NCBI RefSeq assembly: GCF_002770725.1
Contig: NZ_NQVN01000021.1
Location: forward strand, 1 to 64,000
DNA from: Pleomorphomonas carboxyditropha
GTDB lineage: Bacteria; Pseudomonadota; Alphaproteobacteria; Rhizobiales; Pleomorphomonadaceae
Direction of reading: 5' to 3'
DNA: 64,000 nucleotides
Shown: positions 1 to 64,000 of the stretch, in pieces
Numbering within the stretch: the stretch's first letter is position 1
Layout of the letters: each line of letters opens with the position of its first letter
Notes under the pieces: model-generated
Seen by the model: the letters and a program-made list of their open reading frames with translations, nothing else
The model's database searches: none
What the model was told of the DNA's origin: nothing
Translations under genes and position numbers: made by a program

Positions 1-50
1 GCAAAATGCGTCGATAGCGTCAGCATGAGGGCGGTTTGAACGGCGGTCAT
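1..50 (-). CDS. possible 5' end of a minus-strand gene, cut by the window edge
   Basis: On the minus strand an ATG at 50 opens a frame that reads MTAVQTALMLTLSTHF and stays open to the window edge. Only about 16 codons are visible and the upstream sequence has just a weak AGAG next to the ATG. The hydrophobic stretch could be the start of a signal peptide or membrane segment. No function can be assigned, and it may not be a gene. Confidence 0.25.
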   Translation of the reverse strand, partial: MTAVQTALMLTLSTHF

Positions 51-199
51 CTCTGAAGATCCTTTTGGCGAAGAATCTTCAATCTTACCCCTTCATCCCG
101 CTCTCACTTAAACTGTCGTGTACGGTGTCTGAAGGTTTTATCTCCGGCGAATGGCGAGTTCGTAACGAGCGTGCGGATGGCGATGCGCTATCCGATTGT

Positions 200-285
200 T
201 TTTCCTATATATTATACTGTCATCCTGCGCGCAGGCGCAGGACCTCGGGCCGAAAGAGGCGCGACGCACATATCGGGCGTTCTCA
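200..285. repeat. single arm of the nested-palindrome intergenic repeat
   Basis: An AT-rich lead (tatattatactgtcatcc) is followed by a hairpin of the TCCTGCGC / GCGCAGGA type, then acctcgggccgaaagaggcgc and a tail ending in tatcgggcg. This is one half of the element present in paired form at 2708, 6234, 42924, 49395, 50922 and 55980. It lies upstream of the phytase-like gene. The partner arm is not recognisable here. Confidence 0.75.
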
Positions 286-424
286 TCCGCAAAGCCTCCA
301 CCGAATCCGTCGGACCCACGGAAATCGGGCGGCCCGCCTTCGCCGAATCGTCATGGCCGCGTCATCGCAATGTCATCGCCGGTGCCTTCACTTGCGGGTC
401 TACGCACAACCCCGGAGAACCTCG

Positions 425-2614
425 ATGACGCCCCGCCTGCTCGCCGGCCTGTTGGCCACCACCACGCTCGTCGCCGGCCCGGCCGTCGCCGCGCCCGTGT
501 TCAATCGCGTCGCCACCTTCGAGACGACGCAGAACCTGCCGGAGGCCGAGCGCGGCAGCCCGACCGTTTCCGAGATCGTCAGCGCCACCGAGGACGGGAT
601 GACGCTGGTCTATACCGACAGCCCCGGCAAGCGGCTCGGCCTCATCGACATCGCCGATCCCAGGGCGCCGAAGCCGGCCGGCGTGGTGGCGCTCGACGGC
701 GAGCCGACCTCGGTGAAGGTGGTGGGCGGCAAGGCCTTCGTCGGCGTCGTCACCTCCGAGAGCAAGGCCAATCCGTCCGGCCACCTCGCCATCGTCGATC
801 TCGCCGGCAAGACGGTCGAGGCGAAGTGCGACCTCGGCGGCCAGCCCGATTCGGTCGCCGTGTCGCCCGACAAGGCGCATCTCGCCATCGCCATCGAGAA
901 CGAGCGCGACGAGGAGATCGACGACGGCAAGCTGCCGCAGATGCCGGCCGGCTTCCTGGCGCTGCTCGCCGTGAAGGATGGCGTCGCCGATTGCGCCAGC
1001 CTCAAGCGCGTCGACCTCACCGGCCTCGCCGAGGTGGCGCCGGAGGACCCGGAGCCGGAATTCGTGGCGATCAACGGCCGGAACGAAGCCGTGCTGACGC
1101 TGCAGGAGAACAACCACATCGCCGTCATCGATCTCGCCACGGCGAAGGTGGCGCGGCATTTTTCGGCCGGCGCGGTGGATCTCGACAAGATCGACACCGA
1201 GAAGGACGGCAAGATCGAGCTGACCGGCAAGATCGACGGCGCGCTGCGCGAGCCGGACGGCGTCGTCTGGCTCGACGACAGCCGCTTCGTCACCGCCAAC
1301 GAGGGCGACTACAAGGGCGGTTCGCGCGGCTTCACCATCTGGAACGCCGACGGGACGGTGGCCTGGGAATCCGGTGCCAGCCTCGAATACGAGGCGGTGT
1401 CGCTCGGTCACTATCCGGACAAGCGCAACAAGAAGGGTATCGAGATCGAGGGCGTCGAGGCCGGCATCTACGGCGACGACCGGCTGATCTTCGTCGCCTC
1501 GGAGCGCGCCTCCATCGTCGGCGTCTACAAGGACACCGGCGCGGCGCCCGAACTCCTGCAGGTGCTGCCGTCGGGCATCGGTCCCGAGGGCGTGCTGGCC
1601 ATCCCGTCGCGCAACCTCCTGGTCACCGCCAACGAGACCGACCTCGTCGAGGACGGCGGCGTCCGCGCCCACGTGATGATCTACGAGCGCACCGAGGGCG
1701 TGGCGCAGTATCCCACCATCCGCTCGGCCTCGGCCGGTGCCGACACCATTCCGTTCGGCGCCCTGTCGGGCCTCGCCGCCGACCGGACCACGGCGGCCAG
1801 GCTCTACGCCGTCACCGACAGCGTCTATTCGGCGGCGCCGCGCATCCTCACCATCGACGCCGGCAAGGCGCCGGCGGAGATCGTCGCCGCCACGCCGGTG
1901 ACGCGCGACGGCGCCGCCGCCGAGGGTCTCGACCTCGAGGGCATCGCCACGCGCGCCGACGGCGGCTTCTGGCTGGCGTCCGAGGGCAATCCGAAGAAGG
2001 ACGTGAAGAACCTGCTCCTCAAGGTCGCAGCCGACGGCGCCATCCTCGAGGAGATCGAATTGCCGGAGGACCTCGTCAAGGGCGCCACCAACTACGGCTT
2101 CGAGGGCGTGACCACGGTCGGCAGCGGCGATGACGAGGTGGTCTGGCTGGCTATTCAGCGGGCGTGGGCCGACGATGCGCCGGACGAGACCAAGCTCGTC
2201 GCCTACACGCCGGCCAGCAAGAGCTGGGGCGCGGTGCGCTATCCGCTCGACAAGGCGGCCGGCGGCGCCTGGATCGGCCTGTCGGAGATCACGGCGGCCG
2301 GCGACAGGTTCGTGCTGATCGAGCGCGACAACCAGATCGGCGGCAAGGCGGCGCTCAAGGCCCTCACCACCGTCGACGCGGCGGCCATGAAGCCGGCGGC
2401 GCTCGGCGGCGACCTGCCGCTGGTGGCCAAGACCGTCGCCCGCGACCTCATCCCCGACCTCGAGGCGTTCAACGGCTATGTGGTCGACAAGGTCGAGGGC
2501 TTCGCCATCGACGCGGCCGGCGACGCCTATGCCGTCACCGACAACGACGGCGTCGACGATTCCTCGGGCGAGACGCTGTTCCTGAAACTCGGCAAGGATT
2601 GGGCGGCCAACTGA
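425..2614 (+). CDS. secreted phytase-like esterase / beta-propeller protein
   Basis: Predicted 729-residue exported protein. The ATG at 425 was chosen because GGAGAA precedes it and it opens a clear signal peptide (MTPRLLAGLLATTTLVAGPAVAA); the frame stays open upstream through repeat DNA that is unlikely to be coding. Residues about 25-430 contain repeated LIDIADP/AIVDLA-like blades typical of a choice-of-anchor/beta-propeller region. Residues about 440-729 match the esterase-like activity of phytase family, with the pattern IPFGALSGLA, GLDLEGIA and IGLSEI...LIERDN. It probably acts in the periplasm on phosphoesters, but the substrate is unknown. It stands alone and is followed by a GC-rich hairpin. 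Family assignment is firm; biochemical activity is inferred. Confidence 0.85.
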   Translation: MTPRLLAGLLATTTLVAGPAVAAPVFNRVATFETTQNLPEAERGSPTVSEIVSATEDGMTLVYTDSPGKRLGLIDIADPRAPKPAGVVALDGEPTSVKVVGGKAFVGVVTSESKANPSGHLAIVDLAGKTVEAKCDLGGQPDSVAVSPDKAHLAIAIENERDEEIDDGKLPQMPAGFLALLAVKDGVADCASLKRVDLTGLAEVAPEDPEPEFVAINGRNEAVLTLQENNHIAVIDLATAKVARHFSAGAVDLDKIDTEKDGKIELTGKIDGALREPDGVVWLDDSRFVTANEGDYKGGSRGFTIWNADGTVAWESGASLEYEAVSLGHYPDKRNKKGIEIEGVEAGIYGDDRLIFVASERASIVGVYKDTGAAPELLQVLPSGIGPEGVLAIPSRNLLVTANETDLVEDGGVRAHVMIYERTEGVAQYPTIRSASAGADTIPFGALSGLAADRTTAARLYAVTDSVYSAAPRILTIDAGKAPAEIVAATPVTRDGAAAEGLDLEGIATRADGGFWLASEGNPKKDVKNLLLKVAADGAILEEIELPEDLVKGATNYGFEGVTTVGSGDDEVVWLAIQRAWADDAPDETKLVAYTPASKSWGAVRYPLDKAAGGAWIGLSEITAAGDRFVLIERDNQIGGKAALKALTTVDAAAMKPAALGGDLPLVAKTVARDLIPDLEAFNGYVVDKVEGFAIDAAGDAYAVTDNDGVDDSSGETLFLKLGKDWAAN

Positions 2615-2649
2615 TCCGGATAGGTCTCGCGAGGAGACAAGAGATGCCG

Positions 2650-2682
2650 GCGGCGGCCTCGGGAGAACCCCGGGGCCGCCGC
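2650..2682 (+). terminator. GC-rich hairpin after the phytase-like gene
   Basis: GCGGCGGCC (2650-2658) pairs with GGCCGCCGC (2674-2682), with about five further inner pairs around an AGAAC loop. The tail is AGCTTTCG, so the T-run is weak. It sits 35 bases past the stop and is probably a transcription terminator. Confidence 0.55.
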
Positions 2683-2707
2683 AGCTTTCGTGAGGCTCCG
2701 TTATAGA

Positions 2708-2870
2708 GGGCGCCCTATATCCGCCGCTTGTTCCATCCTGCCCGAGGTCCTACGCCTTCGCGTAGGATGACAGAATTATATATAACAAACAGATATATAG
2801 CTTTGTCATCCTACGCGAAGGCGTAGGACCTTAGGCAGAAAGAGGCGCGAGGCACGTATCAGGCGTTCTC
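2708..2870. repeat. paired nested-palindrome intergenic repeat (full element)
   Basis: Two arms in inverted orientation flank an AT-rich centre (gaattatatataacaaacagatatatag). Each arm carries an internal hairpin, TCCTACGC-CTTC-GCGTAGGA, flanked by a conserved GCCCGAGG outer sequence and an inner GATGACA. Outer ends resemble GCGCCCTATATCCGCC and its complement. It fills the gap between two convergent genes, and no ORF of note lies in 2615-3007. Confidence 0.9.
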
Positions 2871-3007
2871 ATGCGAGCGGGGCGGTGGGGCAGGTAGTTA
2901 CGGGCTCCTGGCTCGCCTGCGGGTATCCATGGTGGATCGTGGCCGGCGATGAATCGCAATGAGTCCCGGTGAATCGCGATGAACCCGCATGGACTCCGGT
3001 GACGCCG

Positions 3008-4075
3008 TCAGTTGGTGGCCTTCTGGCCATCCGTCGCCAGCACCTCAACGTCGGCGTCCTCGCCGGAGACGACGCTGACGATGCGCTGGAACTGGCCGTC
3101 CTCGTGGTTGGCGATGACGGTATAGTCGCCCTCGGCCAGCACGAAGGACGGGAAGGCGCCGACGCCGGAGGTGACGAGGTCGCCGGCCTGGGTCAGGATC
3201 GACCAGCGGGTGTCGGCGATCGCCTCGCCGCCCTCGTTGCTCACCAGCTTGAGGGTGATCTTGGCCGCCTTCTCGGTCAGCGTGATGTCCGACAGCTTGC
3301 CGGCCTTGACGTCGATGTCGGCGGTGGTGCGGGCGTTGGCGTCGCCGTAATTGGCGACGACGTTGTAGGTCTTGGCCGGCAGGCGGACGATCGCGCCGGG
3401 GGCGACGTCGAGGGCGACCGCCTTGGGCTCGCCGTGCGAATCGAGCTCCTGCGCGAAGATGTCGAAGCTGAGGTCGTCCTTGTTGAGCGGCGGCCGGTCC
3501 TTGCCGGTCACCGCCGAGAGGCGGACGCCGCCGGCGTTGAGGACGATGGAATCGGCCTTGAGGCCGGTGCCCACCACCACGTGCTCGGTGGTGCCGGCAT
3601 AGCCGAAGCCGCAATAGACGAAGTAGCCGCCCGGCTTCAGCACGAAGTCGGCAGAGCCGCCATGCCGCTCGGCCACCAGCTCGCGGCTACCGTCCGGCCC
3701 CTGCGCCTCGCCGAAGATGCGCCAGACCACGCCGGCGCCGATCGGCGGGCCGTCCGGCGTCAGCCGCGCCGTCAGCGACAGCGTGGCGGTCTCGCGCGGC
3801 GCGACGGTGGCGAGCGGCTTCGTCTCGACGGGCGGGGCGGTGCTCGGCGCGTAGGGGGTGACGACGTCCGGAAGCGGCGCCGGACCGACCTCGGGCGGCA
3901 GGAGCTCCAGCGGCCCCGACCCTGGCCGCATGAAGCCGGGCATCGGACCGCCCGGTCCGCCACCCGGTCCGCCGCCGGGACCGCCGGGCGGGCTCTGGGC
4001 GAGCGAGGGCGTTGCGGCCACCAATGCGGCGGCCACAAAAATCCACCTGTTGCGGGCGGCATTGCACCGCGCCAT
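3008..4075 (-). CDS. exported Gly-rich N-terminus protein with beta-sandwich-like repeats, unknown function
   Basis: 355 residues from the ATG at 4075, preferred over the ATG nine codons upstream because AGGAG lies 10 bases before it and it begins a signal peptide (WIFVAAALVAATPSLAQ). After cleavage there is a low-complexity Gly/Pro stretch (residues about 29-55) and then a body of repeated short beta-rich segments such as PGGYFVYCGFGYAGTTEHVVVG and AKTYNVVANYGDANA, shortened here to key words FVYCGFGYA and YNVVANYGD. These look like carboxypeptidase-regulatory or Ig-like folds. I recognise no named family. It is transcribed away from the nitroreductase and converges on the phytase-like gene. 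Confidence 0.65.
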   Translation of the reverse strand: MARCNAARNRWIFVAAALVAATPSLAQSPPGGPGGGPGGGPGGPMPGFMRPGSGPLELLPPEVGPAPLPDVVTPYAPSTAPPVETKPLATVAPRETATLSLTARLTPDGPPIGAGVVWRIFGEAQGPDGSRELVAERHGGSADFVLKPGGYFVYCGFGYAGTTEHVVVGTGLKADSIVLNAGGVRLSAVTGKDRPPLNKDDLSFDIFAQELDSHGEPKAVALDVAPGAIVRLPAKTYNVVANYGDANARTTADIDVKAGKLSDITLTEKAAKITLKLVSNEGGEAIADTRWSILTQAGDLVTSGVGAFPSFVLAEGDYTVIANHEDGQFQRIVSVVSGEDADVEVLATDGQKATN

Positions 4076-4245
4076 GCCCTGTCGTCTCCTCTCGGTCGTC
4101 ATCTCGTGGGTGCCAGTCTTCGCCGATCATCGTGTTGATTTCAAGTCCGGCGGCCGGGATACGGACAGCCTTGCCGCCGCTATCGCGAAGCATTGATCGG
4201 TCAGGCGGAGTTTCATCCCCGCTGGCCGCTCCACCTTCTTGAGTT

Positions 4246-4296
4246 GACGCATTTTCTTCACGCGAACCGGTGTCCACTTCGCTTGAAAATGCTCTA
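4246..4296. repeat. dispersed Hyphomicrobiales-type repeat (GCGAACCGGTGTCCACTTCGC)
   Basis: Contains ATTTTCTTCACGCGAACCGG followed by TGTCCACTTCGCTTG and AAAATGCTCTA. This resembles a short intergenic repeat I know to be widespread in Hyphomicrobiales genomes. A degenerate second copy is at 36959-36998. It lies in the divergent gap upstream of the nitroreductase. Confidence 0.6.
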
Positions 4297-4365
4297 GGTA
4301 TTTCCATGGAGGCCGAATGGCGATATGCCGGTTTCCGTTGTCGTATTCCGCCCGGAGCCCCGCCC

Positions 4366-4935
4366 ATGAACGCCACGATCGACCTGCTGCTCACCCGCCG
4401 TTCCGTGCCGGCCGCCCTGCTCGCCGCGCCCGGCCCGAGCGCCGACGAGTTGCAGACGCTGCTGACCATCGCCTCGCGGGTGCCCGACCACGGCAAGCTC
4501 GCGCCCTGGCGCTTCATCGTCCTCGAGGGCGAGGCGCGGGTCGAGGCCGGGCGGCAGCTCGCCAGGATCGCCGAGCAGCGCCAGCCGGACATTTCCGAAA
4601 CGCGGCTCGAAGACGAGCGGCAGCGCTTTTCCAAGGCGCCGCTGGTGGTCGCCGTGGTGGGGCGGGCGGCCGAGCACGTCAAGATCCCGGTGATCGAGCA
4701 GATCTATTCGGCCGGCGCCGTCTGCCTCAACCTGGAGATCGCCGCCCATGCCATGGGCTATGCCGCCTGCTGGCTGACCGACTGGCCGGCCTACGACGCC
4801 GAGGCGCGCGCCGCGCTCGGGCTTGCCGAGGGCGAGACCATCGCCGGCTTCATCCACATCGGCACGCCGACCATCGCGCCGACCGACCGGCCGCGGCCGG
4901 CGCTCGCGGACATCGTCAGCCGCTTCGGCGATTGA
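4366..4935 (+). CDS. nitroreductase family protein (YdjA-like)
   Basis: 189 residues, the usual size for the short YdjA-type nitroreductases. These are FMN-dependent NAD(P)H oxidoreductases acting on nitro compounds or quinones, normally as dimers in the cytosol. The start at 4366 has CGGAG upstream and gives the typical N-terminus with RRSVPAALL. The FMN-contact pattern RVPDHGKLAPWRF (residues about 36-48) and the late AHAMGYAACWLTDW (about 128-141) are clear. The C-terminus DRPRPALADIVSRFGD is duplicated as a short fragment near 6174. It converges with the alcohol dehydrogenase 15 bases downstream. Confidence 0.88.
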   Translation: MNATIDLLLTRRSVPAALLAAPGPSADELQTLLTIASRVPDHGKLAPWRFIVLEGEARVEAGRQLARIAEQRQPDISETRLEDERQRFSKAPLVVAVVGRAAEHVKIPVIEQIYSAGAVCLNLEIAAHAMGYAACWLTDWPAYDAEARAALGLAEGETIAGFIHIGTPTIAPTDRPRPALADIVSRFGD

Positions 4936-4950
4936 GGCGGCTCGGGGCGT

Positions 4951-5967
4951 TCACATCCTGAGAAGCGTCTTGATGGCGCTGCGCTGATCCATGGCCTTGT
5001 AGCCCTGGGCGACGTCGGCGAGCGGCACTTCCAGATCGAAGACCTTGCCGGGGTTGATGCGGCGGCTCATGATCAGATCGATGAGGTGGGGCAGGAAGCG
5101 GCGCACCGGCGCCGGACCGCCCAGCAGGTTCTTCTGCTGGAAGAACAGCATCTGGCCGTCGAGCTCGACGCCGTGCGGCACGCCGACGAAGCCGATCGAG
5201 CCGCCGGGGCGGGCGCAGTTGATCGCCTGCATCATCGATTCCTGCGTGCCGACGCATTCGAGGACGGAATCGGCGCCGACGCCGGCGGTCAATTCCTTCA
5301 TCTGGGCCACGCCGGCATCGCCGCGCCCGGTGACGATGTCGGTGGCGCCGTATTCGAGGGCGAGCTCCTGGCGCGCCTTGTGGCGGCTCATGGCGATGAT
5401 GCGCTCGGCTCCCAACTGCTTGGCGGCCAGAACGCCCATCAGGCCGACGGCGCCGTCGCCCACCACGACGGCGGTGCAGCCCGGCCGCACGCGCGCCGCG
5501 TCGGCGGCATACCAGCCGGTGCCCAGCACGTCGGAGGCGGCGAGAAGGCTCGGGATCAGGTCGTCGGACGGTATGGTTCCGGTGGCGACCAGCGTGCCGT
5601 CGGCCAGGGGAATGCGGGCGTAGGGCGCCTGCGCGCCGGTCATGAACTCCCGGTGCTCGCAGGAGGACTGGAAGCCGTTCCGGCAATGCGGGCAGGTATT
5701 GTCCGAGATGACGAACGAGCCGACGACGAACTGGCCCGGCCGGATCGTCTTCACCTCGCTGCCGACCTCGACGACGACGCCGCAGTATTCGTGCCCCATG
5801 TGCTGCGGCCCCTTCACCGGCTGAAGGCCGCGATAGGGCCAGAGATCGGAGCCGCAGACGCAGGAGGCCGAGAGCTTGATGACGGCGTCGGTCGGCTTCT
5901 GGATCGTGGGATCTTCGACCTTGTCGCAGCGAATGTCGCCGGGGGCGTGGAGGACTGTTCCGAGCAT
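4951..5967 (-). CDS. zinc-dependent alcohol dehydrogenase family protein
   Basis: 338-residue medium-chain dehydrogenase/reductase. AGGAGA lies four bases before the ATG. C38 (in CVCGSDLW) and H59-E60 (in HMGHEYCG) are in the catalytic-zinc positions. The structural-zinc lobe has C92, C95 and C103, but the expected first cysteine is Asp (D89), a substitution seen in one subgroup of the family. The Rossmann motif GDGAVGLMG sits near residue 160. It probably oxidises or reduces an alcohol/aldehyde with NAD(P); substrate unknown. Regulation is not visible. Family certain, specificity open. Confidence 0.9.
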   Translation of the reverse strand: MLGTVLHAPGDIRCDKVEDPTIQKPTDAVIKLSASCVCGSDLWPYRGLQPVKGPQHMGHEYCGVVVEVGSEVKTIRPGQFVVGSFVISDNTCPHCRNGFQSSCEHREFMTGAQAPYARIPLADGTLVATGTIPSDDLIPSLLAASDVLGTGWYAADAARVRPGCTAVVVGDGAVGLMGVLAAKQLGAERIIAMSRHKARQELALEYGATDIVTGRGDAGVAQMKELTAGVGADSVLECVGTQESMMQAINCARPGGSIGFVGVPHGVELDGQMLFFQQKNLLGGPAPVRRFLPHLIDLIMSRRINPGKVFDLEVPLADVAQGYKAMDQRSAIKTLLRM

Positions 5968-6173
5968 GATATCTCCTGATATCGGCAGTCTGGCAGGGCC
6001 GTTTGCCCATGGTTGTTTCCGGACACCGTTAGCACGGCGGGATAGCCCGGATTAGCCACGGCAATTCGCATGGACTTATCGAAATTCGCTTATAATGGCC
6101 GGGGTCACGCAGGGGGTGCGGCGTGGCGCGAGAGACCTTCAACGAATTCCTGTTGCCCCGAGGGTTGACGAGG

Positions 6174-6226
6174 GTCGACCGGTCGCGGCCGGCGCTCGCA
6201 GATATCGTCAACCGCTTCGGTGACCG
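6174..6226 (+). pseudogene. fragment duplicating the 3' end of the nitroreductase gene
   Basis: Translates as VDRSRPALADIVNRFGD, nearly identical to the nitroreductase C-terminus TDRPRPALADIVSRFGD encoded near 4883-4933. The stop codon is lost and the frame runs into the adjacent repeat. No other part of the gene is present, so this looks like a remnant of a local duplication about 1.3 kb away. The rest of 5968-6233 holds nothing else recognisable. Confidence 0.6.
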
Positions 6227-6233
6227 AGGCTCG

Positions 6234-6388
6234 GCGCCCTATCCCGATCTCTCGCCTCATTCTGCCCGAGGTCCTACGCCTTCGCGTAGGATGATAATCT
6301 ATGTATATGTTTCCTATATATAATTCTGTCATCCTGCGCGAAGGCGCAGGACCTCGGGCCGGAAAGAGCGAGACGGACATATAGGGCA
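6234..6388. repeat. paired nested-palindrome intergenic repeat
   Basis: The left arm has the TCCTACGC-CTTC-GCGTAGGA hairpin and the right arm the TCCTGCGC / GCGCAGGA variant, so the two stems differ but each pairs internally. The centre is AT-rich (atgtatatgtttcctatatataattc). Outer ends are gcgccctatcccgatc and gacatatagggc. It lies between the alcohol dehydrogenase promoter side and the end of cheR. Confidence 0.88.
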
Positions 6389-6463
6389 ACCTCCGTTCGT
6401 GAAGCCCCATCTGCGGGCAGGACGATACGGTGAACCGGGCGCTCCCCCAGCGATCGCGATCAT

Positions 6464-6493
6464 AAAAAAGCGCCGCGGGTTTCCCCACGGCGC
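6464..6493 (-). terminator. intrinsic terminator of the che operon
   Basis: On the minus strand GCGCCGTGGG pairs with CCCGCGGCGC (one mismatch) around a GAAA-type loop and is followed by TTTTTT. It lies 24 bases beyond the cheR stop and would end the cheA-cheR transcript. Confidence 0.85.
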
Positions 6494-6516
6494 CGCGTCA
6501 ATTCTGCAAGCCCGGA

Positions 6517-7389
6517 TCAGACCCGCCCGGCGCCCGCCAGGGCCGAGAAGCGGGGCGCCGCCTGAGTGGCGGCGGCAACGGCGGCCGGGACGTAGAGGCC
6601 GCGCCGGTCGGGCGCCGGCTTGAAGGCGTCGGTGAGGCCGACCACCGTCTCGGCGGCGCCGAGCACCAGGTAACCGTCCGGCGTCATGGTCCTGGAGATG
6701 CGGCCGAGGATGTCCACCTTGGTGGCCTGGTCGAAGTAGATCAGCACGTTGCGGCAGAAGACGATGTCGAACTGGCCGAAGGCGGCGAAGCTGTCGAGCA
6801 GGTTGAACTTCCGCCACTGCACCATGGAGCGCAGCTCCGGCGCGATGGTCCAGCTCTCGCCTGCTTGCGTGAAGTACTTGAGCAGCAACTGGATCGGCAG
6901 GCCGCGCTGCACCTCGAACTGGGTGTAGGTGCCCGACCTGGCGCGGTCCAGCACCTCGTTGGAGATGTCGGTGCCGAGGATCTCGATCCGCCAGCCGGCG
7001 AGCCGCGCCTCCATTTCCTTGAGGCACATGGCCAGCGTATAGGGCTCCTGGCCGGTGGAGGCGGCGGCGCACCAGATGCGGATCTTCCTCTGCGCGGCGC
7101 GCGCCTTCAGCATCTCCGGCATCATCATCTGGGTGAAATGCTCGAAAGGCGTCTTGTCGCGGTAGAAGAAGCTCTCGTTGGTGGTCATCGCCTCGACGAC
7201 GGCCTCGGCGAGCGCCGTCTCGCGTGGCTCCTTGAGCTTGGCGACGAGGGCGGCGATCGACTGCAGGCCGGCCTTGCGGGCGACCGGCAGCAGGCGGCTT
7301 TCGATGAGATACTGCTTCTCGTTCGACAGGACGAGGCCGGAGCGGCTCTTGAGGAACTGACGCAGGTAGTCGTATTCCGCCGGATTCAT
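6517..7389 (-). CDS. cheR: chemotaxis protein methyltransferase CheR
   Basis: 290 residues. Transfers methyl groups from S-adenosylmethionine to glutamates of chemoreceptors in adaptation. The N-terminal helical domain (YDYLRQFLKSRSGLVL) is followed by the SAM-binding domain with CAAASTGQEPYTLAM (about 105-119), GTDISNEVLDRAR and the CRNVLIYF motif (about 215). The ATG at 7389 overlaps the cheB stop as ATGA, so translation is probably coupled. Last gene of the minus-strand che run, followed by a strong terminator. No CheD is present. Confidence 0.96.
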   Translation of the reverse strand: MNPAEYDYLRQFLKSRSGLVLSNEKQYLIESRLLPVARKAGLQSIAALVAKLKEPRETALAEAVVEAMTTNESFFYRDKTPFEHFTQMMMPEMLKARAAQRKIRIWCAAASTGQEPYTLAMCLKEMEARLAGWRIEILGTDISNEVLDRARSGTYTQFEVQRGLPIQLLLKYFTQAGESWTIAPELRSMVQWRKFNLLDSFAAFGQFDIVFCRNVLIYFDQATKVDILGRISRTMTPDGYLVLGAAETVVGLTDAFKPAPDRRGLYVPAAVAAATQAAPRFSALAGAGRV

Positions 7390-8561
7390 GGACGGCCTCC
7401 GAGCAGGATCTTGGACACCTTCCGGCCGATTTCGTTGAGCGGGAGAACGTCCGAGCACATTCCGGTATGGGCGGCGGCGCCGGGCATGCCCCAGACCACC
7501 GACGTTTCCTCGTCCTGCGCGATGGCGCTGCCGCCGATCTCGCCGATGCGGCGCACGCCTTCGGCGCCGTCCGAGCCCATGCCGGTCAGCACGACGGCCA
7601 GCGTCGCCGTGCCGTAGATTTCGGCCACCGACTTGAACAGCGGGTCGACGGCCGGCTTGCAGAAGTTGACCGGCGGCGCGTCGGAGAGCCTGATGACGAC
7701 GTCGCCGCCGTTCTTGGCGAGCAGCATGTGCTTGCCGCCGGGCGCCACGTAGATGTGGCCGGGCTGGATCGCCTCGCCGTCGCGGCCCTCGCTGGCCGGG
7801 CGGCCGGCCGCCTTGGTGATGTGCTCGGCGAGTATGGCGGTGAACGTCGGCGGCATGTGCTGGGTCAGCACCACCGGCACCATGCCGATGGCCGAGCCGA
7901 TCTCGCCGAACAGCGCGTTGAGCGCCTGCGGGCCGCCGGTCGACGAGCCGATGGTCAGGATGCGCGGCCGCACCGAGGAATAGGCGCGGATGGTGAAGGA
8001 TCCGGGCCGCGAGGCGCGCAGCGCGCTGTGGGCGGCCGGGGCGGGCGCCCCCGGCTGTGGCCGCGGCATCGGCCGACCGGCCGGCGCCTGGCCGGGCAGG
8101 CCGCGCTTCCTGGCGCGCTGGCCGAGGTGGGTGACCTTCTCGATCAGCTCGCGGCGGAATTCGGTCGACGTGGTGACGCCGGAATTGGATTCGGGCTTCG
8201 GCACGTAGTCGGCGGCGCCGAGCGACAGCGCCTTCAGCGAGATCTCGGCGTTGCGGCGGGTCAGCGTCGAGGCGACGACGACCACGAGGTTGCGCTTCTT
8301 CTCGATCAGGAGCGGCAGGGCGGTGAGACCGTCCATGTCCGGCATCTCGATGTCGAGGATGACGACGTCGGGGTTGGACCTCAGGACATCGTCCACCGCC
8401 AGGCGGCCGTTGCGATGGCTGGCGACCACCGCCAGATTGGGGTCCTCGTCGAGCCAGCGACCGAGGAGACCACGGATAACCACGGAATCATCGACAACCA
8501 TCACGCGGATGGGATCAGTGACGGCTCCGGAAGATGAAGGCGCGCGCGCCATGGCCGACAT
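7386..8561 (-). CDS. cheB: chemotaxis response regulator protein-glutamate methylesterase CheB
   Basis: 391 residues. Removes methyl groups from (and can deamidate) chemoreceptor glutamates; activated by phosphate from CheA. The receiver domain (about 18-140) has the acidic pair DD (24-25) and phospho-acceptor D70 in VVILDIEMPDMDG. A Pro/Ala linker leads to the methylesterase domain with catalytic Ser in GSSTGGP, His in LTQHMPPTFT and Asp in GMGSDGAEG. Stop overlaps cheR. An alternative start three codons in (MARAPS) is possible. Confidence 0.96.
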   Translation of the reverse strand: MSAMARAPSSSGAVTDPIRVMVVDDSVVIRGLLGRWLDEDPNLAVVASHRNGRLAVDDVLRSNPDVVILDIEMPDMDGLTALPLLIEKKRNLVVVVASTLTRRNAEISLKALSLGAADYVPKPESNSGVTTSTEFRRELIEKVTHLGQRARKRGLPGQAPAGRPMPRPQPGAPAPAAHSALRASRPGSFTIRAYSSVRPRILTIGSSTGGPQALNALFGEIGSAIGMVPVVLTQHMPPTFTAILAEHITKAAGRPASEGRDGEAIQPGHIYVAPGGKHMLLAKNGGDVVIRLSDAPPVNFCKPAVDPLFKSVAEIYGTATLAVVLTGMGSDGAEGVRRIGEIGGSAIAQDEETSVVWGMPGAAAHTGMCSDVLPLNEIGRKVSKILLGGRP

Positions 8562-8598
8562 TCAATCGGTCTCCAGTTTCGCATCGATCTTAGAACCG

Positions 8599-8964
<366 letters not shown>

Positions 8965-9005
8965 TGTTTCACTCCTCACGGCGGTGACGCCGGCTTCAAG
9001 GGTCG

Positions 9006-9497
9006 TCAGGCGGCCATGTCGCCCTGCATGCGGCCGAGCACCCGCTCGACGTCCAGGATGACCATCAGCTGTCCGGACAGGCGATGGACGCCGCCGGAGA
9101 TTTCCGCCCAGCGGGGATCGAGGTTGGCCGGGTTGGCCTCGCGGCCGGCGGCGTCGAGGTTCAGCACCTCGCCGACCTCGTCGATGATCAGGCCGTAGGA
9201 CTCGCCGCGATATTCGATGCCGACGGCCATGATGCCGTGGTTGCCCTCGCGCTGCGGCAGGCCGAGGCGGCGGCGCATGTTGATCGCCGTGACGATGCGG
9301 CCGCGCAGGTTGAGCACGCCGGCCACTTCCGGCGCCGACAGCGGCACGCGCGTCATGCTCTCGGGCACGAAGACGTCATGCACCTTGTGGATCGGCAGGC
9401 CGAACAGCTGGCCGCCGATGAACACGGTCACATACTGGATCTGGCCGGACAGGCTGTCGTTGGCGGCGGCGCCCGGGGTATGGCTGGTGGCGGTCAT
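9006..9497 (-). CDS. cheW: chemotaxis coupling protein CheW
   Basis: 163 residues. Links chemoreceptors to the CheA kinase in the signalling array. The CheW fold is evident from QYVTVFIGGQLFGLPIHKV, VAGVLNLRGRIVTAINMR and YGLIIDEVGEVL. The ATG overlaps the end of cheA by four bases (9494-9497), so the two are translationally coupled. The product pairs with the CheW-like domains at the end of CheA. Confidence 0.95.
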   Translation of the reverse strand: MTATSHTPGAAANDSLSGQIQYVTVFIGGQLFGLPIHKVHDVFVPESMTRVPLSAPEVAGVLNLRGRIVTAINMRRRLGLPQREGNHGIMAVGIEYRGESYGLIIDEVGEVLNLDAAGREANPANLDPRWAEISGGVHRLSGQLMVILDVERVLGRMQGDMAA

Positions 9498-12244
9498 GCT
9501 GCAATCCCATAGTCAGCGGCGGAGATTTCCTTGAGGGCGGCGATCAGGCCCGGACGGTCGAACTTGGCGACGTATTCGTCGAAGCCCGACTGGCGGCCGC
9601 GCTCGATCGAGGCCGGCGTGCAGAGAGCCGACAGGGCGATGATCGGCGTCTCACGGAAGCGGGCGTCGCGGCGCAGCATCTCGGCGAACTCGAAGCCGTT
9701 GACCACGGGCATCTCGATGTCGGAGACGATGACGTCGAAGGCGGCGCCCTCGCCGAGCAGGCGCATGGCCTCGGTGGCCGAGGCGCAGATCGTCACGTCG
9801 AAGCCGGCGGCCTTCATCACCGGTCCCAGCATGTTGCGGAAGAAGGCGCTGTCGTCGATGAACAGCAGCTTGCGCGTCAGCGCGGCCGAGGAGATTTCCT
9901 TGCGCTTGAACCAGTCCTCGAAGGCGAGCGGCAGGTAGTGGCCGATGTCGAGGATCTCGGTGGCCTTGCCCTTGATCACCGCCGAACCGAGCACGCCCGG
10001 CACGTCGGAACCGACCTGGATGTTGAGCGATTCCTCGACGATGTCGACGATCTCGTCGACGACCAGGCCCATCGAGCGGCCGGAGTCGGAGAACACCAGC
10101 ATCGGCTGGGTGCCTTCCTCGCGGCGGCGCACGTCGTAGTTCGGGTAGACCAGCGGCATCAGCGAGCCGCGGTACTGCACGAGGTCGCGGCCGTTGGAAT
10201 GCTCGATCTTCTCGATCTCGAACTCCTCGAGGCGGGTGACCAGCGACAGCGGCACCGCCTTCGGCTCGGGCGAGCCGGCGCGGAACAGCAGCATGGAGAT
10301 CTTGGCGTCGTTGTCGATGCCGCGGGCGGCGTCGGCGTCGGCATGGCTGTCGAGCGTGTCGGTGGCGACGGCGGTGCCGATGGCGCTGGCGACGCCGTTG
10401 GGGTCGACGATCATGATCACCGAGCCGTCGCCGAGGATGGTGTTGCCGGAGAACATGGTGATGTGGCGCAGCATCTTCGACATCGGCTTGACGACGATTT
10501 CCTCGGTATGGAAGACGCCGTCGACCACCAGGCCGAAGGTGACGTTGCCGACCTGCATGACGACGATGAAGCCCTCGTCCTCGCTCTTCTCGGCCGACAT
10601 CTCCACCTTGAGGAGGCCGGCGAGCGGCACCAGCGGCAACAGCTTGTTCCTGAGGCGGAGCACCGGCGTGTCCTTGATGCGCTCGATGCGATGCTCGGAG
10701 TTGTTCTGCACCCGCACCAGCTCGACCACGGAAAGCTGCGGGATGGCGAAGCGGTCGCCGCAGCTCTCGACGATCAGCGTCGACACGATGGCCAGCGTCA
10801 GCGGGATCTTGATGGTGAAGGTGGTGCCCTTGCCCTGCACCGACTTCAGATCGACGGTGCCGCCGATGGTCTCGATGTTGGTGCGCACGACGTCCATGCC
10901 GACGCCGCGGCCGGACACCGAGGTCACCTTGGCGGCGGTGGAGAAGCCGGGGGCGAAGATGTGCTTGTAGATCTGGCCTTCGCTCATCTTCTCGAGCTCG
11001 GCCTCGGTGGCGAGGCCGTTCTCGATGATCTTCTGGCGGATGCGCTCCAGGCTGAGGCCACGGCCGTCGTCGGCGATCTCGATGATGATGTGGCCGCCCT
11101 CGTGGTAGGCGGCGAGGCGGATGGTGCCCTTCTCGGTCTTGCCGGCCTTGCGGCGGTCGTCGGGCCGCTCGAGGCCATGGTCGGCCGAATTGCGCACCAT
11201 GTGGGTGAGCGGATCCTTGATCAGCTCCAGCACCTGGCGGTCGAGCTCGGTGTCGGCGCCGACCATCTCGAGCTCGATCTGCTTGCCGAGCTCCTGGGCG
11301 AGGTCGCGGACGATGCGCGGCAGCTTCTGCCAGGCGTTGCCGATCGGCTGCATGCGCGTCTTCATGACGCCTTCCTGCAGCTCGGCGGTGACGTTGGAAA
11401 GGCGCTGCAGCGGCACCTTGAACTCGCTGTCCTCGTGGCGGCGGACGATCTCCAGCAGCTGGTTGCGGGTCAGCACCAGCTCGGAGACCATGGTCATCAG
11501 GTGTTCGAGCGTCTCGACGTTGACGCGGATCGACTGGCTCGACACCGAGCCCTTCTCGCTCTTGGCCTCGCCCTCGCCGTCCTCGGCGGACGCCTTGGCC
11601 TTTTCTTCCTTGCCGTCGGGGCTCGCCTGCTTCATGCGCGCCTCGATCTCGGCGGCGACGCGGGCGAAGTCGATGCCGACGGGGGCCTCCTCGGCCGGCG
11701 GCTCGTCGGTGGCGATCTCCACCTCGACGGCGGTCTCGCGGAAGGCGCGCTCCAGCTCGTCGAGCGACACTTCGCCGGGCCGGAGCTCGCGTTCGAGCAC
11801 CTGGGCCACCAGCGTGCCGGCGGTTTCCTTCTTTTCCTTCTTGGGCGGTTCCTTGCGGGGGGCGGCCTCGGCCATCGACATGGCCTCGAGCAGCGAGATC
11901 AGGTCGCGGTCCTCGCCCTTGGGCTCCTCGCCCTCGTTGGCTTCGAGCTCGGCCAGGATGCCCTTGATGCGGTCGATGGTCTGCAGGACCAGGCTGACCG
12001 CCTCCTCGGTGACGGCGGCGCCCTCGCGGAACTTGCCCATCAGCGTTTCGGCGGCGTGGGCCAGCGCCTCGAGGCGCGGCAGGCCGAGGAAGCCGCAGGT
12101 TCCCTTGATGGTATGGACGAGGCGGAAAATGTTGTCGAGAATGCGGGCGTTGTTCGGCTCCTGCTCGAACTTCACCAATTCCACGTCTACGGTATCGAGC
12201 GACTCGTTTGTCTCGGTGAGGAATTCACGCAAAAGGTCGTCCAT
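9494..12244 (-). CDS. cheA: hybrid chemotaxis histidine kinase CheA with C-terminal receiver domain
   Basis: 916 residues, longer than the usual 650-700 because of a C-terminal receiver. The Hpt domain carries phospho-His H44 in RLVHTIKGTCGF. A charged Glu/Lys-rich linker (about 130-235) precedes the dimerisation and ATPase domains (NSADHGLE N-box, DDGRGL, GRGVGMDV). CheW-like regions follow, the second around QYRGSLMPLVYP, and then the receiver (about 790-916) with KLLFIDDS and D842 in VIVSDIEMP. CheA-REC fusions are common in alphaproteobacteria and allow intramolecular phosphate flow. First gene of cheA-W-Y-B-R; a CtrA-like box lies about 97 bases upstream. Confidence 0.96.
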   Translation of the reverse strand: MDDLLREFLTETNESLDTVDVELVKFEQEPNNARILDNIFRLVHTIKGTCGFLGLPRLEALAHAAETLMGKFREGAAVTEEAVSLVLQTIDRIKGILAELEANEGEEPKGEDRDLISLLEAMSMAEAAPRKEPPKKEKKETAGTLVAQVLERELRPGEVSLDELERAFRETAVEVEIATDEPPAEEAPVGIDFARVAAEIEARMKQASPDGKEEKAKASAEDGEGEAKSEKGSVSSQSIRVNVETLEHLMTMVSELVLTRNQLLEIVRRHEDSEFKVPLQRLSNVTAELQEGVMKTRMQPIGNAWQKLPRIVRDLAQELGKQIELEMVGADTELDRQVLELIKDPLTHMVRNSADHGLERPDDRRKAGKTEKGTIRLAAYHEGGHIIIEIADDGRGLSLERIRQKIIENGLATEAELEKMSEGQIYKHIFAPGFSTAAKVTSVSGRGVGMDVVRTNIETIGGTVDLKSVQGKGTTFTIKIPLTLAIVSTLIVESCGDRFAIPQLSVVELVRVQNNSEHRIERIKDTPVLRLRNKLLPLVPLAGLLKVEMSAEKSEDEGFIVVMQVGNVTFGLVVDGVFHTEEIVVKPMSKMLRHITMFSGNTILGDGSVIMIVDPNGVASAIGTAVATDTLDSHADADAARGIDNDAKISMLLFRAGSPEPKAVPLSLVTRLEEFEIEKIEHSNGRDLVQYRGSLMPLVYPNYDVRRREEGTQPMLVFSDSGRSMGLVVDEIVDIVEESLNIQVGSDVPGVLGSAVIKGKATEILDIGHYLPLAFEDWFKRKEISSAALTRKLLFIDDSAFFRNMLGPVMKAAGFDVTICASATEAMRLLGEGAAFDVIVSDIEMPVVNGFEFAEMLRRDARFRETPIIALSALCTPASIERGRQSGFDEYVAKFDRPGLIAALKEISAADYGIAA

Positions 12245-12340
12245 ACTTCACCCCCTCGGGAAGGCCGAGCCGGCAGCGCCGCATCCTGAAATGGCGCCCG
12301 CTCGACCAGCCGCTTTGGGGGGAAGTGTCCCGTCAAACTG

Positions 12341-12355
12341 TTAATATTGATTGAA
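12341..12355 (-). promoter_or_regulatory. candidate CtrA box upstream of cheA
   Basis: TTAA-TATTGAT-TGAA matches the CtrA consensus TTAA-N7-TTAA with one mismatch. It sits in the 228-base gap between cheA and chpT, about 97 bases before the cheA start. The motif is short and AT-rich, so this is a prediction only. Confidence 0.4.
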
Positions 12356-12472
12356 GTCTGGGCTTCAAACGTGCGTTTGCGGCGCACATGCCGAGGCGCG
12401 TCGACAGTTGCCGCGGGGTGCGATCATTCTGGATTGTCGCCACCATCGAGAGTTGTGGCGGCGGTCAACGCT

Positions 12473-13156
12473 TTATTCGGCCCGCTCGCCCTCGGCGGCG
12501 GTGACGGCGGCCTTCGCCTCGAAGATCACCGTGTCGCCGTCCTTGGAAATCTCGATGGCAAGACCGGCGGCGCGGGCGAGCGCGCCGGCGTAATAGGGCT
12601 GGATGGCGTGGGCGTCGACATGGTCGCCGAGGTCGCCGGCCAAGAGCTCGGCGACGCGCGGCGGAATGCGCGAGGCAGCGCCGGTGGCCTCGATGCGCTG
12701 GACCGGGTAGGGCAGGTCGCCCTCGACGCGCACCACCACCCGGCCGCCGCGGGGAACCGCCTGCAACGAGATCAGCAGCAGGTTCAGCAGCAGCTTGACC
12801 TGGTTCTTGGGCAGCAGGCGACGGGTGGCCTGCCAGTCGACGTCGGCCTTCTCGCTCTCCATGTAGCGCTTGGCCACCGTCTCGGCGTCGCCGAGGTCGA
12901 CCTCGGCCCCCACCGAACCGGCGGCGCCGAAGGCGAGGCGGGCGAACTGCAGCTTGGAGGAGGCGGTGCGGGCGCTCTTGCGGATGAGGTCGAAGGCGAA
13001 GGCCTTCATCTCCTCGTTGTTTTCCTCGTCGAGCACCTCGAGGCCGTTGGTGATGGCGCCGACTGGCGAGATGATGTCATGGCAGACGCGCGAGCAGAGC
13101 AGGGCGGCAAAATCCAGGGCTTCCAGCTTGGCCAGGTCGGACATGGACGGTTCCAT
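12473..13156 (-). CDS. chpT: histidine phosphotransferase ChpT
   Basis: 227 residues. ChpT relays phosphate from the hybrid kinase CckA to CtrA and CpdR in the alphaproteobacterial cell-cycle circuit. The dimerisation helix carries phospho-His H26 in CSRVCHDIISPVGAI. The degenerate ATPase-like domain follows (LKNQ-type QVKLLLNLLLISLQAVPRGG) and lacks a recognisable ATP-binding lid. Two starts are possible, 13156 and 13144 (MSDLAKLEALD); neither has a strong ribosome site. It is co-oriented with cheA, and its target CtrA is encoded 30 kb away in this window. Confidence 0.9.
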   Translation of the reverse strand: MEPSMSDLAKLEALDFAALLCSRVCHDIISPVGAITNGLEVLDEENNEEMKAFAFDLIRKSARTASSKLQFARLAFGAAGSVGAEVDLGDAETVAKRYMESEKADVDWQATRRLLPKNQVKLLLNLLLISLQAVPRGGRVVVRVEGDLPYPVQRIEATGAASRIPPRVAELLAGDLGDHVDAHAIQPYYAGALARAAGLAIEISKDGDTVIFEAKAAVTAAEGERAE

Positions 13157-13362
13157 TGGTTGGCGCCGGCGACGGGCAGGGCCCGCCGACGAATCGAGCG
13201 ATTGTTTGATTTCATGGATAACGCCCGCCGCCGGTGCTCACAAGCGCGGCAAGCCGGCGAATACCGCAAAGGTGGATGACATATTGGTAAGGAAGGGGGG
13301 CGGATGGCGGCGGCATCGAGCCCTGCATTCCCTGATCGCGCAGCCGCAAGTGGCCCTTTGCC

Positions 13363-13512
13363 TATGATAAAGCCCTCTACTACCAACGCCACAATGTCGA
13401 GAACCTGTTCGCCAAACTCAAGGACTGATACCGCATCCCCACGCTACGATTGGCGCGCGCGCACCTTCTTATCGGCCATATGCATCGCGACTGCAGTCCT
13501 CTTCTGGCTCCA
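13363..13512 (+). pseudogene. IS5-family transposase C-terminal remnant
   Basis: Reads YDKALYYQRHNVENLFAKLKD, then a TGA in place of the conserved Trp codon. After a frame shift it continues as RYDWRARTFLSAICIATAVLFWL. This matches the C-terminal end of IS5-type DDE transposases (HxVENxFxKLKDWRRIATRYD...). No terminal repeats or N-terminal part were found. It marks the left edge of the AT-rich scar. Confidence 0.8.
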
Positions 13513-13653
13513 ATCAATGAGTCTCGAACCCAGTTGCCTGTGTATCCAATTATTTCGGTTGACGACATCAATTCCTCTCCTTTAAGTTGATGAACGTGTG
13601 TAGGAGGGGGAACTGCTGACGCACCTAGGCTTATGTATTAGGGGAGACAGAAG

Positions 13654-13842
13654 TTGCGAGAAGTTATTGTATACTTAATATTACTTGACGCTGTTCTATT
13701 GATTTGTGGTATTTATCTTAATGAAGCCGCAAATTTTGGGATTTCGAAATATATTCCTCCTCAATTTTCAAAAATAGCTCGTATAGATGGTATGTTCATC
13801 ACTTTGCATTTGAGAAATATATTGAAAGAAAGTACAAATTGA
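13654..13842 (+). CDS. small AT-rich membrane protein, unknown
   Basis: 62 codons from a TTG at 13654 that has GGGGAG seven bases upstream, a good ribosome site. The N-terminus has one hydrophobic helix (VIVYLILLDAVLLICGIYL), followed by a mixed tail ending LRNILKESTN. The stop TGA overlaps the ATG of the next ORF (TGATG at 13840-13844). Base composition is far more AT-rich than the flanking genes, which points to transfer. No family recognised. Confidence 0.45.
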   Translation: MREVIVYLILLDAVLLICGIYLNEAANFGISKYIPPQFSKIARIDGMFITLHLRNILKESTN

Positions 13843-14006
13843 TGCATTTGATATCAATACACATATTCAGTACATTTATACTAATGATGTCATTGACGTT
13901 GTATATATTTGAACAAAATATTCCTGCGGCTATATTTCTCGTAATGTTTGTGGGGTCAATCTTAGGATTGTCGAGATATACTATCAAATATAGGAATAGC
14001 TTTTAA
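13842..14006 (+). CDS. small two-helix membrane protein, unknown
   Basis: 54 codons from ATG 13842 to TAA 14006. Two predicted membrane helices, FSTFILMMSLTLYIF and IPAAIFLVMFVGSILGL, are separated by a short loop; the C-terminus is basic (YTIKYRNSF). The start overlaps the stop of the preceding small ORF, so the pair looks translationally coupled. Codon use is AT-rich like its neighbours. No family recognised; too short for a confident call. Confidence 0.4.
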   Translation: MHLISIHIFSTFILMMSLTLYIFEQNIPAAIFLVMFVGSILGLSRYTIKYRNSF

Positions 14007-14147
14007 AAAATTCTCCTTCATAGGTAGAAGGGATGCATGGGTAGAAGGGATAAATTTTTATAGAAATGATATTCTACAAATCATCAATGACAAATTCTTT
14101 TAGAATTCTTCTGATTATTTGAAGTAAACTGCTACCAGGAATTTGGA

Positions 14148-14534
14148 ATGACAAAGTTAATGGCGATAACGTCTTTTATCCTCCTCCTAACCCAAATGGG
14201 CGAGGGAGCCATGGGCGGCAATATTACAAATATATCTGAAGAATGCAGATCAAACTTATTATCGATTAAAGGCGCAGTCGAAAAAATTAAACGTAATAAT
14301 TTTTATAAAAACGGAAATTTAAACTTTATTGATACACAAAAGCAAATTCAGAATTTGCTCCCAAAACATATATCTGAAGAATGTGTCGATTTTATAGGTG
14401 AAATATTTACGGAAAAAGAAACAAGAAAAATTAAAAATGGTTATGTTTTTTACGTAGCGGCGGCTTCGTTCGATGTTCAATTCAACATAAATATTTCCGG
14501 TGAGGTTGTTGATGTTATCGCTTACGGAAAGTGA
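14148..14534 (+). CDS. small secreted protein in AT-rich island, unknown
   Basis: 128 residues. AGGAATTTGGA precedes the ATG. An N-terminal hydrophobic stretch (LMAITSFILLLTQMGEG) looks like a signal peptide. The mature part is charged and has two similar cysteine segments, ISEECRSNLL and ISEECVDFIG, about 60 residues apart, which may form a disulfide or reflect a small internal repeat. It ends with a beta-rich DVQFNINISGEVVDVIAYGK, given here as its closing motif. Strongly AT-rich against a GC-rich genome, so probably acquired. No known family recognised. Confidence 0.6.
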   Translation: MTKLMAITSFILLLTQMGEGAMGGNITNISEECRSNLLSIKGAVEKIKRNNFYKNGNLNFIDTQKQIQNLLPKHISEECVDFIGEIFTEKETRKIKNGYVFYVAAASFDVQFNINISGEVVDVIAYGK

Positions 14535-14613
14535 GAGGGTACGCCCGCCGACGTGTCGGGGCTCCTTGGCCTGCGGTTTTGCCGCTGTGTTCAGTCCTGT
14601 CTGGCCGCACTAA

Positions 14614-14963
14614 CTATGCCGCCGCTCTCCGTTCCAGGCAGATCGGCTGTTCGATGTTGTAGACGAGGTTGGCGAGCCCGATCCTGGTCGTCGCCCGGGC
14701 GATGCCGATGGTTCGGATGAATAGTCCCATCAGGGGCTTCTCCTCGGCAAAGACATGCTCGACGCGGGATCTCACTTTCGACTTGAGATTGTTGCCCAGC
14801 GCGTCGCCTCGCTCATCGGATTGCCCTTGGGCTTCTTGTGGTGGATGTGGCTGACGAAGCCGTTGTCTTCCATGAACTTTTCGTTGGCCTTCGAGTGGTG
14901 GGCCGTATCCGCCCAGACCTTCCGTGAGGTGTTGGTCTTGTCGAGGAGGTCCTGGTGCAGCAT
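14614..14963 (-). pseudogene. IS5-family transposase C-terminal half, frameshifted
   Basis: In one frame (about 14963-14800) it reads KVWADTAHHSKANEKFMEDN and GFVSHIHHKKPKGNPM. The homology then moves to another frame with VRSRVEHVFAEEKPLMGLFI and RTIGIARATTRIGLANLVYN, ending at the stop at 14614. Both parts match the DDE C-terminus of IS5-type transposases. The 5' half is missing and its edge meets the truncated hlyD. It is on the opposite strand to the remnant at 13363, so two separate insertions are likely. Confidence 0.85.
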
Positions 14964-15042
14964 GGTGCCTTCGTACAGACGGCATCGGCCGCCTGCCGCA
15001 GTTCCGGCGCTCCAAGGTGGAACTCACAGCAGCACAGGCCAG

Positions 15043-15558
15043 GTCACCAGCAGCGAAGAGCGAATCCTCGAACGCCAGATCGCCGCCCGCGATCAGTTGA
15101 AGCACATCGACATCCGGGCGCCGCAGGACGGCATCGTCCACGAACTGGCCTATCATACGGTCGGCGGCGTCATCCCGCCGGGCGAGACCATCGCCATCAT
15201 CGTTCCGGTGGCCGACGAGCTGATCGTCAACGCCCGGATCAAGCCGACCGACGTCGACATGGTCGCGCCGGGACAGGCGGCGCGGCTGCGTCTCACGGCC
15301 TTCAACAGCCGCCGGACGCCGGAGGTGAACGCCAGGGTCGGTATCGTCTCGGCCGACGCCACCGTCGATCCGGCGACGCGGGAAAGCTACTATCTCGCGA
15401 GGATCAAAATCCCCGCCGAGGAGCTCGGCAGGCTCACCGAGCCGCTGCTGCCCGGCATGCCCGTCGAGGCCTACGTCACCACCAGCGAGCGGACCACCCT
15501 CGATTATCTCCTGAAGCCGCTCACCGATCAGTTCGCAAGGGCGCTGCGGGAAGAGTGA
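15043..15558 (+). pseudogene. HlyD-family secretion adaptor, 5' truncated
   Basis: About 171 codons of a periplasmic adaptor (membrane fusion protein) of type I secretion systems. It begins within the coiled coil (TSSEERILERQIAARDQL) and continues through the lipoyl half IDIRAPQDGIVHELAYHTVG, the beta-barrel KPTDVDMVAPGQAARLRL and the end TLDYLLKPLTDQFARALREE. Intact HlyD proteins are about 430 residues, so some 250 N-terminal residues, including the membrane anchor, are gone. The break coincides with the transposase remnant. No ABC partner is nearby, so it is presumably non-functional. Confidence 0.85.
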
Positions 15559-15858
15559 GAGACCGGCGATTGCCTCCTGTGCGGTCGGCCTGCGGACGAT
15601 TCCCCCTTTGGCGCCGGCGGTCGGTTGTGTTTCTAGCGCGATGATTGTCCGCCGGCTTTCCCACCGAAGCGGGCTGGGCGCGGTTTCGGGCGGGGAAGTC
15701 CTGCCGCGCGCGGCGGCACCGGCGGGGCGCTCCTGCGGCCGATATACACCAAGCGATTGATGCATATGTGAAATAACGCCTACATTTGGTTTAATGTTTG
15801 ATAAACACAAATTTGTAATCCTGAGTTGGAATTCCGGTATCCACACTTGGAGAGAACG
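15559..15858. other. 300-base intergenic stretch before the MHYT-GGDEF-EAL gene
   Basis: The first two thirds are GC-rich with no ORF of interest. The last 100 bases are AT-rich (aaataacgcctacatttgg, then tttaatgtttgataaac) and probably hold the promoter of the downstream gene. No clear operator or terminator is visible. Confidence 0.5.
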
Positions 15859-18216
15859 GTGTTCCGGATCATCGCCTGCATCCAGCAACAGCACGACCCG
15901 CGCCTGGTGGCGCTCGCCGCCGGCATCTGCCTGCTCGGCTCCTTCACCTTCTTCCTGCTGCTGCGGCGGGCCGGCGAATGCCGGCCGGGCCATCGCGAGG
16001 GGTGGCTGGCGCTCGCCGCCGTCGCCGGCGGCATCGGCGTCTGGTCGACCCATTTCGTGGCCATGCTCGCCTATCACAGCGCGCCGCCACTCGCCTTCGC
16101 CCTGTGGCCGACGGTTTTCTCGGTGGTGTTCATCGTGCTGGTCTGGTGGGCCGCCCTTTCGTCGCTGTTCTTCCGCCTGGGCGCGAAGGCGGCGACGGTG
16201 CTCGGCCTGCTGGTCACCTTCGGCATCGCCTGGATGCACGTCACCGGCATGGCGGCCATCGAGATCGCGGCGCGGGTCTCCTACGATTGGCCGGTCTACG
16301 CGGCCGGCATGGCCGCCGCCGCCGTCTTGATCGCCGCGGCGATGGTCCTGCGCGGCCGGCTCGAGGGGGCCGCGCAGCTCGCCGCCCCGATGCTGCTGAT
16401 GGTGCTCGGCATCGTCACGCTGCACTTCTCGGGCATGGCCGCCGTCCGCTTCGAGCCCGATCCGACCCTCGTCGTGGCCGACAGCGGGCTTCACCGCGAA
16501 TGGCTGACCGTGACCATCGCCGGCGCCACCGTGCTGCTCGTCTGCGCCGCCGCGCTCGCCGTGGTGCTCGACCGCTACGTCACCGACCTCAAGGGGCTGA
16601 TCGACGCCGCCTTCGAGGGCTTCATGATCGTCCGCGCCGGCGTCATCACCCAGGTCAACCAGTCGCTGTGCGAGCTCAGCGGCCACGGCGCGGCCGAGCT
16701 GGTCGGCCGCCGGCTGGACCGGCTCGTGCTGCTCGACGACGACGGCGACGGCCGGCTCGGGCGGGAGAATTTCGAGACCGTGCTGTGGCGGGCCGACGGG
16801 GAGAGGCGCATCGTCGAGGTTTCGGCCCATACGGTGGAATTCCGCGGCCATCTCTGCATGGTGGTTTCGCTGCGCGACCTGACCGACAGGCGGGCGGCCG
16901 AGCGGCAGATCGAGCACATGGCCCGGCACGACGGCTTGACCGGCCTGCCCAACCGCCACCTCCTCGACGAGCGCCTGGCCGACGCCCTGGCGAGGGCGCG
17001 GGCCGGCGGCCGCGCCGTTTCGGTTCTCGCCCTCGACCTCGACCGGTTCAAGGCGGTCAACGACATATTCGGCCATGCCAAGGGCGACGAAATTCTCTGC
17101 AAGGTGGCGGACATGCTGCGCGCGTCCGTCCGGGCGACCGACACGGTGGCCAGGGTCGGCGGCGACGAGTTCCTGATCGTCCAGGACGGCATCGCCTCGC
17201 ACGCCGAGGCCGAGACCCTCGCCCTCCGCCTGCTCGAGGACTTCGCCCGCGAGATGGACATGACGCGCAACCCCATGGCCGTCGGCGTGTCGATCGGCGC
17301 CGCCCTGTTTCCGACCGACGCCGAGGAAGCGGACGTCCTCAAGCACCACGCCGACATCGCCCTTTACAGCGCCAAGCAGTCGGGGCGCGGCAACGTCTGC
17401 TTCTTTGCCCCGTCCATGGACAGGGAGGTGCGCGCCCGCCGCCAGATGGAGCACGATCTCCGGCTGGCCGTTCAGCGGCACCAGACGTTCCTGGCCTATC
17501 AGCCGATGGTTGCCAGCGCCTCCGGGGAGATCGTCGGCTACGAGGCGTTGCTGCGGTGGCGGCATCCGGAGCTCGGCGAGGTTCCGCCCGAGGTGTTCAT
17601 TCCGGTGGCCGAGGAGAGCGGCAGCATCGTCCAGCTCGGCGAGTGGGTCCTGACGGCCGCCTGTCACGAGGCGGCGGGCTGGGCGGAGCCGCTGACGGTG
17701 GCGGTGAACGTGTCGCCCGTCCAGTTCCAGCTTCCCAACCTCGCGGCGATCGTCGAGGGCTGCCTCAGGCGGTCCGGGCTTGCCCCGCACCGGTTGCAGA
17801 TCGAGGTCACCGAGGCCGCGCTGATGCGCGATCCCGAGGCCGTGCGGTCGATCTTCCGCCAGCTCAAGGCGCTGGGCGTCGGCATCGTCATGGACGATTT
17901 CGGAACGGGATATTCCTCGCTCAACAGCCTGCAGAGCTTCCCCTTCGACAAGATCAAGATCGACAAGAGCTTCATCGGGGCGCTGGAAGGCGACGAGGCG
18001 GCCCGCTCCGTCGTCAAGGCGATCGTCGGCCTCGGCCGCAGCCTCAATCTGGCGGTGGTCGCCGAGGGCATCGAGACGGAAGCGCAATGGCGCCTCGTCG
18101 TCGAGGAGGGCTGCCCGGAGGCCCAGGGCTACCTGTTCGGCTTCCCCGAGGTTTCCCGGCTGACCCCGGAGCTGCCGCCGGCCGCCGCCGCGGCGAGCCG
18201 ACGCCAGGGACCGTAA
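15859..18216 (+). CDS. MHYT-PAS-GGDEF-EAL cyclic-di-GMP enzyme
   Basis: 785 residues from a GTG at 15859, chosen because GGAGAG lies five bases before it and the product then begins [15 protein letters not shown], the usual MHYT-protein start. Seven membrane helices hold repeated MHYT-type motifs ([34 protein letters not shown]), thought to bind a metal and sense small gases. A PAS-like segment follows ([20 protein letters not shown]). The GGDEF domain has an intact GGDEF site and an RATD inhibitory I-site five residues before it. The EAL domain has [10 protein letters not shown] and the [10 protein letters not shown] loop. Both synthesis and breakdown of c-di-GMP look possible. The chemoreceptor gene follows 59 bases on. 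Confidence 0.93.
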
Positions 18217-18275
18217 CGCCGGCAACGGACATAGCGGCCGACACGATCGGCCACGCATCGAGCGAGGAGCAAGAG

Positions 18276-19718
18276 ATGTTTCATTTCAATCGTCCGGACG
18301 AGCAACTCGCGGCGATCTGTTCATCCCAGGCGGTGATCCGCTTCGATCGCAACGGCACCGTGGTGCAGGCCAACCCCATCTTCCTGAAGGCCATGGGCTA
18401 CGAGCCCGGGGAGGTCCAGGGCAAGCATCACCGCATGTTCATGCCCGAGGGCGAGGCCGACAGCCCGGCCTACGAGGCGTTCTGGGCCGCTCTCCGGCGG
18501 GGCGAGCCGCAGGCCGGCGAATTCGAGCGGAAGGCCAAGTCGGGCCGCCTCGTCTGCCTGCAGGCCACCTACAGTCCCATCCGCACGACGTCGGGCGAGG
18601 TGACCGGCGTGGTCAAGGTGGCGACGGAGGTCGTCTCGCGACGGGCGGCCGAACAGCGGGCGGCGCGGCTTCTGGGCGTGCTGGACCAGTTGCCGATCGC
18701 CATCATGACCTGCGATCCGTCGACCCACCTCATCGACTACGTCAACAGGACGGGCGTCGAGACCATCCGGCGGGTGGAAAGGCACCTGCCGGTGAAGGCC
18801 GACCAGCTGATCGGCACCAGCATCGACCGCTTCCACCGCGCGCCGTCGCACCAGCACCATCTGCTGGCCTCGCTCGGCACGCGCAGCCACCACGCGGAAA
18901 TCGCCATCGGCGCGGAGACGCTCGATCTCAATGCGTCCATCGTGGCCGGGCAGCCGCTGCTGAGTTGGTCGATCATCACCGACCGGGTGGCGATGGTCGC
19001 CGGCATCGATCAGGCGATCACCGCCATGAAGGAGGTCGGCACCCAGGTTTCCGCTGCCAGCATCCAGCTCAAGTCGAACGCCGCCGAGACCGTATCGCTG
19101 GCGGGCACCATGGCTGCGGCGACCGAGGAACAGTCGGCCGCCCTCGGCGAGGTCGCCCAGCGGATCTCGGAGACGGCCGACCTTGCCGCCAACGTCAGCA
19201 CGGCGGCGGCCGGAACGCGGGACAAGCTGGCTCAGCTCGACGAGGCGGTGCGCGGCATCGCCGAGGTGGTCAACCTGATCACCAGCATCGCCGAGCAGAC
19301 CAAGCTGCTCGCCCTCAACGCCACCATCGAGGCGGCCCGGGCCGGCGAGGTCGGCAAGGGGTTCGCCGTGGTGGCCGCCGAGGTGAAGGCATTGTCGGAC
19401 CAGACGAGCAAGGCGACCGAGTCGATCTCGCGGCGCATCGACGACATCACCGGCGGCACCAGGGTGACGATCGAGAGCGTCGGCGAGGTGCTCGCCGGCC
19501 TGCGCTCCATCGCCGAGCTGTCGGCGGCCGTGGCCGGCGCCACCGAGGAGCAGCGGGCGGTGGCCAGCGAGACGGCGGCGGCCGTCGCCTCGCTGGCCGT
19601 GCAGGCGCGGGAGACCGACGGCGCGGCGCGGGACGTGGAGAGCGTCGCCTCCAAGGTCACCGCCACCACCGACCAATTGGCCGACAAGGTGGCCTCGTTC
19701 CTTCACAGGCAGGAGTAG
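18276..19718 (+). CDS. soluble methyl-accepting chemotaxis protein with PAS domains
   Basis: 480 residues with no membrane helix, so probably cytoplasmic. GAGGAG precedes the ATG. PAS 1 (about 15-120: [31 protein letters not shown]) resembles haem- or flavin-binding sensors, and a second PAS-like region spans about 130-230. The signalling domain carries the family tip [19 protein letters not shown] and [17 protein letters not shown]. It lies 59 bases after the c-di-GMP gene on the same strand, possibly co-transcribed, suggesting a shared energy or redox taxis input. It would signal through the CheA/CheW encoded at 9-12 kb. Confidence 0.92.
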
Positions 19719-19802
19719 ATCGCCGATCGGCCCGGAGTTGCCGGAAGCCCCGCTGCCGGCGACCGCCGGCCACGCGTGCGGGGCGGCCGCCGCGCCGTCC
19801 CT

Positions 19803-20309
19803 TCAATAGGCCAGCAGCTTCAGCACGTCCGGCCAGCGGGCGGCGGCGGCGGCGATCATGGCGTCGGGATCGGCGAGGAAGCTCTGCCGCTCGGCCTCGG
19901 AGGCGAACAGATAGAGGCGGTTGCGGTTGATGGCGAACAGGGTGGGGTTGCCGGGCTGGGCGACGCCGCGCGCCACCGCCGCCAGGGCATAGCCGCCGAA
20001 GCCGGGGATATAGACGGCCGGCGCGGCGCGGAAGGCGGCGGCATTGCCTTCGGTGGCGAAGTGCCAGTAGGTGTCGCCGTAGGTTTCCTCGTAGTCGGCA
20101 AGGCCCGGAACGGCGGCGCCGCTGACGAAATAGGCCACCGGATCGTAGCCGCCGAGCGACAGTCCGGTGTAGGGATCGAACACTATCCTTTCGTCCAGCG
20201 CCTTTACCGGCTGGCAAGGGATGAGGAAAAACAGCGACAAGACAATGGCGCGGACGATAAAACTCGCCCAATCTTGCCGTCGTGATGTCTGATTCGTCTG
20301 TATGCTCAT
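19803..20309 (-). CDS. YHS domain-containing exported protein
   Basis: 168 residues. An N-terminal hydrophobic segment (IVRAIVLSLFFLIPCQPVKA) looks like a signal peptide. The YHS-type domain covers about 45-110: LSLGGYDPVAYFVSGAAVPG and TYWHFATEGNAAAF. YHS domains are linked to metal handling or act as partners of copper and other transport proteins, but this subgroup is uncharacterised. It is transcribed divergently from the eipA-like gene, 122 bases away, and converges with the chemoreceptor. Confidence 0.8.
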   Translation of the reverse strand: MSIQTNQTSRRQDWASFIVRAIVLSLFFLIPCQPVKALDERIVFDPYTGLSLGGYDPVAYFVSGAAVPGLADYEETYGDTYWHFATEGNAAAFRAAPAVYIPGFGGYALAAVARGVAQPGNPTLFAINRNRLYLFASEAERQSFLADPDAMIAAAAARWPDVLKLLAY

Positions 20310-20431
20310 GATGTCACCGGCCGATGCCGACGTTCATCTTGCCTGAACGGGGTGTCGGCGAGGTTAATGTTCTGGTGGTCTCGCCAGCCTGCCGCTCCGG
20401 CGGCGGCGGGCGGGGCGTGGAGGGATTGCCG

Positions 20432-21007
20432 ATGTCGCGTCTGTCGGTGCTGAAAGCGCTGCCGCTCCTCCTGCTGGCCCTGATGGCCGCGGCGGTGATG
20501 CCCGCCGCCGCCCAGCAGGGGCAGCAGACCTATTCGTCATCGGAACTGGTGGACACCGGTCACAAGTTCTTCGGCGAGATGTCTGGCGGCCTCGCCTCGG
20601 CGATCGAGCGGGCCGCCGCCAATTACGGCCAGCCCAACGGCTACATCCTCGGCCAGGAGGGCTCCGGCGCCTTCCTCGGCGGCCTGCGCTACGGCGAAGG
20701 CACGCTCTACACGCGCAACGCCGGCACGGCGCGCGTCTACTGGCAGGGCCCGTCGTTCGGCATCGACTTCGGCGGCGACGGCGCCCGCACCATGATCCTC
20801 GTCTACAATCTGCCCGCGGTGCAGTCGATCTACCAGCGCTTCGGCGGCGTCAACGGCTCGGCCTACCTGGTCGGCGGCTTCGGCATCACGGCGCTGCGCC
20901 AGGGCGACATCACGCTGGTGCCGGTGCGCACCGGCGTCGGCGCCCGCCTCGGCGTCAACGTCGGCTACCTCAAGTTCACGCCGCAGGCGACCTGGAACCC
21001 GTTCTGA
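20432..21007 (+). CDS. eipA: EipA family envelope protein (DUF1134)
   Basis: 191 residues. The ATG at 20432 follows GGAGGG and starts a signal peptide (LPLLLLALMAAAVMPAAAQQ). The mature region is the conserved DUF1134 domain, with FFGEMSGGLASAIERAA, YGEGTLYTR, YWQGPSFGIDFGGDG and GGFGITALRQGDITLVPVRTG (given as its first part GGFGITALRQGDI). EipA of Brucella is a small periplasmic beta-barrel needed for cell-envelope integrity. Homology is strong; the role here is inferred from the family. Stands alone. Confidence 0.87.
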   Translation: MSRLSVLKALPLLLLALMAAAVMPAAAQQGQQTYSSSELVDTGHKFFGEMSGGLASAIERAAANYGQPNGYILGQEGSGAFLGGLRYGEGTLYTRNAGTARVYWQGPSFGIDFGGDGARTMILVYNLPAVQSIYQRFGGVNGSAYLVGGFGITALRQGDITLVPVRTGVGARLGVNVGYLKFTPQATWNPF

Positions 21008-21151
21008 CGCTCCCTGCGGCCGCCGGGCCGGCTCCCGCCATTTTTTTCGCCGCCGGACGGTCGGGAACTCCGGTCCGCCCTTGACCGTTTCCTTCCCGAT
21101 GCGCGACAAATAAAGGCTGAGGCGGGTTGATCTGCCGCGGGATGGCATGAC

Positions 21152-21991
21152 GTGATCGAGACGGTGCTGATCTTTCTGGCGGGCGTGCTGGCGGCGGGGC
21201 TCGTGGCGCTGCTGTCGATGCCGGCGATCAACTCGCGGGCCGTGCGCCTCTACCGGCGGCGGCTCGACCAGCAACTGCCGCGCTCGGTCGCCGAGATGGC
21301 GGCGGCCAAGGACGCCGTCCGGGCCGAGATGGCCGCCCGCATGGCGCGCATCGAGATCGAGCTCGACACGGCGCGGCAGGCGGTGGCGGCGGCCGAGCTC
21401 CGCAGCTCGGAAGATCGCCTGCTGGCCCGGGCGCTGCAGGCGGAAAAGGCCAGCTTCGAGGCGGCGATCGCCGATTACGAAAAGCGCCTCGAGGAGGCCC
21501 GCTCGATCGCCCGCTACGCCCACGAGGCGGTGGCGCGCGTCGACGCCGAACGGCGCGACCTGCAGCGCAAGATCAGCATCCGGGCCACCGAGGCCGAGGA
21601 AAGCCGCGACGAGGCGGAATCGCTGGCCGCCGACATGAAGATGGCGCTGGTCGAGGCCGAGGCGCGCATCGCCGTGTTGAGCGAGACCATCGCCGACCTC
21701 ACCCATACGCCGCCGCTGGTGCATTCGCCGGGCATGGCCGCCCCGGCGTCCGCCGCCCCGCCGGCGCCGGTCATCCACGTGGATTTCGGGGCCAAGGCCG
21801 AGCGCCAGCCGGACAAGCCGGCCGCCAAGGGCGACGATCTCGACGAGGATGCCCGCATCGACGATCTCGCCAACCGGCTGAAGCTGCTGCGCGCCCGCAA
21901 CGCGGTCGCCCGCCAGCGCATCGAATCGGCGCTGGCCAAGGGAACCGAGCCGCCGGCGCAGGGGGATGCGCCGCAGTCGGGCTCCTCATAA
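21152..21991 (+). CDS. membrane-anchored coiled-coil protein, unknown
   Basis: 279 residues from a GTG at 21152. The N-terminal helix (VLIFLAGVLAAGLVALLSM) anchors it to the membrane. From about 35 to 190 the sequence is a continuous Ala/Glu/Arg-rich coiled coil. A Pro/Ala linker and a short charged helix (RIDDLANRLKLLRARNAVAR) follow. I recognise the type from other Hyphomicrobiales genomes but no named family. The stop codon abuts the MITE-like element. Possible roles include envelope scaffolding or cell-division accessory, but nothing here proves that. Confidence 0.7.
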   Translation: MIETVLIFLAGVLAAGLVALLSMPAINSRAVRLYRRRLDQQLPRSVAEMAAAKDAVRAEMAARMARIEIELDTARQAVAAAELRSSEDRLLARALQAEKASFEAAIADYEKRLEEARSIARYAHEAVARVDAERRDLQRKISIRATEAEESRDEAESLAADMKMALVEAEARIAVLSETIADLTHTPPLVHSPGMAAPASAAPPAPVIHVDFGAKAERQPDKPAAKGDDLDEDARIDDLANRLKLLRARNAVARQRIESALAKGTEPPAQGDAPQSGSS

Positions 21992-22135
21992 GAGACCATT
22001 TCTAAATTCTGCTCCGGCGGCCGTCTGACGCGACTTTCTGCGCTTCCTGTGCTCACGGACCTCAATGTCCGCTCCGCTCCGGTTCTCGAAAGCCACGCCA
22101 GCCGACTCACCGGAGCGAATTTCCAAATGGTCTCT
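21991..22135. mobile_element. MITE-like element with 26-27 bp inverted ends
   Basis: Left end AGAGACCATTTCTAAATTCT plus GCTCCGG (21991-22017) and right end CCGGAGCGAATTTCC plus AAATGGTCTCT (22110-22135) are imperfect inverted repeats, differing at a few positions. The 92-base interior has no ORF. It occupies exactly the space between two converging stop codons, touching both. The size and ends fit a non-autonomous miniature transposon; no transposase with such ends is in the window. Confidence 0.65.
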
Positions 22136-23007
22136 CAGCCCGTGCGGTGGTGGCGTGCCGGCCGGAAACGGGCGATCAGGCCGCCGGCCGGACCGAAGGC
22201 GATGGAAAAGGCGTAGACGACGCCCGCCGCGACGATGATCGCCGGGCCCGACGGCAGGTTGGCGACAAAGGACGCGGTGAGGCCGCACAGCGAGGACAGG
22301 GCGGCGAAGACCATGGCCAGCGCCGTCATGGCGCCGAGCGAGCGCGTCCAGAAGCGGGCGCTGGCGGCCGGCAGCATCATCAGGCCGACCGACAGCAGCG
22401 TGCCGAGCGCCTGGAAGCCGGCGATCAGGTTCAGCACCATCACCAGCATGAAGGCGACGTGGATCAGCGCGCCGCGTCCGCCGACCGCCTTGAGGAAGCC
22501 GGGGTCGATGCATTCCAGCACCAGCGGGCGCCACATCACGGCAAAGGCGACGACGGTGATCGAGGCGACGATGCCGATGAACGTCAGCGCGGTGTCGTCG
22601 ATGGCCAGCACCGAGCCGAACAGCAGGTGCATGACGTCGACCGCCGAACCGCGCGCCGAGATCAGGATGACGCCGAGCGCCAGCGACACCAGGTAGAGGG
22701 TGGCGAGCGAGGCGTCCTCGCGGAGCGGCGTCAGGCGGGTGACGGCGCTGGCCATCAGCGCGATGGCGAGGCCGGCGGCGAGGCCGCCCGCCGTCATGGC
22801 CCAGAGGTTGAGGCCGGCGAGGAGATAGCCGGCGGCGACGCCCGGCAGGATGGCGTGGGCCATGGCGTCGCCGGTCAGCGACAGGCGGCGCAGCATCAGG
22901 AACACGCCGATCGGCGCGGCGGCCACCGACAGCACCAGGCAGCCGGCGAGCGCCCGGCGCATGAAGGCGAAATCGGCGAAGATGGACAGGAGGTCGGCGG
23001 CGGTCAT
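22135..23007 (-). CDS. znuB: metal ABC transporter permease (ZnuB-like)
   Basis: 290 residues, all hydrophobic helices of the ABC-3 permease family that import zinc or manganese. Recognisable segments include LSLTGDAMAHAILPGVAAGY, MHLLFGSVLAI and LLSVGLMMLPAASARFW. Its ATG overlaps the ATPase stop by four bases. The zinc assignment rests on the Zur-like palindrome in front of the operon; manganese (SitD/MntB-like) remains possible. No solute-binding protein (ZnuA) gene is adjacent. Confidence 0.87.
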   Translation of the reverse strand: MTAADLLSIFADFAFMRRALAGCLVLSVAAAPIGVFLMLRRLSLTGDAMAHAILPGVAAGYLLAGLNLWAMTAGGLAAGLAIALMASAVTRLTPLREDASLATLYLVSLALGVILISARGSAVDVMHLLFGSVLAIDDTALTFIGIVASITVVAFAVMWRPLVLECIDPGFLKAVGGRGALIHVAFMLVMVLNLIAGFQALGTLLSVGLMMLPAASARFWTRSLGAMTALAMVFAALSSLCGLTASFVANLPSGPAIIVAAGVVYAFSIAFGPAGGLIARFRPARHHRTG

Positions 23008-23783
23008 CGGGCGGGCTCGACCTCGCAGAAGGGGGCGGCTTCGTCCCAGGCCTCGACATGGCGGCGGGCGGCGGCGAGGTGCCCGGCGGTCAGCACGGCG
23101 GCGGTGTCGCCCTCGGCGATCAGCCGGCGGGCGATCAGCAGCGTCCGGGGGAAGCGGCGGCGCACCAGCTCGAGGTCGTGCAGCACGGCGACCACCGTGC
23201 GTCCCTCGGCGTTCCAGCCGGCGACGACGTCCATCAGCTCGTGGGTGGTGCGGTCGTCGACGGCGGTGAACGGCTCGTCCAGGAGGATCAGCGGCGCGTC
23301 CTGCAGGGCGAGGCGGGCGAACAGCACCCGCTGCAACTGGCCGCCGGACAGCGTGTCGAGCGGCCGCTGCTCGAAGCCGACGAGGCCGACGGCGGCGAGC
23401 GCCCGCGCCACGTCCTCGTCGTCGGCGCGGCGGAAGCCGCCGAAGGCACCGCGCCGGCCCCACAGGCCCATGGCGACGAAGTCGAATACCGGCAGCGGAA
23501 ACTGGCGGTCGATTTCGGCGAGCTGCGGCAGGTAGGCGATCTCGCTGCGGCGGCAGCCGCTGACCTCGACGTGGCCCTCGATCGGCCGGATATGACCGAT
23601 CGCCGCCTTGAGCAGGGTGGACTTGCCGGCGCCGTTGGGACCGGCGACCGCCGTCATGCTGCCGGCCGGAAAATGCGCCGACAGGTGGTGCAGCGCCGGA
23701 TGGCGATCGTAGCCGATGGTGGCGTTCCGGAAGGCGAGCGCCGCGCCGCCGGCGGGCCGGGCGTGTTGGTCGAAATCCGTCAC
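23004..23783 (-). CDS. znuC: metal ABC transporter ATP-binding protein (ZnuC-like)
   Basis: 259 residues from a GTG at 23783. Walker A GPNGAGKST (about 47-55), signature LSGGQLQRV, Walker B LILLDEPF and the switch His in VLHDLELV are intact. Powers the permease encoded by the overlapping downstream gene. The GTG overlaps the stop of the small upstream ORF (GTGA), so all three genes are probably translated in a coupled way. Metal specificity inferred from the operator. Confidence 0.9.
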   Translation of the reverse strand: MTDFDQHARPAGGAALAFRNATIGYDRHPALHHLSAHFPAGSMTAVAGPNGAGKSTLLKAAIGHIRPIEGHVEVSGCRRSEIAYLPQLAEIDRQFPLPVFDFVAMGLWGRRGAFGGFRRADDEDVARALAAVGLVGFEQRPLDTLSGGQLQRVLFARLALQDAPLILLDEPFTAVDDRTTHELMDVVAGWNAEGRTVVAVLHDLELVRRRFPRTLLIARRLIAEGDTAAVLTAGHLAAARRHVEAWDEAAPFCEVEPAR

Positions 23784-23950
23784 CGCAGCACCCAGCCGAT
23801 CATGATCCAGATGCCCGCGACAAGGCAGGCCGCGCCGGCGAGGCGGGCGCCGAGGCCGAGGCGGAGCACCGACGGCCGGACGACGACGACGGCGGGACGG
23901 CCGGCGTCGCCGGTGGCGGAGGGCAAGGGGCGAGGCGAATGTTGCAGCAT
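23780..23950 (-). CDS. 56-residue membrane peptide leading the metal transporter operon
   Basis: ATG at 23950, stop at 23780, overlapping the ATPase start as GTGA. The N-terminal half is Pro/Arg-rich (MLQHSPRPLPSATGDAGRP) and the C-terminal half is a single hydrophobic helix (LAGAACLVAGIWIMIGWVLR). The tight overlap and position between the Zur-like operator and znuC argue that it is real. It may be a regulatory or leader peptide, or a small subunit. No family recognised. Confidence 0.55.
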   Translation of the reverse strand: MLQHSPRPLPSATGDAGRPAVVVVRPSVLRLGLGARLAGAACLVAGIWIMIGWVLR

Positions 23951-23991
23951 GGCGGCCCCTGGATTGGCGGCGACGTCGAGATAGAGCGAAC

Positions 23992-24006
23992 CGTTATGAT
24001 ATAACG
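23992..24006 (-). promoter_or_regulatory. Zur-like operator of the znu operon
   Basis: Perfect inverted repeat CGTTAT-GAT-ATAACG, 42 bases before the first ATG of the operon. It resembles the GTTATA...TATAAC core of alphaproteobacterial Zur boxes. Repression by zinc-bound Zur is the natural reading; Mur or Fur-like binding cannot be excluded. Confidence 0.55.
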
Positions 24007-24361
24007 TTTACAAGGTCAACTGCCTCGTTTGCTGCCCGCTTTTCCAGCACTTTAAAATTAGTCGAGACTAGGGATATCAAATCTTATTTACCCGCCAAGG
24101 TCATTCAGATACATTCCGGTATGTAAATGTAATTACGCCAACACTCAGGAAACAATTTTCATTGGCGGCCCGGTTTATAGAAACTTTTAAAAAACCTTGG
24201 GGCGCTGCCTGCGCTATTCGTAACGTATGCGAGGCGCATACTTGAAATCTCTGATTTTGTTGTTTAGTAGGATAAAACGCAACACGATTCTCCCAAGGTC
24301 GAAGCAAGTGGTCACCAGCACCCTCCTTTCCTCCGTTCGGCAAAATGCAGGGGAGGCAGCC
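24007..24361. other. AT-rich intergenic region before the MarR gene
   Basis: About 355 bases without a convincing gene. It holds an imperfect palindrome, ACATTCCGGTATGT near 24111-24125, which might be an operator for the downstream MarR regulator. The frame of that regulator is open upstream to 24227 but the extension is unlike a MarR N-terminus. Otherwise nothing recognisable. Confidence 0.4.
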
Positions 24362-24799
24362 ATGGCGGCCGAACCCGATCTCATGAAAACCTTCCTTCTG
24401 GCCTATGAGTCGGTGATCGAGACACTGCGTCCGAGCATGAAGGTCGCCGGTCTCACCGAGCCGCAGTGGCGGGTGCTGCACGAGCTGCAGATGCGGTCGC
24501 CGATGATCGCCTCCGAGCTCGCCGCCAACACCTTCGTCCGAGCGTCGAGCCTGTCGCGCATTCTGCGCGACCTCGAGGCGCGCGACCTGATCAATCGCGC
24601 CCAGCAGTTCGAGGACCTGAGGAAGACGCTGGTGTCGCTGACCGACTACGGATGCAAGACGATCGCGCCGATCGAGGCGAACTACAGCGATCTCGTCCAG
24701 CGCATCGCCAACAGCGTCGGCAGCGACAAGGTGAGCGCCTGCGCCGCCGCCTGCGCCGGCATCGTCGAGCAGATCGGCGCGCGGCCCGGCGACGACTAG
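24362..24799 (+). CDS. MarR family transcriptional regulator (HpaR-like)
   Basis: 145 residues. GGGAGG lies just before the ATG at 24362. The winged helix-turn-helix is clear: LTEPQWRVLHEL, MIASELAANTFVRASSLSRI and LEARDLINRAQQFEDLRKTL. The sequence order resembles regulators of aromatic-acid catabolism such as HpaR. These bind as dimers and are released by phenolic ligands. No aromatic operon is adjacent, so its target may be itself or remote. It converges with ptxS, eight bases apart. Confidence 0.87.
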   Translation: MAAEPDLMKTFLLAYESVIETLRPSMKVAGLTEPQWRVLHELQMRSPMIASELAANTFVRASSLSRILRDLEARDLINRAQQFEDLRKTLVSLTDYGCKTIAPIEANYSDLVQRIANSVGSDKVSACAAACAGIVEQIGARPGDD

Positions 24800-24807
24800 A
24801 CCGGCTC

Positions 24808-25860
24808 TCACACCGCTGCCGAGGACCGGCGTGCGATCAGTTGACCCTGGAAGACGGTCTTGCGCCGCGGCGACAGGTCGCCGCCGATGCGATCCATCAG
24901 ATGGGAGACCGCGGTGCCGCCGATGGCGTCGGTCGGCTGGGCGATGGTGGTGATGCCGCCGCTGACCAGCGGCGACCATTCGAGCTCGTCGAAGCCGATG
25001 AAGCCGAGATCGTCCGGCATGGCGAGACCGAGCCGGTGTATGGCGCGGACGACGCGCAGGGTGGTGATGCCGCTGCCGGCGATCATCGCCTTGGGGCCGA
25101 GAGAGCCGTCCCGGTCGCCGACAAAGGCGGCAACCAGCGCGGCGAGCGCCGATTCGTCGGCGAGGTCGACCTCGATGATCCGTCCCCGCACCCCCGCATG
25201 CCGGGCTGCTTCGGACAGGAATACCGACGACCGCTCCTCCCGGGTGCTGACGCCGGCGATCGTCTCGGAAACGAAGGCGATGTCCCGGAAACCGTTGCCG
25301 ATCAGGTGCTGCGTCGCCTGCCGGCAGGCGTCGGCGTTGTCGAGGCCGACATAGTCGTGGCGGCTTCCGGCGAGAAGGCGGTCGAGCAGGACCACCTTCA
25401 TCTCGTCGGTGGCGCGGGCCGATGTCTTGTGCCGTTCGCTGGTGGTGTGCAGGATGATGCCTTCGACGCTATAGGCGGCCAACGTGTCGAGTATGTCCTG
25501 CTCGGTGGCCGGGTCGTCGGCGCTGTTGCACAGCATCATCGAATAGCCCCTGGCTCGGCACGCCCGTTCCGCGCTGCGCATCACCTCGACCGAATAGGGG
25601 TTGGTGGCATTGGCGGCGACGAAGCCGATGAGGCGGGTGCGGCCGCGCTTCAACCCGCGGGCCAGCCGGTTCGGCCGATAGCCCAGCCGTCCGATGGCCG
25701 CCTCGATCTGCGCCTGGTTCTGGGCCGAGACCAGCTCGAACCGGCCGCCCAGGAATCGGGAAACGGCCGCCTTTGAGACGCCGGCCTCGAGCGCCACGTC
25801 GCTGATGGTCACGCTGCGGGGAGGCTCGCCGGGCAAAGCCTGCTTCGTATCGCTGCTCAT
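24808..25860 (-). CDS. ptxS: LacI family repressor, probable PtxS orthologue
   Basis: 350 residues. LacI-type helix-turn-helix at about 16-65 (VTISDVALEAGVSKAAVSRF), then hinge and periplasmic-binding-like sensor (LIGFVAANATNPYSVEVMRS, GLDNADACRQATQHLI, PDDLGFIGFDELEW). It is divergent from kguE-K-T-D, the arrangement seen in Pseudomonas, where PtxS represses the kgu genes and is released by 2-ketogluconate. Both inverted repeats in the shared promoter resemble the PtxS site TGAAACCGGTTTCA with one mismatch each. The ribosome site is weak. Confidence 0.82.
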   Translation of the reverse strand: MSSDTKQALPGEPPRSVTISDVALEAGVSKAAVSRFLGGRFELVSAQNQAQIEAAIGRLGYRPNRLARGLKRGRTRLIGFVAANATNPYSVEVMRSAERACRARGYSMMLCNSADDPATEQDILDTLAAYSVEGIILHTTSERHKTSARATDEMKVVLLDRLLAGSRHDYVGLDNADACRQATQHLIGNGFRDIAFVSETIAGVSTREERSSVFLSEAARHAGVRGRIIEVDLADESALAALVAAFVGDRDGSLGPKAMIAGSGITTLRVVRAIHRLGLAMPDDLGFIGFDELEWSPLVSGGITTIAQPTDAIGGTAVSHLMDRIGGDLSPRRKTVFQGQLIARRSSAAV

Positions 25861-26004
25861 GACGGCAACCTATCCGAGATCGGACGGCGTGGAAACATGG
25901 TTGCCCCCTGCCGCACAGCCTTTGCCGGTCCCCGATCGCGCTTCGATTGGTCTTTTGTCCTAGTGGCTCTTACGCACTTGAGTTTGCCGGCAATCCATGG
26001 ATAT

Positions 26005-26028
26005 TTTACTGAAACTGGTTTCAGTAAA
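26005..26028. promoter_or_regulatory. PtxS-type operator 1
   Basis: Perfect inverted repeat TTTACTGAAAC-TG-GTTTCAGTAAA, 24 bases. Its core TGAAACTGGTTTCA differs at one position from the PtxS consensus TGAAACCGGTTTCA. It lies between ptxS and kguE, 145 bases from the ptxS start. Confidence 0.75.
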
Positions 26029-26127
26029 TTGAGGGCTGAAATCGGGGGACCTCGCCACCGCATGCAAAATACTGCCGCATTTCCCGGAAATGCGACAAAC
26101 GAGATCGGCTTGCCAAATTCTATCAAC

Positions 26128-26141
26128 TGCAACCGGTTTCA
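26128..26141. promoter_or_regulatory. PtxS-type operator 2
   Basis: TGCAACCGGTTTCA, one mismatch from TGAAACCGGTTTCA, placed 24 bases before the kguE start. With operator 1 it is about 110 bases away, roughly ten helical turns, so looping by a tetrameric repressor is conceivable. Confidence 0.65.
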
Positions 26142-26164
26142 CAAAATCCAGAGCAGGAGGGTTC

Positions 26165-26914
26165 ATGACCGGCCGGGTTTTCATCGCACTATCCGCCTTC
26201 GGCGCCGAACGGGTGCGGCTCCTGGGGCAGGCCGCCTTCCTTGCCGTCGCCGCCGCCGCCGGCGCCGACGGCGCCGAGATACGGCGCGAGCTGTTCGACG
26301 GCCGCCCGCTTCCCCTCGGCGAACTTCGCGCCTTCGCCGCCGCCCTCGGCCTCGGCATCCGCTACTCGGTGCCCTTCGCGCTTTACGGCGCCGACGGCCG
26401 CCTCGGGGCGGAGGAGCTTGCCGGCTATGCCGACGAAGCCGGACGCCTTGGCGCCGAGGCGCTCAAGGTGTCGCTCGGCCATGCCCCGGCCGCGCCCGAT
26501 TTCGCCGAGCTGGCCGGCATCGTCGCGGGGCTGCCTTGCCCTCTGCTGATCGAAAACGACCAGACCCCCGAGGGCGGCCGCCTGGCGCCGCTCGCCGCCT
26601 TCATCGAAGGGGCGGCCGCCTCGGGGCTTTCGCTGGCGCTGACCTTCGACATCGGCAACTGGCGCTACACCGGCGAAGACGCCACCGCCGCCATCGGCCG
26701 CCTCGCCCCTCACGTCGCCTACGTCCATTGCAAGACCGCCGCCGAGCGCGACGGCAGGCTCGACGTCGAGCCGTTCGGCCCCGCCTCCGACCTGGCGCCG
26801 GTCATCTTCGGCGCCCTGACGCCAGGACTGCCGCGCGCCGTCGAATTCCCGATCGCCGGCGACGATCTCGTCGCCGCCACCCGCCACCATGTAACGCAAC
26901 TGGCCACGCTCTGA
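26165..26914 (+). CDS. kguE: sugar phosphate isomerase/epimerase (KguE-like)
   Basis: 249 residues, TIM-barrel of the xylose-isomerase-like/AP endonuclease family 2. AGGAGG precedes the ATG. Metal-site segments are visible: PCPLLIENDQTPEGG, LALTFDIGNWRYTGED and HVAYVHCKTA. It is the first gene of the operon, the place of kguE in Pseudomonas. The reaction of KguE is not well established; an epimerase or lactonase-like step on ketogluconate phosphate is assumed. Confidence 0.83.
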   Translation: MTGRVFIALSAFGAERVRLLGQAAFLAVAAAAGADGAEIRRELFDGRPLPLGELRAFAAALGLGIRYSVPFALYGADGRLGAEELAGYADEAGRLGAEALKVSLGHAPAAPDFAELAGIVAGLPCPLLIENDQTPEGGRLAPLAAFIEGAAASGLSLALTFDIGNWRYTGEDATAAIGRLAPHVAYVHCKTAAERDGRLDVEPFGPASDLAPVIFGALTPGLPRAVEFPIAGDDLVAATRHHVTQLATL

Positions 26915-26933
26915 GGGGCCAAGGGAGATGACC

Positions 26934-27878
26934 ATGACCGCACTCGATGTGGTGACCTTCGGTGAAGCCATGGCGATGTTCGTCGCCACCGCCCCCGGCG
27001 ACCTCGCCGGGGTGGAAACCTTCACCCGCCGCATGGCCGGTGCCGAAACCAACGTCGCCGTCGGGCTGTCGCGCCTCGGTCTGCGGGTCGGCTGGGTGAG
27101 CCGGCTCGGCGACGACAGCTTCGCCCGCTTCGTCCGCAACACCCTCGCCCGCGAGGGGGTCGACTGCGCTGCCGTCGCCACCGATCCCCGCCATCCCACC
27201 GGCTTTCAGTTGAAATCCCGCGCCGTGGGCGGCGAGGATCCCCGGGTCGAATATTTCCGCAAGGGCTCGGCGGCCAGCTTCCTGTCGCTGGCCGACTGGA
27301 ACCCCGACTACGTGCTGTCGGCCCGCCACCTTCATGCGACCGGGGTCGCCGCGGCCCTCTCGGCGACGAGCTACGAGCTGGCGGCCCACATGATCGGCGA
27401 GATGCGTCGGGCCGGCCGTACGGTTTCCTTCGATCCCAACCTCAGGCCGGTGCTGTGGCCGAGCCGCGAGGCGATGGTCGAAAGGCTCAACGCGCTTGCC
27501 GTCGAGGCCAACTGGGTGTTGCCCGGTCTAGCCGAGGGCCGCGTCCTGACCGGCCGCGACCGGCCGGAGGACATCGCCGCCTTCTATATCGACCGCGGCG
27601 TCGAGCTGGTGGTGATCAAGCTCGGCGCCGAAGGCGCCTACTGGCGCACCGCCGACGCCAGCGGCTCGGTCGCCGCCGTTCGCGTCGACACGGTGGTCGA
27701 CACCGTCGGCGCCGGCGACGGCTTCGCGGCCGGCGTCATCTCCGCCCTCATCGAGGGCGAGAGCATTCCCCAGGCGGTGATGCGCGGCAACCGCGTCGGC
27801 GCCTACGCCATTCAGGTGATCGGCGACATGGACGGCCTGCCGACCCGAAGCCAACTCGGCCTGTCGCTGGCGGCCTGA
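26934..27878 (+). CDS. kguK: PfkB-family sugar kinase, probable 2-ketogluconate kinase
   Basis: 314 residues from the second of two in-frame ATGs (26934), which gives the GGGAG ribosome site a proper six-base spacing; the ATG at 26928 would touch it. It has the PfkB N-terminal VVTFGEAMAMFV, the substrate region GAETNVAVGLSRLG and the C-terminal signature DTVGAGDGFAAG with catalytic Asp. It resembles 2-keto-3-deoxygluconate kinases; its operon position fits 2-ketogluconate kinase, making 2-keto-6-phosphogluconate. Substrate therefore inferred. Confidence 0.85.
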   Translation: MTALDVVTFGEAMAMFVATAPGDLAGVETFTRRMAGAETNVAVGLSRLGLRVGWVSRLGDDSFARFVRNTLAREGVDCAAVATDPRHPTGFQLKSRAVGGEDPRVEYFRKGSAASFLSLADWNPDYVLSARHLHATGVAAALSATSYELAAHMIGEMRRAGRTVSFDPNLRPVLWPSREAMVERLNALAVEANWVLPGLAEGRVLTGRDRPEDIAAFYIDRGVELVVIKLGAEGAYWRTADASGSVAAVRVDTVVDTVGAGDGFAAGVISALIEGESIPQAVMRGNRVGAYAIQVIGDMDGLPTRSQLGLSLAA

Positions 27879-27952
27879 GGCGCCGGACACAGTATCTTCG
27901 TTTCGAGGACTAAGCCGGCATTTCCGCGTCGGCATCCAAGGGAGTGGGGACC

Positions 27953-29230
27953 ATGCAGCATACGACGATCGCGATCCGGAGGTGGTGGTACATCATGCCC
28001 ATCGCCTTCATCACCTACAGCCTCGCCTATCTCGACCGCGCCAACTTCGGCTTCGCCGCCGCCGCCGGCATGGCCAAGGACCTGTCCATCACGCCGGCAA
28101 TGTCGTCGCTGCTCGGCGCGCTGTTCTTCCTGGGCTACTTTTTCTTCCAGATTCCGGGCGCCGTCTATGCCGAACGGCGTTCGGCCAAAACACTGGTGTT
28201 CTGGAGCCTTATCCTGTGGGGCGGATGTGCCGCGCTCACCGGCATCGTCACCAACGCCAACTGGCTGATCGTGATCCGCTTCACGCTTGGCGTCGTCGAG
28301 GCGGCGGTGATGCCGGCGATGCTGATCTACCTGTCGCACTGGTTCACCAAGGCCGAGCGCTCGCGCGCCAACACCTTCCTGATCCTCGGCAATCCGGTGA
28401 CCGTGCTGTGGATGTCGGTGCTCTCCGGCTATCTGGTCCAGGCCTTCGACTGGCGCGTCATGTTCATCGCCGAAGGCGTGCCGGCGATCATCTGGGCGGT
28501 TTTCTGGTGGCTGCTGGTCAAGGAAAAGCCCGCGGACGCCGCCTGGCTCACCGCCGAGGAGAAGAAGGGCCTCGAGGCCGTCTTCGCCGCAGAGCAGAGC
28601 GGTCTCAAGCAGGTCAAGAACTATCGCGAGGCCTTCCGCTCGCGCAAGGTCATCCTGCTCTGCGCCCAGTATTTCTGCTGGTCGATCGGTGTCTACGGCT
28701 TCGTGCTGTGGCTGCCGTCGATCCTCAAGGCCGGCAGCGACGTCGGCATGGTCGAGGCCGGCTGGCTGTCGTCGGTGCCCTACCTGCTGGCCACCGTCGC
28801 CATGCTGGGTGTCTCCTACCTTTCGGACAAGACCGGCAACCGCCGCGCTTTCGTCTGGCCCTGCCTTTTGATCGGCGCCGTCGCCTTCATCGGCTCCTAC
28901 ATGGTCGGCAGCTCGAACTTCTGGCTCTCGTTCGGCCTGCTGGTGATTGCCGGCGGCGCCATGTACGCACCCTATGGCCCGTTCTTCGCCATCATTCCGG
29001 AGATGCTGCCGAAGAACGTCGCCGGCGGCGCCATGGCCCTGATCAACTCCATGGGCGCGCTCGGCTCCTTCGTCGGTTCCTACGCGGTCGGCTATCTCAA
29101 CGGCGTTACCGGCAGCCCCTCGGCCTCCTACGCGCTGATGGCCGCGGCGCTTCTGGTTTCGGTCGTGCTGACGATCGCGGTCAAGCCGGAGGGCGAGAAG
29201 AGCTTCGCCGCCGTCCCGCATCACGCCTGA
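27953..29230 (+). CDS. kguT: MFS transporter, probable 2-ketogluconate permease
   Basis: 425 residues with about twelve membrane helices. ATG 27953 has GGGAG eight bases before it. The anion:cation symporter subgroup is indicated by SLAYLDRANFGFAAAAGM in helix 1 and FFQIPGAVYAERRSAKTLVF. Members import hexuronates, gluconate derivatives and similar acids with protons. Here it would bring in 2-ketogluconate, matching kguT position between kinase and reductase. Substrate inferred from context. Confidence 0.85.
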   Translation: MQHTTIAIRRWWYIMPIAFITYSLAYLDRANFGFAAAAGMAKDLSITPAMSSLLGALFFLGYFFFQIPGAVYAERRSAKTLVFWSLILWGGCAALTGIVTNANWLIVIRFTLGVVEAAVMPAMLIYLSHWFTKAERSRANTFLILGNPVTVLWMSVLSGYLVQAFDWRVMFIAEGVPAIIWAVFWWLLVKEKPADAAWLTAEEKKGLEAVFAAEQSGLKQVKNYREAFRSRKVILLCAQYFCWSIGVYGFVLWLPSILKAGSDVGMVEAGWLSSVPYLLATVAMLGVSYLSDKTGNRRAFVWPCLLIGAVAFIGSYMVGSSNFWLSFGLLVIAGGAMYAPYGPFFAIIPEMLPKNVAGGAMALINSMGALGSFVGSYAVGYLNGVTGSPSASYALMAAALLVSVVLTIAVKPEGEKSFAAVPHHA

Positions 29231-29328
29231 TCGGCCGGCCCTGCCTGCACATGCCGCTCCGGCCCGAAGGCCGGCGCAGCGCCCTTCCGGCCGGAGCCAT
29301 CACCGGCCTTTCGTCTTGAGGATCAGCT

Positions 29329-30329
29329 ATGAAGAAGAAGGTTGTCGTCTACAAAAAACTCGCTCCCAGCCTGATTGCCGAGCTTGAAAGCCGCTTCGAC
29401 GTGACCGCCTTCGACGGCGTCAACGACGGCAACCGCGCCGCCTTCATGGCGGCTCTTGCCGAAGCGGAAGGCATGGTCGGCGCCTCGGTGAAGTTCGATG
29501 CCGCAATGCTGGCCAAGGCCGGGAAGCTCAGGATCGCCTCGACGATTTCCGTCGGCTTCGACACCTTCGACACCGCCTTCCTCAGGCAGCGCGGTATCGT
29601 CCTCACCCACACTCCGGGCGTTCTCACGGAAACGGTGGCCGATACGGTGTTCGCGCTCATCCTGGCGACGGCGCGGCGGGTGGTGGAGCTCGCCGAGTTG
29701 GTCAAGGCGGGCCGTTGGGAGCGGAGCATCGGTCCCGATCTGTTCGGAACCGACGTCCACGACAAGACCATCGGCTTTCTGGGCATGGGGCGCATCGGCG
29801 CCGCCGTCGCCCGCCGGGCGCGGCTCGGCTTCGGCATGAAGGTGATCTATCACGACCTTCATGCCGCCCCGTCGGTCGAAGCGGATTTTGCCGCCGTGCG
29901 CCTGCCGATCGAGAGAGTCCTGGCGGAGGCCGATTTCGTCTGCGCATTGCTGCCGTTGCTGCCATCCACCGAAAAGCTGGTCGACGCCGCCGCCTTCGCG
30001 CGGATGAAACGATCGGCGTTCTTCATCAACGGCTCGCGCGGCCGCGTCGTCGACGAGGCGGCGCTGATCGAGGCGCTTCGGGCGGGCACGATCGCCGGGG
30101 CCGGCCTCGACGTGTTCGAGAAGGAGCCGCTTCCGGCCGCCTCGCCTCTTCTTTCGATGCCGAACGTGGTGGCGCTGCCGCATATCGGCTCGGCCACCCA
30201 TGAGACGCGAGCCGCCATGGCCGAAACCGCGGTGGCCGACCTGATCGCCGGGCTCGAAGGGCGTAAACCGGCCCATCTGGTCGACGAAAGCGTTTGGCAG
30301 GCACGATATGCCGATGCCGGAGGAATGGC

Positions 30330-30333
<4 letters not shown>
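29329..30333 (+). CDS. kguD: D-2-hydroxyacid dehydrogenase, probable 2-keto-6-phosphogluconate reductase
   Basis: 334 residues. GAGGATC precedes the ATG. The NAD(P) loop is GFLGMGRIGAAVA (about 149-161). Catalytic Arg lies in NGSRGRVVDEAAL, Glu in DVFEKEPLP, and His in LPHIGSATHETR. Such enzymes reduce 2-keto acids; KguD converts 2-keto-6-phosphogluconate to 6-phosphogluconate. Its stop overlaps the edd start (ATGA), so product and next enzyme are produced together. GhrB/TkrA-like 2-ketoaldonate reductase is the alternative. Confidence 0.86.
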
Positions 30334-32153
<1,820 letters not shown>

Positions 32154-32178
32154 ACAAGGCCCCCCAGAGGATCCGCGC

Positions 32179-33483
32179 TCAGGCCTGCGGCTGCGGCGGC
32201 GCCGTGACCAGCACCTTGTCGATGCGCCGGCTGTCCATGTCGACGATCTCGAACTTCCAGCCGCGCCAGTCGACGACATCGCCGGTCGAGGGAATCGCCT
32301 TGGTGACCGACAGCACGAAGCCGGCCAGCGTCTCGTAGTCGCGGTCGGGGTCGTCGAGGCCCTGGCAGTTGATCTTCTCGGCCACCAGGTCGACGCCGAG
32401 ATCGGCGTCGATCAGCCAACTGCCGTCGGCGCGCTCGATGATCTCGCTCGCCTCCTCGCTGGCCTCGCCGCCGAGGTTGCCGACGATGGCGGTGAGGATG
32501 TCGGCGGCGGTCACCATGCCTTCGACCGAGCCGTATTCGTCGATCACCATCACCATCTGCAGCGGCGAGCGGCGCAGCGTGTCGAGCACGTCGAGGGCGG
32601 AGGCGGTGTCGGGCACCATGTCGACCTGGCGGATGCGGCTCCTGAGGTCGAGCGGCTCGCCCTTGAGGTGCTGGTCCAGGAGGTCCTTGGCCTGGATGAC
32701 GCCCTGCACCATGTCGATCGAGCCGGTGAACACCGGATAGCGCGAGTGGGAGGAATTGGCGATCGCCTCGATGATGCGCCGGTCGTCCCATTCGAGGTCG
32801 ATGCCGGTGATGTCGGGGCGGGGGATCATCACGGCGCGGATCGACCGGTCGCCGAAGCGCATGACGCCGGCCATCAGCTCCTTTTCCTCGGGTTCGAGGA
32901 TGCCCGAACTGGTGCCTTCGGCGATCACCGCCTTGATCTCCTCCTCGGTGACGGCGCTCTGGCCGGTCGATTTCAGGCCGAGCGCGGTGAGCAGCAGGCG
33001 GCTCGACGTTTCGAGGACAATGGCCACCGGCGTGGCGATGAAGGCAACGCCCAGCATCGGCCGGGCCATGATCGAGGCGACGGCCTCCGGGTTGGCCAGC
33101 GCGATCTGCTTGGGCACCAGCTCGCCGATCACCAGCGAGAAATAGGTGATCAGGCCGACCACCAGCGCGATGGACAGCGCTGACGCGAAGGAGGCCGGAA
33201 CGCCCCAGGCGAGCAGCAGGCCGGCGAGCGGCTCCGACAGCGTGGCGCCGGAATAGGCGCCGGCCAGGATGCCGACCAGCGTGATGCCGATCTGCACCGA
33301 GGACAGGAAGCGCCCGGGATTTGCGGCGAGCTTCAGCACCGTCGCCGCCCCTTTCGAGCCCTTGGCGGCCATCGCCTCGAGGCGCGGGCGGCGCGAGGAT
33401 ACCACCGCCAGCTCGGACATGGCGAAGAGGCCGTTCAGAATCAGGAGGATGAAGATGACGCCGATTTCAAAGAGGTAGCCCAT
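32179..33483 (-). CDS. hemolysin family protein, CNNM/CorC-type membrane protein
   Basis: 434 residues. An N-terminal DUF21 membrane domain (about 1-190; [40 protein letters not shown]) is followed by a CBS pair (about 215-335; [36 protein letters not shown]) and a CorC_HlyC domain at the end. Such proteins are linked to magnesium or cobalt export. It converges with edd, 25 bases away. The old name hemolysin is not evidence of toxicity. Confidence 0.9.
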
Positions 33484-33662
33484 GGGGTGCGGGAATGACC
33501 CGGCTGCTCCGTCGCAAGTTGCTCGTCCCGGAAAAATACAGGCTGTTCACCCGTCCCGCTAGAGCGCGCGTCCGAAAAGTTGCGAAGCCGGCCGCGAGCG
33601 GATTGCCGGCAAGACGAAGGGGCGACAAGGCGAATTCGCCGTTTGAGTTCCGGCCGGCGCCG

Positions 33663-34439
33663 TCAGGCGAAGCGGGCGGCGATCCCGCCGATTCCGGAGA
33701 TTTCAACCGCGAGTTCCTGCCCGGGCAGGATTTGCAGCAGGATCGGCGCGAGCGCGCCGGCCGCGACGATGTCGCCGGCGCGGAGATGGAGATCTCTCCC
33801 GATCAGCTCGTTGACCAGCCACACGGCCGACGCGACGGGATCGACCAACCGGCCGCCCGCCTCGGCATGGAGCACGTCATTTCCATTGATCGATGCGCGA
33901 AGGCTCATCCCGTCGAAAACGGCCGGGTCGATTGCCTCGTGGTGGCTGCCGACGCATGTCGCGACGTGCAATGCGAAGTCGGCGATGGCCGCGAGGTGCG
34001 GCCGGCCCGACAGATGTCCGCGCCGGCCCACGAGGCCGATGGCGGGCCGGCAGCTCAGCACGGCCGCGCAGAACCCTTCGCGGTTGACCGGGCCTCGGTC
34101 GGCGCCCAGCGGCGCTCCCATGGTGAAGACCAGATCGCATTGCGCCCCGATCATCCCCGGGGGAAGCCGGATGGGGCGATCGGATTCCCCCTGACAGGTT
34201 CCGACGGGGATCGCGCCGTAAATCGGCGCCTCAATCCCGAGGCTGCGGCGTATGGCGGCGCTGCCGCCGACGATGGCATATCCGAGCGCATCCTCCGCGA
34301 AGGCCGAGGTGGCGGCCGACTGAACCGAACAGGCATCCTGTTCGGTCCGCAAGGCATCGAAGGGCAGGTCCGAGACGGTGCCGGTCCGGCGGTTTTCGGA
34401 TATCAGGCAGGCAAGCCGCCGCAAATTATCGTCAAGCAT
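33663..34439 (-). CDS. 2-keto-4-pentenoate hydratase-like protein
   Basis: 258 residues from the ATG at 34439, which has GGAGAG eight bases upstream; the ATG two codons earlier is too close to it. It matches the fumarylacetoacetate hydrolase-fold hydratases (MhpD type): GYAIVGGSAAIRRSLG, DLVFTMGAPL, HHEAIDPAVFDGMSLRASIN and LAVEISGIGGIAARF. Catalytic identity is uncertain because the usual Glu-rich metal site (E-x-E) is not obvious. It follows a lyase-like gene on the same strand. Confidence 0.7.
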   Translation of the reverse strand: MLDDNLRRLACLISENRRTGTVSDLPFDALRTEQDACSVQSAATSAFAEDALGYAIVGGSAAIRRSLGIEAPIYGAIPVGTCQGESDRPIRLPPGMIGAQCDLVFTMGAPLGADRGPVNREGFCAAVLSCRPAIGLVGRRGHLSGRPHLAAIADFALHVATCVGSHHEAIDPAVFDGMSLRASINGNDVLHAEAGGRLVDPVASAVWLVNELIGRDLHLRAGDIVAAGALAPILLQILPGQELAVEISGIGGIAARFA

Positions 34440-34604
34440 AGCCATAACTCTCCATCACAGGAGAGTGCGGAATGTCATCTTCCGTCAAGCAAAAAATAGA
34501 ATATAGGAGATTATATATTTTCAGCCGATATTTCTTTATGAAAAGACTATGCGCCGGCAAGGTTTTGCCAATTGAAACTATACGCGCGCTGTCGGCCCGA
34601 TGCT

Positions 34605-35180
34605 TTAGCGGACCGCGGAACGGGCCTTCCCGTCGGCGTCGACCAGCCGGTGGCTGAAGCCGGCGACGGCCGGCGCGCCGGACGGCGTGAGGCTGTCCGC
34701 GCCGGTGAGGTAGGCGGGCAGGCCGAGCGCCGCGCCGGCGAGCGCCACCAGGCCGGCGGCGACGAGGCGCGGGCCGTCGACGGCTCCCGCCGCGCCGCGC
34801 CCGAAGCCGTCGAGATCGATGCCGATGGCGGCGAGCCGCGGCGATGCCGGAAGGCCGCGGCCGAGCCGGAGGGCGGCGGCCGGGCCGGCGATCTCGATGA
34901 TCAGCGCCAGCGCGCCGTCGGCAAGGCCGAGGTCCGCCTCGGTGACCGACAGCGCCACGGCCATCCGGTCGGCCGGCGCGAAGTCGCCCTCCACGGGAAT
35001 CAGCACGGCGCGGGCGCCGGCGGCGACGGCGGCGCGCGCCATGTCGGGATCGCTTGTCGCGACGGAGAAGGTGACGCCCGGCGGCGGATCGCCGGCCGCG
35101 ACGAGCGGCCACAGCAACGCCGGGCAGTTGATCAAGTGCTTGCCGATGTTTCTGCTGAGTAACTGGAAGACGAACGACAT
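34605..35180 (-). CDS. short HpcH/HpaI-aldolase-like protein, possibly degenerate
   Basis: 191 residues. The pattern ALIIEIAGPAAALRLGRGLP followed by SPRLAAIGIDLDGFGRGAAG resembles CitE/HpcH-type lyases. The protein lacks about 90 residues of such enzymes and the key acidic metal ligands, so activity is doubtful. The C-terminus FSHRLVDADGKARSAV also recalls the lyase ending. It is divergent from the lytic transglycosylase gene and upstream of the hydratase-like gene. The AT-rich stretch 34440-34604 between them holds nothing clear. Confidence 0.5.
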   Translation of the reverse strand: MSFVFQLLSRNIGKHLINCPALLWPLVAAGDPPPGVTFSVATSDPDMARAAVAAGARAVLIPVEGDFAPADRMAVALSVTEADLGLADGALALIIEIAGPAAALRLGRGLPASPRLAAIGIDLDGFGRGAAGAVDGPRLVAAGLVALAGAALGLPAYLTGADSLTPSGAPAVAGFSHRLVDADGKARSAVR

Positions 35181-35198
35181 TTACCAATCCTTAACCAT
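35180..35198 (+). promoter_or_regulatory. candidate CtrA box before the lytic transglycosylase gene
   Basis: TTTA-CCAATCC-TTAA fits TTAA-N7-TTAA with one mismatch and runs into TTAACCAT, a known CtrA half-site form. The spacer CCAATCC is identical to that of the box before the DUF2336 gene. It lies about 100 bases before the ATG at 35299. Confidence 0.5.
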
Positions 35199-35298
35199 TC
35201 CTGCCGAGAATGATTAACAAAGAACTAACCGAGGCTGCCGCGCCTCGCCCTTCCGACCCGCCGGAGCCACCCGGAGGGTCCTTGCTGGTGAAACGCCG

Positions 35299-36465
35299 AT
35301 GAATCCGGTTTTCCAATGGGTCTACGGGACGCCGGCGCAGAAGACGACGGCACCGCCGGCCACGTCAACAGGCTTTTCGGGAACGGGCATTTCGGGCGCC
35401 GGCATTTCTGACCGCATCGAGCAGGCGTTCGACGCGGCGAGCGACACCACCGGCACGTCCTTCCAGTATCTCCTCGACACCGCCCAGCGGGAATCCTCCC
35501 TGCGGCCCGACGCCAGGGCCGCGACCTCGTCGGCGACCGGCCTGTTCCAGTTCGTCGAGAGCACCTGGCTGCAGACGCTGAAGGAGGAGGGGCCGTCGCT
35601 GGGCCTCGGCCAGTACAGCGCCCAGATCTCCAGGACCGCCAGCGGCCGCTATCAGGTGGCGGATGCCGAGGCGCGGCAGAAAATCCTGGCGCTGCGCGAG
35701 GACCCGGACGTGTCGTCGCTGGTGGCCGGCGCCCTGACGCGCCGCAACGCCGCCTCGCTCAGGGACGACATCGGCCGCGAGGCGACGGCGGGCGAGCTCT
35801 ACATCGCGCATTTCCTCGGTGCCAGGGGCGCGTCGGCGCTGATCGGCGCCGCCGGCAGCGACCCGGCGGCGAGCGCCGCCGACCTGTTCCCGCAGGCGGC
35901 GCGGTCCAATCCCGCCATCTTCTACGAGGGCGGGCGCGAGCGCACGGTCGCCGAGGTCTACGCCAACCTGACGGGCAAACACGGCGAGACGGTGCCGGTC
36001 GCCGTCGACGCCGGCCACGTCGTGGCCCGGCTGGAGCGGACCGACGAACCGGTCTCCACCCGCTGGGACCCGGCGCTCGGCTATACCGACGCCGAGACGG
36101 GCGGCGGCGCGTCGCGGCGCATCGCCGAGGCGGAATCGGCGCTGTCGGCGCTGACCTCGACGGAGGTCACCCCCGGCTCGGGCTGGACGGCGGCGGCGCC
36201 GTCCGGCGCCTTCTCGGCGCTCTATCGCACCGATGCCCCGGCGGCCGCCAACGCGTCGGCCGCCTTCTGGCAGGGGTTCAACCTGTCGCCGACCCTGTTC
36301 CACGCCGCGCTCGCCAACGACAGCTCGGATCTCGCCAAGGCCACCGCCGACGCGGCGGACACCAGCGCGGCGCTGCGCGCCAGCCGGCCGGGCCAGATCC
36401 TCGACCGCGGCTTCAAGGCAAGCGGCCCGCTCGATCTCGCCAGCTTCCTCAACAATAACGGCTGA
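35299..36465 (+). CDS. lytic transglycosylase domain protein
   Basis: 388 residues. The transglycosylase-like domain (about 45-200) has the catalytic-region pattern YLLDTAQRESSLRPDARAAT, then SSATGLFQFVESTWLQTL and a late GELYIAHFLGARGASALI. The presumed catalytic Glu is in QRESSL. No signal peptide is evident, so it may be exported by the flagellar route or act after release; related proteins in Hyphomicrobiales are linked to flagellar assembly. The C-terminal half is Ala/Thr-rich and unstructured. A CtrA-like box upstream supports a motility link. Confidence 0.8.
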   Translation: MNPVFQWVYGTPAQKTTAPPATSTGFSGTGISGAGISDRIEQAFDAASDTTGTSFQYLLDTAQRESSLRPDARAATSSATGLFQFVESTWLQTLKEEGPSLGLGQYSAQISRTASGRYQVADAEARQKILALREDPDVSSLVAGALTRRNAASLRDDIGREATAGELYIAHFLGARGASALIGAAGSDPAASAADLFPQAARSNPAIFYEGGRERTVAEVYANLTGKHGETVPVAVDAGHVVARLERTDEPVSTRWDPALGYTDAETGGGASRRIAEAESALSALTSTEVTPGSGWTAAAPSGAFSALYRTDAPAAANASAAFWQGFNLSPTLFHAALANDSSDLAKATADAADTSAALRASRPGQILDRGFKASGPLDLASFLNNNG

Positions 36466-36482
36466 CGGCAGCAATCGTACGC

Positions 36483-36950
36483 ACCACAGGCGAATTTCCG
36501 ACGTACCCGGGGCAAATTCCCGGGCACGCTGCTCCTCAAGCTTGCCCGGAAATCTGCCCCGGATACGCGAACGTTCCTATCACGCCGTCGCCGCCGCGCG
36601 CATCGCTTCCCATAGATTGTCATCCTCGCGCAGGCGAGGACCTCGGGACGAGAAGGGGATGAGGGGTGTATCAGGCGCCTTGCGTTGCTGGAGCGCTATA
36701 TCGGCGTTGAGCTTTGTTCTGCCCGAGGTCCTCGCCTGCGCGAGGATGACAGAATTATATATATGGGGAACAAAGGGATAGGCCGGCACACTGGTATCCG
36801 GGGCAAATTCCCGGGTGCGCTGGCGCAATATTCGTGGTTTCGCATGGGCGAGATCAGGCCATTTCAATCCTTAATGAACATTGCCGCCGCTTTCCGAGCG
36901 GAGTTTCTCAAACTGGCCAGGAAATCTGCCCTGGGTACATGTCCGACGCA
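36483..36950. repeat. composite block of two repeat families
   Basis: Contains inverted copies of CCCGGGGCAAATTCCCGGG (36506-36524, with partner near 36544-36562, again near 36800 and 36914-36936). Between them are two arms of the nested palindrome with the TCCTCGC-CTGC-GCGAGGA stem (about 36618-36650 and 36722-36755), here arranged outward rather than inward. Much of it reappears in reverse orientation at 59620-59920. It fills the gap between convergent genes; no ORF is supported. Confidence 0.85.
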
Positions 36951-36958
36951 CCCATTAT

Positions 36959-36998
36959 CTTAACGCGAACCGGTATCCACTCGCTCGAAATGCTCTAT
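36959..36998. repeat. second copy of the GCGAACCGGTATCCACT repeat
   Basis: TTAACGCGAACCGGTATCC then ACTCGCTCGAAATGCTCTAT, a degenerate relative of the repeat at 4246-4296. It overlaps the stop codon of the yhaV-like toxin gene. Confidence 0.6.
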
Positions 36999-37483
36999 GG
37001 ATTTGCGTCCTGGAATACGTCCCGCAGTTCGGCCGGCAGGTCCGTGGCCGCCGACAGCAGCGCCTTCCAGGCATCCGGTGGGTTGCCCCGATCGAGCATG
37101 GCCTTGAAGACTGCGTAAGGGTCCGACTTGCTGCCCCTGGCTCTCAGGGTGGTCTCGTCGTTCACCCAGGCGTATACGATGATCCTGCTGGCGCTGTCGT
37201 ATCGGAAGAACAGCCTGAATCGCTGTCCGAATTTCGCTCGGGACCAATGCCGGTAGTCCGGCCCCATGGTGTTGCCGATCCGGTGGTCCGTGTGTCCGGG
37301 CTCCTGAGGGATGACGTGCAGGGTCAGTTTGGCGACCGATGCGAACACGCGGACGTTGGCGTTGGAACGAAAGCCGGTAGGGTCGGCGGTGCGCGCCCGG
37401 TCGAAGGCGTCGGCCAGCGTTCTGAGCTGGCCGAGCATCATGTCATGGAAAAGCAGCGTCCAGCCGTTGACGATCAGAGGCAC
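36995..37483 (-). CDS. yhaV: type II toxin, YhaV family
   Basis: 162 residues from a GTG at 37483, the usual YhaV length. YhaV is a RelE-superfamily ribonuclease that cleaves RNA and is held inactive by PrlF. Recognisable parts are NGWTLLFHDMMLGQLRTLAD, GPDYRHWSRAKFGQRFRLFF and IIVYAWVNDETTLRARGSKS, with basic residues R and K in the fold core. It overlaps the end of the antitoxin gene by ten bases, so translation is coupled. The stop codon lies in a dispersed repeat. Confidence 0.9.
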   Translation of the reverse strand: MPLIVNGWTLLFHDMMLGQLRTLADAFDRARTADPTGFRSNANVRVFASVAKLTLHVIPQEPGHTDHRIGNTMGPDYRHWSRAKFGQRFRLFFRYDSASRIIVYAWVNDETTLRARGSKSDPYAVFKAMLDRGNPPDAWKALLSAATDLPAELRDVFQDANP

Positions 37484-37803
37484 ACGTCACCTTCGATCGG
37501 TTCGTTCAGGTCGACCTCGACGTCCTTGAGGGCGTGCCGAAGGCTTTCGAGCAGATCGTCGGAAAGCGTGCCGACGTTGCGCTCGGTGGCAAGGTCGTTG
37601 GCGATCAGGCGCAGGAAAGCCTCGATGGCCGGATCGCTGTGCTCGGCCTCGACCTGCTCGATGGTGACGCGGCGGCCCTCGGCGCGCACGACGATCTGTC
37701 CGCCCTCGGCGACCCCCAGGAGCTGCCGCACGGCAAGCGGCAGAGTGGTTTGTCCCTTCCGGGTCACCGCACAGGTCTTTTCGATGATGGCAGGCGCGGC
37801 CAT
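37474..37803 (-). CDS. prlF: type II antitoxin, PrlF family
   Basis: 109 residues. SpoVT/AbrB-type swapped-hairpin DNA-binding N-terminus (CAVTRKGQTTLPLAVRQLLG, EGGQIVVRAEG) followed by an acidic tail (EVDLNEPIEGDVCL) that would bind the toxin. As in E. coli PrlF-YhaV the antitoxin gene comes first and the pair probably autoregulates. It is divergent from the DUF2336 gene. Confidence 0.9.
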   Translation of the reverse strand: MAAPAIIEKTCAVTRKGQTTLPLAVRQLLGVAEGGQIVVRAEGRRVTIEQVEAEHSDPAIEAFLRLIANDLATERNVGTLSDDLLESLRHALKDVEVDLNEPIEGDVCL

Positions 37804-37882
37804 GGTTCATCTCCTTTGCTTGGTCGGGAAAGGTAGGGAATTTTCATTACCTGGTCAAGAGGTCTGGAGACCGGCGTTATGG

Positions 37883-37897
37883 TGAACCAATCCTTAA
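37883..37897 (+). promoter_or_regulatory. candidate CtrA box before the DUF2336 gene
   Basis: TGAA-CCAATCC-TTAA, one mismatch from TTAA-N7-TTAA and with the same spacer as the site at 35180. About 76 bases before the ATG. Confidence 0.45.
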
Positions 37898-37972
37898 GGG
37901 TCGGCGTGGGAACATCCCGTTGATGTTGCCGGCGGCGCGTCGTCGGCGGAATTGCGTGGCGGGACTTGAAGC

Positions 37973-39127
37973 ATGGGGCGTTTTCGGCTCATCGACTGGA
38001 TGGAAAAGGCCCCGGCGCCGGCCCGGGCCTCGGCGGTGCCGGCGCTGGTCAGGAGCTACGTCCACGGCGACCTCGCAAGCGACGCGCGCGAGATGATCGA
38101 GGCGACGCTGACGCTGCTGTCCGACGATCCGTCGCCCGACGTGCGCCGGGCGCTGGCCGAGGCGCTGTCGATCCACGAGACGGCGCCGCGCCATTTGATC
38201 GTGGCGCTGTCGCAGGACCTGCCGGCCATCGCCGAGCCGATCTTCCGCCGCTCGCCCTGCCTGATCGACAGCGAGCTCGCGGCGGCGGTGGCGCTCGGCA
38301 CGCCGTCGATCGCCAGGGCGATCGCCAGCCGCCCCTGGATTTCCTTCGAGGTGGCCGACGCCATCGCCGCCGAGGGCGACCGCGACGCCGTGCTCGCCAT
38401 GCTCGGCAACCCCGGCGCCGATCTCGACGGCGAGGCCTTCGCGGCGATCGCCGGCCGGCTGGGCGACGACGGCGACATCCGCGAGGCGCTGTTCGCCCGC
38501 CGCGATCTGCCGCTCGCCGTGCGGCAGTCGCTGATCTCGGCGCTCGGCGAGAAGCTCGGCCGCTTCCTGGTCGGCCGCGCCTGGATCGCGCCCAAGCGGG
38601 CCGGCGTCGTGCTGCGCGAAGCCTGCGACAAGGCGACGGTGTTCCTTGCCGGCTCGGCCGGCGAGGCGGAGCTCGCCGCGCTGGTCGAGCATCTCCGGGC
38701 CTCCGGGCAACTGACGACGGCGCTGCTCATCCGCTCGATGTGCGAGGGCCATATCCGCTTTCTCGAAGCGGCGCTCGCCCGGCTGTCCGGCCTGCCGGCG
38801 ACCCGCGTCTACGCGCTGCTGATCGACGGCCGGCCGGGGGCGCTCCGGGCGCTGTTCGGCCGCGCCGGCCTGCCGGAGCGCAGCCACGCCGCCTTCCTCG
38901 CCGCGCTCGACGTCTGGCGCGAGCTCGACTACGACGGCCGCGACGGCGACGAGCCGCGCTTCGGCCGGCGGATGGTCGAGCGCATCCTCACCCGCTACCA
39001 GGAATTCGCGCCCGGCGAGGTGGACGATCTTCTCGCCATGCTGCGGCGGCTCGCCGCCGAGAGCGCCCGCGCGGCGGCGCGCGACATGATGGCGGCGCGG
39101 CGCGAACACCGGCGGAACGCCGCCTGA
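37973..39127 (+). CDS. DUF2336 domain-containing protein
   Basis: 384 residues, entirely helical and Ala/Leu-rich, with HEAT-like repeats such as LLSDDPSPDVRRALAEALSI and LAVRQSLISALGEKLGRFLV. DUF2336 proteins are nearly confined to alphaproteobacteria and have no established activity. No signal peptide or membrane helix, so cytoplasmic. A CtrA-like box upstream hints at cell-cycle or motility control. The region 39128-39383 after it holds nothing clear. Confidence 0.8.
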   Translation: MGRFRLIDWMEKAPAPARASAVPALVRSYVHGDLASDAREMIEATLTLLSDDPSPDVRRALAEALSIHETAPRHLIVALSQDLPAIAEPIFRRSPCLIDSELAAAVALGTPSIARAIASRPWISFEVADAIAAEGDRDAVLAMLGNPGADLDGEAFAAIAGRLGDDGDIREALFARRDLPLAVRQSLISALGEKLGRFLVGRAWIAPKRAGVVLREACDKATVFLAGSAGEAELAALVEHLRASGQLTTALLIRSMCEGHIRFLEAALARLSGLPATRVYALLIDGRPGALRALFGRAGLPERSHAAFLAALDVWRELDYDGRDGDEPRFGRRMVERILTRYQEFAPGEVDDLLAMLRRLAAESARAAARDMMAARREHRRNAA

Positions 39128-39383
39128 GGGCGCCCGGAAGCGCCCCTCATCCTGCCCGCCTGGCCGATTTTCCGAGACCTGTCCGCCCGGATCGAACGGT
39201 CATAAGCCTTTCGTCGTTGGGGGATACTGACTATGGCAAACGCTCGCCGAAGCCCCGACATATTCCTCGATCGGCGGCGCGGCGGAGCGGGGCGCCGCCG
39301 GATGCGAACATGGCGGCGACCTTGGCCGGGAGCGGATGGGCCTTCTTCGACGCGGCAAGGAGGTCGTTCGCCGGGGAGGGGCA

Positions 39384-40868
39384 ATGGAAAGCTGGACGCA
39401 GACGCCGGCGGAGCAGGGCGAAACCGGCAAGCTCATGGACGACGTGCTGGCCCTGCGCACCGGGATCGTCGACGAATCGGCGGCGCTGCTGGAGCGGTTC
39501 GGCGGCGCCGCCGCCTCGCCGTCCATCGCCAATCTGGCGCATTATCTCTGCCTCAGGCACCGCGACCTGCGCGCCATGCAGCGCCGGCTGATGTGGCACG
39601 GGCTGTCGTCCTTCGGCCGGCTGGAAAGCCGGACCCTGCCGACGCTCGACGCCGTGCTCTGGGCGCTGGCCGCCATGACCGGGCGCCCGCCGCCGGCGCC
39701 GCCGCCCGACGAGGCGCGGTTCTTCGCCGGCGAGACGCGCCTGGCGGCGGCCACCGATGCGCTGTTCGGGCCGGCGCCGGCCCATCGCCGCAGCCGGATC
39801 ATGGTGACGCTGCCGACCCCGGCGGCCGACGACCGGGGCTTCGTCGACGATCTCGTCCGCTGCGGCATGGACGTGGCGCGCATCAACTGCGCCCATGACG
39901 ATCCCGCCGCCTGGCGGGCCATGGCGGCCAACGTCCGGGCGGCCGGCGCGGCGCTCGGCCGCCCGATGGCCGTTCTCATGGACATCGCCGGTCCCAAGAT
40001 CCGCACCGAGGAGGTGGCGGCGGCGGACGGCCGTCCGCGCCTCGGGGTGGGCGACGCGCTCCGGCTGTGCGCCAGCGGGGCGCCGCGCCTCTGCGGCGAG
40101 GCGTCCTATGCGGCCTCCGTGTCGCTCGACGAAATGGTCAACCGCCTGACGGTCGGCGACCGGCTGCTCTACGACGACGGCAAGCTCGAAGGGGTGGTGG
40201 AGAGCTGCGGCGGCGGGGAGGCGCTGATCCGGGTGCGGCGGGTCAAGACCGGCGGCGTGCGCATCAAGCCGCAGAAGGGCCTCAACCTGCCCGACACGGC
40301 GCTCGGCCTGTCGCCGCTGACCAGCAAGGACCACCAGGATCTCATAACGGTGATCGAATGCGCCGACCTGATCGGCTATTCCTTCGTCAGCCGGCCCGAC
40401 GACATCGATCTCCTGGAGGAGGCGCTGTCGGCGGCGGGGGCGCGGCAGCGTCCGCTCGGGCTGGTCGCCAAGGTCGAGCGGCCCGAGGCGATCCGCAACC
40501 TGCCCGATCTGATCGCCCGGGCCAGCGGCCGGCGGCCGCTGGGGGTGATGATCGCCCGCGGCGACCTCGCCGCCGAGATCGGCTTCGAGCGCCTGGCCGA
40601 GATGCAGGAGGAAATCCTGTGGGTGTGCGAGGCGGCGGCCGTGCCGGTGATCTGGGCGACGCAGGTCCTGGAGAACCTGGTCCGCCAGGGCACGCCGTCG
40701 CGGGCCGAGATGACCGACGCGGCGATGGCCGCCCGCGCCGAGTGCGTCATGCTCAACAAGGGGCCGGCCGTCTGCCAGGGGATCGAGGTGCTCGACGGCC
40801 TGCTGGCCCGCATGGACGAACACATCTTCAAGAAGACGCCGACGCTCAGGGCGCTGAAATCCTGGTGA
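39384..40868 (+). CDS. atypical pyruvate kinase family protein
   Basis: 494 residues. GGGGAGG precedes the ATG. The first 130 residues are a helical extension not found in classical pyruvate kinase (LAHYLCLRHRDLRAMQRRLM, HGLSSFGRLESRTLPTLDAV). The barrel follows: IMVTLPTPAADDRGFVDDLV, MDIAGPKIRTEEV, VAKVERPEAIRNL with catalytic Lys, MIARGDLAAEIGFERLAEMQ and ATQVLENLVRQGTPSRAEMT. The usual C-terminal regulatory domain is missing, the product ending soon after the barrel. Probably still makes ATP and pyruvate from phosphoenolpyruvate, without effector control, but the activity is not proven. Confidence 0.83.
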   Translation: MESWTQTPAEQGETGKLMDDVLALRTGIVDESAALLERFGGAAASPSIANLAHYLCLRHRDLRAMQRRLMWHGLSSFGRLESRTLPTLDAVLWALAAMTGRPPPAPPPDEARFFAGETRLAAATDALFGPAPAHRRSRIMVTLPTPAADDRGFVDDLVRCGMDVARINCAHDDPAAWRAMAANVRAAGAALGRPMAVLMDIAGPKIRTEEVAAADGRPRLGVGDALRLCASGAPRLCGEASYAASVSLDEMVNRLTVGDRLLYDDGKLEGVVESCGGGEALIRVRRVKTGGVRIKPQKGLNLPDTALGLSPLTSKDHQDLITVIECADLIGYSFVSRPDDIDLLEEALSAAGARQRPLGLVAKVERPEAIRNLPDLIARASGRRPLGVMIARGDLAAEIGFERLAEMQEEILWVCEAAAVPVIWATQVLENLVRQGTPSRAEMTDAAMAARAECVMLNKGPAVCQGIEVLDGLLARMDEHIFKKTPTLRALKSW

Positions 40869-40915
40869 GCCGCCGATGCGATCGAGCGTTTGCGGTCGTA
40901 ATTGCCGGACGGTTC

Positions 40916-41458
40916 TCAGAGGTCGCGGATGATGACGCCGTCGTCGTCCTCGTCGACGTGGCCGTGACGGGCGATATAGGCTTCCGTCACGTCGAGCAGC
41001 GTCTGCGTCAGCGCCGAGCCGACCCGGTTCTGCTCGTCCTTGGCGCGCTCGCGGACGATGGCGCGGATGGAATCGACGTGCTGGTTGACGAGGTCGACCG
41101 GCGTCAGCGTCCGGTCGGCGATGCGTTCGAGCAGGGCGCACAGGCTGCCGGCGACGCGGGTGGCCAGCGGAAAGCCCAGCGTCGTCGACTGGCCCTTGAT
41201 GTCGTGGACGGCGCGGTGGAAGGCGCGCTTCTCCTCGCCCTCGCGATAGTCGGCGGCCACCCAGGCGTCGCGCGTCGCGAACATCGTCCTGACCTCGTCG
41301 AGCATCCAGTCGTCGAAATGCGTCGACAGGATCTGCAGCGCCGCCTCGGCGCGCTTCACCGGATCGTCGGCCGGCGAGCGACGGCGAATCTCCCGCACCT
41401 TCTTGCGGAGGTCGTTCTTGGCCTCGATGTATTCGGTGGCTTCGGAGGGTTTGGTCAT
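40916..41458 (-). CDS. Hpt domain-containing protein
   Basis: 180 residues from MTKPSEATEYIEAK. A helical bundle with the Hpt signature FHRAVHDIKGQSTTLGFPLA at about 100-120, where the His is the phosphate acceptor. The partner kinase or regulator is not encoded nearby. Similar stand-alone Hpt proteins in Hyphomicrobiales connect hybrid kinases to response regulators. An alternative start 14 codons upstream is possible. Confidence 0.78.
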   Translation of the reverse strand: MTKPSEATEYIEAKNDLRKKVREIRRRSPADDPVKRAEAALQILSTHFDDWMLDEVRTMFATRDAWVAADYREGEEKRAFHRAVHDIKGQSTTLGFPLATRVAGSLCALLERIADRTLTPVDLVNQHVDSIRAIVRERAKDEQNRVGSALTQTLLDVTEAYIARHGHVDEDDDGVIIRDL

Positions 41459-41533
41459 CGGCGATGGTTCCGTCGATTGCACGGCGGTGAGCCGCGACAA
41501 CCAATTGTCGTCGGCGGCGCTTAAGGAAACGTT

Positions 41534-42319
41534 TCAGGTCCGGAATTGCTCCGTCAGGACGCGCTCCTCCCAGCCATGGTTGCGATCGAACAGGATCAGG
41601 CTGCGCTGGCGCACGTCGGCCTTGATGGCGACGCGCAGCACGTCGCGCACCTCCTGATGGTCGGCGGCCACCGAAACCGGCCGCTTCTCGTGCTCGAGCA
41701 CGTCGATGACGATCGAGCAGCGGTCGGGAATGACGGCGCCGCGCCAGCCGCGCGGCCGGAAGGCGCTGATCGGCGTGACGGCCAGAAGCGGCACGTGGAT
41801 CGGCAGGATGGGGCCGTGGGCCGACAGGTTGTAGGCGGTCGAGCCGGCCGGCGTCGACACCAGCACGCCGTCGCAGGCCATCTCCTCGAGCCGCACCTTG
41901 TCGTCGATGGAGATCCTGAGCTTGGCCGCCTGATAGGTCTGCCGCATCAGCGACACTTCGTTGAAGGCGTGGGCGAGGTGGGTGTCGCCGAGCACCGTCG
42001 TCGCCTCCATGGCCAGCGGGTGCAGGGCGGTGACCACCGAATCGGCGAGCCGCTCCCGGAGGCCCTCGACGCGGAACTCGTTCATCAGGAAGCCGACCGA
42101 GCCGCAGTTGAGGCCGTAGATCGGCTTGTCGGTATTGATGAAGCGATGCAGCGTCTGCAGCATCAGACCGTCGCCGCCCAGCGCCACGATGGCGTCGGCG
42201 TCCTCGGCGGCGACGTTGCCATAGGCGGCGACGAGCCGCGCCCTGGCGTCCCGGGCCTCGGCCGTGTCGCTGGCGACGAAGGAAAGGTGCTCGAAGGAAG
42301 GGCGTCCGTTTTGCGGCAT
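41534..42319 (-). CDS. nadK: NAD kinase
   Basis: 261 residues, typical. Phosphorylates NAD to NADP with ATP or polyphosphate. Start at 42319 (MPQNGRPSFEHLSFVAS). The catalytic GGDG motif (DAIVALGGDGLMLQTLHRF), NCGSVGFLMN, FNEVSLMR and the STPAGSTAYNLSAHGPILP motif, given in part as STPAGSTAYNLSAHG, are present. Ribosome site weak. Upstream gap to cutA is divergent. Confidence 0.95.
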   Translation of the reverse strand: MPQNGRPSFEHLSFVASDTAEARDARARLVAAYGNVAAEDADAIVALGGDGLMLQTLHRFINTDKPIYGLNCGSVGFLMNEFRVEGLRERLADSVVTALHPLAMEATTVLGDTHLAHAFNEVSLMRQTYQAAKLRISIDDKVRLEEMACDGVLVSTPAGSTAYNLSAHGPILPIHVPLLAVTPISAFRPRGWRGAVIPDRCSIVIDVLEHEKRPVSVAADHQEVRDVLRVAIKADVRQRSLILFDRNHGWEERVLTEQFRT

Positions 42320-42530
42320 CGGATCCGTCGCGTCAGTCGTCCAGCGGTTTCCTGGCTCCGGCCGGCCGCCATCGCCCCCTGCCAAGCCGGCATCCGGACG
42401 ATGCGCCCGCCGCAAATGGGGGTCCACTTTCGTGGGATATGATCTAGCATGGCCCCGTGGAAAAGGAAACGTGCCGGGCCGGTGGCGATTCTCGCCGGCC
42501 CGGTCACCTCCGGAAGCTGCGGGAGATCCC

Positions 42531-42905
42531 ATGTCGAAATCCGTCGACGACCTGCGCATCGTCAGCGTCACCTGTCCGGACGAGGCGACGGCGCTCGCCA
42601 TCGCCCGCCTCGCCGTGGAGCGGCGCCTCGCCGCCTGCGCCAATATCGTGCCGGGCGTCCGTACCGTCTATCGCTGGATGGGCGAGATCAGCGAGGACAG
42701 CGAGGTGCTGCTCACCCTCAAGACGCGCGAGGACTTCGTGGAATCGCTCTACACGGCGATCGTCGCCACCCATCCCTACCAGCAGCCGGCCATCGAGGTG
42801 ACGGCGCTCGCCGACGCCGGTCGCGGCGTCGCCGCCTGGATCCGGGCGGAGACCGGCGGCGAGGACAGCACGGCGCTGCCGAAGAGCTTCAAGCCGGTCG
42901 AATAG
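42531..42905 (+). CDS. cutA: divalent-cation tolerance protein CutA
   Basis: 124 residues. GGGAGATCCC precedes the ATG. It has the CutA order: VSVTCPDEATALAIARLAVE, RLAACANIVPGVRTVYRWMG, EVLLTLKTREDF and HPYQQPAIEVTALA. CutA forms a trimer resembling PII proteins; the historical link to copper tolerance is weak. Single gene. Confidence 0.94.
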   Translation: MSKSVDDLRIVSVTCPDEATALAIARLAVERRLAACANIVPGVRTVYRWMGEISEDSEVLLTLKTREDFVESLYTAIVATHPYQQPAIEVTALADAGRGVAAWIRAETGGEDSTALPKSFKPVE

Positions 42906-42923
42906 GGCAGGGATCATTCGTGC

Positions 42924-43081
42924 GGGAACGCCCGATACCTGCCTCGCGCCTCTTTCTGCCCGAGGTCCTACGCCTGCGCGGAGGATGACAACCTATATAT
43001 TTGTTTTCTATATATAATTTGTCATCCTCCGCGCAGGCGTAGGACCTCAGGCAGGATATGGCAAGGGGTCGATATAGGGCA
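42924..43081. repeat. paired nested-palindrome intergenic repeat
   Basis: Two inward arms with a TCCTACGCCTGCGCGGAGGA-type hairpin around an AT-rich centre (acctatatatttgttttcta). The stem carries a mismatch here, the least perfect of the set, but the two arms share the same change. It occupies the gap between convergent cutA and ctrA. Confidence 0.85.
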
Positions 43082-43175
43082 CGCCTCTTCGACGAGCCGT
43101 CGAAACTCCGCCTGTCCGGACGTCCGATCGCAGCGACGCGCTCCGCCGCCGTCGCGCCGGGGCTGTCGCCTGAAA

Positions 43176-43200
43176 ACAAAAACCCCGGCGTGAGCCGGGG
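43176..43200 (-). terminator. intrinsic terminator of ctrA
   Basis: On the minus strand CCCCGGC-TCAC-GCCGGGG is followed by TTTTTGTTTT, 60 bases beyond the ctrA stop. Confidence 0.88.
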
Positions 43201-43260
43201 CGAAGCCGAGCGTGGCGCGAAAGGGGTGAAACGCGCCGCCGCCCGCTCGGTCGGATCGGG

Positions 43261-43956
43261 TCAGACCGCTTCCTGGATCTCGTCGGGCTCGCGCAGCACG
43301 TAGCCGCGGCCCCAGACCGTCTCGATATAGTTGCGGCCATCGGTGGCGTTCGCCAGCTTCTTGCGGAGCTTGCAGATGAACACGTCGATGATCTTCAGTT
43401 CCGGCTCGTCCATGCCGCCGTAGAGATGGTTGAGGAACATCTCCTTGGTGAGCGTCGTACCCTTCCTGAGGGAAAGCAGCTCCAGCATCTGGTATTCCTT
43501 GCCGGTCAGATGCACGCGGTTGCCGTTGACCTCGACGGTCTTGGTGTCGAGGTTGACCAGGAGGTCGCCGGTGACGATCACCGACTGGGCATGGCCCTTG
43601 GAGCGGCGGACGATGGCATGGATGCGGGCGATCAGCTCGTCCTTGTGGAACGGCTTGGTCATGTAGTCGTCGGCGCCGAAGCCCAGCCCGCGCACCTTGT
43701 CCTCGATGTTGCCGAGGCCGGACAGGATGAGGATCGGCGTCTTGACCTTGGACACGCGCAGCGTCCGGAGCACTTCATAGCCCGACATGTCCGGCAGGTT
43801 GAGATCCAGCAGGATGATATCGTAGTCATAGAGCTTGCCGAGGTCGATGCCTTCCTCGCCAAGGTCCGTCGTATAGACGTTGAAGCTCTCGGACTTCAGC
43901 ATCAGCTCGATGCTCTGTGCGGTCGCGCTGTCGTCCTCGATCAGCAAAACTCGCAT
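43261..43956 (-). CDS. ctrA: cell-cycle response regulator CtrA
   Basis: 231 residues, the usual CtrA length, starting [20 protein letters not shown]. Receiver with D51 as phosphate acceptor ([18 protein letters not shown]), then an OmpR-type winged helix ([49 protein letters not shown]). CtrA controls division, flagellar and other genes and is phosphorylated through ChpT. It is divergent from fliI, with GANTC sites and CtrA-like boxes in the gap suggesting methylation and autoregulatory control. Confidence 0.97.
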
Positions 43957-44357
43957 TCCGTTATCCCCTTTTTCTAGGGCCTCGGGCCCGACCTTCTGTC
44001 GGAAGCGCATCCGGTCTTCCGCCGGACATGGGCTATCGGATCCAAGGCTAGTTCCGAATGGTTAACAAACAATGATTCTCAGCCGCAAGCACTTTGACGA
44101 AAATCCTACGAAAGGTCGGGCAGGTCCTTCAGAATCAACGATAAATTGGCTTCGGTTGTCCTCATCCAGCAAATTAAGATATTTGCCTAAGCGATTCTGC
44201 CGACTCCACGAAGATTCCTTGTCCACACCCCGGGGCCTCCCGGTCGGTCGCCGCCGTACTCTTAAGCAAAGTATTAACGTCCGACCTTAACGAAGCGTTA
44301 CACTGAGGGGGTGAGCGCGAATCAATTTGGAAACCTTTTTGTCCGGAACCCCCGCCG
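43957..44357. promoter_or_regulatory. ctrA/fliI divergent control region with GANTC sites and CtrA boxes
   Basis: Six GANTC (CcrM) sites lie within 250 bases: 44074, 44132, 44193, 44202, 44213 and 44319. TTAACCAT (minus, 44058-44065) is about 100 bases before ctrA. TTAA-CGAAGCG-TTAC (44287-44301) lies 57 bases before fliI; TTAA at 44262 and 44274 are eight bases apart, one more than the consensus. The density of GANTC is well above chance for a GC-rich genome. No gene is present. Confidence 0.65.
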
Positions 44358-45710
44358 ATGACGCTTGACCGGCTCGCCGCCGAAATCGCCGCCCTCCGTC
44401 CGCTGGAAATCTACGGGCGCGTTTCCAGCGTGCAGGGCATGCTGGTGGAGGTGGCCGGCCCGGTTGAGGAGATGAGCGTCGGCGCCCGCCTGTCGGTCTC
44501 GGGCTTCGGCGGCGCCAGGGTGGCCGTCGAGGTGGTCGGCTTCCGCGACGGCAAGGCGCTCTGCCTGCCGTTCGCCTCGATGGAGGGCGTGCGCCTCGGC
44601 GCCAAGGCGGCGATCGCCACCTCGTCGGCGTCGGTGCGGCCGTCGGAAGGCTGGCTCGGCCGGGTGGTCAACGCCTTCGGCGAGCCGATCGACGGCAAGG
44701 GGCCGCTGCCGCTCGGCCCGCGCGAGATGCCGCTCCGCGCCTCGCCGCCGCAGGCGGCCGAGCGGGCGCGGGTGGGCGAGCCGATCGACCTCGGCGTGCG
44801 CGTGCTCAACACCTTCGCCACCTGCTGCCGCGGCCAGCGCATGGGCATCTTCGCCGGCTCGGGCGTCGGCAAGTCGGTTCTCCTGTCCATGCTGGCCCGC
44901 TACACCGCCTGCGACGTGTCGGTGATCGGCCTGGTCGGCGAGCGCGGCCGCGAGGTGCAGGAGTTCATCGAGGACGACCTCGGCGAGGAGGGGCTCGCCC
45001 GCTCGGTGGTGGTGGTCGCCACCTCCGACGAGACGGCGCTGATGCGGCGGCAGGCCGCCTATCTGACGCTGACCGTCGCCGAGCATTTCCGCGACGAGGG
45101 GCAGGACGTGCTCTGCCTGATGGATTCGGTGACGCGCTTCGCCATGGCCCAGCGCGAGATCGGCCTCTCCGCCGGCGAGCCGCCGACCTCCAAGGGCTAT
45201 ACGCCGACGGTGTTCGCCGAGCTGCCGCGCCTCCTGGAGCGCGCCGGTCCCGGCCCGGTGGGCGGCGGCACCATCACCGGCCTGTTCACCGTGCTGGTCG
45301 ACGGCGACAATCACAACGAGCCGGTGGCCGACGCGGTGCGCGGCATCCTCGACGGCCATATCGTCATGGAGCGGGCGATCGCCGAGCGCGGCCGCTATCC
45401 GGCGGTCAACGTGCTGAAGACGGTGTCGCGCACCATGCCGGGCTGCGTCGAGGAGGAGATCCGGCCGATGATCCGCGACGCCAAGCGGCTGATGGCCACC
45501 TTCGCCGACATGGAGGAGCTGATCCGCCTCGGCGCCTACCGGCGCGGCAGCAACCCGGAAGTCGACCAGTCGATCGACGTTTCCGGTCCGCTGGAAGCCT
45601 TTTTGACGCAGGGAAAAGGCGAATGCACCTGCCGTCACGACGGTTACCGCGATCTTGCTCACCTTTTGGAAAGCACTGTCGGTTTACGATACCCGCATTC
45701 CGGGGAGTAA
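44358..45710 (+). CDS. fliI: flagellum-specific ATP synthase FliI
   Basis: 450 residues. The hexameric ATPase that helps feed substrates to the flagellar export gate. Walker A AGSGVGKS (about 166-173), [20 protein letters not shown], Walker [21 protein letters not shown] and the arginine region [12 protein letters not shown] are in place. fliJ follows six bases after the stop. No other flagellar genes are in the window. Confidence 0.96.
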
Positions 45711-45716
45711 TTTGAA

Positions 45717-46130
45717 ATGAAATCTCGCAACAGTCTCATCCGACTCAAGCGGTTTCAGGTCGACGAGAAGCGTCGGCAGGTGATGCAGATCGAGATGATG
45801 ATCGCCGAGTTCGAGCGCATGGCCTCCGAGCTCGACGAGCAGATCCTGGCCGAACAGAAGCGCAGCGGCATTACCGACATCACCCATTTCGCCTATCCGA
45901 CCTTCGCGAAGGCGGCGATGGGCCGGCGCGACAATCTCATCGGCTCGGCCAACGATCTCAGGGGGCAGCTCGAGGCGGCGCAGGCGGCGCTCAGCGAGGC
46001 GGTCGAGGAGATGAAGAAGATCGAGCTTCTCGAAGAGCGCGACCAGATGCGCGAGAAGACCGCTCAGGAGGTCGCCGAGCAGGACGCGCTCGACGAGGTG
46101 GCGGCCCGCCGCTCCTATCACGCCGGCTGA
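45717..46130 (+). CDS. fliJ: flagellar export chaperone FliJ
   Basis: 137 residues, almost all coiled coil (RLKRFQVDEKRRQVMQIEMM, LRGQLEAAQAALSEAVEEMK). FliJ sits in the ATPase ring of FliI and bridges it to FlhA. The position six bases after fliI and the size make the call secure even though the family has low sequence conservation. Confidence 0.9.
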   Translation: MKSRNSLIRLKRFQVDEKRRQVMQIEMMIAEFERMASELDEQILAEQKRSGITDITHFAYPTFAKAAMGRRDNLIGSANDLRGQLEAAQAALSEAVEEMKKIELLEERDQMREKTAQEVAEQDALDEVAARRSYHAG

Positions 46131-46218
46131 TCCGCGCCGCCGGCGTTCCGTTCCGTCATCGCTCCGGATCCATTTCGGGCGGGCATGCCAGGCATGTCCG
46201 CCGCTTTTGTTGGCAGGA

Positions 46219-46392
46219 TCAGGGCGCCTGCCAACTGGTGGCGACGCCGGCGCCGGCCGTCGCCGAAATCTCGACCGTGACGGTGAAATCGCCCGGCCAC
46301 AGCCGGTCGGGCAAGGTGCGGGCGGCGACCACGGTGGTCAGCGCCACCAGCGCGGCGGCGATCCAGCTCAGGAGTTTGGTCTTGCGGGCCAT
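46219..46392 (-). CDS. possible small membrane protein
   Basis: 57 codons from ATG 46392. A basic start (MARKTKLLSW) leads to a hydrophobic helix (IAAALVALTTVVAARTL), then a short polar tail TVTVEISATAGAGVATSW. No strong ribosome site. The hairpin at about 46570-46605 (GACGCCGCCG...CGGCGGCGTC) between this and ychF has no T-run. It may be a real small gene, but the evidence is thin. Confidence 0.4.
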   Translation of the reverse strand: MARKTKLLSWIAAALVALTTVVAARTLPDRLWPGDFTVTVEISATAGAGVATSWQAP

Positions 46393-46633
46393 GGCATGCT
46401 GCCGTTGTTGTGCGGCGCGGCCCCTTCCGCGCCATGATGTCACCCTATTCCCGCCGGCTTGAACGAGCCCCGAACCTGCCGTTCATCTCGCGTTCATCGC
46501 GGTAAACGGCTGGTAAACGCGGTGTTTCGGCCGGGAACGCAAATCGGAGGACTGAATGGAAACGCCGACGCCGCCGCGAAAGTTCCACGGCGGCGTCAAA
46601 AATGTGGCGAGAATGGGTCGAGGTCGCCGAACG

Positions 46634-47728
46634 TCAGGTGTTGAACTTGAACAGCATGACGTCGCCGTCCTGGACGACGTAGTCCTTGCCTTCGTCGCGC
46701 GCCTTGCCCAGCTCCTTGGCCTTCACCTCGCCATAGGCGATGTAGTCCTCGAAGGCGATGGTCTGGGCGCGGATGAAGCCGCGCTCGAAATCGGTGTGGA
46801 TGACGCCGGCCGCCTGCGGCGCCTTGGTGCCCTTGACGATCGTCCAGGCGCGGGCCTCCTTGGGGCCGGCGGTGAAATAGGTGATCAGGCCGAGCAGGTC
46901 GTAGCCGGCGCGGATCAGCCGGTCGAGGCCGGGCTCTTCGAGGCCGAGCGTTTCGAGGAATTCCTTCTGCTCGGCGTCGTCGAGCTGGGCGACCTCCGCC
47001 TCGATGGCCGCCGAGATGATCACCGCCTTGGCGCCCTGCTTCTCGGCCATCTCGAAGACGCGCGCCGACTGGCTGTTGCCGGTGGCGGCCGCCGCTTCCT
47101 CGACGTTGCAGACGTAGAGCACCGGCTTGGCGGTCAGGAGGTTGAGCGCCGCGAAGCCGGCTTCCGCGCCCTTGGGGATGCTGGCGACGCGGGCCGGCCG
47201 GCCGTTGCGCAGCTCCTCGAGGGCGAGGTCCATCAATTCGACCTGCTCCTTGATGTCCTTGTCGCCGCCCTGGGCGCGCTTGCGGAGCGGCACGACGCGC
47301 CGCTCCAGGCTTTCGAGGTCGGACAGCATCAGCTCGGTTTCCACCGTCTCGGCGTCGCTCACCGGATCGATGCGGCCCTCGACATGGGTGATGTCGCTGT
47401 CCTCGAAGCAGCGGAGCACGTGGACGATGGCGTCGACCTCGCGGATGTTGCCGAGGAACTGGTTGCCGAGGCCCTCGCCCTTGGAGGCGCCGCGCACCAG
47501 GCCGGCGATGTCGACGAAGGTGATGCGGGTCGGCACGATCTGCGCCGATCTGGCCTTTTCGGCCAGCGCCGACAGGCGCGGATCGGGCACCGCCACCTCG
47601 CCGGTGTTCGGCTCGATGGTGCAGAAGGGATAGTTGGCCGCCTGGGCGGCCGCGGTCTTGGTGAGCGCGTTGAAGAGCGTGGACTTGCCGACGTTGGGCA
47701 GGCCGACGATGCCGCACTTGAAACCCAT
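46634..47728 (-). CDS. ychF: redox-regulated ATPase YchF
   Basis: 364 residues, the standard length. An Obg-related P-loop protein (GLPNVGKSTLFNALTKT) that prefers ATP; the guanine-specific NKxD is replaced by NVEE in the VCNVEEAAAATGNS stretch. Switch region DIAGLVRGASKGEGLGNQFL and a C-terminal TGS-like domain (DGDVMLFKFNT end) are present. It associates with ribosomes and is linked to stress responses. First of a minus-strand housekeeping set downstream of pth. Confidence 0.96.
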   Translation of the reverse strand: MGFKCGIVGLPNVGKSTLFNALTKTAAAQAANYPFCTIEPNTGEVAVPDPRLSALAEKARSAQIVPTRITFVDIAGLVRGASKGEGLGNQFLGNIREVDAIVHVLRCFEDSDITHVEGRIDPVSDAETVETELMLSDLESLERRVVPLRKRAQGGDKDIKEQVELMDLALEELRNGRPARVASIPKGAEAGFAALNLLTAKPVLYVCNVEEAAAATGNSQSARVFEMAEKQGAKAVIISAAIEAEVAQLDDAEQKEFLETLGLEEPGLDRLIRAGYDLLGLITYFTAGPKEARAWTIVKGTKAPQAAGVIHTDFERGFIRAQTIAFEDYIAYGEVKAKELGKARDEGKDYVVQDGDVMLFKFNT

Positions 47729-47819
47729 GGTGATCTGACTTTCGTCTGGAGCGAACTGTTGGCCGAGGTGTTAGGGAAGCGCGCCGCCGCCCGTCAAGGA
47801 AAATGTCCGGAGAGGTTCG

Positions 47820-48530
47820 TCAGCGCTTGGTCTTCTGGGCGAGCAGGCTTTTGAGGATGGCCGCCATGGCGTTCTTCGGCGGCGGTTCGGCCGGGGCCGC
47901 GGCGGCGGGCGCGGCCGGTCCGCTGTCGGTCTTCGCGTCCGGCTTCGGCTTGCGCTGCGGCTTCGGCTCGGTGACGGCGTGGACGCGGTTGGCGAAGGTG
48001 GCGTCGGCGCCCTTCACCAGCTCGCCGGCGTTGTCGGCGATGGCATCGAGGAGGCGCACCAGCCAGTCGCGGTCGGCCTTGGCGAAGTCGGAGAGCACGT
48101 GGGCGTGGACCAGCGCCTTGTCGCCGGGGTGGCCGATGCCGAGGCGCATGCGGCGATAGCCGTCGGTGATCTGCGAGGTGATGGACCTCAGGCCGTTGTG
48201 GCCGCCGTGGCCGCCGCCGACCTTCATGCGGAGCTTGCCGGGCGGCAGGTCGAGCTCGTCATGGATGACGACGACGTCGGACGGGGCGAGCTTCAGGAAG
48301 CGCACCGCCTCGCCGACCGAGCGGCCGCTCTCGTTCATGTAGGTCTGCGGCTTCATCAGCAGCACGCGCTCGCCGTCGATCACGCCTTCCGACACCTCGG
48401 CCTGGAAGTTCTTCCGCCAGGCGGGAAAGCGATGGCGCGTGTGGATGACGTCGGCCGCCATGAAGCCGATGTTGTGGCGGTTCGACGCATATTTGGCGCC
48501 GGGATTGCCGAGACCGACCAGAATGAGCAC
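47820..48530 (-). CDS. pth: aminoacyl-tRNA hydrolase (peptidyl-tRNA hydrolase)
   Basis: 236 residues. Releases tRNA from stalled peptidyl-tRNA. [20 protein letters not shown] carries N9 and catalytic H19; [17 protein letters not shown] has the catalytic Asp; [12 protein letters not shown] binds tRNA. The last about 45 residues are an Ala/Pro/Lys tail beyond the normal fold. It follows rplY on the same strand, a common pairing, with a hairpin between them. Confidence 0.96.
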
Positions 48531-48551
48531 GCGCCTCTCCCGAAAAGATCA

Positions 48552-48579
48552 GGGGTTCCGATCTCACGACCGGAACCCC
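48552..48579 (-). terminator. hairpin between rplY and pth
   Basis: GGGGTTCCG (48552-48560) pairs with CGGAACCCC (48571-48579); on the minus strand it is followed by TGATCTTTTCGG. It may be a partial terminator or attenuator that lowers pth expression relative to rplY. Confidence 0.55.
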
Positions 48580-48605
48580 GAACATCGATCACAAGGCCGG
48601 AACGA

Positions 48606-49229
48606 TCAGGCCTTGGGCTCCTCGGCGGGAGCGGCAGCCGCGTCGGCGGCCTCTTCCGAGGTGGCGGCGGCGGAGCCGACGATGGTGGCGACGGCGAAGT
48701 CGCCATGGTCGACCAGCGTCGCGCCTTCCGGCAGCGTCACGGCGGAGATGTGCACGGCGTCGCCGATGTCGAGGGCGCCGACGTCGGCCGTCAGGTGCTC
48801 GGGAATGGCATTGGCGGAAACCAGCAGCGCCACTTCGTGGGCGGCGATGTTCAGCACGCCGCCGCGCTTGATGCCGGGCGACTTGTCCTGGCCGACGAAG
48901 TGCACCGGCACGTTGACCGTCACCTTGGTGGTGTCGGAGACGCGGATGAAGTCGACGTGGACGAGGGTGTCGGTCACCGGGTCGAGCTGGTAGTCGCGCG
49001 GCAGGACCTTGATCTCCTTGCCGTCCACCTTGAGGGTGGCGACGTGGGTCATGAAGCCGCCGGCGTGCAGCTTGAGGAAGGTTTCCTTGGTGTCCACCGC
49101 GATGGAGAGCGGCGGCTGCTTGTCGCCGTAAACGACGGCGGGCGTCTTGCCTTCACGGCGCAGGGCGCGGGCGGACCCCTTTCCCACCCGGTCGCGCAGC
49201 GAGGCGACGAGCTCGTAAGTCTGAGCCAT
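48606..49229 (-). CDS. rplY: 50S ribosomal protein L25 (Ctc/TL5 type)
   Basis: 207 residues, the long form with a C-terminal extension. The start [20 protein letters not shown] is the normal one. The 5S rRNA-binding half spans about 1-95 and the C-terminal beta domain includes [20 protein letters not shown] and [18 protein letters not shown]. It ends with an Ala/Glu-rich tail. Binds 5S rRNA in the large subunit. Confidence 0.95.
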
Positions 49230-49394
49230 TTCTCGTGCTTTCTTAATCGGAGTACTGGCAGTGGCGGCCACGCGGCCGACACCGATCCGGCGCTCCCTCC
49301 AGGGGGGTCGGCGCGGATGCCGGCGCTATAGCGGAAACGGCCGGGGAAGGCAAGGGAACGGGGGATTTTATGGCACCTTGCGGTGTCGACGGGG

Positions 49395-49572
49395 AGCCCG
49401 ATATCCGCCGCCCGCTCCATCCTGCCCGAGGTCCTACGCCTTCGCGTAGGATGACAATCTATAAGAACCACCGCGAGCGGCTACGTATTTGTTTCTTATA
49501 TATAATTCTGTCATCCTACGCGAAGGCGTAGGACCTCGGACCGAAGAGGGCGCAACGCGGATATAGGGCGCA
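49395..49572. repeat. paired nested-palindrome intergenic repeat
   Basis: Both arms have the TCCTACGC-CTTC-GCGTAGGA stem. The centre is longer than elsewhere, with an insertion (aaccaccgcgagcggctacg) before the usual tttgtttcttatatataatt. It lies in the divergent gap between rplY and the AGE epimerase, so it is not confined to gene ends. Confidence 0.88.
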
Positions 49573-49679
49573 CCCGTCTTGCCGGGCGGCTTCGGGGCAT
49601 TGCGGTCTGGCAATCCGCATGAAAACGTTTAGGACAGCGGGGCCGGTCCGGAATGTCCGGTGTACAGGAGCGGCAGGCG

Positions 49680-50882
49680 ATGACGGCGGACGACGAGGGC
49701 ATGCGCGAGGAGATCCGTCGCGAACTGACCGAAAATATCCTGCCGTTCTGGCAGGGGCGCATGCGCGATCCGAACGGCGGCTTCTTCGGCGCCGCGAATT
49801 GCGACGGTATCGTTGACAAAACAGCGCCGCGCGCCTCGGTGGTCAACGCCCGCATCCTCTGGACCTTCGCCACGGCGACGCGGGTGCTCGGCGCAAGCTA
49901 CCGCGCCACCGCCGACTGGGCTTTCGACGATCTCCGGACGCGTTTCGTCGATGGTGAACATGGCGGCCTCTACTGGCTCATCGACGCCGACGGGCGCCCG
50001 CTGTCCGACCGCAAGCAGATCTACGCCCAGGCCTTCGCCATCTACGCCTTCTCCGAATATGCCCGCGCCACCGGCAACCGCGACAGCCTGCGGCTGGCGA
50101 TCGAGCTGTTCCACCTGATCGAGAAGCACGCCGCCGACCGCGGGCGCGGCGGCTATATCGAGGCGCTTGGCCGGGCCTGGGGGCCGCTCGACGACATGCG
50201 CCTCTCCGACAAGGACCTCAACAGCCCGAAGTCGATGAACACCCATCTTCACGTCATGGAGGCCTATACCAACCTTCTCCGGGTGTGGCGCGACCCGGCG
50301 CTGGTGGCGCGGCAGGCCGACCTGATCGCCGTCACGCTCGACCGCATCGTCGATGCCGGCCATTTCAGGCTGTTCTTCGACATGGACTGGCGGCCGCTCG
50401 GCGACCACGTCTCCTATGGCCACGACATCGAAGGCAGTTGGCTGCTGGTCGAGGCGGCCGAGGTGCTGGGCGACGCGGCGCTGATCGCCCGCGCCAGGGA
50501 GGCCGCCATCCTGATGGCCGAGCGGACGCTCGCCGAGGGCCGCGACCGCGACGGCAGCCTGCATTACGAGGCGCACGGCGACGGCCGGCTGATCGACGCC
50601 GACAAGCACTGGTGGCCGCAGGCGGAGGCGCTGGTCGGCTTTCGGAATGCCTTCGAGATGACCGGCGACGCGGCGTTCCGCGACGCGGCGCGCGACGTCT
50701 GGGCCTTCATCCGCGACAAGCTGACCGATCGCGCACATGGCGAATGGCACGCCAAGCTCAAGCCGGACGGCCGGCCCTATACGGCGGCCGAGGACCCCGA
50801 CGCCTGCCTCGCCGGTCCGTGGAAGTGCCCCTATCACAACGGCCGCGCCTGCTTCGAGATGCTGGAGCGGCTCAAGGGGTAA
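49680..50882 (+). CDS. AGE family epimerase/isomerase, cellobiose 2-epimerase-like
   Basis: 400 residues from the ATG at 49680, which has AGGAG nine bases before it; an ATG nine codons upstream lacks one. An (alpha/alpha)6 barrel with GGFFGAANCDG, ARILWTFATATRVLG, MNTHLHVMEAYTNLLRVWRD and HDIEGSWLLVEAAEVLGD. The catalytic His pair fits the helix motif NTHLHVME and DADKHWWPQAEALVGFRNAF. Ending WKCPYHNGRACFEML is typical of cellobiose/mannose 2-epimerases. Substrate not provable here; no sugar operon adjacent. Confidence 0.87.
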   Translation: MTADDEGMREEIRRELTENILPFWQGRMRDPNGGFFGAANCDGIVDKTAPRASVVNARILWTFATATRVLGASYRATADWAFDDLRTRFVDGEHGGLYWLIDADGRPLSDRKQIYAQAFAIYAFSEYARATGNRDSLRLAIELFHLIEKHAADRGRGGYIEALGRAWGPLDDMRLSDKDLNSPKSMNTHLHVMEAYTNLLRVWRDPALVARQADLIAVTLDRIVDAGHFRLFFDMDWRPLGDHVSYGHDIEGSWLLVEAAEVLGDAALIARAREAAILMAERTLAEGRDRDGSLHYEAHGDGRLIDADKHWWPQAEALVGFRNAFEMTGDAAFRDAARDVWAFIRDKLTDRAHGEWHAKLKPDGRPYTAAEDPDACLAGPWKCPYHNGRACFEMLERLKG

Positions 50883-50921
50883 GCGGCGTCGAGGACTTCG
50901 GGGTGGGAAACTCGGGAGCCG

Positions 50922-51078
50922 GGCGCCTATATGTGCCGATTGCCCCATTCTGCCCGAGGTCCTGCGCCTTCGCGCGGGATGACAGAATTATATAATGAAA
51001 ACAAATATATAGATTGTCATCCTGCGCGAAGGCGCAGGACCTCATGCCGGAAAATGCGTGACGTGGATATCGGACGCC
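50922..51078. repeat. paired nested-palindrome intergenic repeat
   Basis: Left arm TCCTGCGC-CTTC-GCGCGGGA and right arm TCCTGCGC / GCGCAGGA flank aattatataatgaaaacaaa. Outer ends are gggcgcctatatgtgccg and gtggatatcggacgcc. Located between convergent genes. Confidence 0.87.
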
Positions 51079-51099
51079 AAAACCCGGCGCCCATCATCC

Positions 51100-52032
<933 letters not shown>

Positions 52033-52193
52033 GAACGTCGACCTCGCGAAAAGACCTCGCCGCCCCCATGAGAGACGGGAGCGGCGACCGGCTGGCTGGT
52101 TTCGCGCGCCTTTTAGCAGCGCGATGGAGACGCGTAAACACGCGATCTCGCGAATGCTGCCATGTTGACGGCGTTATGCGCCGACTTATGAGT

Positions 52194-52826
52194 TTAGAGC
52201 GTGCCGGCGGGCGGCCTGGTCGACGCGAGGCCCGCCTGGGCGGCCGGCGCACCGGTCGCCGACGGCTGCGGCAGGCGGTTGATCCAGGCGTAGACGTCCT
52301 CGACGGTGCGGGCGGCGACGGTGTCGAGCACGCTGCCGGTGACGCTTTCCCACGGGTCGTCGTTGGCGCCGCCGGTGATCTCGATGCCCGAGAAGCGCAG
52401 CACGCGGTTGCCGCTCTGGTCGAGAATGTCCCAGACGTAGGTGACGTTGGTGCCGACGTCGCCGCCGACCGCCGACAGATAGCCCCAGACGTGATAGGTG
52501 GCGGTGGTGTCGGTGCGGCGGACGAGGCGCAGGTTGCGCTGCTGGGCGTATTTGGCGATCGACTTGGCCAGCTCGTCCTGCTTGTTGGTCGGCACGCCCT
52601 TGATCTGGTCGAAGGAGAAGGTGGCGACGGCCGCCGGCACGGCCGGCGCGGCCGGCTGCGTCGCCTCGGGCGGCGCCGGCACCGTCGGCCCGGCGACGGC
52701 GGCCGACCTCGGCCGGGTGGGCTCGGTTGACTGGCAGGCCGTAAGGACGGAGGCGAGGGCGATCGTCAGGACGGCGCCTGACAGCCGGAGCGATCCGGTG
52801 CGCTTCGTTCCGCTCAGAAAACCCAT
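52194..52826 (-). CDS. outer-membrane-type lipoprotein, unknown
   Basis: 210 residues from ATG 52826, with GGGAGG seven bases upstream; the ATG six codons earlier has none. Lipobox LASVLTACQS gives a lipid-attached Cys near residue 31 and Gln at +2. A Pro/Ala linker (about 40-65) precedes a compact domain with KGVPTNKQDELAKSIAKYAQ, TYHVWGYLSAVG and TYVWDILDQSGNRVLRFSGI. No named family recognised, though similar lipoproteins are frequent in Hyphomicrobiales. The next gene upstream on this strand is the Lgt operon, a suggestive neighbour. Confidence 0.72.
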   Translation of the reverse strand: MGFLSGTKRTGSLRLSGAVLTIALASVLTACQSTEPTRPRSAAVAGPTVPAPPEATQPAAPAVPAAVATFSFDQIKGVPTNKQDELAKSIAKYAQQRNLRLVRRTDTTATYHVWGYLSAVGGDVGTNVTYVWDILDQSGNRVLRFSGIEITGGANDDPWESVTGSVLDTVAARTVEDVYAWINRLPQPSATGAPAAQAGLASTRPPAGTL

Positions 52827-52957
52827 CCATCCGCCTCCCGGCAAATCACAGCCGTGTGCCGTTAGAGCATTTTTCGGCCCGTCTGGAAACCGTTTTTGCG
52901 TTGTCTATCCCTTGGTTGGGGGCCCTTGGTTGGGGCCCTTGGTGGAGGCGGACGGCG

Positions 52958-53722
52958 TCAGGGGCCTTCGAGCGTGATGGCCGCGAGGTGGCGGCCATAG
53001 TCGGCCTCGCCATTGTGCGTCATCCGGCGGTAGGAAAAGAAGCGCGCTTCGTCGCCGTAGGTGCAGAGGCCGAGATTGGTGGCGCGGACGCCGGTCCGCT
53101 CCAGCCGGAAGATGATGTAGCCGGGCAGGTCGAACATGGCGTGGCCGGGCCGCTGCGACGGCGCGAACCAGCGCTCTTCGCCGGCGTCGCGGAAGCGGGC
53201 GACGAATTCCGGGCCGACCTCGTAGGCGGCGGCGGAAATGGTCGGGCCGAGGCTGGCCATGATGTCGCCGCGCCGGCTGCCGAGCCGGACCATGGCGTCG
53301 ACGGTCGCCTCGAGGACGCCGGTGAAGGCGCCCTTCCAGCCGGCGTGGGCGGCGCCGACGACGCGCGCCTCGGCGTCGGCGAACAGCACCGGGCCGCAGT
53401 CGGCGTGGCTGGTGCCCAGCGCGATGCCGGGAACGCGGGTGACCAGGGCGTCGGCTTCCGGATTGTCCTTGACGGCCCAGGGCTCGGTCACCTCGACGAC
53501 GTCGGGCGAATGCACCTGATGGAGGGTGACCAGCCGGTCGCGCCGGACACCGACGGCGTCGGCGATGCGGCCGCGATTTTCCGTGACGTTGGCGCGATCG
53601 TCCCTTGAGCCGTAGCCGGTGTTGAGGCTGGCGTAGAGGCCGCCCGACACGCCGCCCTCGCGGGTGAACCAGCCGTGGCGGATGCCGGGGAGGGCCGAGA
53701 GGACGGGCGAACGGACGATCAT
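52958..53722 (-). CDS. pgeF: peptidoglycan editing factor PgeF (DUF152, polyphenol oxidase family)
   Basis: 254 residues from MIVRSPVLSALPGIRHGWFT. The family zinc/copper site is made by His in TLHQVHSPDVV, Cys in TSHADCGPVLF and His in VGAAHAGWKGAF, all visible. PgeF hydrolyses wrongly incorporated UDP-MurNAc-L-Ser in E. coli; older annotations call it laccase. Downstream of the MidA-type methyltransferase and lgt on the same strand, a conserved order in alphaproteobacteria. Confidence 0.92.
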   Translation of the reverse strand: MIVRSPVLSALPGIRHGWFTREGGVSGGLYASLNTGYGSRDDRANVTENRGRIADAVGVRRDRLVTLHQVHSPDVVEVTEPWAVKDNPEADALVTRVPGIALGTSHADCGPVLFADAEARVVGAAHAGWKGAFTGVLEATVDAMVRLGSRRGDIMASLGPTISAAAYEVGPEFVARFRDAGEERWFAPSQRPGHAMFDLPGYIIFRLERTGVRATNLGLCTYGDEARFFSYRRMTHNGEADYGRHLAAITLEGP

Positions 53723-53867
53723 CGATAAGTTCCGGGGAGGGGGTCTGCGGGGTGGTCTATGCTTGTCAAATGAGGCTGCAATCGCGACCATTTTCGGGCG
53801 GGGTTTGGGAAAGAGCATGACATCGCGCCGGTGGAGGACCATCGCCGCCGGCGCCTTGGAATCCGCT

Positions 53868-54941
53868 TCAGAATCCGGACAGGGCGATCGGCGGATGCGT
53901 CACCGCCATCGCCTTGAACAGCGTGCCCATCTCCTCCGGTCCGGCCAACCGTTCGACGGCGGCGACGATGGCCTGCTGGTCGGCGGCGCTCTTGCCGGCG
54001 CCGAGCGCCCCGGCCCGTTCGGCGAGGCCCATGGCGATGAGAAAATCGCCCTGCGTCACCGGCCCCAGCACCGCCGCCCCCTCGGCGGCGGCCGCCTGGG
54101 CGAGGCGGTCGAAATCGACGTGGGCGGTGAGGTCGCATTCGCCGGGCTCGCTGAGCGGTTCGGCATAGTGATGGGCGCGCACCGCCTGCAAGGTCTCGCC
54201 GAAGCCGCTTTTCACGTGGCCGTAGTCGAAGATCAGCGCGGCGCCGCCGTGCCGGACGAGGCGATGGGCGAGCGTGGCGAGGATCGCCTCGGCGGGACGG
54301 TTGATCTCGGCCACCGCGCCGACGTCCGCCTCGCCGGCGCCGGGCGGCAGCAGGGCGAGGTCCGGCGCGGCGGCGCCGATGCCGAAGGCGAGGTTGCCGG
54401 CCTCGTCGAGGCCGACGACGCGCTCGCGCCAGCCGCGCTCGCTCAGGACGAACTGGCGGATCGGCAGGGCGTCGAAGAACTCGTTGGCGACCACCAGCAG
54501 CGGTCCGTCCGGCAACTCGTCGATGCGGTCGTGCCAGACCGGGCTGGCGAAGCCGGTGAGGCAGGCGGCCTGGCGGCGGCGCAATTCCGGGCTGATCTCG
54601 ACCAGATGCACCTCGGCGGCGCGGATGAAGCCGGGGTCGACGCGGCCGGCCCTGAGCAGGTCGGCCATCAGCGTGCCGCGGCCCGGCCCGAGCTCGGCGA
54701 GGATCAGCTTCGGCGGCCGGCCGAGCGCCTCGTAGGCGGCGACGCACCAGATGCCGATCAGCTCGCCGAACATCTGGCTGATTTCCGGCGCGGTGATGAA
54801 GTCGCCCTCGAGGCCGATGGCGGTGCGGGTGGTGTAGTAGCCATGCTCGGGATCGGACAGCACGAGGCTCATGTAGTCGGCGACCGAGATCGGGCCGACG
54901 GCGGCGATCAGCCGGCGGATCTTGTCTTCGAGGCCGGTCAT
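53868..54941 (-). CDS. SAM-dependent methyltransferase, MidA/NDUFAF7 family
   Basis: 357 residues. Homologues of human NDUFAF7 methylate an Arg of the complex I subunit NDUFS2. The motifs are ISVADYMSLVLSDPEHGYYT, LAELGPGRGTLMADLLR (SAM loop), VANEFFDALPIRQFV and LIFDYGH. The ATG overlaps the lgt stop by four bases. In bacteria the target is unproven. Confidence 0.92.
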   Translation of the reverse strand: MTGLEDKIRRLIAAVGPISVADYMSLVLSDPEHGYYTTRTAIGLEGDFITAPEISQMFGELIGIWCVAAYEALGRPPKLILAELGPGRGTLMADLLRAGRVDPGFIRAAEVHLVEISPELRRRQAACLTGFASPVWHDRIDELPDGPLLVVANEFFDALPIRQFVLSERGWRERVVGLDEAGNLAFGIGAAAPDLALLPPGAGEADVGAVAEINRPAEAILATLAHRLVRHGGAALIFDYGHVKSGFGETLQAVRAHHYAEPLSEPGECDLTAHVDFDRLAQAAAAEGAAVLGPVTQGDFLIAMGLAERAGALGAGKSAADQQAIVAAVERLAGPEEMGTLFKAMAVTHPPIALSGF

Positions 54942-55777
54942 GACGAGGGTTCCGGGCGCCGCGTCCGGCCGCCGAGCGCCAGCGCCACCAGCGCCAAGGC
55001 GGCGACGGCGGTGACGGCCGACAGCAGCATGCCCATGGTCAGGAAGTTGCCGGCCAGGAAGCCGACCTGCGGATCGGGCTCGCGCACCGTTTCGACCAGG
55101 ATGCGGGCGGCGGCGTAGATCAGCCCGAAGATGCCGACGGCGAGGCCGGGCTTCCGGAGAATGCCGGCCTTCCAGATCAGCGGCGTCAGCACGGCGAAGA
55201 TCAGCAGGCCCTCGAGGCCGGCCTCGTAGAGCTGGCTCGGGTGGCGGGGCAGGCCGTCGGAATTGGGAAAGACGAAGGCCCAGGGCACGTCGGTGACGCG
55301 GCCGTAGAGCTCGCCGTTGACGAAGTTGGCGAGGCGGCCGAGGAACAGGCCGACCGGCGCGGCGGCGGCCGTGAGGTCGAAGACCGTCAGCACGTTGAGG
55401 CCGCGCCGGCGGGCGAACAGGTACTGGGCGAGCGCGGTGCCGATGAAGCCACCGTGCACCGACATGCCGCCGTGCCAGATCTGCAGGATCTCGATCGGAT
55501 TTTCGCGATAGGCGGCGAAATTGTAGAACAGGATGTAGCCGATGCGGCCGCCCAGCACGACGCCGAGCGTCATCCAGACGAGGAGGTCGTCGATGTCGGT
55601 GGCCTTGGGCCGCCTGACGCCGTTCCACAGCCGCTCGGTTTCCACCAGCCGGATGATGTACCACCAGCCGAAGATCAGGCCGGCGACATAGGCCAGCCCG
55701 TACCAGCGGATGGAGACCGGGCCGAGCTCGACGAGGACGGGGCTGATCGGCGGGAAGGGCAGGGCGAAAAGCGGCAT
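54938..55777 (-). CDS. lgt: prolipoprotein diacylglyceryl transferase
   Basis: 279 residues from MPLFALPFPPISPVLVELGP, with AAGGA five bases upstream; the frame is open further but not convincing. Seven membrane helices, the Lgt signature GRLANFVNGELYGR and HGG-containing IWHGGMSVHGGFIGTALAQY. Attaches diacylglycerol to the lipobox Cys of prolipoproteins at the inner membrane. Starts the lgt-methyltransferase-pgeF run. Confidence 0.95.
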   Translation of the reverse strand: MPLFALPFPPISPVLVELGPVSIRWYGLAYVAGLIFGWWYIIRLVETERLWNGVRRPKATDIDDLLVWMTLGVVLGGRIGYILFYNFAAYRENPIEILQIWHGGMSVHGGFIGTALAQYLFARRRGLNVLTVFDLTAAAAPVGLFLGRLANFVNGELYGRVTDVPWAFVFPNSDGLPRHPSQLYEAGLEGLLIFAVLTPLIWKAGILRKPGLAVGIFGLIYAAARILVETVREPDPQVGFLAGNFLTMGMLLSAVTAVAALALVALALGGRTRRPEPSS

Positions 55778-55979
55778 CGTGGTCCTTCTGTCGGGTAGCG
55801 GCGCGAACCCGCCGGGCGAAATTCCCGCGACCGAGGATTGATGGGCGTTTACCACGGCGTCAAGCTTTATGTCCGCCTCGGGCGCCGGCGGGCCTCCGCC
55901 CTTGGCTTTCGCGCTTCGCTTTGCGCCAGCACCGCCGAGGCGACTTCGAGGTGGCCCCCATTTTAATGGTCGGTATGGC

Positions 55980-56125
55980 GATCTATATATGCCGCCCGCT
56001 TCATCCTGCCCGAGGTCCTCCGCGTAGAGGACAACTTATAGAGCTGATTCCTATATATAATTCTGTCATCCTGCGCGCAGGCGCAGGACCTCGGGCAGGA
56101 AAGGGCACAAGGCGAATATAGGGTG
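55980..56125. repeat. paired nested-palindrome intergenic repeat
   Basis: The left arm is shortened (TCCTCCGCGTAGAGGA) and only partly pairs, while the right arm keeps TCCTGCGC / GCGCAGGA. The centre is acttatagagctgattccta. It sits in the divergent gap between lgt and ubiK; the remaining gap sequence 55778-55979 and 56126-56315 holds no recognisable feature. Confidence 0.85.
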
Positions 56126-56315
56126 CCAGTTCCGCGAAAATGGCTTGGCATGCATTTGCCTGTCGCAGCAAGGGAGCGGGCGCTTGGTTCCGCCCCTTTC
56201 GACGCTGCACCCGCTCGCGCGGTTCCAACTGCTTCCCCGTTCCATCTTCCGCTTGAAGCGGAATGGACGAGGGGCCAAATAGGAGGTCTGGTCCGCCATT
56301 TTGGAGACGACTGTC

Positions 56316-56618
56316 ATGACGACCGGCCCCCAGGGACGCATCTACGACGAATTCGCCAAGCTGATGAACGACGCCGCCGGCCTCGCCCAATCGGCCGGAC
56401 GGGAGGTATCCTCGGCCTTCCGCGCCCAGGGCGAGCGGTTCGCCTCCGAGCTCGATCTCGTCCGCCGCGAGGATCTCGAGACGGTGCAGGAGATCGCCAC
56501 CCGCGCGCTCGCCGAGGTGGAGCGGCTTTCCGCCCGCGTCGCCGAGCTGGAAACGCGGCTTGCCCACGGCGAGGTTTCCCACAGCGAGGCCGGGGCTGGA
56601 ACCATCGACGGACCATAA
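56316..56618 (+). CDS. ubiK: ubiquinone biosynthesis accessory factor UbiK family protein
   Basis: 100 residues from the ATG at 56316, with GGAG nine bases upstream. An amphipathic N-terminus (IYDEFAKLMNDAAGLAQSAG) and a C-terminal coiled coil (VEELETR-like RLSARVAELETRLAHGE) match the BMFP/UbiK family. In E. coli UbiK helps aerobic ubiquinone synthesis with UbiJ; Brucella members have membrane-fusogenic activity. The YbjN gene follows 255 bases on. Confidence 0.85.
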   Translation: MTTGPQGRIYDEFAKLMNDAAGLAQSAGREVSSAFRAQGERFASELDLVRREDLETVQEIATRALAEVERLSARVAELETRLAHGEVSHSEAGAGTIDGP

Positions 56619-56873
56619 GGGTTTCCGTTTCAACGGTCTTCAGGCATATTCTGAAGCCAACATGAGATTCGTGCGCCGGCTGCATGGCACATCGGCGCAT
56701 GTCGGGTTGCTGCATTCCGGGGCGGCTCAGGCTGCTTCGGTGTTGCCGGTAGGCGTTTCGCCGCCGCCGGCCAAAAGGTGTCGGCGTCGGCGTTCCCGCC
56801 CCGAAGCGGAGCAACGATGGTCGGCATCGGTATCGGCACACGCTGTTCTGCAGCGGCAACCCTGGAGGTCAAG

Positions 56874-57374
56874 ATGACCCTCATCGACGTGCATTCCGAG
56901 CGAACCGCCAATCCCGTGGACGAGATCGAACTGCTCGCCGCGCAGAACGACTGGACGTTCGAGCGCTCCGACGAGGACGAGATCGCCATCTCCATTGCCG
57001 GCGACGACACGGACTACAACGTCGCCGTCACCTGGCTCTCCGAGATCGAAGCGCTGCACGTGGCCTGCGCCTTCGACATCAAGGTGCCGACGGTGCGCAA
57101 GACCGAGGTGACCAAACTGCTGGCGCTGGTCAACGAACAGCTATGGATCGGCCATTTCGACATCTGGCAGGCCGAGGGCGTTGTCATGTACCGCAACACG
57201 CTGCTCTTGGCCGGTCAGGCCGAGGCGACGTCGGAGCAGATCGAGGCGTTGATCAACACGGCGGTCGACACCTGCGAGCGCCACCGCCTCGCCTTCGACT
57301 TCGTGGTGCGCGGCGGCCGCAACGCCAAGGAAGCGCTCGACCACGCGCTCCTGGAGACGGTCGGCGAGGCCTGA
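56874..57374 (+). CDS. YbjN domain-containing protein
   Basis: 166 residues from MTLIDVHSERTANPVDEIEL; GGAGGTC precedes the ATG. The YbjN fold is shared with type III secretion chaperones and sensory regulators: NVAVTWLSEIEALHVACAFD, VTKLLALVNEQLWIGHFDIW and VMYRNTLLLAGQ. Function unknown in this subgroup. Followed by a strong terminator. Confidence 0.88.
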   Translation: MTLIDVHSERTANPVDEIELLAAQNDWTFERSDEDEIAISIAGDDTDYNVAVTWLSEIEALHVACAFDIKVPTVRKTEVTKLLALVNEQLWIGHFDIWQAEGVVMYRNTLLLAGQAEATSEQIEALINTAVDTCERHRLAFDFVVRGGRNAKEALDHALLETVGEA

Positions 57375-57396
57375 TCCTGTCCGCCACGAAATGAAC

Positions 57397-57431
57397 AAGG
57401 TCCCGGCAGGTTCTGCCGGGACCTTCCTTTT
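57397..57431 (+). terminator. intrinsic terminator of the YbjN gene
   Basis: Perfect 13-bp stem AAGGTCCCGGCAG / CTGCCGGGACCTT with a GTT loop, followed by CCTTTTT. Begins 22 bases after the stop. Confidence 0.95.
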
Positions 57432-57483
57432 TGATGAGGCTGCCGCCATCGGCTGACGCGGCGGTCGCTGATATGATGCCGAT

Positions 57484-59517
57484 ATGCTAGATGAGCCGCC
57501 TCGCGAATCCGTTGAGACCATGACCGACGATCCCGATCTCATTCCCGATACCGACGCCGACGACGCGCCCTCGTCCGAGTTGCCCGAACTGGAGGCGCCC
57601 GAACTGGAGGCGGTCGAGGAAGAGGGCGGCGAGATCGACCTGTCGACGGCCGAGACGCGGCGCGGCGTCGAGGTGGTGCAGGCGATGGTGCGCCTCTTGC
57701 CCAACAGCCCCGGCGTCTACCGCATGCTGTCGCCGTCGGGCGACGTGCTCTACGTCGGCAAGGCCAAGAGCCTGAAGAAGCGCGTCACCAACTACACCCG
57801 GCTCGGCCAGTTGCCGACCCGCATCATCCGCATGGTGCAGGCGACGGCGGCGATGGAATTCGTCGTCACCAAGACCGAGACGGAAGCGCTGCTGCTGGAA
57901 GCCAACCTGATCAAGCAGCTCAGGCCACGCTTCAACGTGCTGCTGCGCGACGACAAGAGCTTCCCCTATATCCTGATCACCGGCGACCATGTGGCGCCGC
58001 AGCTCGTCAAGCATCGTGGCGCCCGGTCGCGCAAGGGCAGCTTCTTCGGCCCGTTCGCCTCGGCGTCGGCGGTGACCGCCACCATCAACGCCATGCAGAA
58101 GGCCTTCCTGATCCGCACCTGCTCGGACGGCGAGTTCGAGACGCGGACGCGGCCCTGCATGCTCTACCAGATCAAGCGCTGCTCGGCGCCCTGCACCGGC
58201 GAGATCGACGCGGCCGGCTATGCCGAGCTGGTGGGCGAAGCCAAGGATTTCCTGTCCGGCAGGAGCCGGCAGATCAAGGAGCAACTGGCGGCCGAGATGA
58301 ATGCCGCCGCCGAAAATCTGGATTTCGAGCGGGCGGCGGTCTGCCGCGACCGCCTCGCCGCGCTGTCCCACGTGCAGAGCCGGCAGGGCATCAACCCGCA
58401 GGGCATCGAGGAGGCCGACGTGTTCGCCGTCCACCAGGAGGGCGGGCAGACCTGCGTCGAGGTGTTCTTCTTCCGCACCGGCCAGAACTGGGGCAACCAC
58501 GCCTTCTTCCCCAAGGCGGGCGGCGCCGAGGCGGGCGAGGCGCTGTCCTCGTTCATCGCCCAGTTCTACGACGACAAGCCGTGCCCGTCGCTCGTCCTGG
58601 TCAGCCACGTGTTCGAGGACATGGCGCTGATGTCCGAGGCGCTCACCGAGAAGGCGAACCGGCGCGTCGAGGTGATCCGGCCGCAGCGCGGCGAGAAGAG
58701 GGACGTCGTCGAGCAGGCGGTGCAGAACGCCCGCGAGGCGCTGGCCCGCCGCCTCGCCGACACGTCGAGCCAATTGAAGCTGATGGAGGGCGTCGGCCGG
58801 GTGTTCGGCCTTGCCGACACGCCGAAGCGCATCGAGGTCTACGACAACGCCCATATCATGGGCTCCAACCCGGTGGGCGGCATGATCGTCGCCGGCCCCG
58901 GCGGCTTCGTGAAGAACCAGTACCGCAAGTTCAACATCCGCTCGACCGACATCACGCCCGGCGACGACTTCGGCATGATGCGCGAGGTGATGACGCGGCG
59001 CTTCTCGCGCCTGGTCAAGGAGCACGTCAGCCGCGCCGAGGCGCCGCGCGACGAGGACGGCTTCGGGCCGTGGCCGGACCTGGTGCTGATCGACGGCGGC
59101 GCCGGCCAGTTGTCGGCGGTGAAATCGATCATCGACGAGCTCGGCATCGCCGACGTGCCGCTGGTCGGCGTCGCCAAGGGGCCGGACCGCGACGCCGGCC
59201 GCGAGCGCTTCTTCGTGCCCGGCCGGCCGGACTTCATGCTGCCGACCCGCGACCCGGTGCTCTACTTCATCCAGCGCCTGCGCGACGAGGCGCACCGCTT
59301 CGCCAACGGCAGCCACGCGGCGCGGCGGTCCAAGCAGATCTCCGAGGGCGGCCTGCAGGAGATCCCCGGCGTCGGCCCGACGCGCAAGCGGGCGCTGCTC
59401 AACCACTTCGGCACGCTGAAGGAGATCGAGCGGGCGGCGCTCGGCGATCTCGAACAGGTGCCGGGCATCTCGGCCGCCACGGCGAGGGCCATCCACGATT
59501 ATTTCCGGAAAGGGTGA
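57484..59517 (+). CDS. uvrC: excinuclease ABC subunit UvrC
   Basis: 677 residues. Makes both incisions in nucleotide-excision repair. An acidic N-terminal extension (about 1-55) precedes the GIY-YIG domain ([20 protein letters not shown]), the UVR motif ([18 protein letters not shown]), the RNase H-like nuclease ([34 protein letters not shown]) and paired helix-hairpin-helices ([36 protein letters not shown]). A second ATG 12 codons in (57520) is an alternative start, as neither has a clear ribosome site. Confidence 0.96.
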
Positions 59518-59559
59518 GGGAGATTCTCGGCGCGCTCCATCCTCTCGGCTATCGGGGGG

Positions 59560-60062
59560 AGATCGATATCGGCCGATCGCTCCATTCTGCCCGAGGTCCT
59601 ACGCCTTCGCGCAGGATGACGATCCATGGGAGGCGATGCGCTCGGCGACGACGGCGTGACAGGGACGTTCGCGTATCCGGGCAAATTTCCGGGCAAGCTT
59701 GAGAGATAGCGTATCCGGGGAATTTGCCTCGGGTCCCAGTGTGCCGGACTATCCCTTTGTTCCCCATATATAAAGCCGTCATCCTCGCGCAGGCGAGGAC
59801 CTCGGGCAGAACAAAGCTCGACGCCGATATGGCGCTCCAGCAACGCTGGGGCGCCTGATACATCCCTCATCCCCTTCTCGTCCCGAGGTCCTCGCCTTCG
59901 CGAGGATGACACTCTATGGAAGGCGAAGGCGAAGGCGATGCGCTCGGCGATGATGGCGTAACAGGAGCATTCACGGATCCGGGAATTTGTCCCGGGTACT
60001 CATCCTACGCGAAGGCGTAGGACCTCGGGCAGGAAAGGACGAGACGCAACTATAGGGCGTCG
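59560..60062. repeat. composite block of nested palindromes and CCGGGGCAAATT repeats
   Basis: Four palindrome arms (about 59583, 59780, 59880 and 60000) use both TCCTACGC and TCCTCGC stems. Between them are copies of the second family (gtatccgggcaaatttcc near 59677, tatccggggaatttgcc near 59715, gatccgggaatttgtcccg near 59975). The part 59620-59920 matches 36483-36830 in reverse orientation, including the landmark aacaaagctcgacgccgat. It fills the 629-base gap after uvrC; no gene is supported. Confidence 0.85.
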
Positions 60063-60101
60063 GCACGTTCCCCTATGGATTGCGACATTATTCGGGACTA
60101 G

Positions 60102-60119
60102 TGTTCCGTCCATCGAACA
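60102..60119 (+). promoter_or_regulatory. IclR-type operator candidate
   Basis: TGTTC-CGTCCATC-GAACA, an inverted repeat of five bases per arm with partly matching interior, 27 bases before the IclR start. It resembles sites bound by IclR-family proteins and suggests autoregulation. Confidence 0.4.
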
Positions 60120-60146
60120 GCATGTTGGACAGAGAGGGGTTGGTTC

Positions 60147-60896
60147 TTGGTTACGACACAGACGCCGGCGATCGACAAGGCGATGGCGGTATTCGCGTTT
60201 CTGGCCGAGAACGGCCGCGCCAGCTTCACCCAGATCCAGAAGGCGACGGGATTGCCGAAGAGCACCTCGTCGTCGCTGCTGGCCTCGCTGTTGGCGCACG
60301 GTCTGGTCAGCCTCGAGGAGGGGCGCTACGCGCTCGGCCTCCGGTGGTACGAGCTCGGCAACAAGGTGGAGGAAAGCCTCGATATCAAGCGCGCCGCCAT
60401 GGAGCCGCTCACCCAGCTACGCGACCGGACGCAACTGACCTGCCATCTCGGCGTGCTGGAGGGATCGTCGGCGATCTACGTGCTGAAGCTCGAAAGCCCG
60501 ACGGCCATCGTCATCCGCAGTTGGGTCGGCCGCCGGCTGTCGCTGCACAGCTCCGGCCTCGGCAAGGCGCTGCTCGCTTGGCTGCCGGAGGCCAAGCTGA
60601 ACGCCATCCTGCCCGACGTCGACTTCGTCAGGCGGACGGACACCACCATCGTCGGCGTCGACGCGTTCCGCGAGGAGCTCGCGGCGACGCGCGCGCGGGG
60701 ATGGGCGTTCGACAACGCCGAGGACAACGACGGCGTCTACTGCGTCGCGGCGCCGCTGATCAACGCGGCGGGCGAGGTGACCGCCGCCATCAGCGTGTCC
60801 GGCGTCTCCTCGCAGGTCAACCGCGCCAATCTCGACGACATCGCCGCCGCGGTGGTCGCCACCGCCGGCAGGATCGCCGCCGATTATCGGCACTGA
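60147..60896 (+). CDS. IclR family transcriptional regulator
   Basis: 249 residues from a TTG at 60147 preceded by AGAGAGGGG. Winged helix-turn-helix N-terminus (AIDKAMAVFAFLAENGRASF, IQKATGLPKSTSSSLLASLL) and IclR ligand domain (VLEGSSAIYVLKLESPTAIV, LHSSGLGKALLAWLPE, GVYCVAAPLINAAGEVTAAI). It converges on the sugar-acid dehydratase gene and probably controls it and the MFS transporter in response to a sugar acid. Confidence 0.9.
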   Translation: MVTTQTPAIDKAMAVFAFLAENGRASFTQIQKATGLPKSTSSSLLASLLAHGLVSLEEGRYALGLRWYELGNKVEESLDIKRAAMEPLTQLRDRTQLTCHLGVLEGSSAIYVLKLESPTAIVIRSWVGRRLSLHSSGLGKALLAWLPEAKLNAILPDVDFVRRTDTTIVGVDAFREELAATRARGWAFDNAEDNDGVYCVAAPLINAAGEVTAAISVSGVSSQVNRANLDDIAAAVVATAGRIAADYRH

Positions 60897-60939
60897 GCAT
60901 CCGCCCGAAAAGTTGCAGACTTTTCGGATCAGCGGATGC
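60897..60939 (+). terminator. palindrome at the end of the IclR gene
   Basis: GCATCCGC ... GCGGATGC enclosing CCGAAAAGT-TGCAG-ACTTTTCGG. A long hairpin without a T-run beginning right after the stop codon. It resembles a dispersed GCATCCG-CCGAAAAGT type repeat known in Hyphomicrobiales and may serve as terminator. Confidence 0.6.
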
Positions 60940-60968
60940 GGCAGGCAAAGCGCCCGATCGTCACGAAA

Positions 60969-60991
60969 AAGGCCCGCGCGAGGCGGGCCTT
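60969..60991 (-). terminator. terminator of the dehydratase operon
   Basis: AAGGCCCGC-GCGAG-GCGGGCCTT; on the minus strand the stem is followed by TTTTTCG, 44 bases beyond the dehydratase stop. It could also act weakly for the opposite strand. Confidence 0.88.
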
Positions 60992-61034
60992 CCTTCGTCG
61001 TTGCCTGTGATCGGCGCCGGTATCCGCCGTGGGG

Positions 61035-62747
61035 TTAGCGGATGTAGGCGCCGGCCATCAACGAAGCTGCATTCTGAGTGTACTGGCGATAGACGCCCTT
61101 GCGGTTGGAAAAGTCCGGGGCCGTCCAACCGACCTTGCGCTTGGCGAAGGCGGCGGCAACCTCTTCGGCGCCGGCCGGCTTGCGGTCGAGGCCGACGACG
61201 TTGAGCTTGCGCGCCTTGACGTCGATCTCGATCAGGTCGCCGTCCTCGATGAAGGCGATCGGCCCGCCGTCGGCGGCTTCCGGCGACACGTGGCCGATGC
61301 ACGGACCATGGGTGGCGCCGGAGAAACGGCCGTCGGTGACCAGCGCCACCGAGCCGTTGAGGCGGCTGTCGAAGACGATGGCATCGGTGGTCATCAGCAT
61401 TTCCGGCGCGCCGGAGCCGCGCGGCCCCTCGTAGCGGATGACCATGACGTCACCCGGGTCGATGCGATTGTTGATGATGGCGTCCTGGGCCGCCTCCTCG
61501 GAGCCGAACACCTTGGCCGGGCCGGTGTGCTGGTGCATCTTCGGGCTGCAGGCGGAGTATTTGATCACCGCGCCGTCGGGGGCGATGTTGCCCTTGAGCA
61601 CGGCGATGGCGCCGATCTTGGACTTCTCCGGGTCGCGGATCAGGTCCTGCCGCTCCAGCTTGAAGTTGGCGAGATAGCCGAGGTTGTTCTCGAAGAAGCC
61701 GGACTTCTGCAGCACGTCCAGGTTTTCGCCCAGCGTGCGGCCGGTCACTGTCATGACGTCGAGGTCGAGGTGGTCGCGGATCATCCACTGAACCATCGGG
61801 ATGCCGCCGGCGAACCACAGGAGCTCGGTGACGTAGCGGCCGGACGGCTGCACGTTGGTGAGATAGGGAATCTCGTGGTTGATGCGGTCGAACACGTCCG
61901 GCGTCAGCTCCCAGCCGAGCGCGTGGGCGATGGCCGGCAGGTGGATCAGCGCGTTGGTGCTGCCGGAGATGGCGGCGTGCACCTTGATGGCGTTCTCGAA
62001 GGCCGCCTTGGTCAGGATCTTCGACGAGGTGATGCCCTTTTCGGCCAGCACCAGCGCCTGATGGCCGGCCAGGCGGGCGTAGCGGGTGATCTCCGACATG
62101 GTGGACGGCGCCAGCGCGTTGCCGGGCAGCGCCATGCCCAAGGCTTCCGACATGCACTGCATGGTGCTGGCGGTGCCCATGAACTGGCAGGCTCCGGCGG
62201 TGGGACAGCCGCAGCGCTGCAGGTTGTGGATCTTGTCGGCGCCGATCTCGCCCTTCTTGAACTGGGCGGTGGCGCCGCCGAGATCGGAGGTCGTCATGTT
62301 CGGGGCGGGCCGCATGGAGCCGCCGGGCACGTGGACCAGCGGCATGTCGAGGCGGGCGGCGGCGATCAGGTGGGCCGGGATCGACTTGTCGCAGCTCGAC
62401 AGCAGCACGCCGGCGTCGTAGGGGACGACCGAGGCATGCAGCTCGACCATGTTGGCGATCATCTCGCGCGAGGCGAGGATATAGTTCATGCCGTCGTGGC
62501 CCTGGCCCCAGCCGTCGCAGATGTCGGTGACATGGTGGCGCACGGCGCGGCCGCCGGTTTCATGCACGCCGAGCATCGCCTCGTAGCCGAGCTTTTCGAG
62601 GTGGAAGCTGCCGGGGTGGCTCTCGCCGAAGCAGTCGTCGATCAGCACCTGGGGCTTTTCGGTGTCTTCGACCGAGTAGTTCATGCCGAGCCGGAGGGCG
62701 TCGAGCTGCGACCACAGGTCGCGGGCGAAGTGACATTTCTGGGACAT
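61035..62747 (-). CDS. IlvD/Edd family sugar-acid dehydratase
   Basis: 570 residues. The iron-sulfur dehydratase family includes dihydroxy-acid, arabonate, xylonate and gluconate dehydratases. Cluster and active-site motifs are DICDGWGQGHDGMNYILASR, SSCDKSIPAHLIAAARLDMP, CGCPTAGACQFMGTASTMQC and TDGRFSGATHGPCIGH. The local IclR regulator and MFS carrier favour a sugar-acid role rather than branched-chain amino-acid synthesis; exact substrate unknown. Same strand as the MFS gene, 43 bases downstream of it. Confidence 0.88.
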   Translation of the reverse strand: MSQKCHFARDLWSQLDALRLGMNYSVEDTEKPQVLIDDCFGESHPGSFHLEKLGYEAMLGVHETGGRAVRHHVTDICDGWGQGHDGMNYILASREMIANMVELHASVVPYDAGVLLSSCDKSIPAHLIAAARLDMPLVHVPGGSMRPAPNMTTSDLGGATAQFKKGEIGADKIHNLQRCGCPTAGACQFMGTASTMQCMSEALGMALPGNALAPSTMSEITRYARLAGHQALVLAEKGITSSKILTKAAFENAIKVHAAISGSTNALIHLPAIAHALGWELTPDVFDRINHEIPYLTNVQPSGRYVTELLWFAGGIPMVQWMIRDHLDLDVMTVTGRTLGENLDVLQKSGFFENNLGYLANFKLERQDLIRDPEKSKIGAIAVLKGNIAPDGAVIKYSACSPKMHQHTGPAKVFGSEEAAQDAIINNRIDPGDVMVIRYEGPRGSGAPEMLMTTDAIVFDSRLNGSVALVTDGRFSGATHGPCIGHVSPEAADGGPIAFIEDGDLIEIDVKARKLNVVGLDRKPAGAEEVAAAFAKRKVGWTAPDFSNRKGVYRQYTQNAASLMAGAYIR

Positions 62748-62790
62748 TTGCTTGCCGTTTCTTCTGGAACTTCCGAAACGTCGGAGGGCG

Positions 62791-64000
62791 TCAGCGCGGG
62801 GCTTTCGACGTCACCTTCGGCAGGGTGTAGAGCAGGACGGAGGCGATCACCAGCGCGGCGATCAGGAAGGACAGGCCGACCTCCTGGCTGAAGGCGGTGG
62901 TCAGGTAGCCGACCAGGAACGGGCCGATGAAGCCGCCGAGATTGCCGAGCGCGTTGATGGTGCCGCGGACGCCGCCCACCACGTTGGACGGGAACAAGAG
63001 CGGCGGCAGCGTCCAGAACGGACCGGCATAGGCCTGGAGGAAGAAGCCGCACAGCACGATCATCGCGTAGGACACCCACATGTTGCCTTCGAGCAGGATC
63101 GACAGGGTGAGGCAGACGGCGAAGCCGACCATGGGGATGGCGGTGTAGCGGCGGCGGTTCATGGTCTGGTCGCAGCGGCTGGCGATGAAGAACTGGCCGG
63201 CGATGCACAGGATGTAGGGCAGGGCGGTCAGGAAGCCGACCGTGGTCATGCCGGAGCCGGTGAGCTGCTTGATGATCACCGGCATCCACAGGGCGAAGCC
63301 GTAGAAGCCGACCTGGAAGAAGAAGTAGATGGCGACCAGCTTCCACAGGTTGGCGTCGCCGACCACGGTGCGCACCGACACGTTCTCGACGACGACCGCC
63401 TTGGCCTTGTCCTCGGCGAAGCGGGCGTCGAGCCAGGCGCGCTCGCGCGGGTCGAGCCACTTGGCCTTGGCTGGGGTATCGGCGACCATCGGCACCCAGA
63501 TCAGCAGCAGGGCCAGCGACAGCACGCCCTCGACGACGAACATCTCGCGCCAGCCCATCGACTGGATCAGCCAGCCGGACAGCGGCGCGGTGATGATGGA
63601 GGCGACGGCGAGGTTCATCTGGAAGAAGGCGATGGCGCGGGCCTTTTCCTCGTTGGGGAACCAGTGGCCGATTAGCGCCAGGATCGCCGGGTAGACGCCG
63701 CCCTCGGCGACGCCGAGCACGAAGCGGATCAGCAGCATCTCGTTCTGGGTGCGCACCAGACCGGTCAGCGCGGCGACGCCGCCCCAGACGATGATGGTGC
63801 CGGCGATGAAAGTCTTGGCGCTCAGCCGCTCGGCGATCTGGCCGCCGGGGATCTGCAGGAAGATGTAGCCGACGAAGAAGATGCCGGCCGCCAGGCCCGC
63901 GAACGAGGCGGTCATGCCGAGCTCGGTGCTCATGCCGCCGGCCATGGCGATCGCGATGTTGGTGCGATCCATGTAGGCGACGATGTAGACGATGATGACG
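62791..64000 (-). CDS. MFS transporter (anion:cation symporter type), 5' end outside window
   Basis: About 403 codons are visible; the frame runs off the right edge, reading VIIVYIVAYMDRTNIAIAMA at the margin. That is helix 1 of the family (xxYxDRxNI), so only about 20-30 residues are missing and the ATG at 63972 is internal. Other marks are FLQIPGGQIAERLSAKTFIA and HWFPNEEKARAIAF. Such carriers import sugar acids with protons. Upstream partner of the dehydratase in one transcript, paralogous to the kguT product. Confidence 0.9.
   Translation of the reverse strand, partial: VIIVYIVAYMDRTNIAIAMAGGMSTELGMTASFAGLAAGIFFVGYIFLQIPGGQIAERLSAKTFIAGTIIVWGGVAALTGLVRTQNEMLLIRFVLGVAEGGVYPAILALIGHWFPNEEKARAIAFFQMNLAVASIITAPLSGWLIQSMGWREMFVVEGVLSLALLLIWVPMVADTPAKAKWLDPRERAWLDARFAEDKAKAVVVENVSVRTVVGDANLWKLVAIYFFFQVGFYGFALWMPVIIKQLTGSGMTTVGFLTALPYILCIAGQFFIASRCDQTMNRRRYTAIPMVGFAVCLTLSILLEGNMWVSYAMIVLCGFFLQAYAGPFWTLPPLLFPSNVVGGVRGTINALGNLGGFIGPFLVGYLTTAFSQEVGLSFLIAALVIASVLLYTLPKVTSKAPR

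Follow-up and report, generated by a model that had tools for sequence, protein, structure and literature searches.

Palindromic repeat elements in the window

The window, a stretch of 64,000 nucleotides from contig 13 of the Pleomorphomonas genome under study (G000; a draft of 5.88 Mb in 80 contigs), was found to carry 19 arms of a palindromic repeat at nine loci, as the original prediction had counted, with arms in all nine places (Table 1). The arms had also been described as usually lying in inverted pairs. Head-to-head pairs do occupy seven of the nine loci, the cluster at 59555 to 60064 contributing two of them, but the description does not extend to the lone arm at 219 or to the tail-to-tail pair at 36619/36750. 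No Rfam family matched within the window at gathering thresholds.

Table 1. Repeat arms, elements, and examples of their parts in the 64,000-nucleotide window
Positions	Strand	Feature	Details
203..284	+	Single arm	Stem TCCTGCGC/GCGCAGGA, loop GCAG
2706..2870		Head-to-head element	Two ACGC/GCGT arms, 33-bp spacer, convergent gene gap
2748..2771	-	Arm core, example	GTCA tag, 8-bp stem, GAAG loop
2772..2804		AT-rich spacer, example	33 long, on comb
6230..6393		Head-to-head element	32-bp spacer
36603..36767		Tail-to-tail arm pair (36619/36750)	7-bp stems
42924..43086		Head-to-head element	31-bp spacer
49390..49575		Head-to-head element	54-bp spacer
50918..51081		Head-to-head element	32-bp spacer
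55974..56130		Head-to-head element	29-bp spacer, left arm truncated
59555..60064		Four-arm cluster	Order -+-+, head-to-head spacers of 157 and 88 bp

Read outward from the spacer, an arm consists of TGTCA, a stem (for example, TCCTACGC/GCGTAGGA), a loop, the motif CCTCGGGC, and about 31 more conserved bases ending in GATATAGGGCKCC, beyond which conservation falls sharply. The outer boundary GGMGCCCTATATC is sharp at both ends of an element. In 95% of 305 anchored arms, a T precedes GTC, which itself had been used as the anchor. Stems are 8 bp long in most anchored arms, with a 7-bp subset; the second stem position is T-A, and at the first an A faces C (consensus GTCATCC..GGACC). Loops among 386 perfect stems include GAAG (219) and GCAG (143), and the tail starts with CCT and then continues as the long conserved arm. 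The AT-rich spacer often has the box TTATATATAGGAAACA at one end and a CATAGATT-like sequence at the opposite end.

Neighboring arms less than 165 bp apart in the G000 stretches (n = 162) form 119 head-to-head, 37 tail-to-tail, and 6 tandem pairs, and tail-to-tail distances are concentrated at 130 to 137 bp (35 of the 49 below 400 bp). On contig 15 of G000 (L160, 10689 to 11319), seven alternating arms make up a tandem array that, along most of its extent, repeats every 185 bp. The congeners G001, G003, G005, G007, G010, and G013 showed composite arms, whose hairpin holds an extra palindrome ending CTTGAATTC..GAATTCAAGGTGGA before CCTCGGGC. The proposal that whole elements could fold in two tiers agrees with the predictions for the three elements folded (2740, 42950, and 50945), in which the hairpins and the spacer join into one long hairpin (z of -11 to -17), compared with a short hairpin (z of about -3.5) predicted for a single arm alone.

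Stem covariation and copying of arms in pairs

The original prediction held that both sides of the stem change together. This is mostly so in the window, where 14 of the 19 stems are perfectly Watson-Crick paired (letters read by eye); it does not hold for the stems at 42989, 43021, and 50983, with one mismatch each, that at 59620, with one G.T pair, and that at 56035, which is truncated. RNAalifold, applied to the 19 window arms only, found one pair changed on both sides (covariation term, 0.03). Across G000 and nine congeners, perfect stems are present in 386 of 548 anchored arms, in many variants. Those of G000 include TCCTACGC/GCGTAGGA, TCCTGCGC/GCGCAGGA, TCCTCCGC/GCGGAGGA, and TCCTATGC/GCATAGGA, with TCCTCGC/GCGAGGA and TCCCCGC/GCGGGGA among the shorter ones, and the congeners contribute TCCTCTGC/GCAGAGGA, TCCTGGC/GCCAGGA, and TCCTTGC/GCGAGGA, the last with a T.G pair.

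Covariation was scored in alignments, fitted to the model structure, of the best 150 of 318 matches in G000 and the best 150 of 252 in the congeners. In the G000 alignment, 99.2% of cells are paired, with a covariation score of 0.182 (shuffled controls, 0.075; slid controls, at most 0.058); its 3 double-change pairs (reached by 58 of 500 shuffles) and 8 further pair types (325 of 500) are not above the shuffles, because nearly all of the change is at two stem positions. The congener alignment is 99.6% paired and scores 0.198 (shuffled, 0.092; slid, at most 0.106), with 4 double-change pairs (reached by 7 of 500 shuffles) and 9 further types (30 of 500). The covariation expected from the original prediction is thus present, mainly at two positions: it exceeds the slid controls, and it exceeds the shuffles in three of five measures for G000 and in all five for the congeners, two of them less strongly. 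The shuffles overstate its significance, because the arms are related copies fitted to a model.

The two arms of an element tend to share a stem variant. Counting only head-to-head pairs in which both stems are perfect (81 of 118 in G000 and 41 of 98 in the congeners), both arms have the same variant in 48 of the 81 G000 pairs (shuffled mean, 17.0; maximum of 2,000 shuffles, 29) and in 29 of the 41 congener pairs (shuffled mean, 13.9; maximum, 24), which argues that copying or correction acts on the element as a whole. The earlier reading of the repeats as products of selection or copying of structure draws support from both the covariation and this joint copying. Distinct stems with a single mispair, read on the GTCA strand, comprise 24 with G.T, 11 with A.C, and 10 with other mismatches; by arms, the counts are 79 G.T and 15 A.C, and a single stem position accounts for 56 of the 79. 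Since the stem letters change while pairing stays, what is maintained appears to be a hairpin or a cruciform and not a protein site of fixed sequence.

Distribution within the genome and the genus

The exact pattern GTCATCCT-N5-12-AGGACCTCGGGC has 91 forward and 75 reverse matches (166 in all) in the 5.88-Mb genome, which bears out the description of a large family, and the same pattern read backwards has 0 and 0. Over 768,650 bases of G000, in stretches chosen as arm-rich, the covariance model gave 318 matches with E up to 0.001; the 19-arm model was trained on those same window arms and so is no independent test of them. Arm density is uneven, with 81 anchored arms in 113 kb of contig C9, 25 in 16 kb of contig C39, and 26 arms in the 948-kb contig C11, which was sampled in part. 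The dense contigs C9 and C39 could be recently acquired or plasmid-like DNA.

A 677-aa protein encoded in the window is 94% identical to one from Pleomorphomonas sp. NRK KF1 (L031), by protein the closest relative with a name. Model matches occur in 12 of the 14 genomes of the genus, G000 included (G002 has 26). The covariance model found no match in the congeners G004 and G012, which are the most divergent at the gene at 43265 to 44005 (90% identity versus 94 to 96%). Outside the genus, model R1, run with stricter filters, gave three weak single matches in a 297-genome sample of the order, two of which (L230 and L232) resemble TGTCATCCCCGC-type REPs by eye, and it gave no match in five listed genomes from other genera of the same family. 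Perfect CGTC-like hairpins are few in 80 Hyphomicrobiales loci (22 in 1.69 Mb, with three head-to-head pairs).

Individual sites differ between species. By eye, the 49390 element is absent from all seven congeners that were anchored, and the 50918 element is shared by G000, G007, and G010 and missing from G001, G002, G005, G011, and G012 among the anchored congeners; for these two sites, the remaining congeners were unanchorable by script or, in the case of G013, had anchors too far apart. At the site orthologous to 42924, five of the 13 congeners could be anchored, and none of these five has a GTCATCC core. Unit copying together with presence or absence at the species level argues for mobility.

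Gene context

By home-made and approximate gene calls, in stretches chosen as arm-rich, 302 of 305 anchored arms are intergenic, compared with 80% of random points lying inside genes. By the same calls, 46 of the 86 convergent gaps of at least 60 bp hold arms; the corresponding figures are 44 of 218 for tandem gaps and 15 of 112 for divergent gaps. All three kinds of gap hold arms, as had been noted for the window, and arms favor convergent gaps, that is, the 3' ends of genes.

At 50918, the five anchored congeners without the element carry another hairpin between the converging genes (by eye). In the window, a CCCCGGC..GCCGGGG hairpin at 43086 to 43261 adjoins the 42924 element, and it is also found in G005, G006, and G007, all of which lack that element. 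Replacement of a terminator, suggested at 50918, was not repeated at 42924, and this idea was rejected.

Relationship to known repeat families

Short intergenic palindromic mosaics, RIME and Bru-RS, occur in related bacteria of the Hyphomicrobiales and are similar to the present repeats by description alone. The original prediction recognized no named family. In tag, stem length, loop, and dimer habit, however, and apparently, as far as PF01797 genes go, in having no transposase, the repeats match the CGTC-tagged REPs as described in the available part of PMC3733652. There, the tag is CGTC, TGTC, or CCTC, the stem is of several types and 8 to 9 bp long, and the loop has 4 to 5 nucleotides; head-to-head dimers predominate, mainly in alphaproteobacteria, and there is no transposase. 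The same text reports complementary A/T at stem positions 1 and 2 "almost invariably" and dimer spacers of mostly 20 to 100 bp, variable or conserved, with no helical period mentioned in that part; its family CGTC-1 includes Neisseria dRS3 and Rickettsia RPE-6.

Like CGTC-1, the Pleomorphomonas arms have a TGTC tag, an 8-bp stem, and a 4-nucleotide loop, and the elements are mostly head-to-head dimers, intergenic, alphaproteobacterial, and, as far as PF01797 genes go, apparently without a dedicated transposase. Unlike CGTC-1, they have A opposite C rather than A-T at the first stem position, a conserved AT-rich spacer box, and an 11-bp spacer comb (see below); tail-to-tail pairs are not rare (37 of the 162 close pairs), and the tail is CCTCGGGC plus about 31 further conserved bases, whereas PMC3733652 gives a short tail, mostly CCA. 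We propose to place the repeats in the CGTC-tagged REP superfamily as a Pleomorphomonas branch, a variant rather than a standard member because PMC3733652 calls A/T at stem positions 1 and 2 near-invariant.

The elements are also like the REPINs in the accessible sections of PMC3116915 in being inverted doublets copied as a unit, with a predicted long hairpin and preferred spacings (71 and 110 bp for the REPINs of P. fluorescens SBW25). They differ from REPINs and GTAG REPs in the tag, TGTC and not GTAG, and in that G000 has no PF01797 gene; furthermore, those sections give no helical comb for REPINs, the word "helical" being absent from the text. In the open-license literature, we found nothing nearer than PMC3733652 on alphaproteobacterial REPIN/RAYT systems, rhizobial mosaic elements, or Pleomorphomonas repeats, nor on CGTC REP transposases, helical phasing of REP spacers, or transposon length periodicity.

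Spacer lengths

The head-to-head spacer was measured as the distance between the two GTCA feet, and arms without a clean core anchor (16 of 321, 6 of 249, and 13 of 295) were left out of this work. The nonidentical spacers number 324 below 165 bp, and 241 of these are up to 100 bp long. Their lengths form a comb at about 32, 43, 54, 67, 77, and 87 bp, with classes of 29 to 35, 41 to 47, 51 to 58, 65 to 69, 71 to 79, 83 to 92, and 95 to 98 bp; among the 241 spacers, lengths of 36 to 40, 48 to 50, 59 to 64, 80 to 82, 93 to 94, and 99 to 100 bp are missing, as are 44, 45, 70, and 96 bp. The best period for the 241 is 11.2 bp (resultant, 0.61), and it is 10.9 bp (0.59) with G000 left out (n = 137). 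This comb, which the original prediction had missed, is what is new here.

The period was first suggested by 216 spacers in 81 sequence clusters. For a later sample of 40 additional stretches from eight congeners, the phase (32) and period (11.1) were fixed beforehand; the sample is not fully independent of the first, to which it is tied by ancestry and by some of the same genomes, with removal limited to identical spacers. Of its 44 spacers of 37 to 100 bp, 29 are no more than 2 bp away from a comb position, where 16.5 would be expected (p = 2e-4), and the resultant at the 11.1-bp period is 0.51 (p = 1e-4), although for this sample on its own a period of 14.5 bp fits the 37- to 100-bp spacers better (0.60 versus 0.51). 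In the first set, the spacers longer than 36 bp that are in phase are 23 of 41 in the congeners versus 54 of 77 in G000.

After clustering by inner sequence at three thresholds, the comb has p values of 0.003, 0.0003, and 0.0003. The loosest of these thresholds links 104 of 118 inner parts in a single chained cluster, which shows the spacers to be related; together with their shared end boxes, this makes descent from few ancestors probable. Single-linkage clustering of spacers, in which 169 of 172 chained into two clusters (p = 0.78), was uninformative. When each length class counts once, p is 0.005, or 0.018 under a null that keeps the classes 7 bp or more from one another, with class centers picked by the analyst from the histogram. 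Above 100 bp, the comb signal is weak (0.16; n = 44), as expected if longer DNA twists freely. The period fits the in vivo helical repeats of bacterial DNA, which the available parts of PMC8501960 and PMC1831498 put at 10.9 to 11 bp. We consider the comb probably real and the chances that it reflects helical phasing about even.

Tight spacing was also seen in two other alphaproteobacterial families, with pairs found by a pattern allowing 24 to 54 bp and lengths counted by hand from the listed places. In one genome (G669), 40 of 42 GGATGAC..GTCATCC pairs have spacers of 27 to 32 bp with varied sequences, at least one of the 40 resembling chance coding sequence. In the other (G658), 31 of the 33 pairs listed, of 42, have spacers of 42 to 45 bp and the other two 25 bp, lengths that differ by 18 against the 11-bp step, and a search of 55 to 85 bp gave two longer pairs, of 56 and 68 bp. 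Neither genome has an 11-bp comb of its own between 24 and 54 bp or, for G658, also between 55 and 85 bp. The tightness could reflect a length constraint or shared descent outside the genus.

Search for a mobilizing enzyme

The original prediction had raised a linked RAYT-like transposase. No PF01797 gene of this kind was found in the G000 genome, and a RAYT was rejected as its present-day mobilizer on that account. Of the 14 genomes of the genus, 3 have PF01797 matches, each of them one of the 12 that bear arms, and the four loci of 3.2 to 3.4 kb around these genes contain no arm at E up to 0.001. Nor were target-site duplications detected: the longest word shared by the two flanks averaged 5.63 in 72 isolated elements, compared with 5.57 in shuffled flanks, and exact adjacent words gave no signal in 108 elements. 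In the scanned stretches of G000 and nine congeners, outer-end matches adjoin anchored arms in 83 of 91 cases, and the remaining 8 showed no pairing within 10 kb. With no target-site duplications and no paired free ends, the stretches read give no support to an origin of the copies as decayed ends of one known insertion sequence. The available part of PMC3733652 states that CGTC REPs "apparently lack a dedicated transposase" and left their spread open in 2013, and we found no later answer in the open-license literature.

Models for the spread of the elements

We propose that the spreading unit would be a two-arm head-to-head element, about 160 bp long with the shortest spacers, that runs from an outer end GGMGCCCTATATC through a REP hairpin, an AT-rich spacer with the box TTATATATAGGAAACA, and a second REP hairpin to the other outer end. 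Each arm would be kept by base pairing and not by a fixed stem sequence. The comb would arise if the two arms were required to share one face of the double helix, most simply because a candidate protein assembly, either a mobilizing enzyme acting in trans or a nucleoid protein, would bind both together. A helical comb would favor an arrangement in which both arms are engaged on one face of double-stranded DNA, and single-stranded chemistry would need no phasing. We infer, from the spacer lengths, helical phasing under selection and a protein that may bridge the arms and may also drive their mobility. Taken as a whole (a CGTC REP branch, a two-arm unit, and a comb from same-face bridging), this explanation is tentative, and we put it at slightly below even odds, roughly 45%.

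The comb could instead record history rather than function, if a few ancestral spacer lengths, some of them produced by duplication, had been kept since indels are rare. The shared end boxes, the chaining of inner parts, class-level p values of only 0.005 to 0.018, and the resemblance, by eye, of some long spacers to internal duplications of shorter ones all fit such a history, which we consider possible but somewhat doubtful: lengths within a class vary by 1 to 3 bp, yet the gaps between classes remain empty, and a second sample, itself not fully independent, kept to the same phase. A role as selected RNA structures at gene ends, as terminators or 3'-end stabilizers, is unlikely. RNA folding demands no 11-bp spacer step, the elements are gained and lost between species, and the CCCCGGC/GCCGGGG hairpin stands alongside the 42924 element in G000 and also in three congeners without it; these points stand against the higher occupancy of convergent gaps, the strong predicted folding, and the other hairpin at 50918 in the five anchored congeners without the element.

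The elements might also be REPIN-like and have been moved as single-stranded DNA by a RAYT (an HUH/Y1 tyrosine transposase) since lost from most of the genus. Inverted REP doublets, unit copying, and intergenic position recall the REPINs of PMC3116915, in the part available, and the excess of G.T over A.C on the GTCA strand (24 versus 11 distinct stems) is as if that strand folds. The tag, however, is TGTC and not GTAG, PF01797 is absent from G000 and has no arms at its four loci elsewhere in the genus, and alphaproteobacteria have none or few tnpA-Y1 genes, according to the accessible portion of PMC6006769. Moreover, an 11-bp comb has no reason under single-stranded mobility, and we regard this account as quite improbable. 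It is very improbable that the elements are miniature derivatives of an element with a classical double-strand transposase recognizing the outer ends, given that no target-site duplication was detected and that the outer-end matches either lie next to arms or are unpaired within 10 kb, even though the sharp GGMGCCCTATATC boundary at both ends suits such an enzyme. Transposition of very short IS50 derivatives reportedly varies with helical turn, which also counts in favor of a miniature element.

Implications for CGTC-tagged REPs

The reading that we prefer, in which the arms are bridged on one face of the helix, can be extended to CGTC REP dimers in general: a putative protein that recognizes paired hairpin-forming arms and bridges them in this way would be the missing CGTC mobilizer, and the spacers would record its geometry. 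We hold this extension to be doubtful. If the period of the comb is that of the DNA helix, it would favor an intermediate that is double-stranded and bridged by protein over single-stranded HUH chemistry. The Pleomorphomonas family, which has several spacer classes and hundreds of copies and is without model matches in two genomes of the genus, is suited to testing how CGTC REPs spread.
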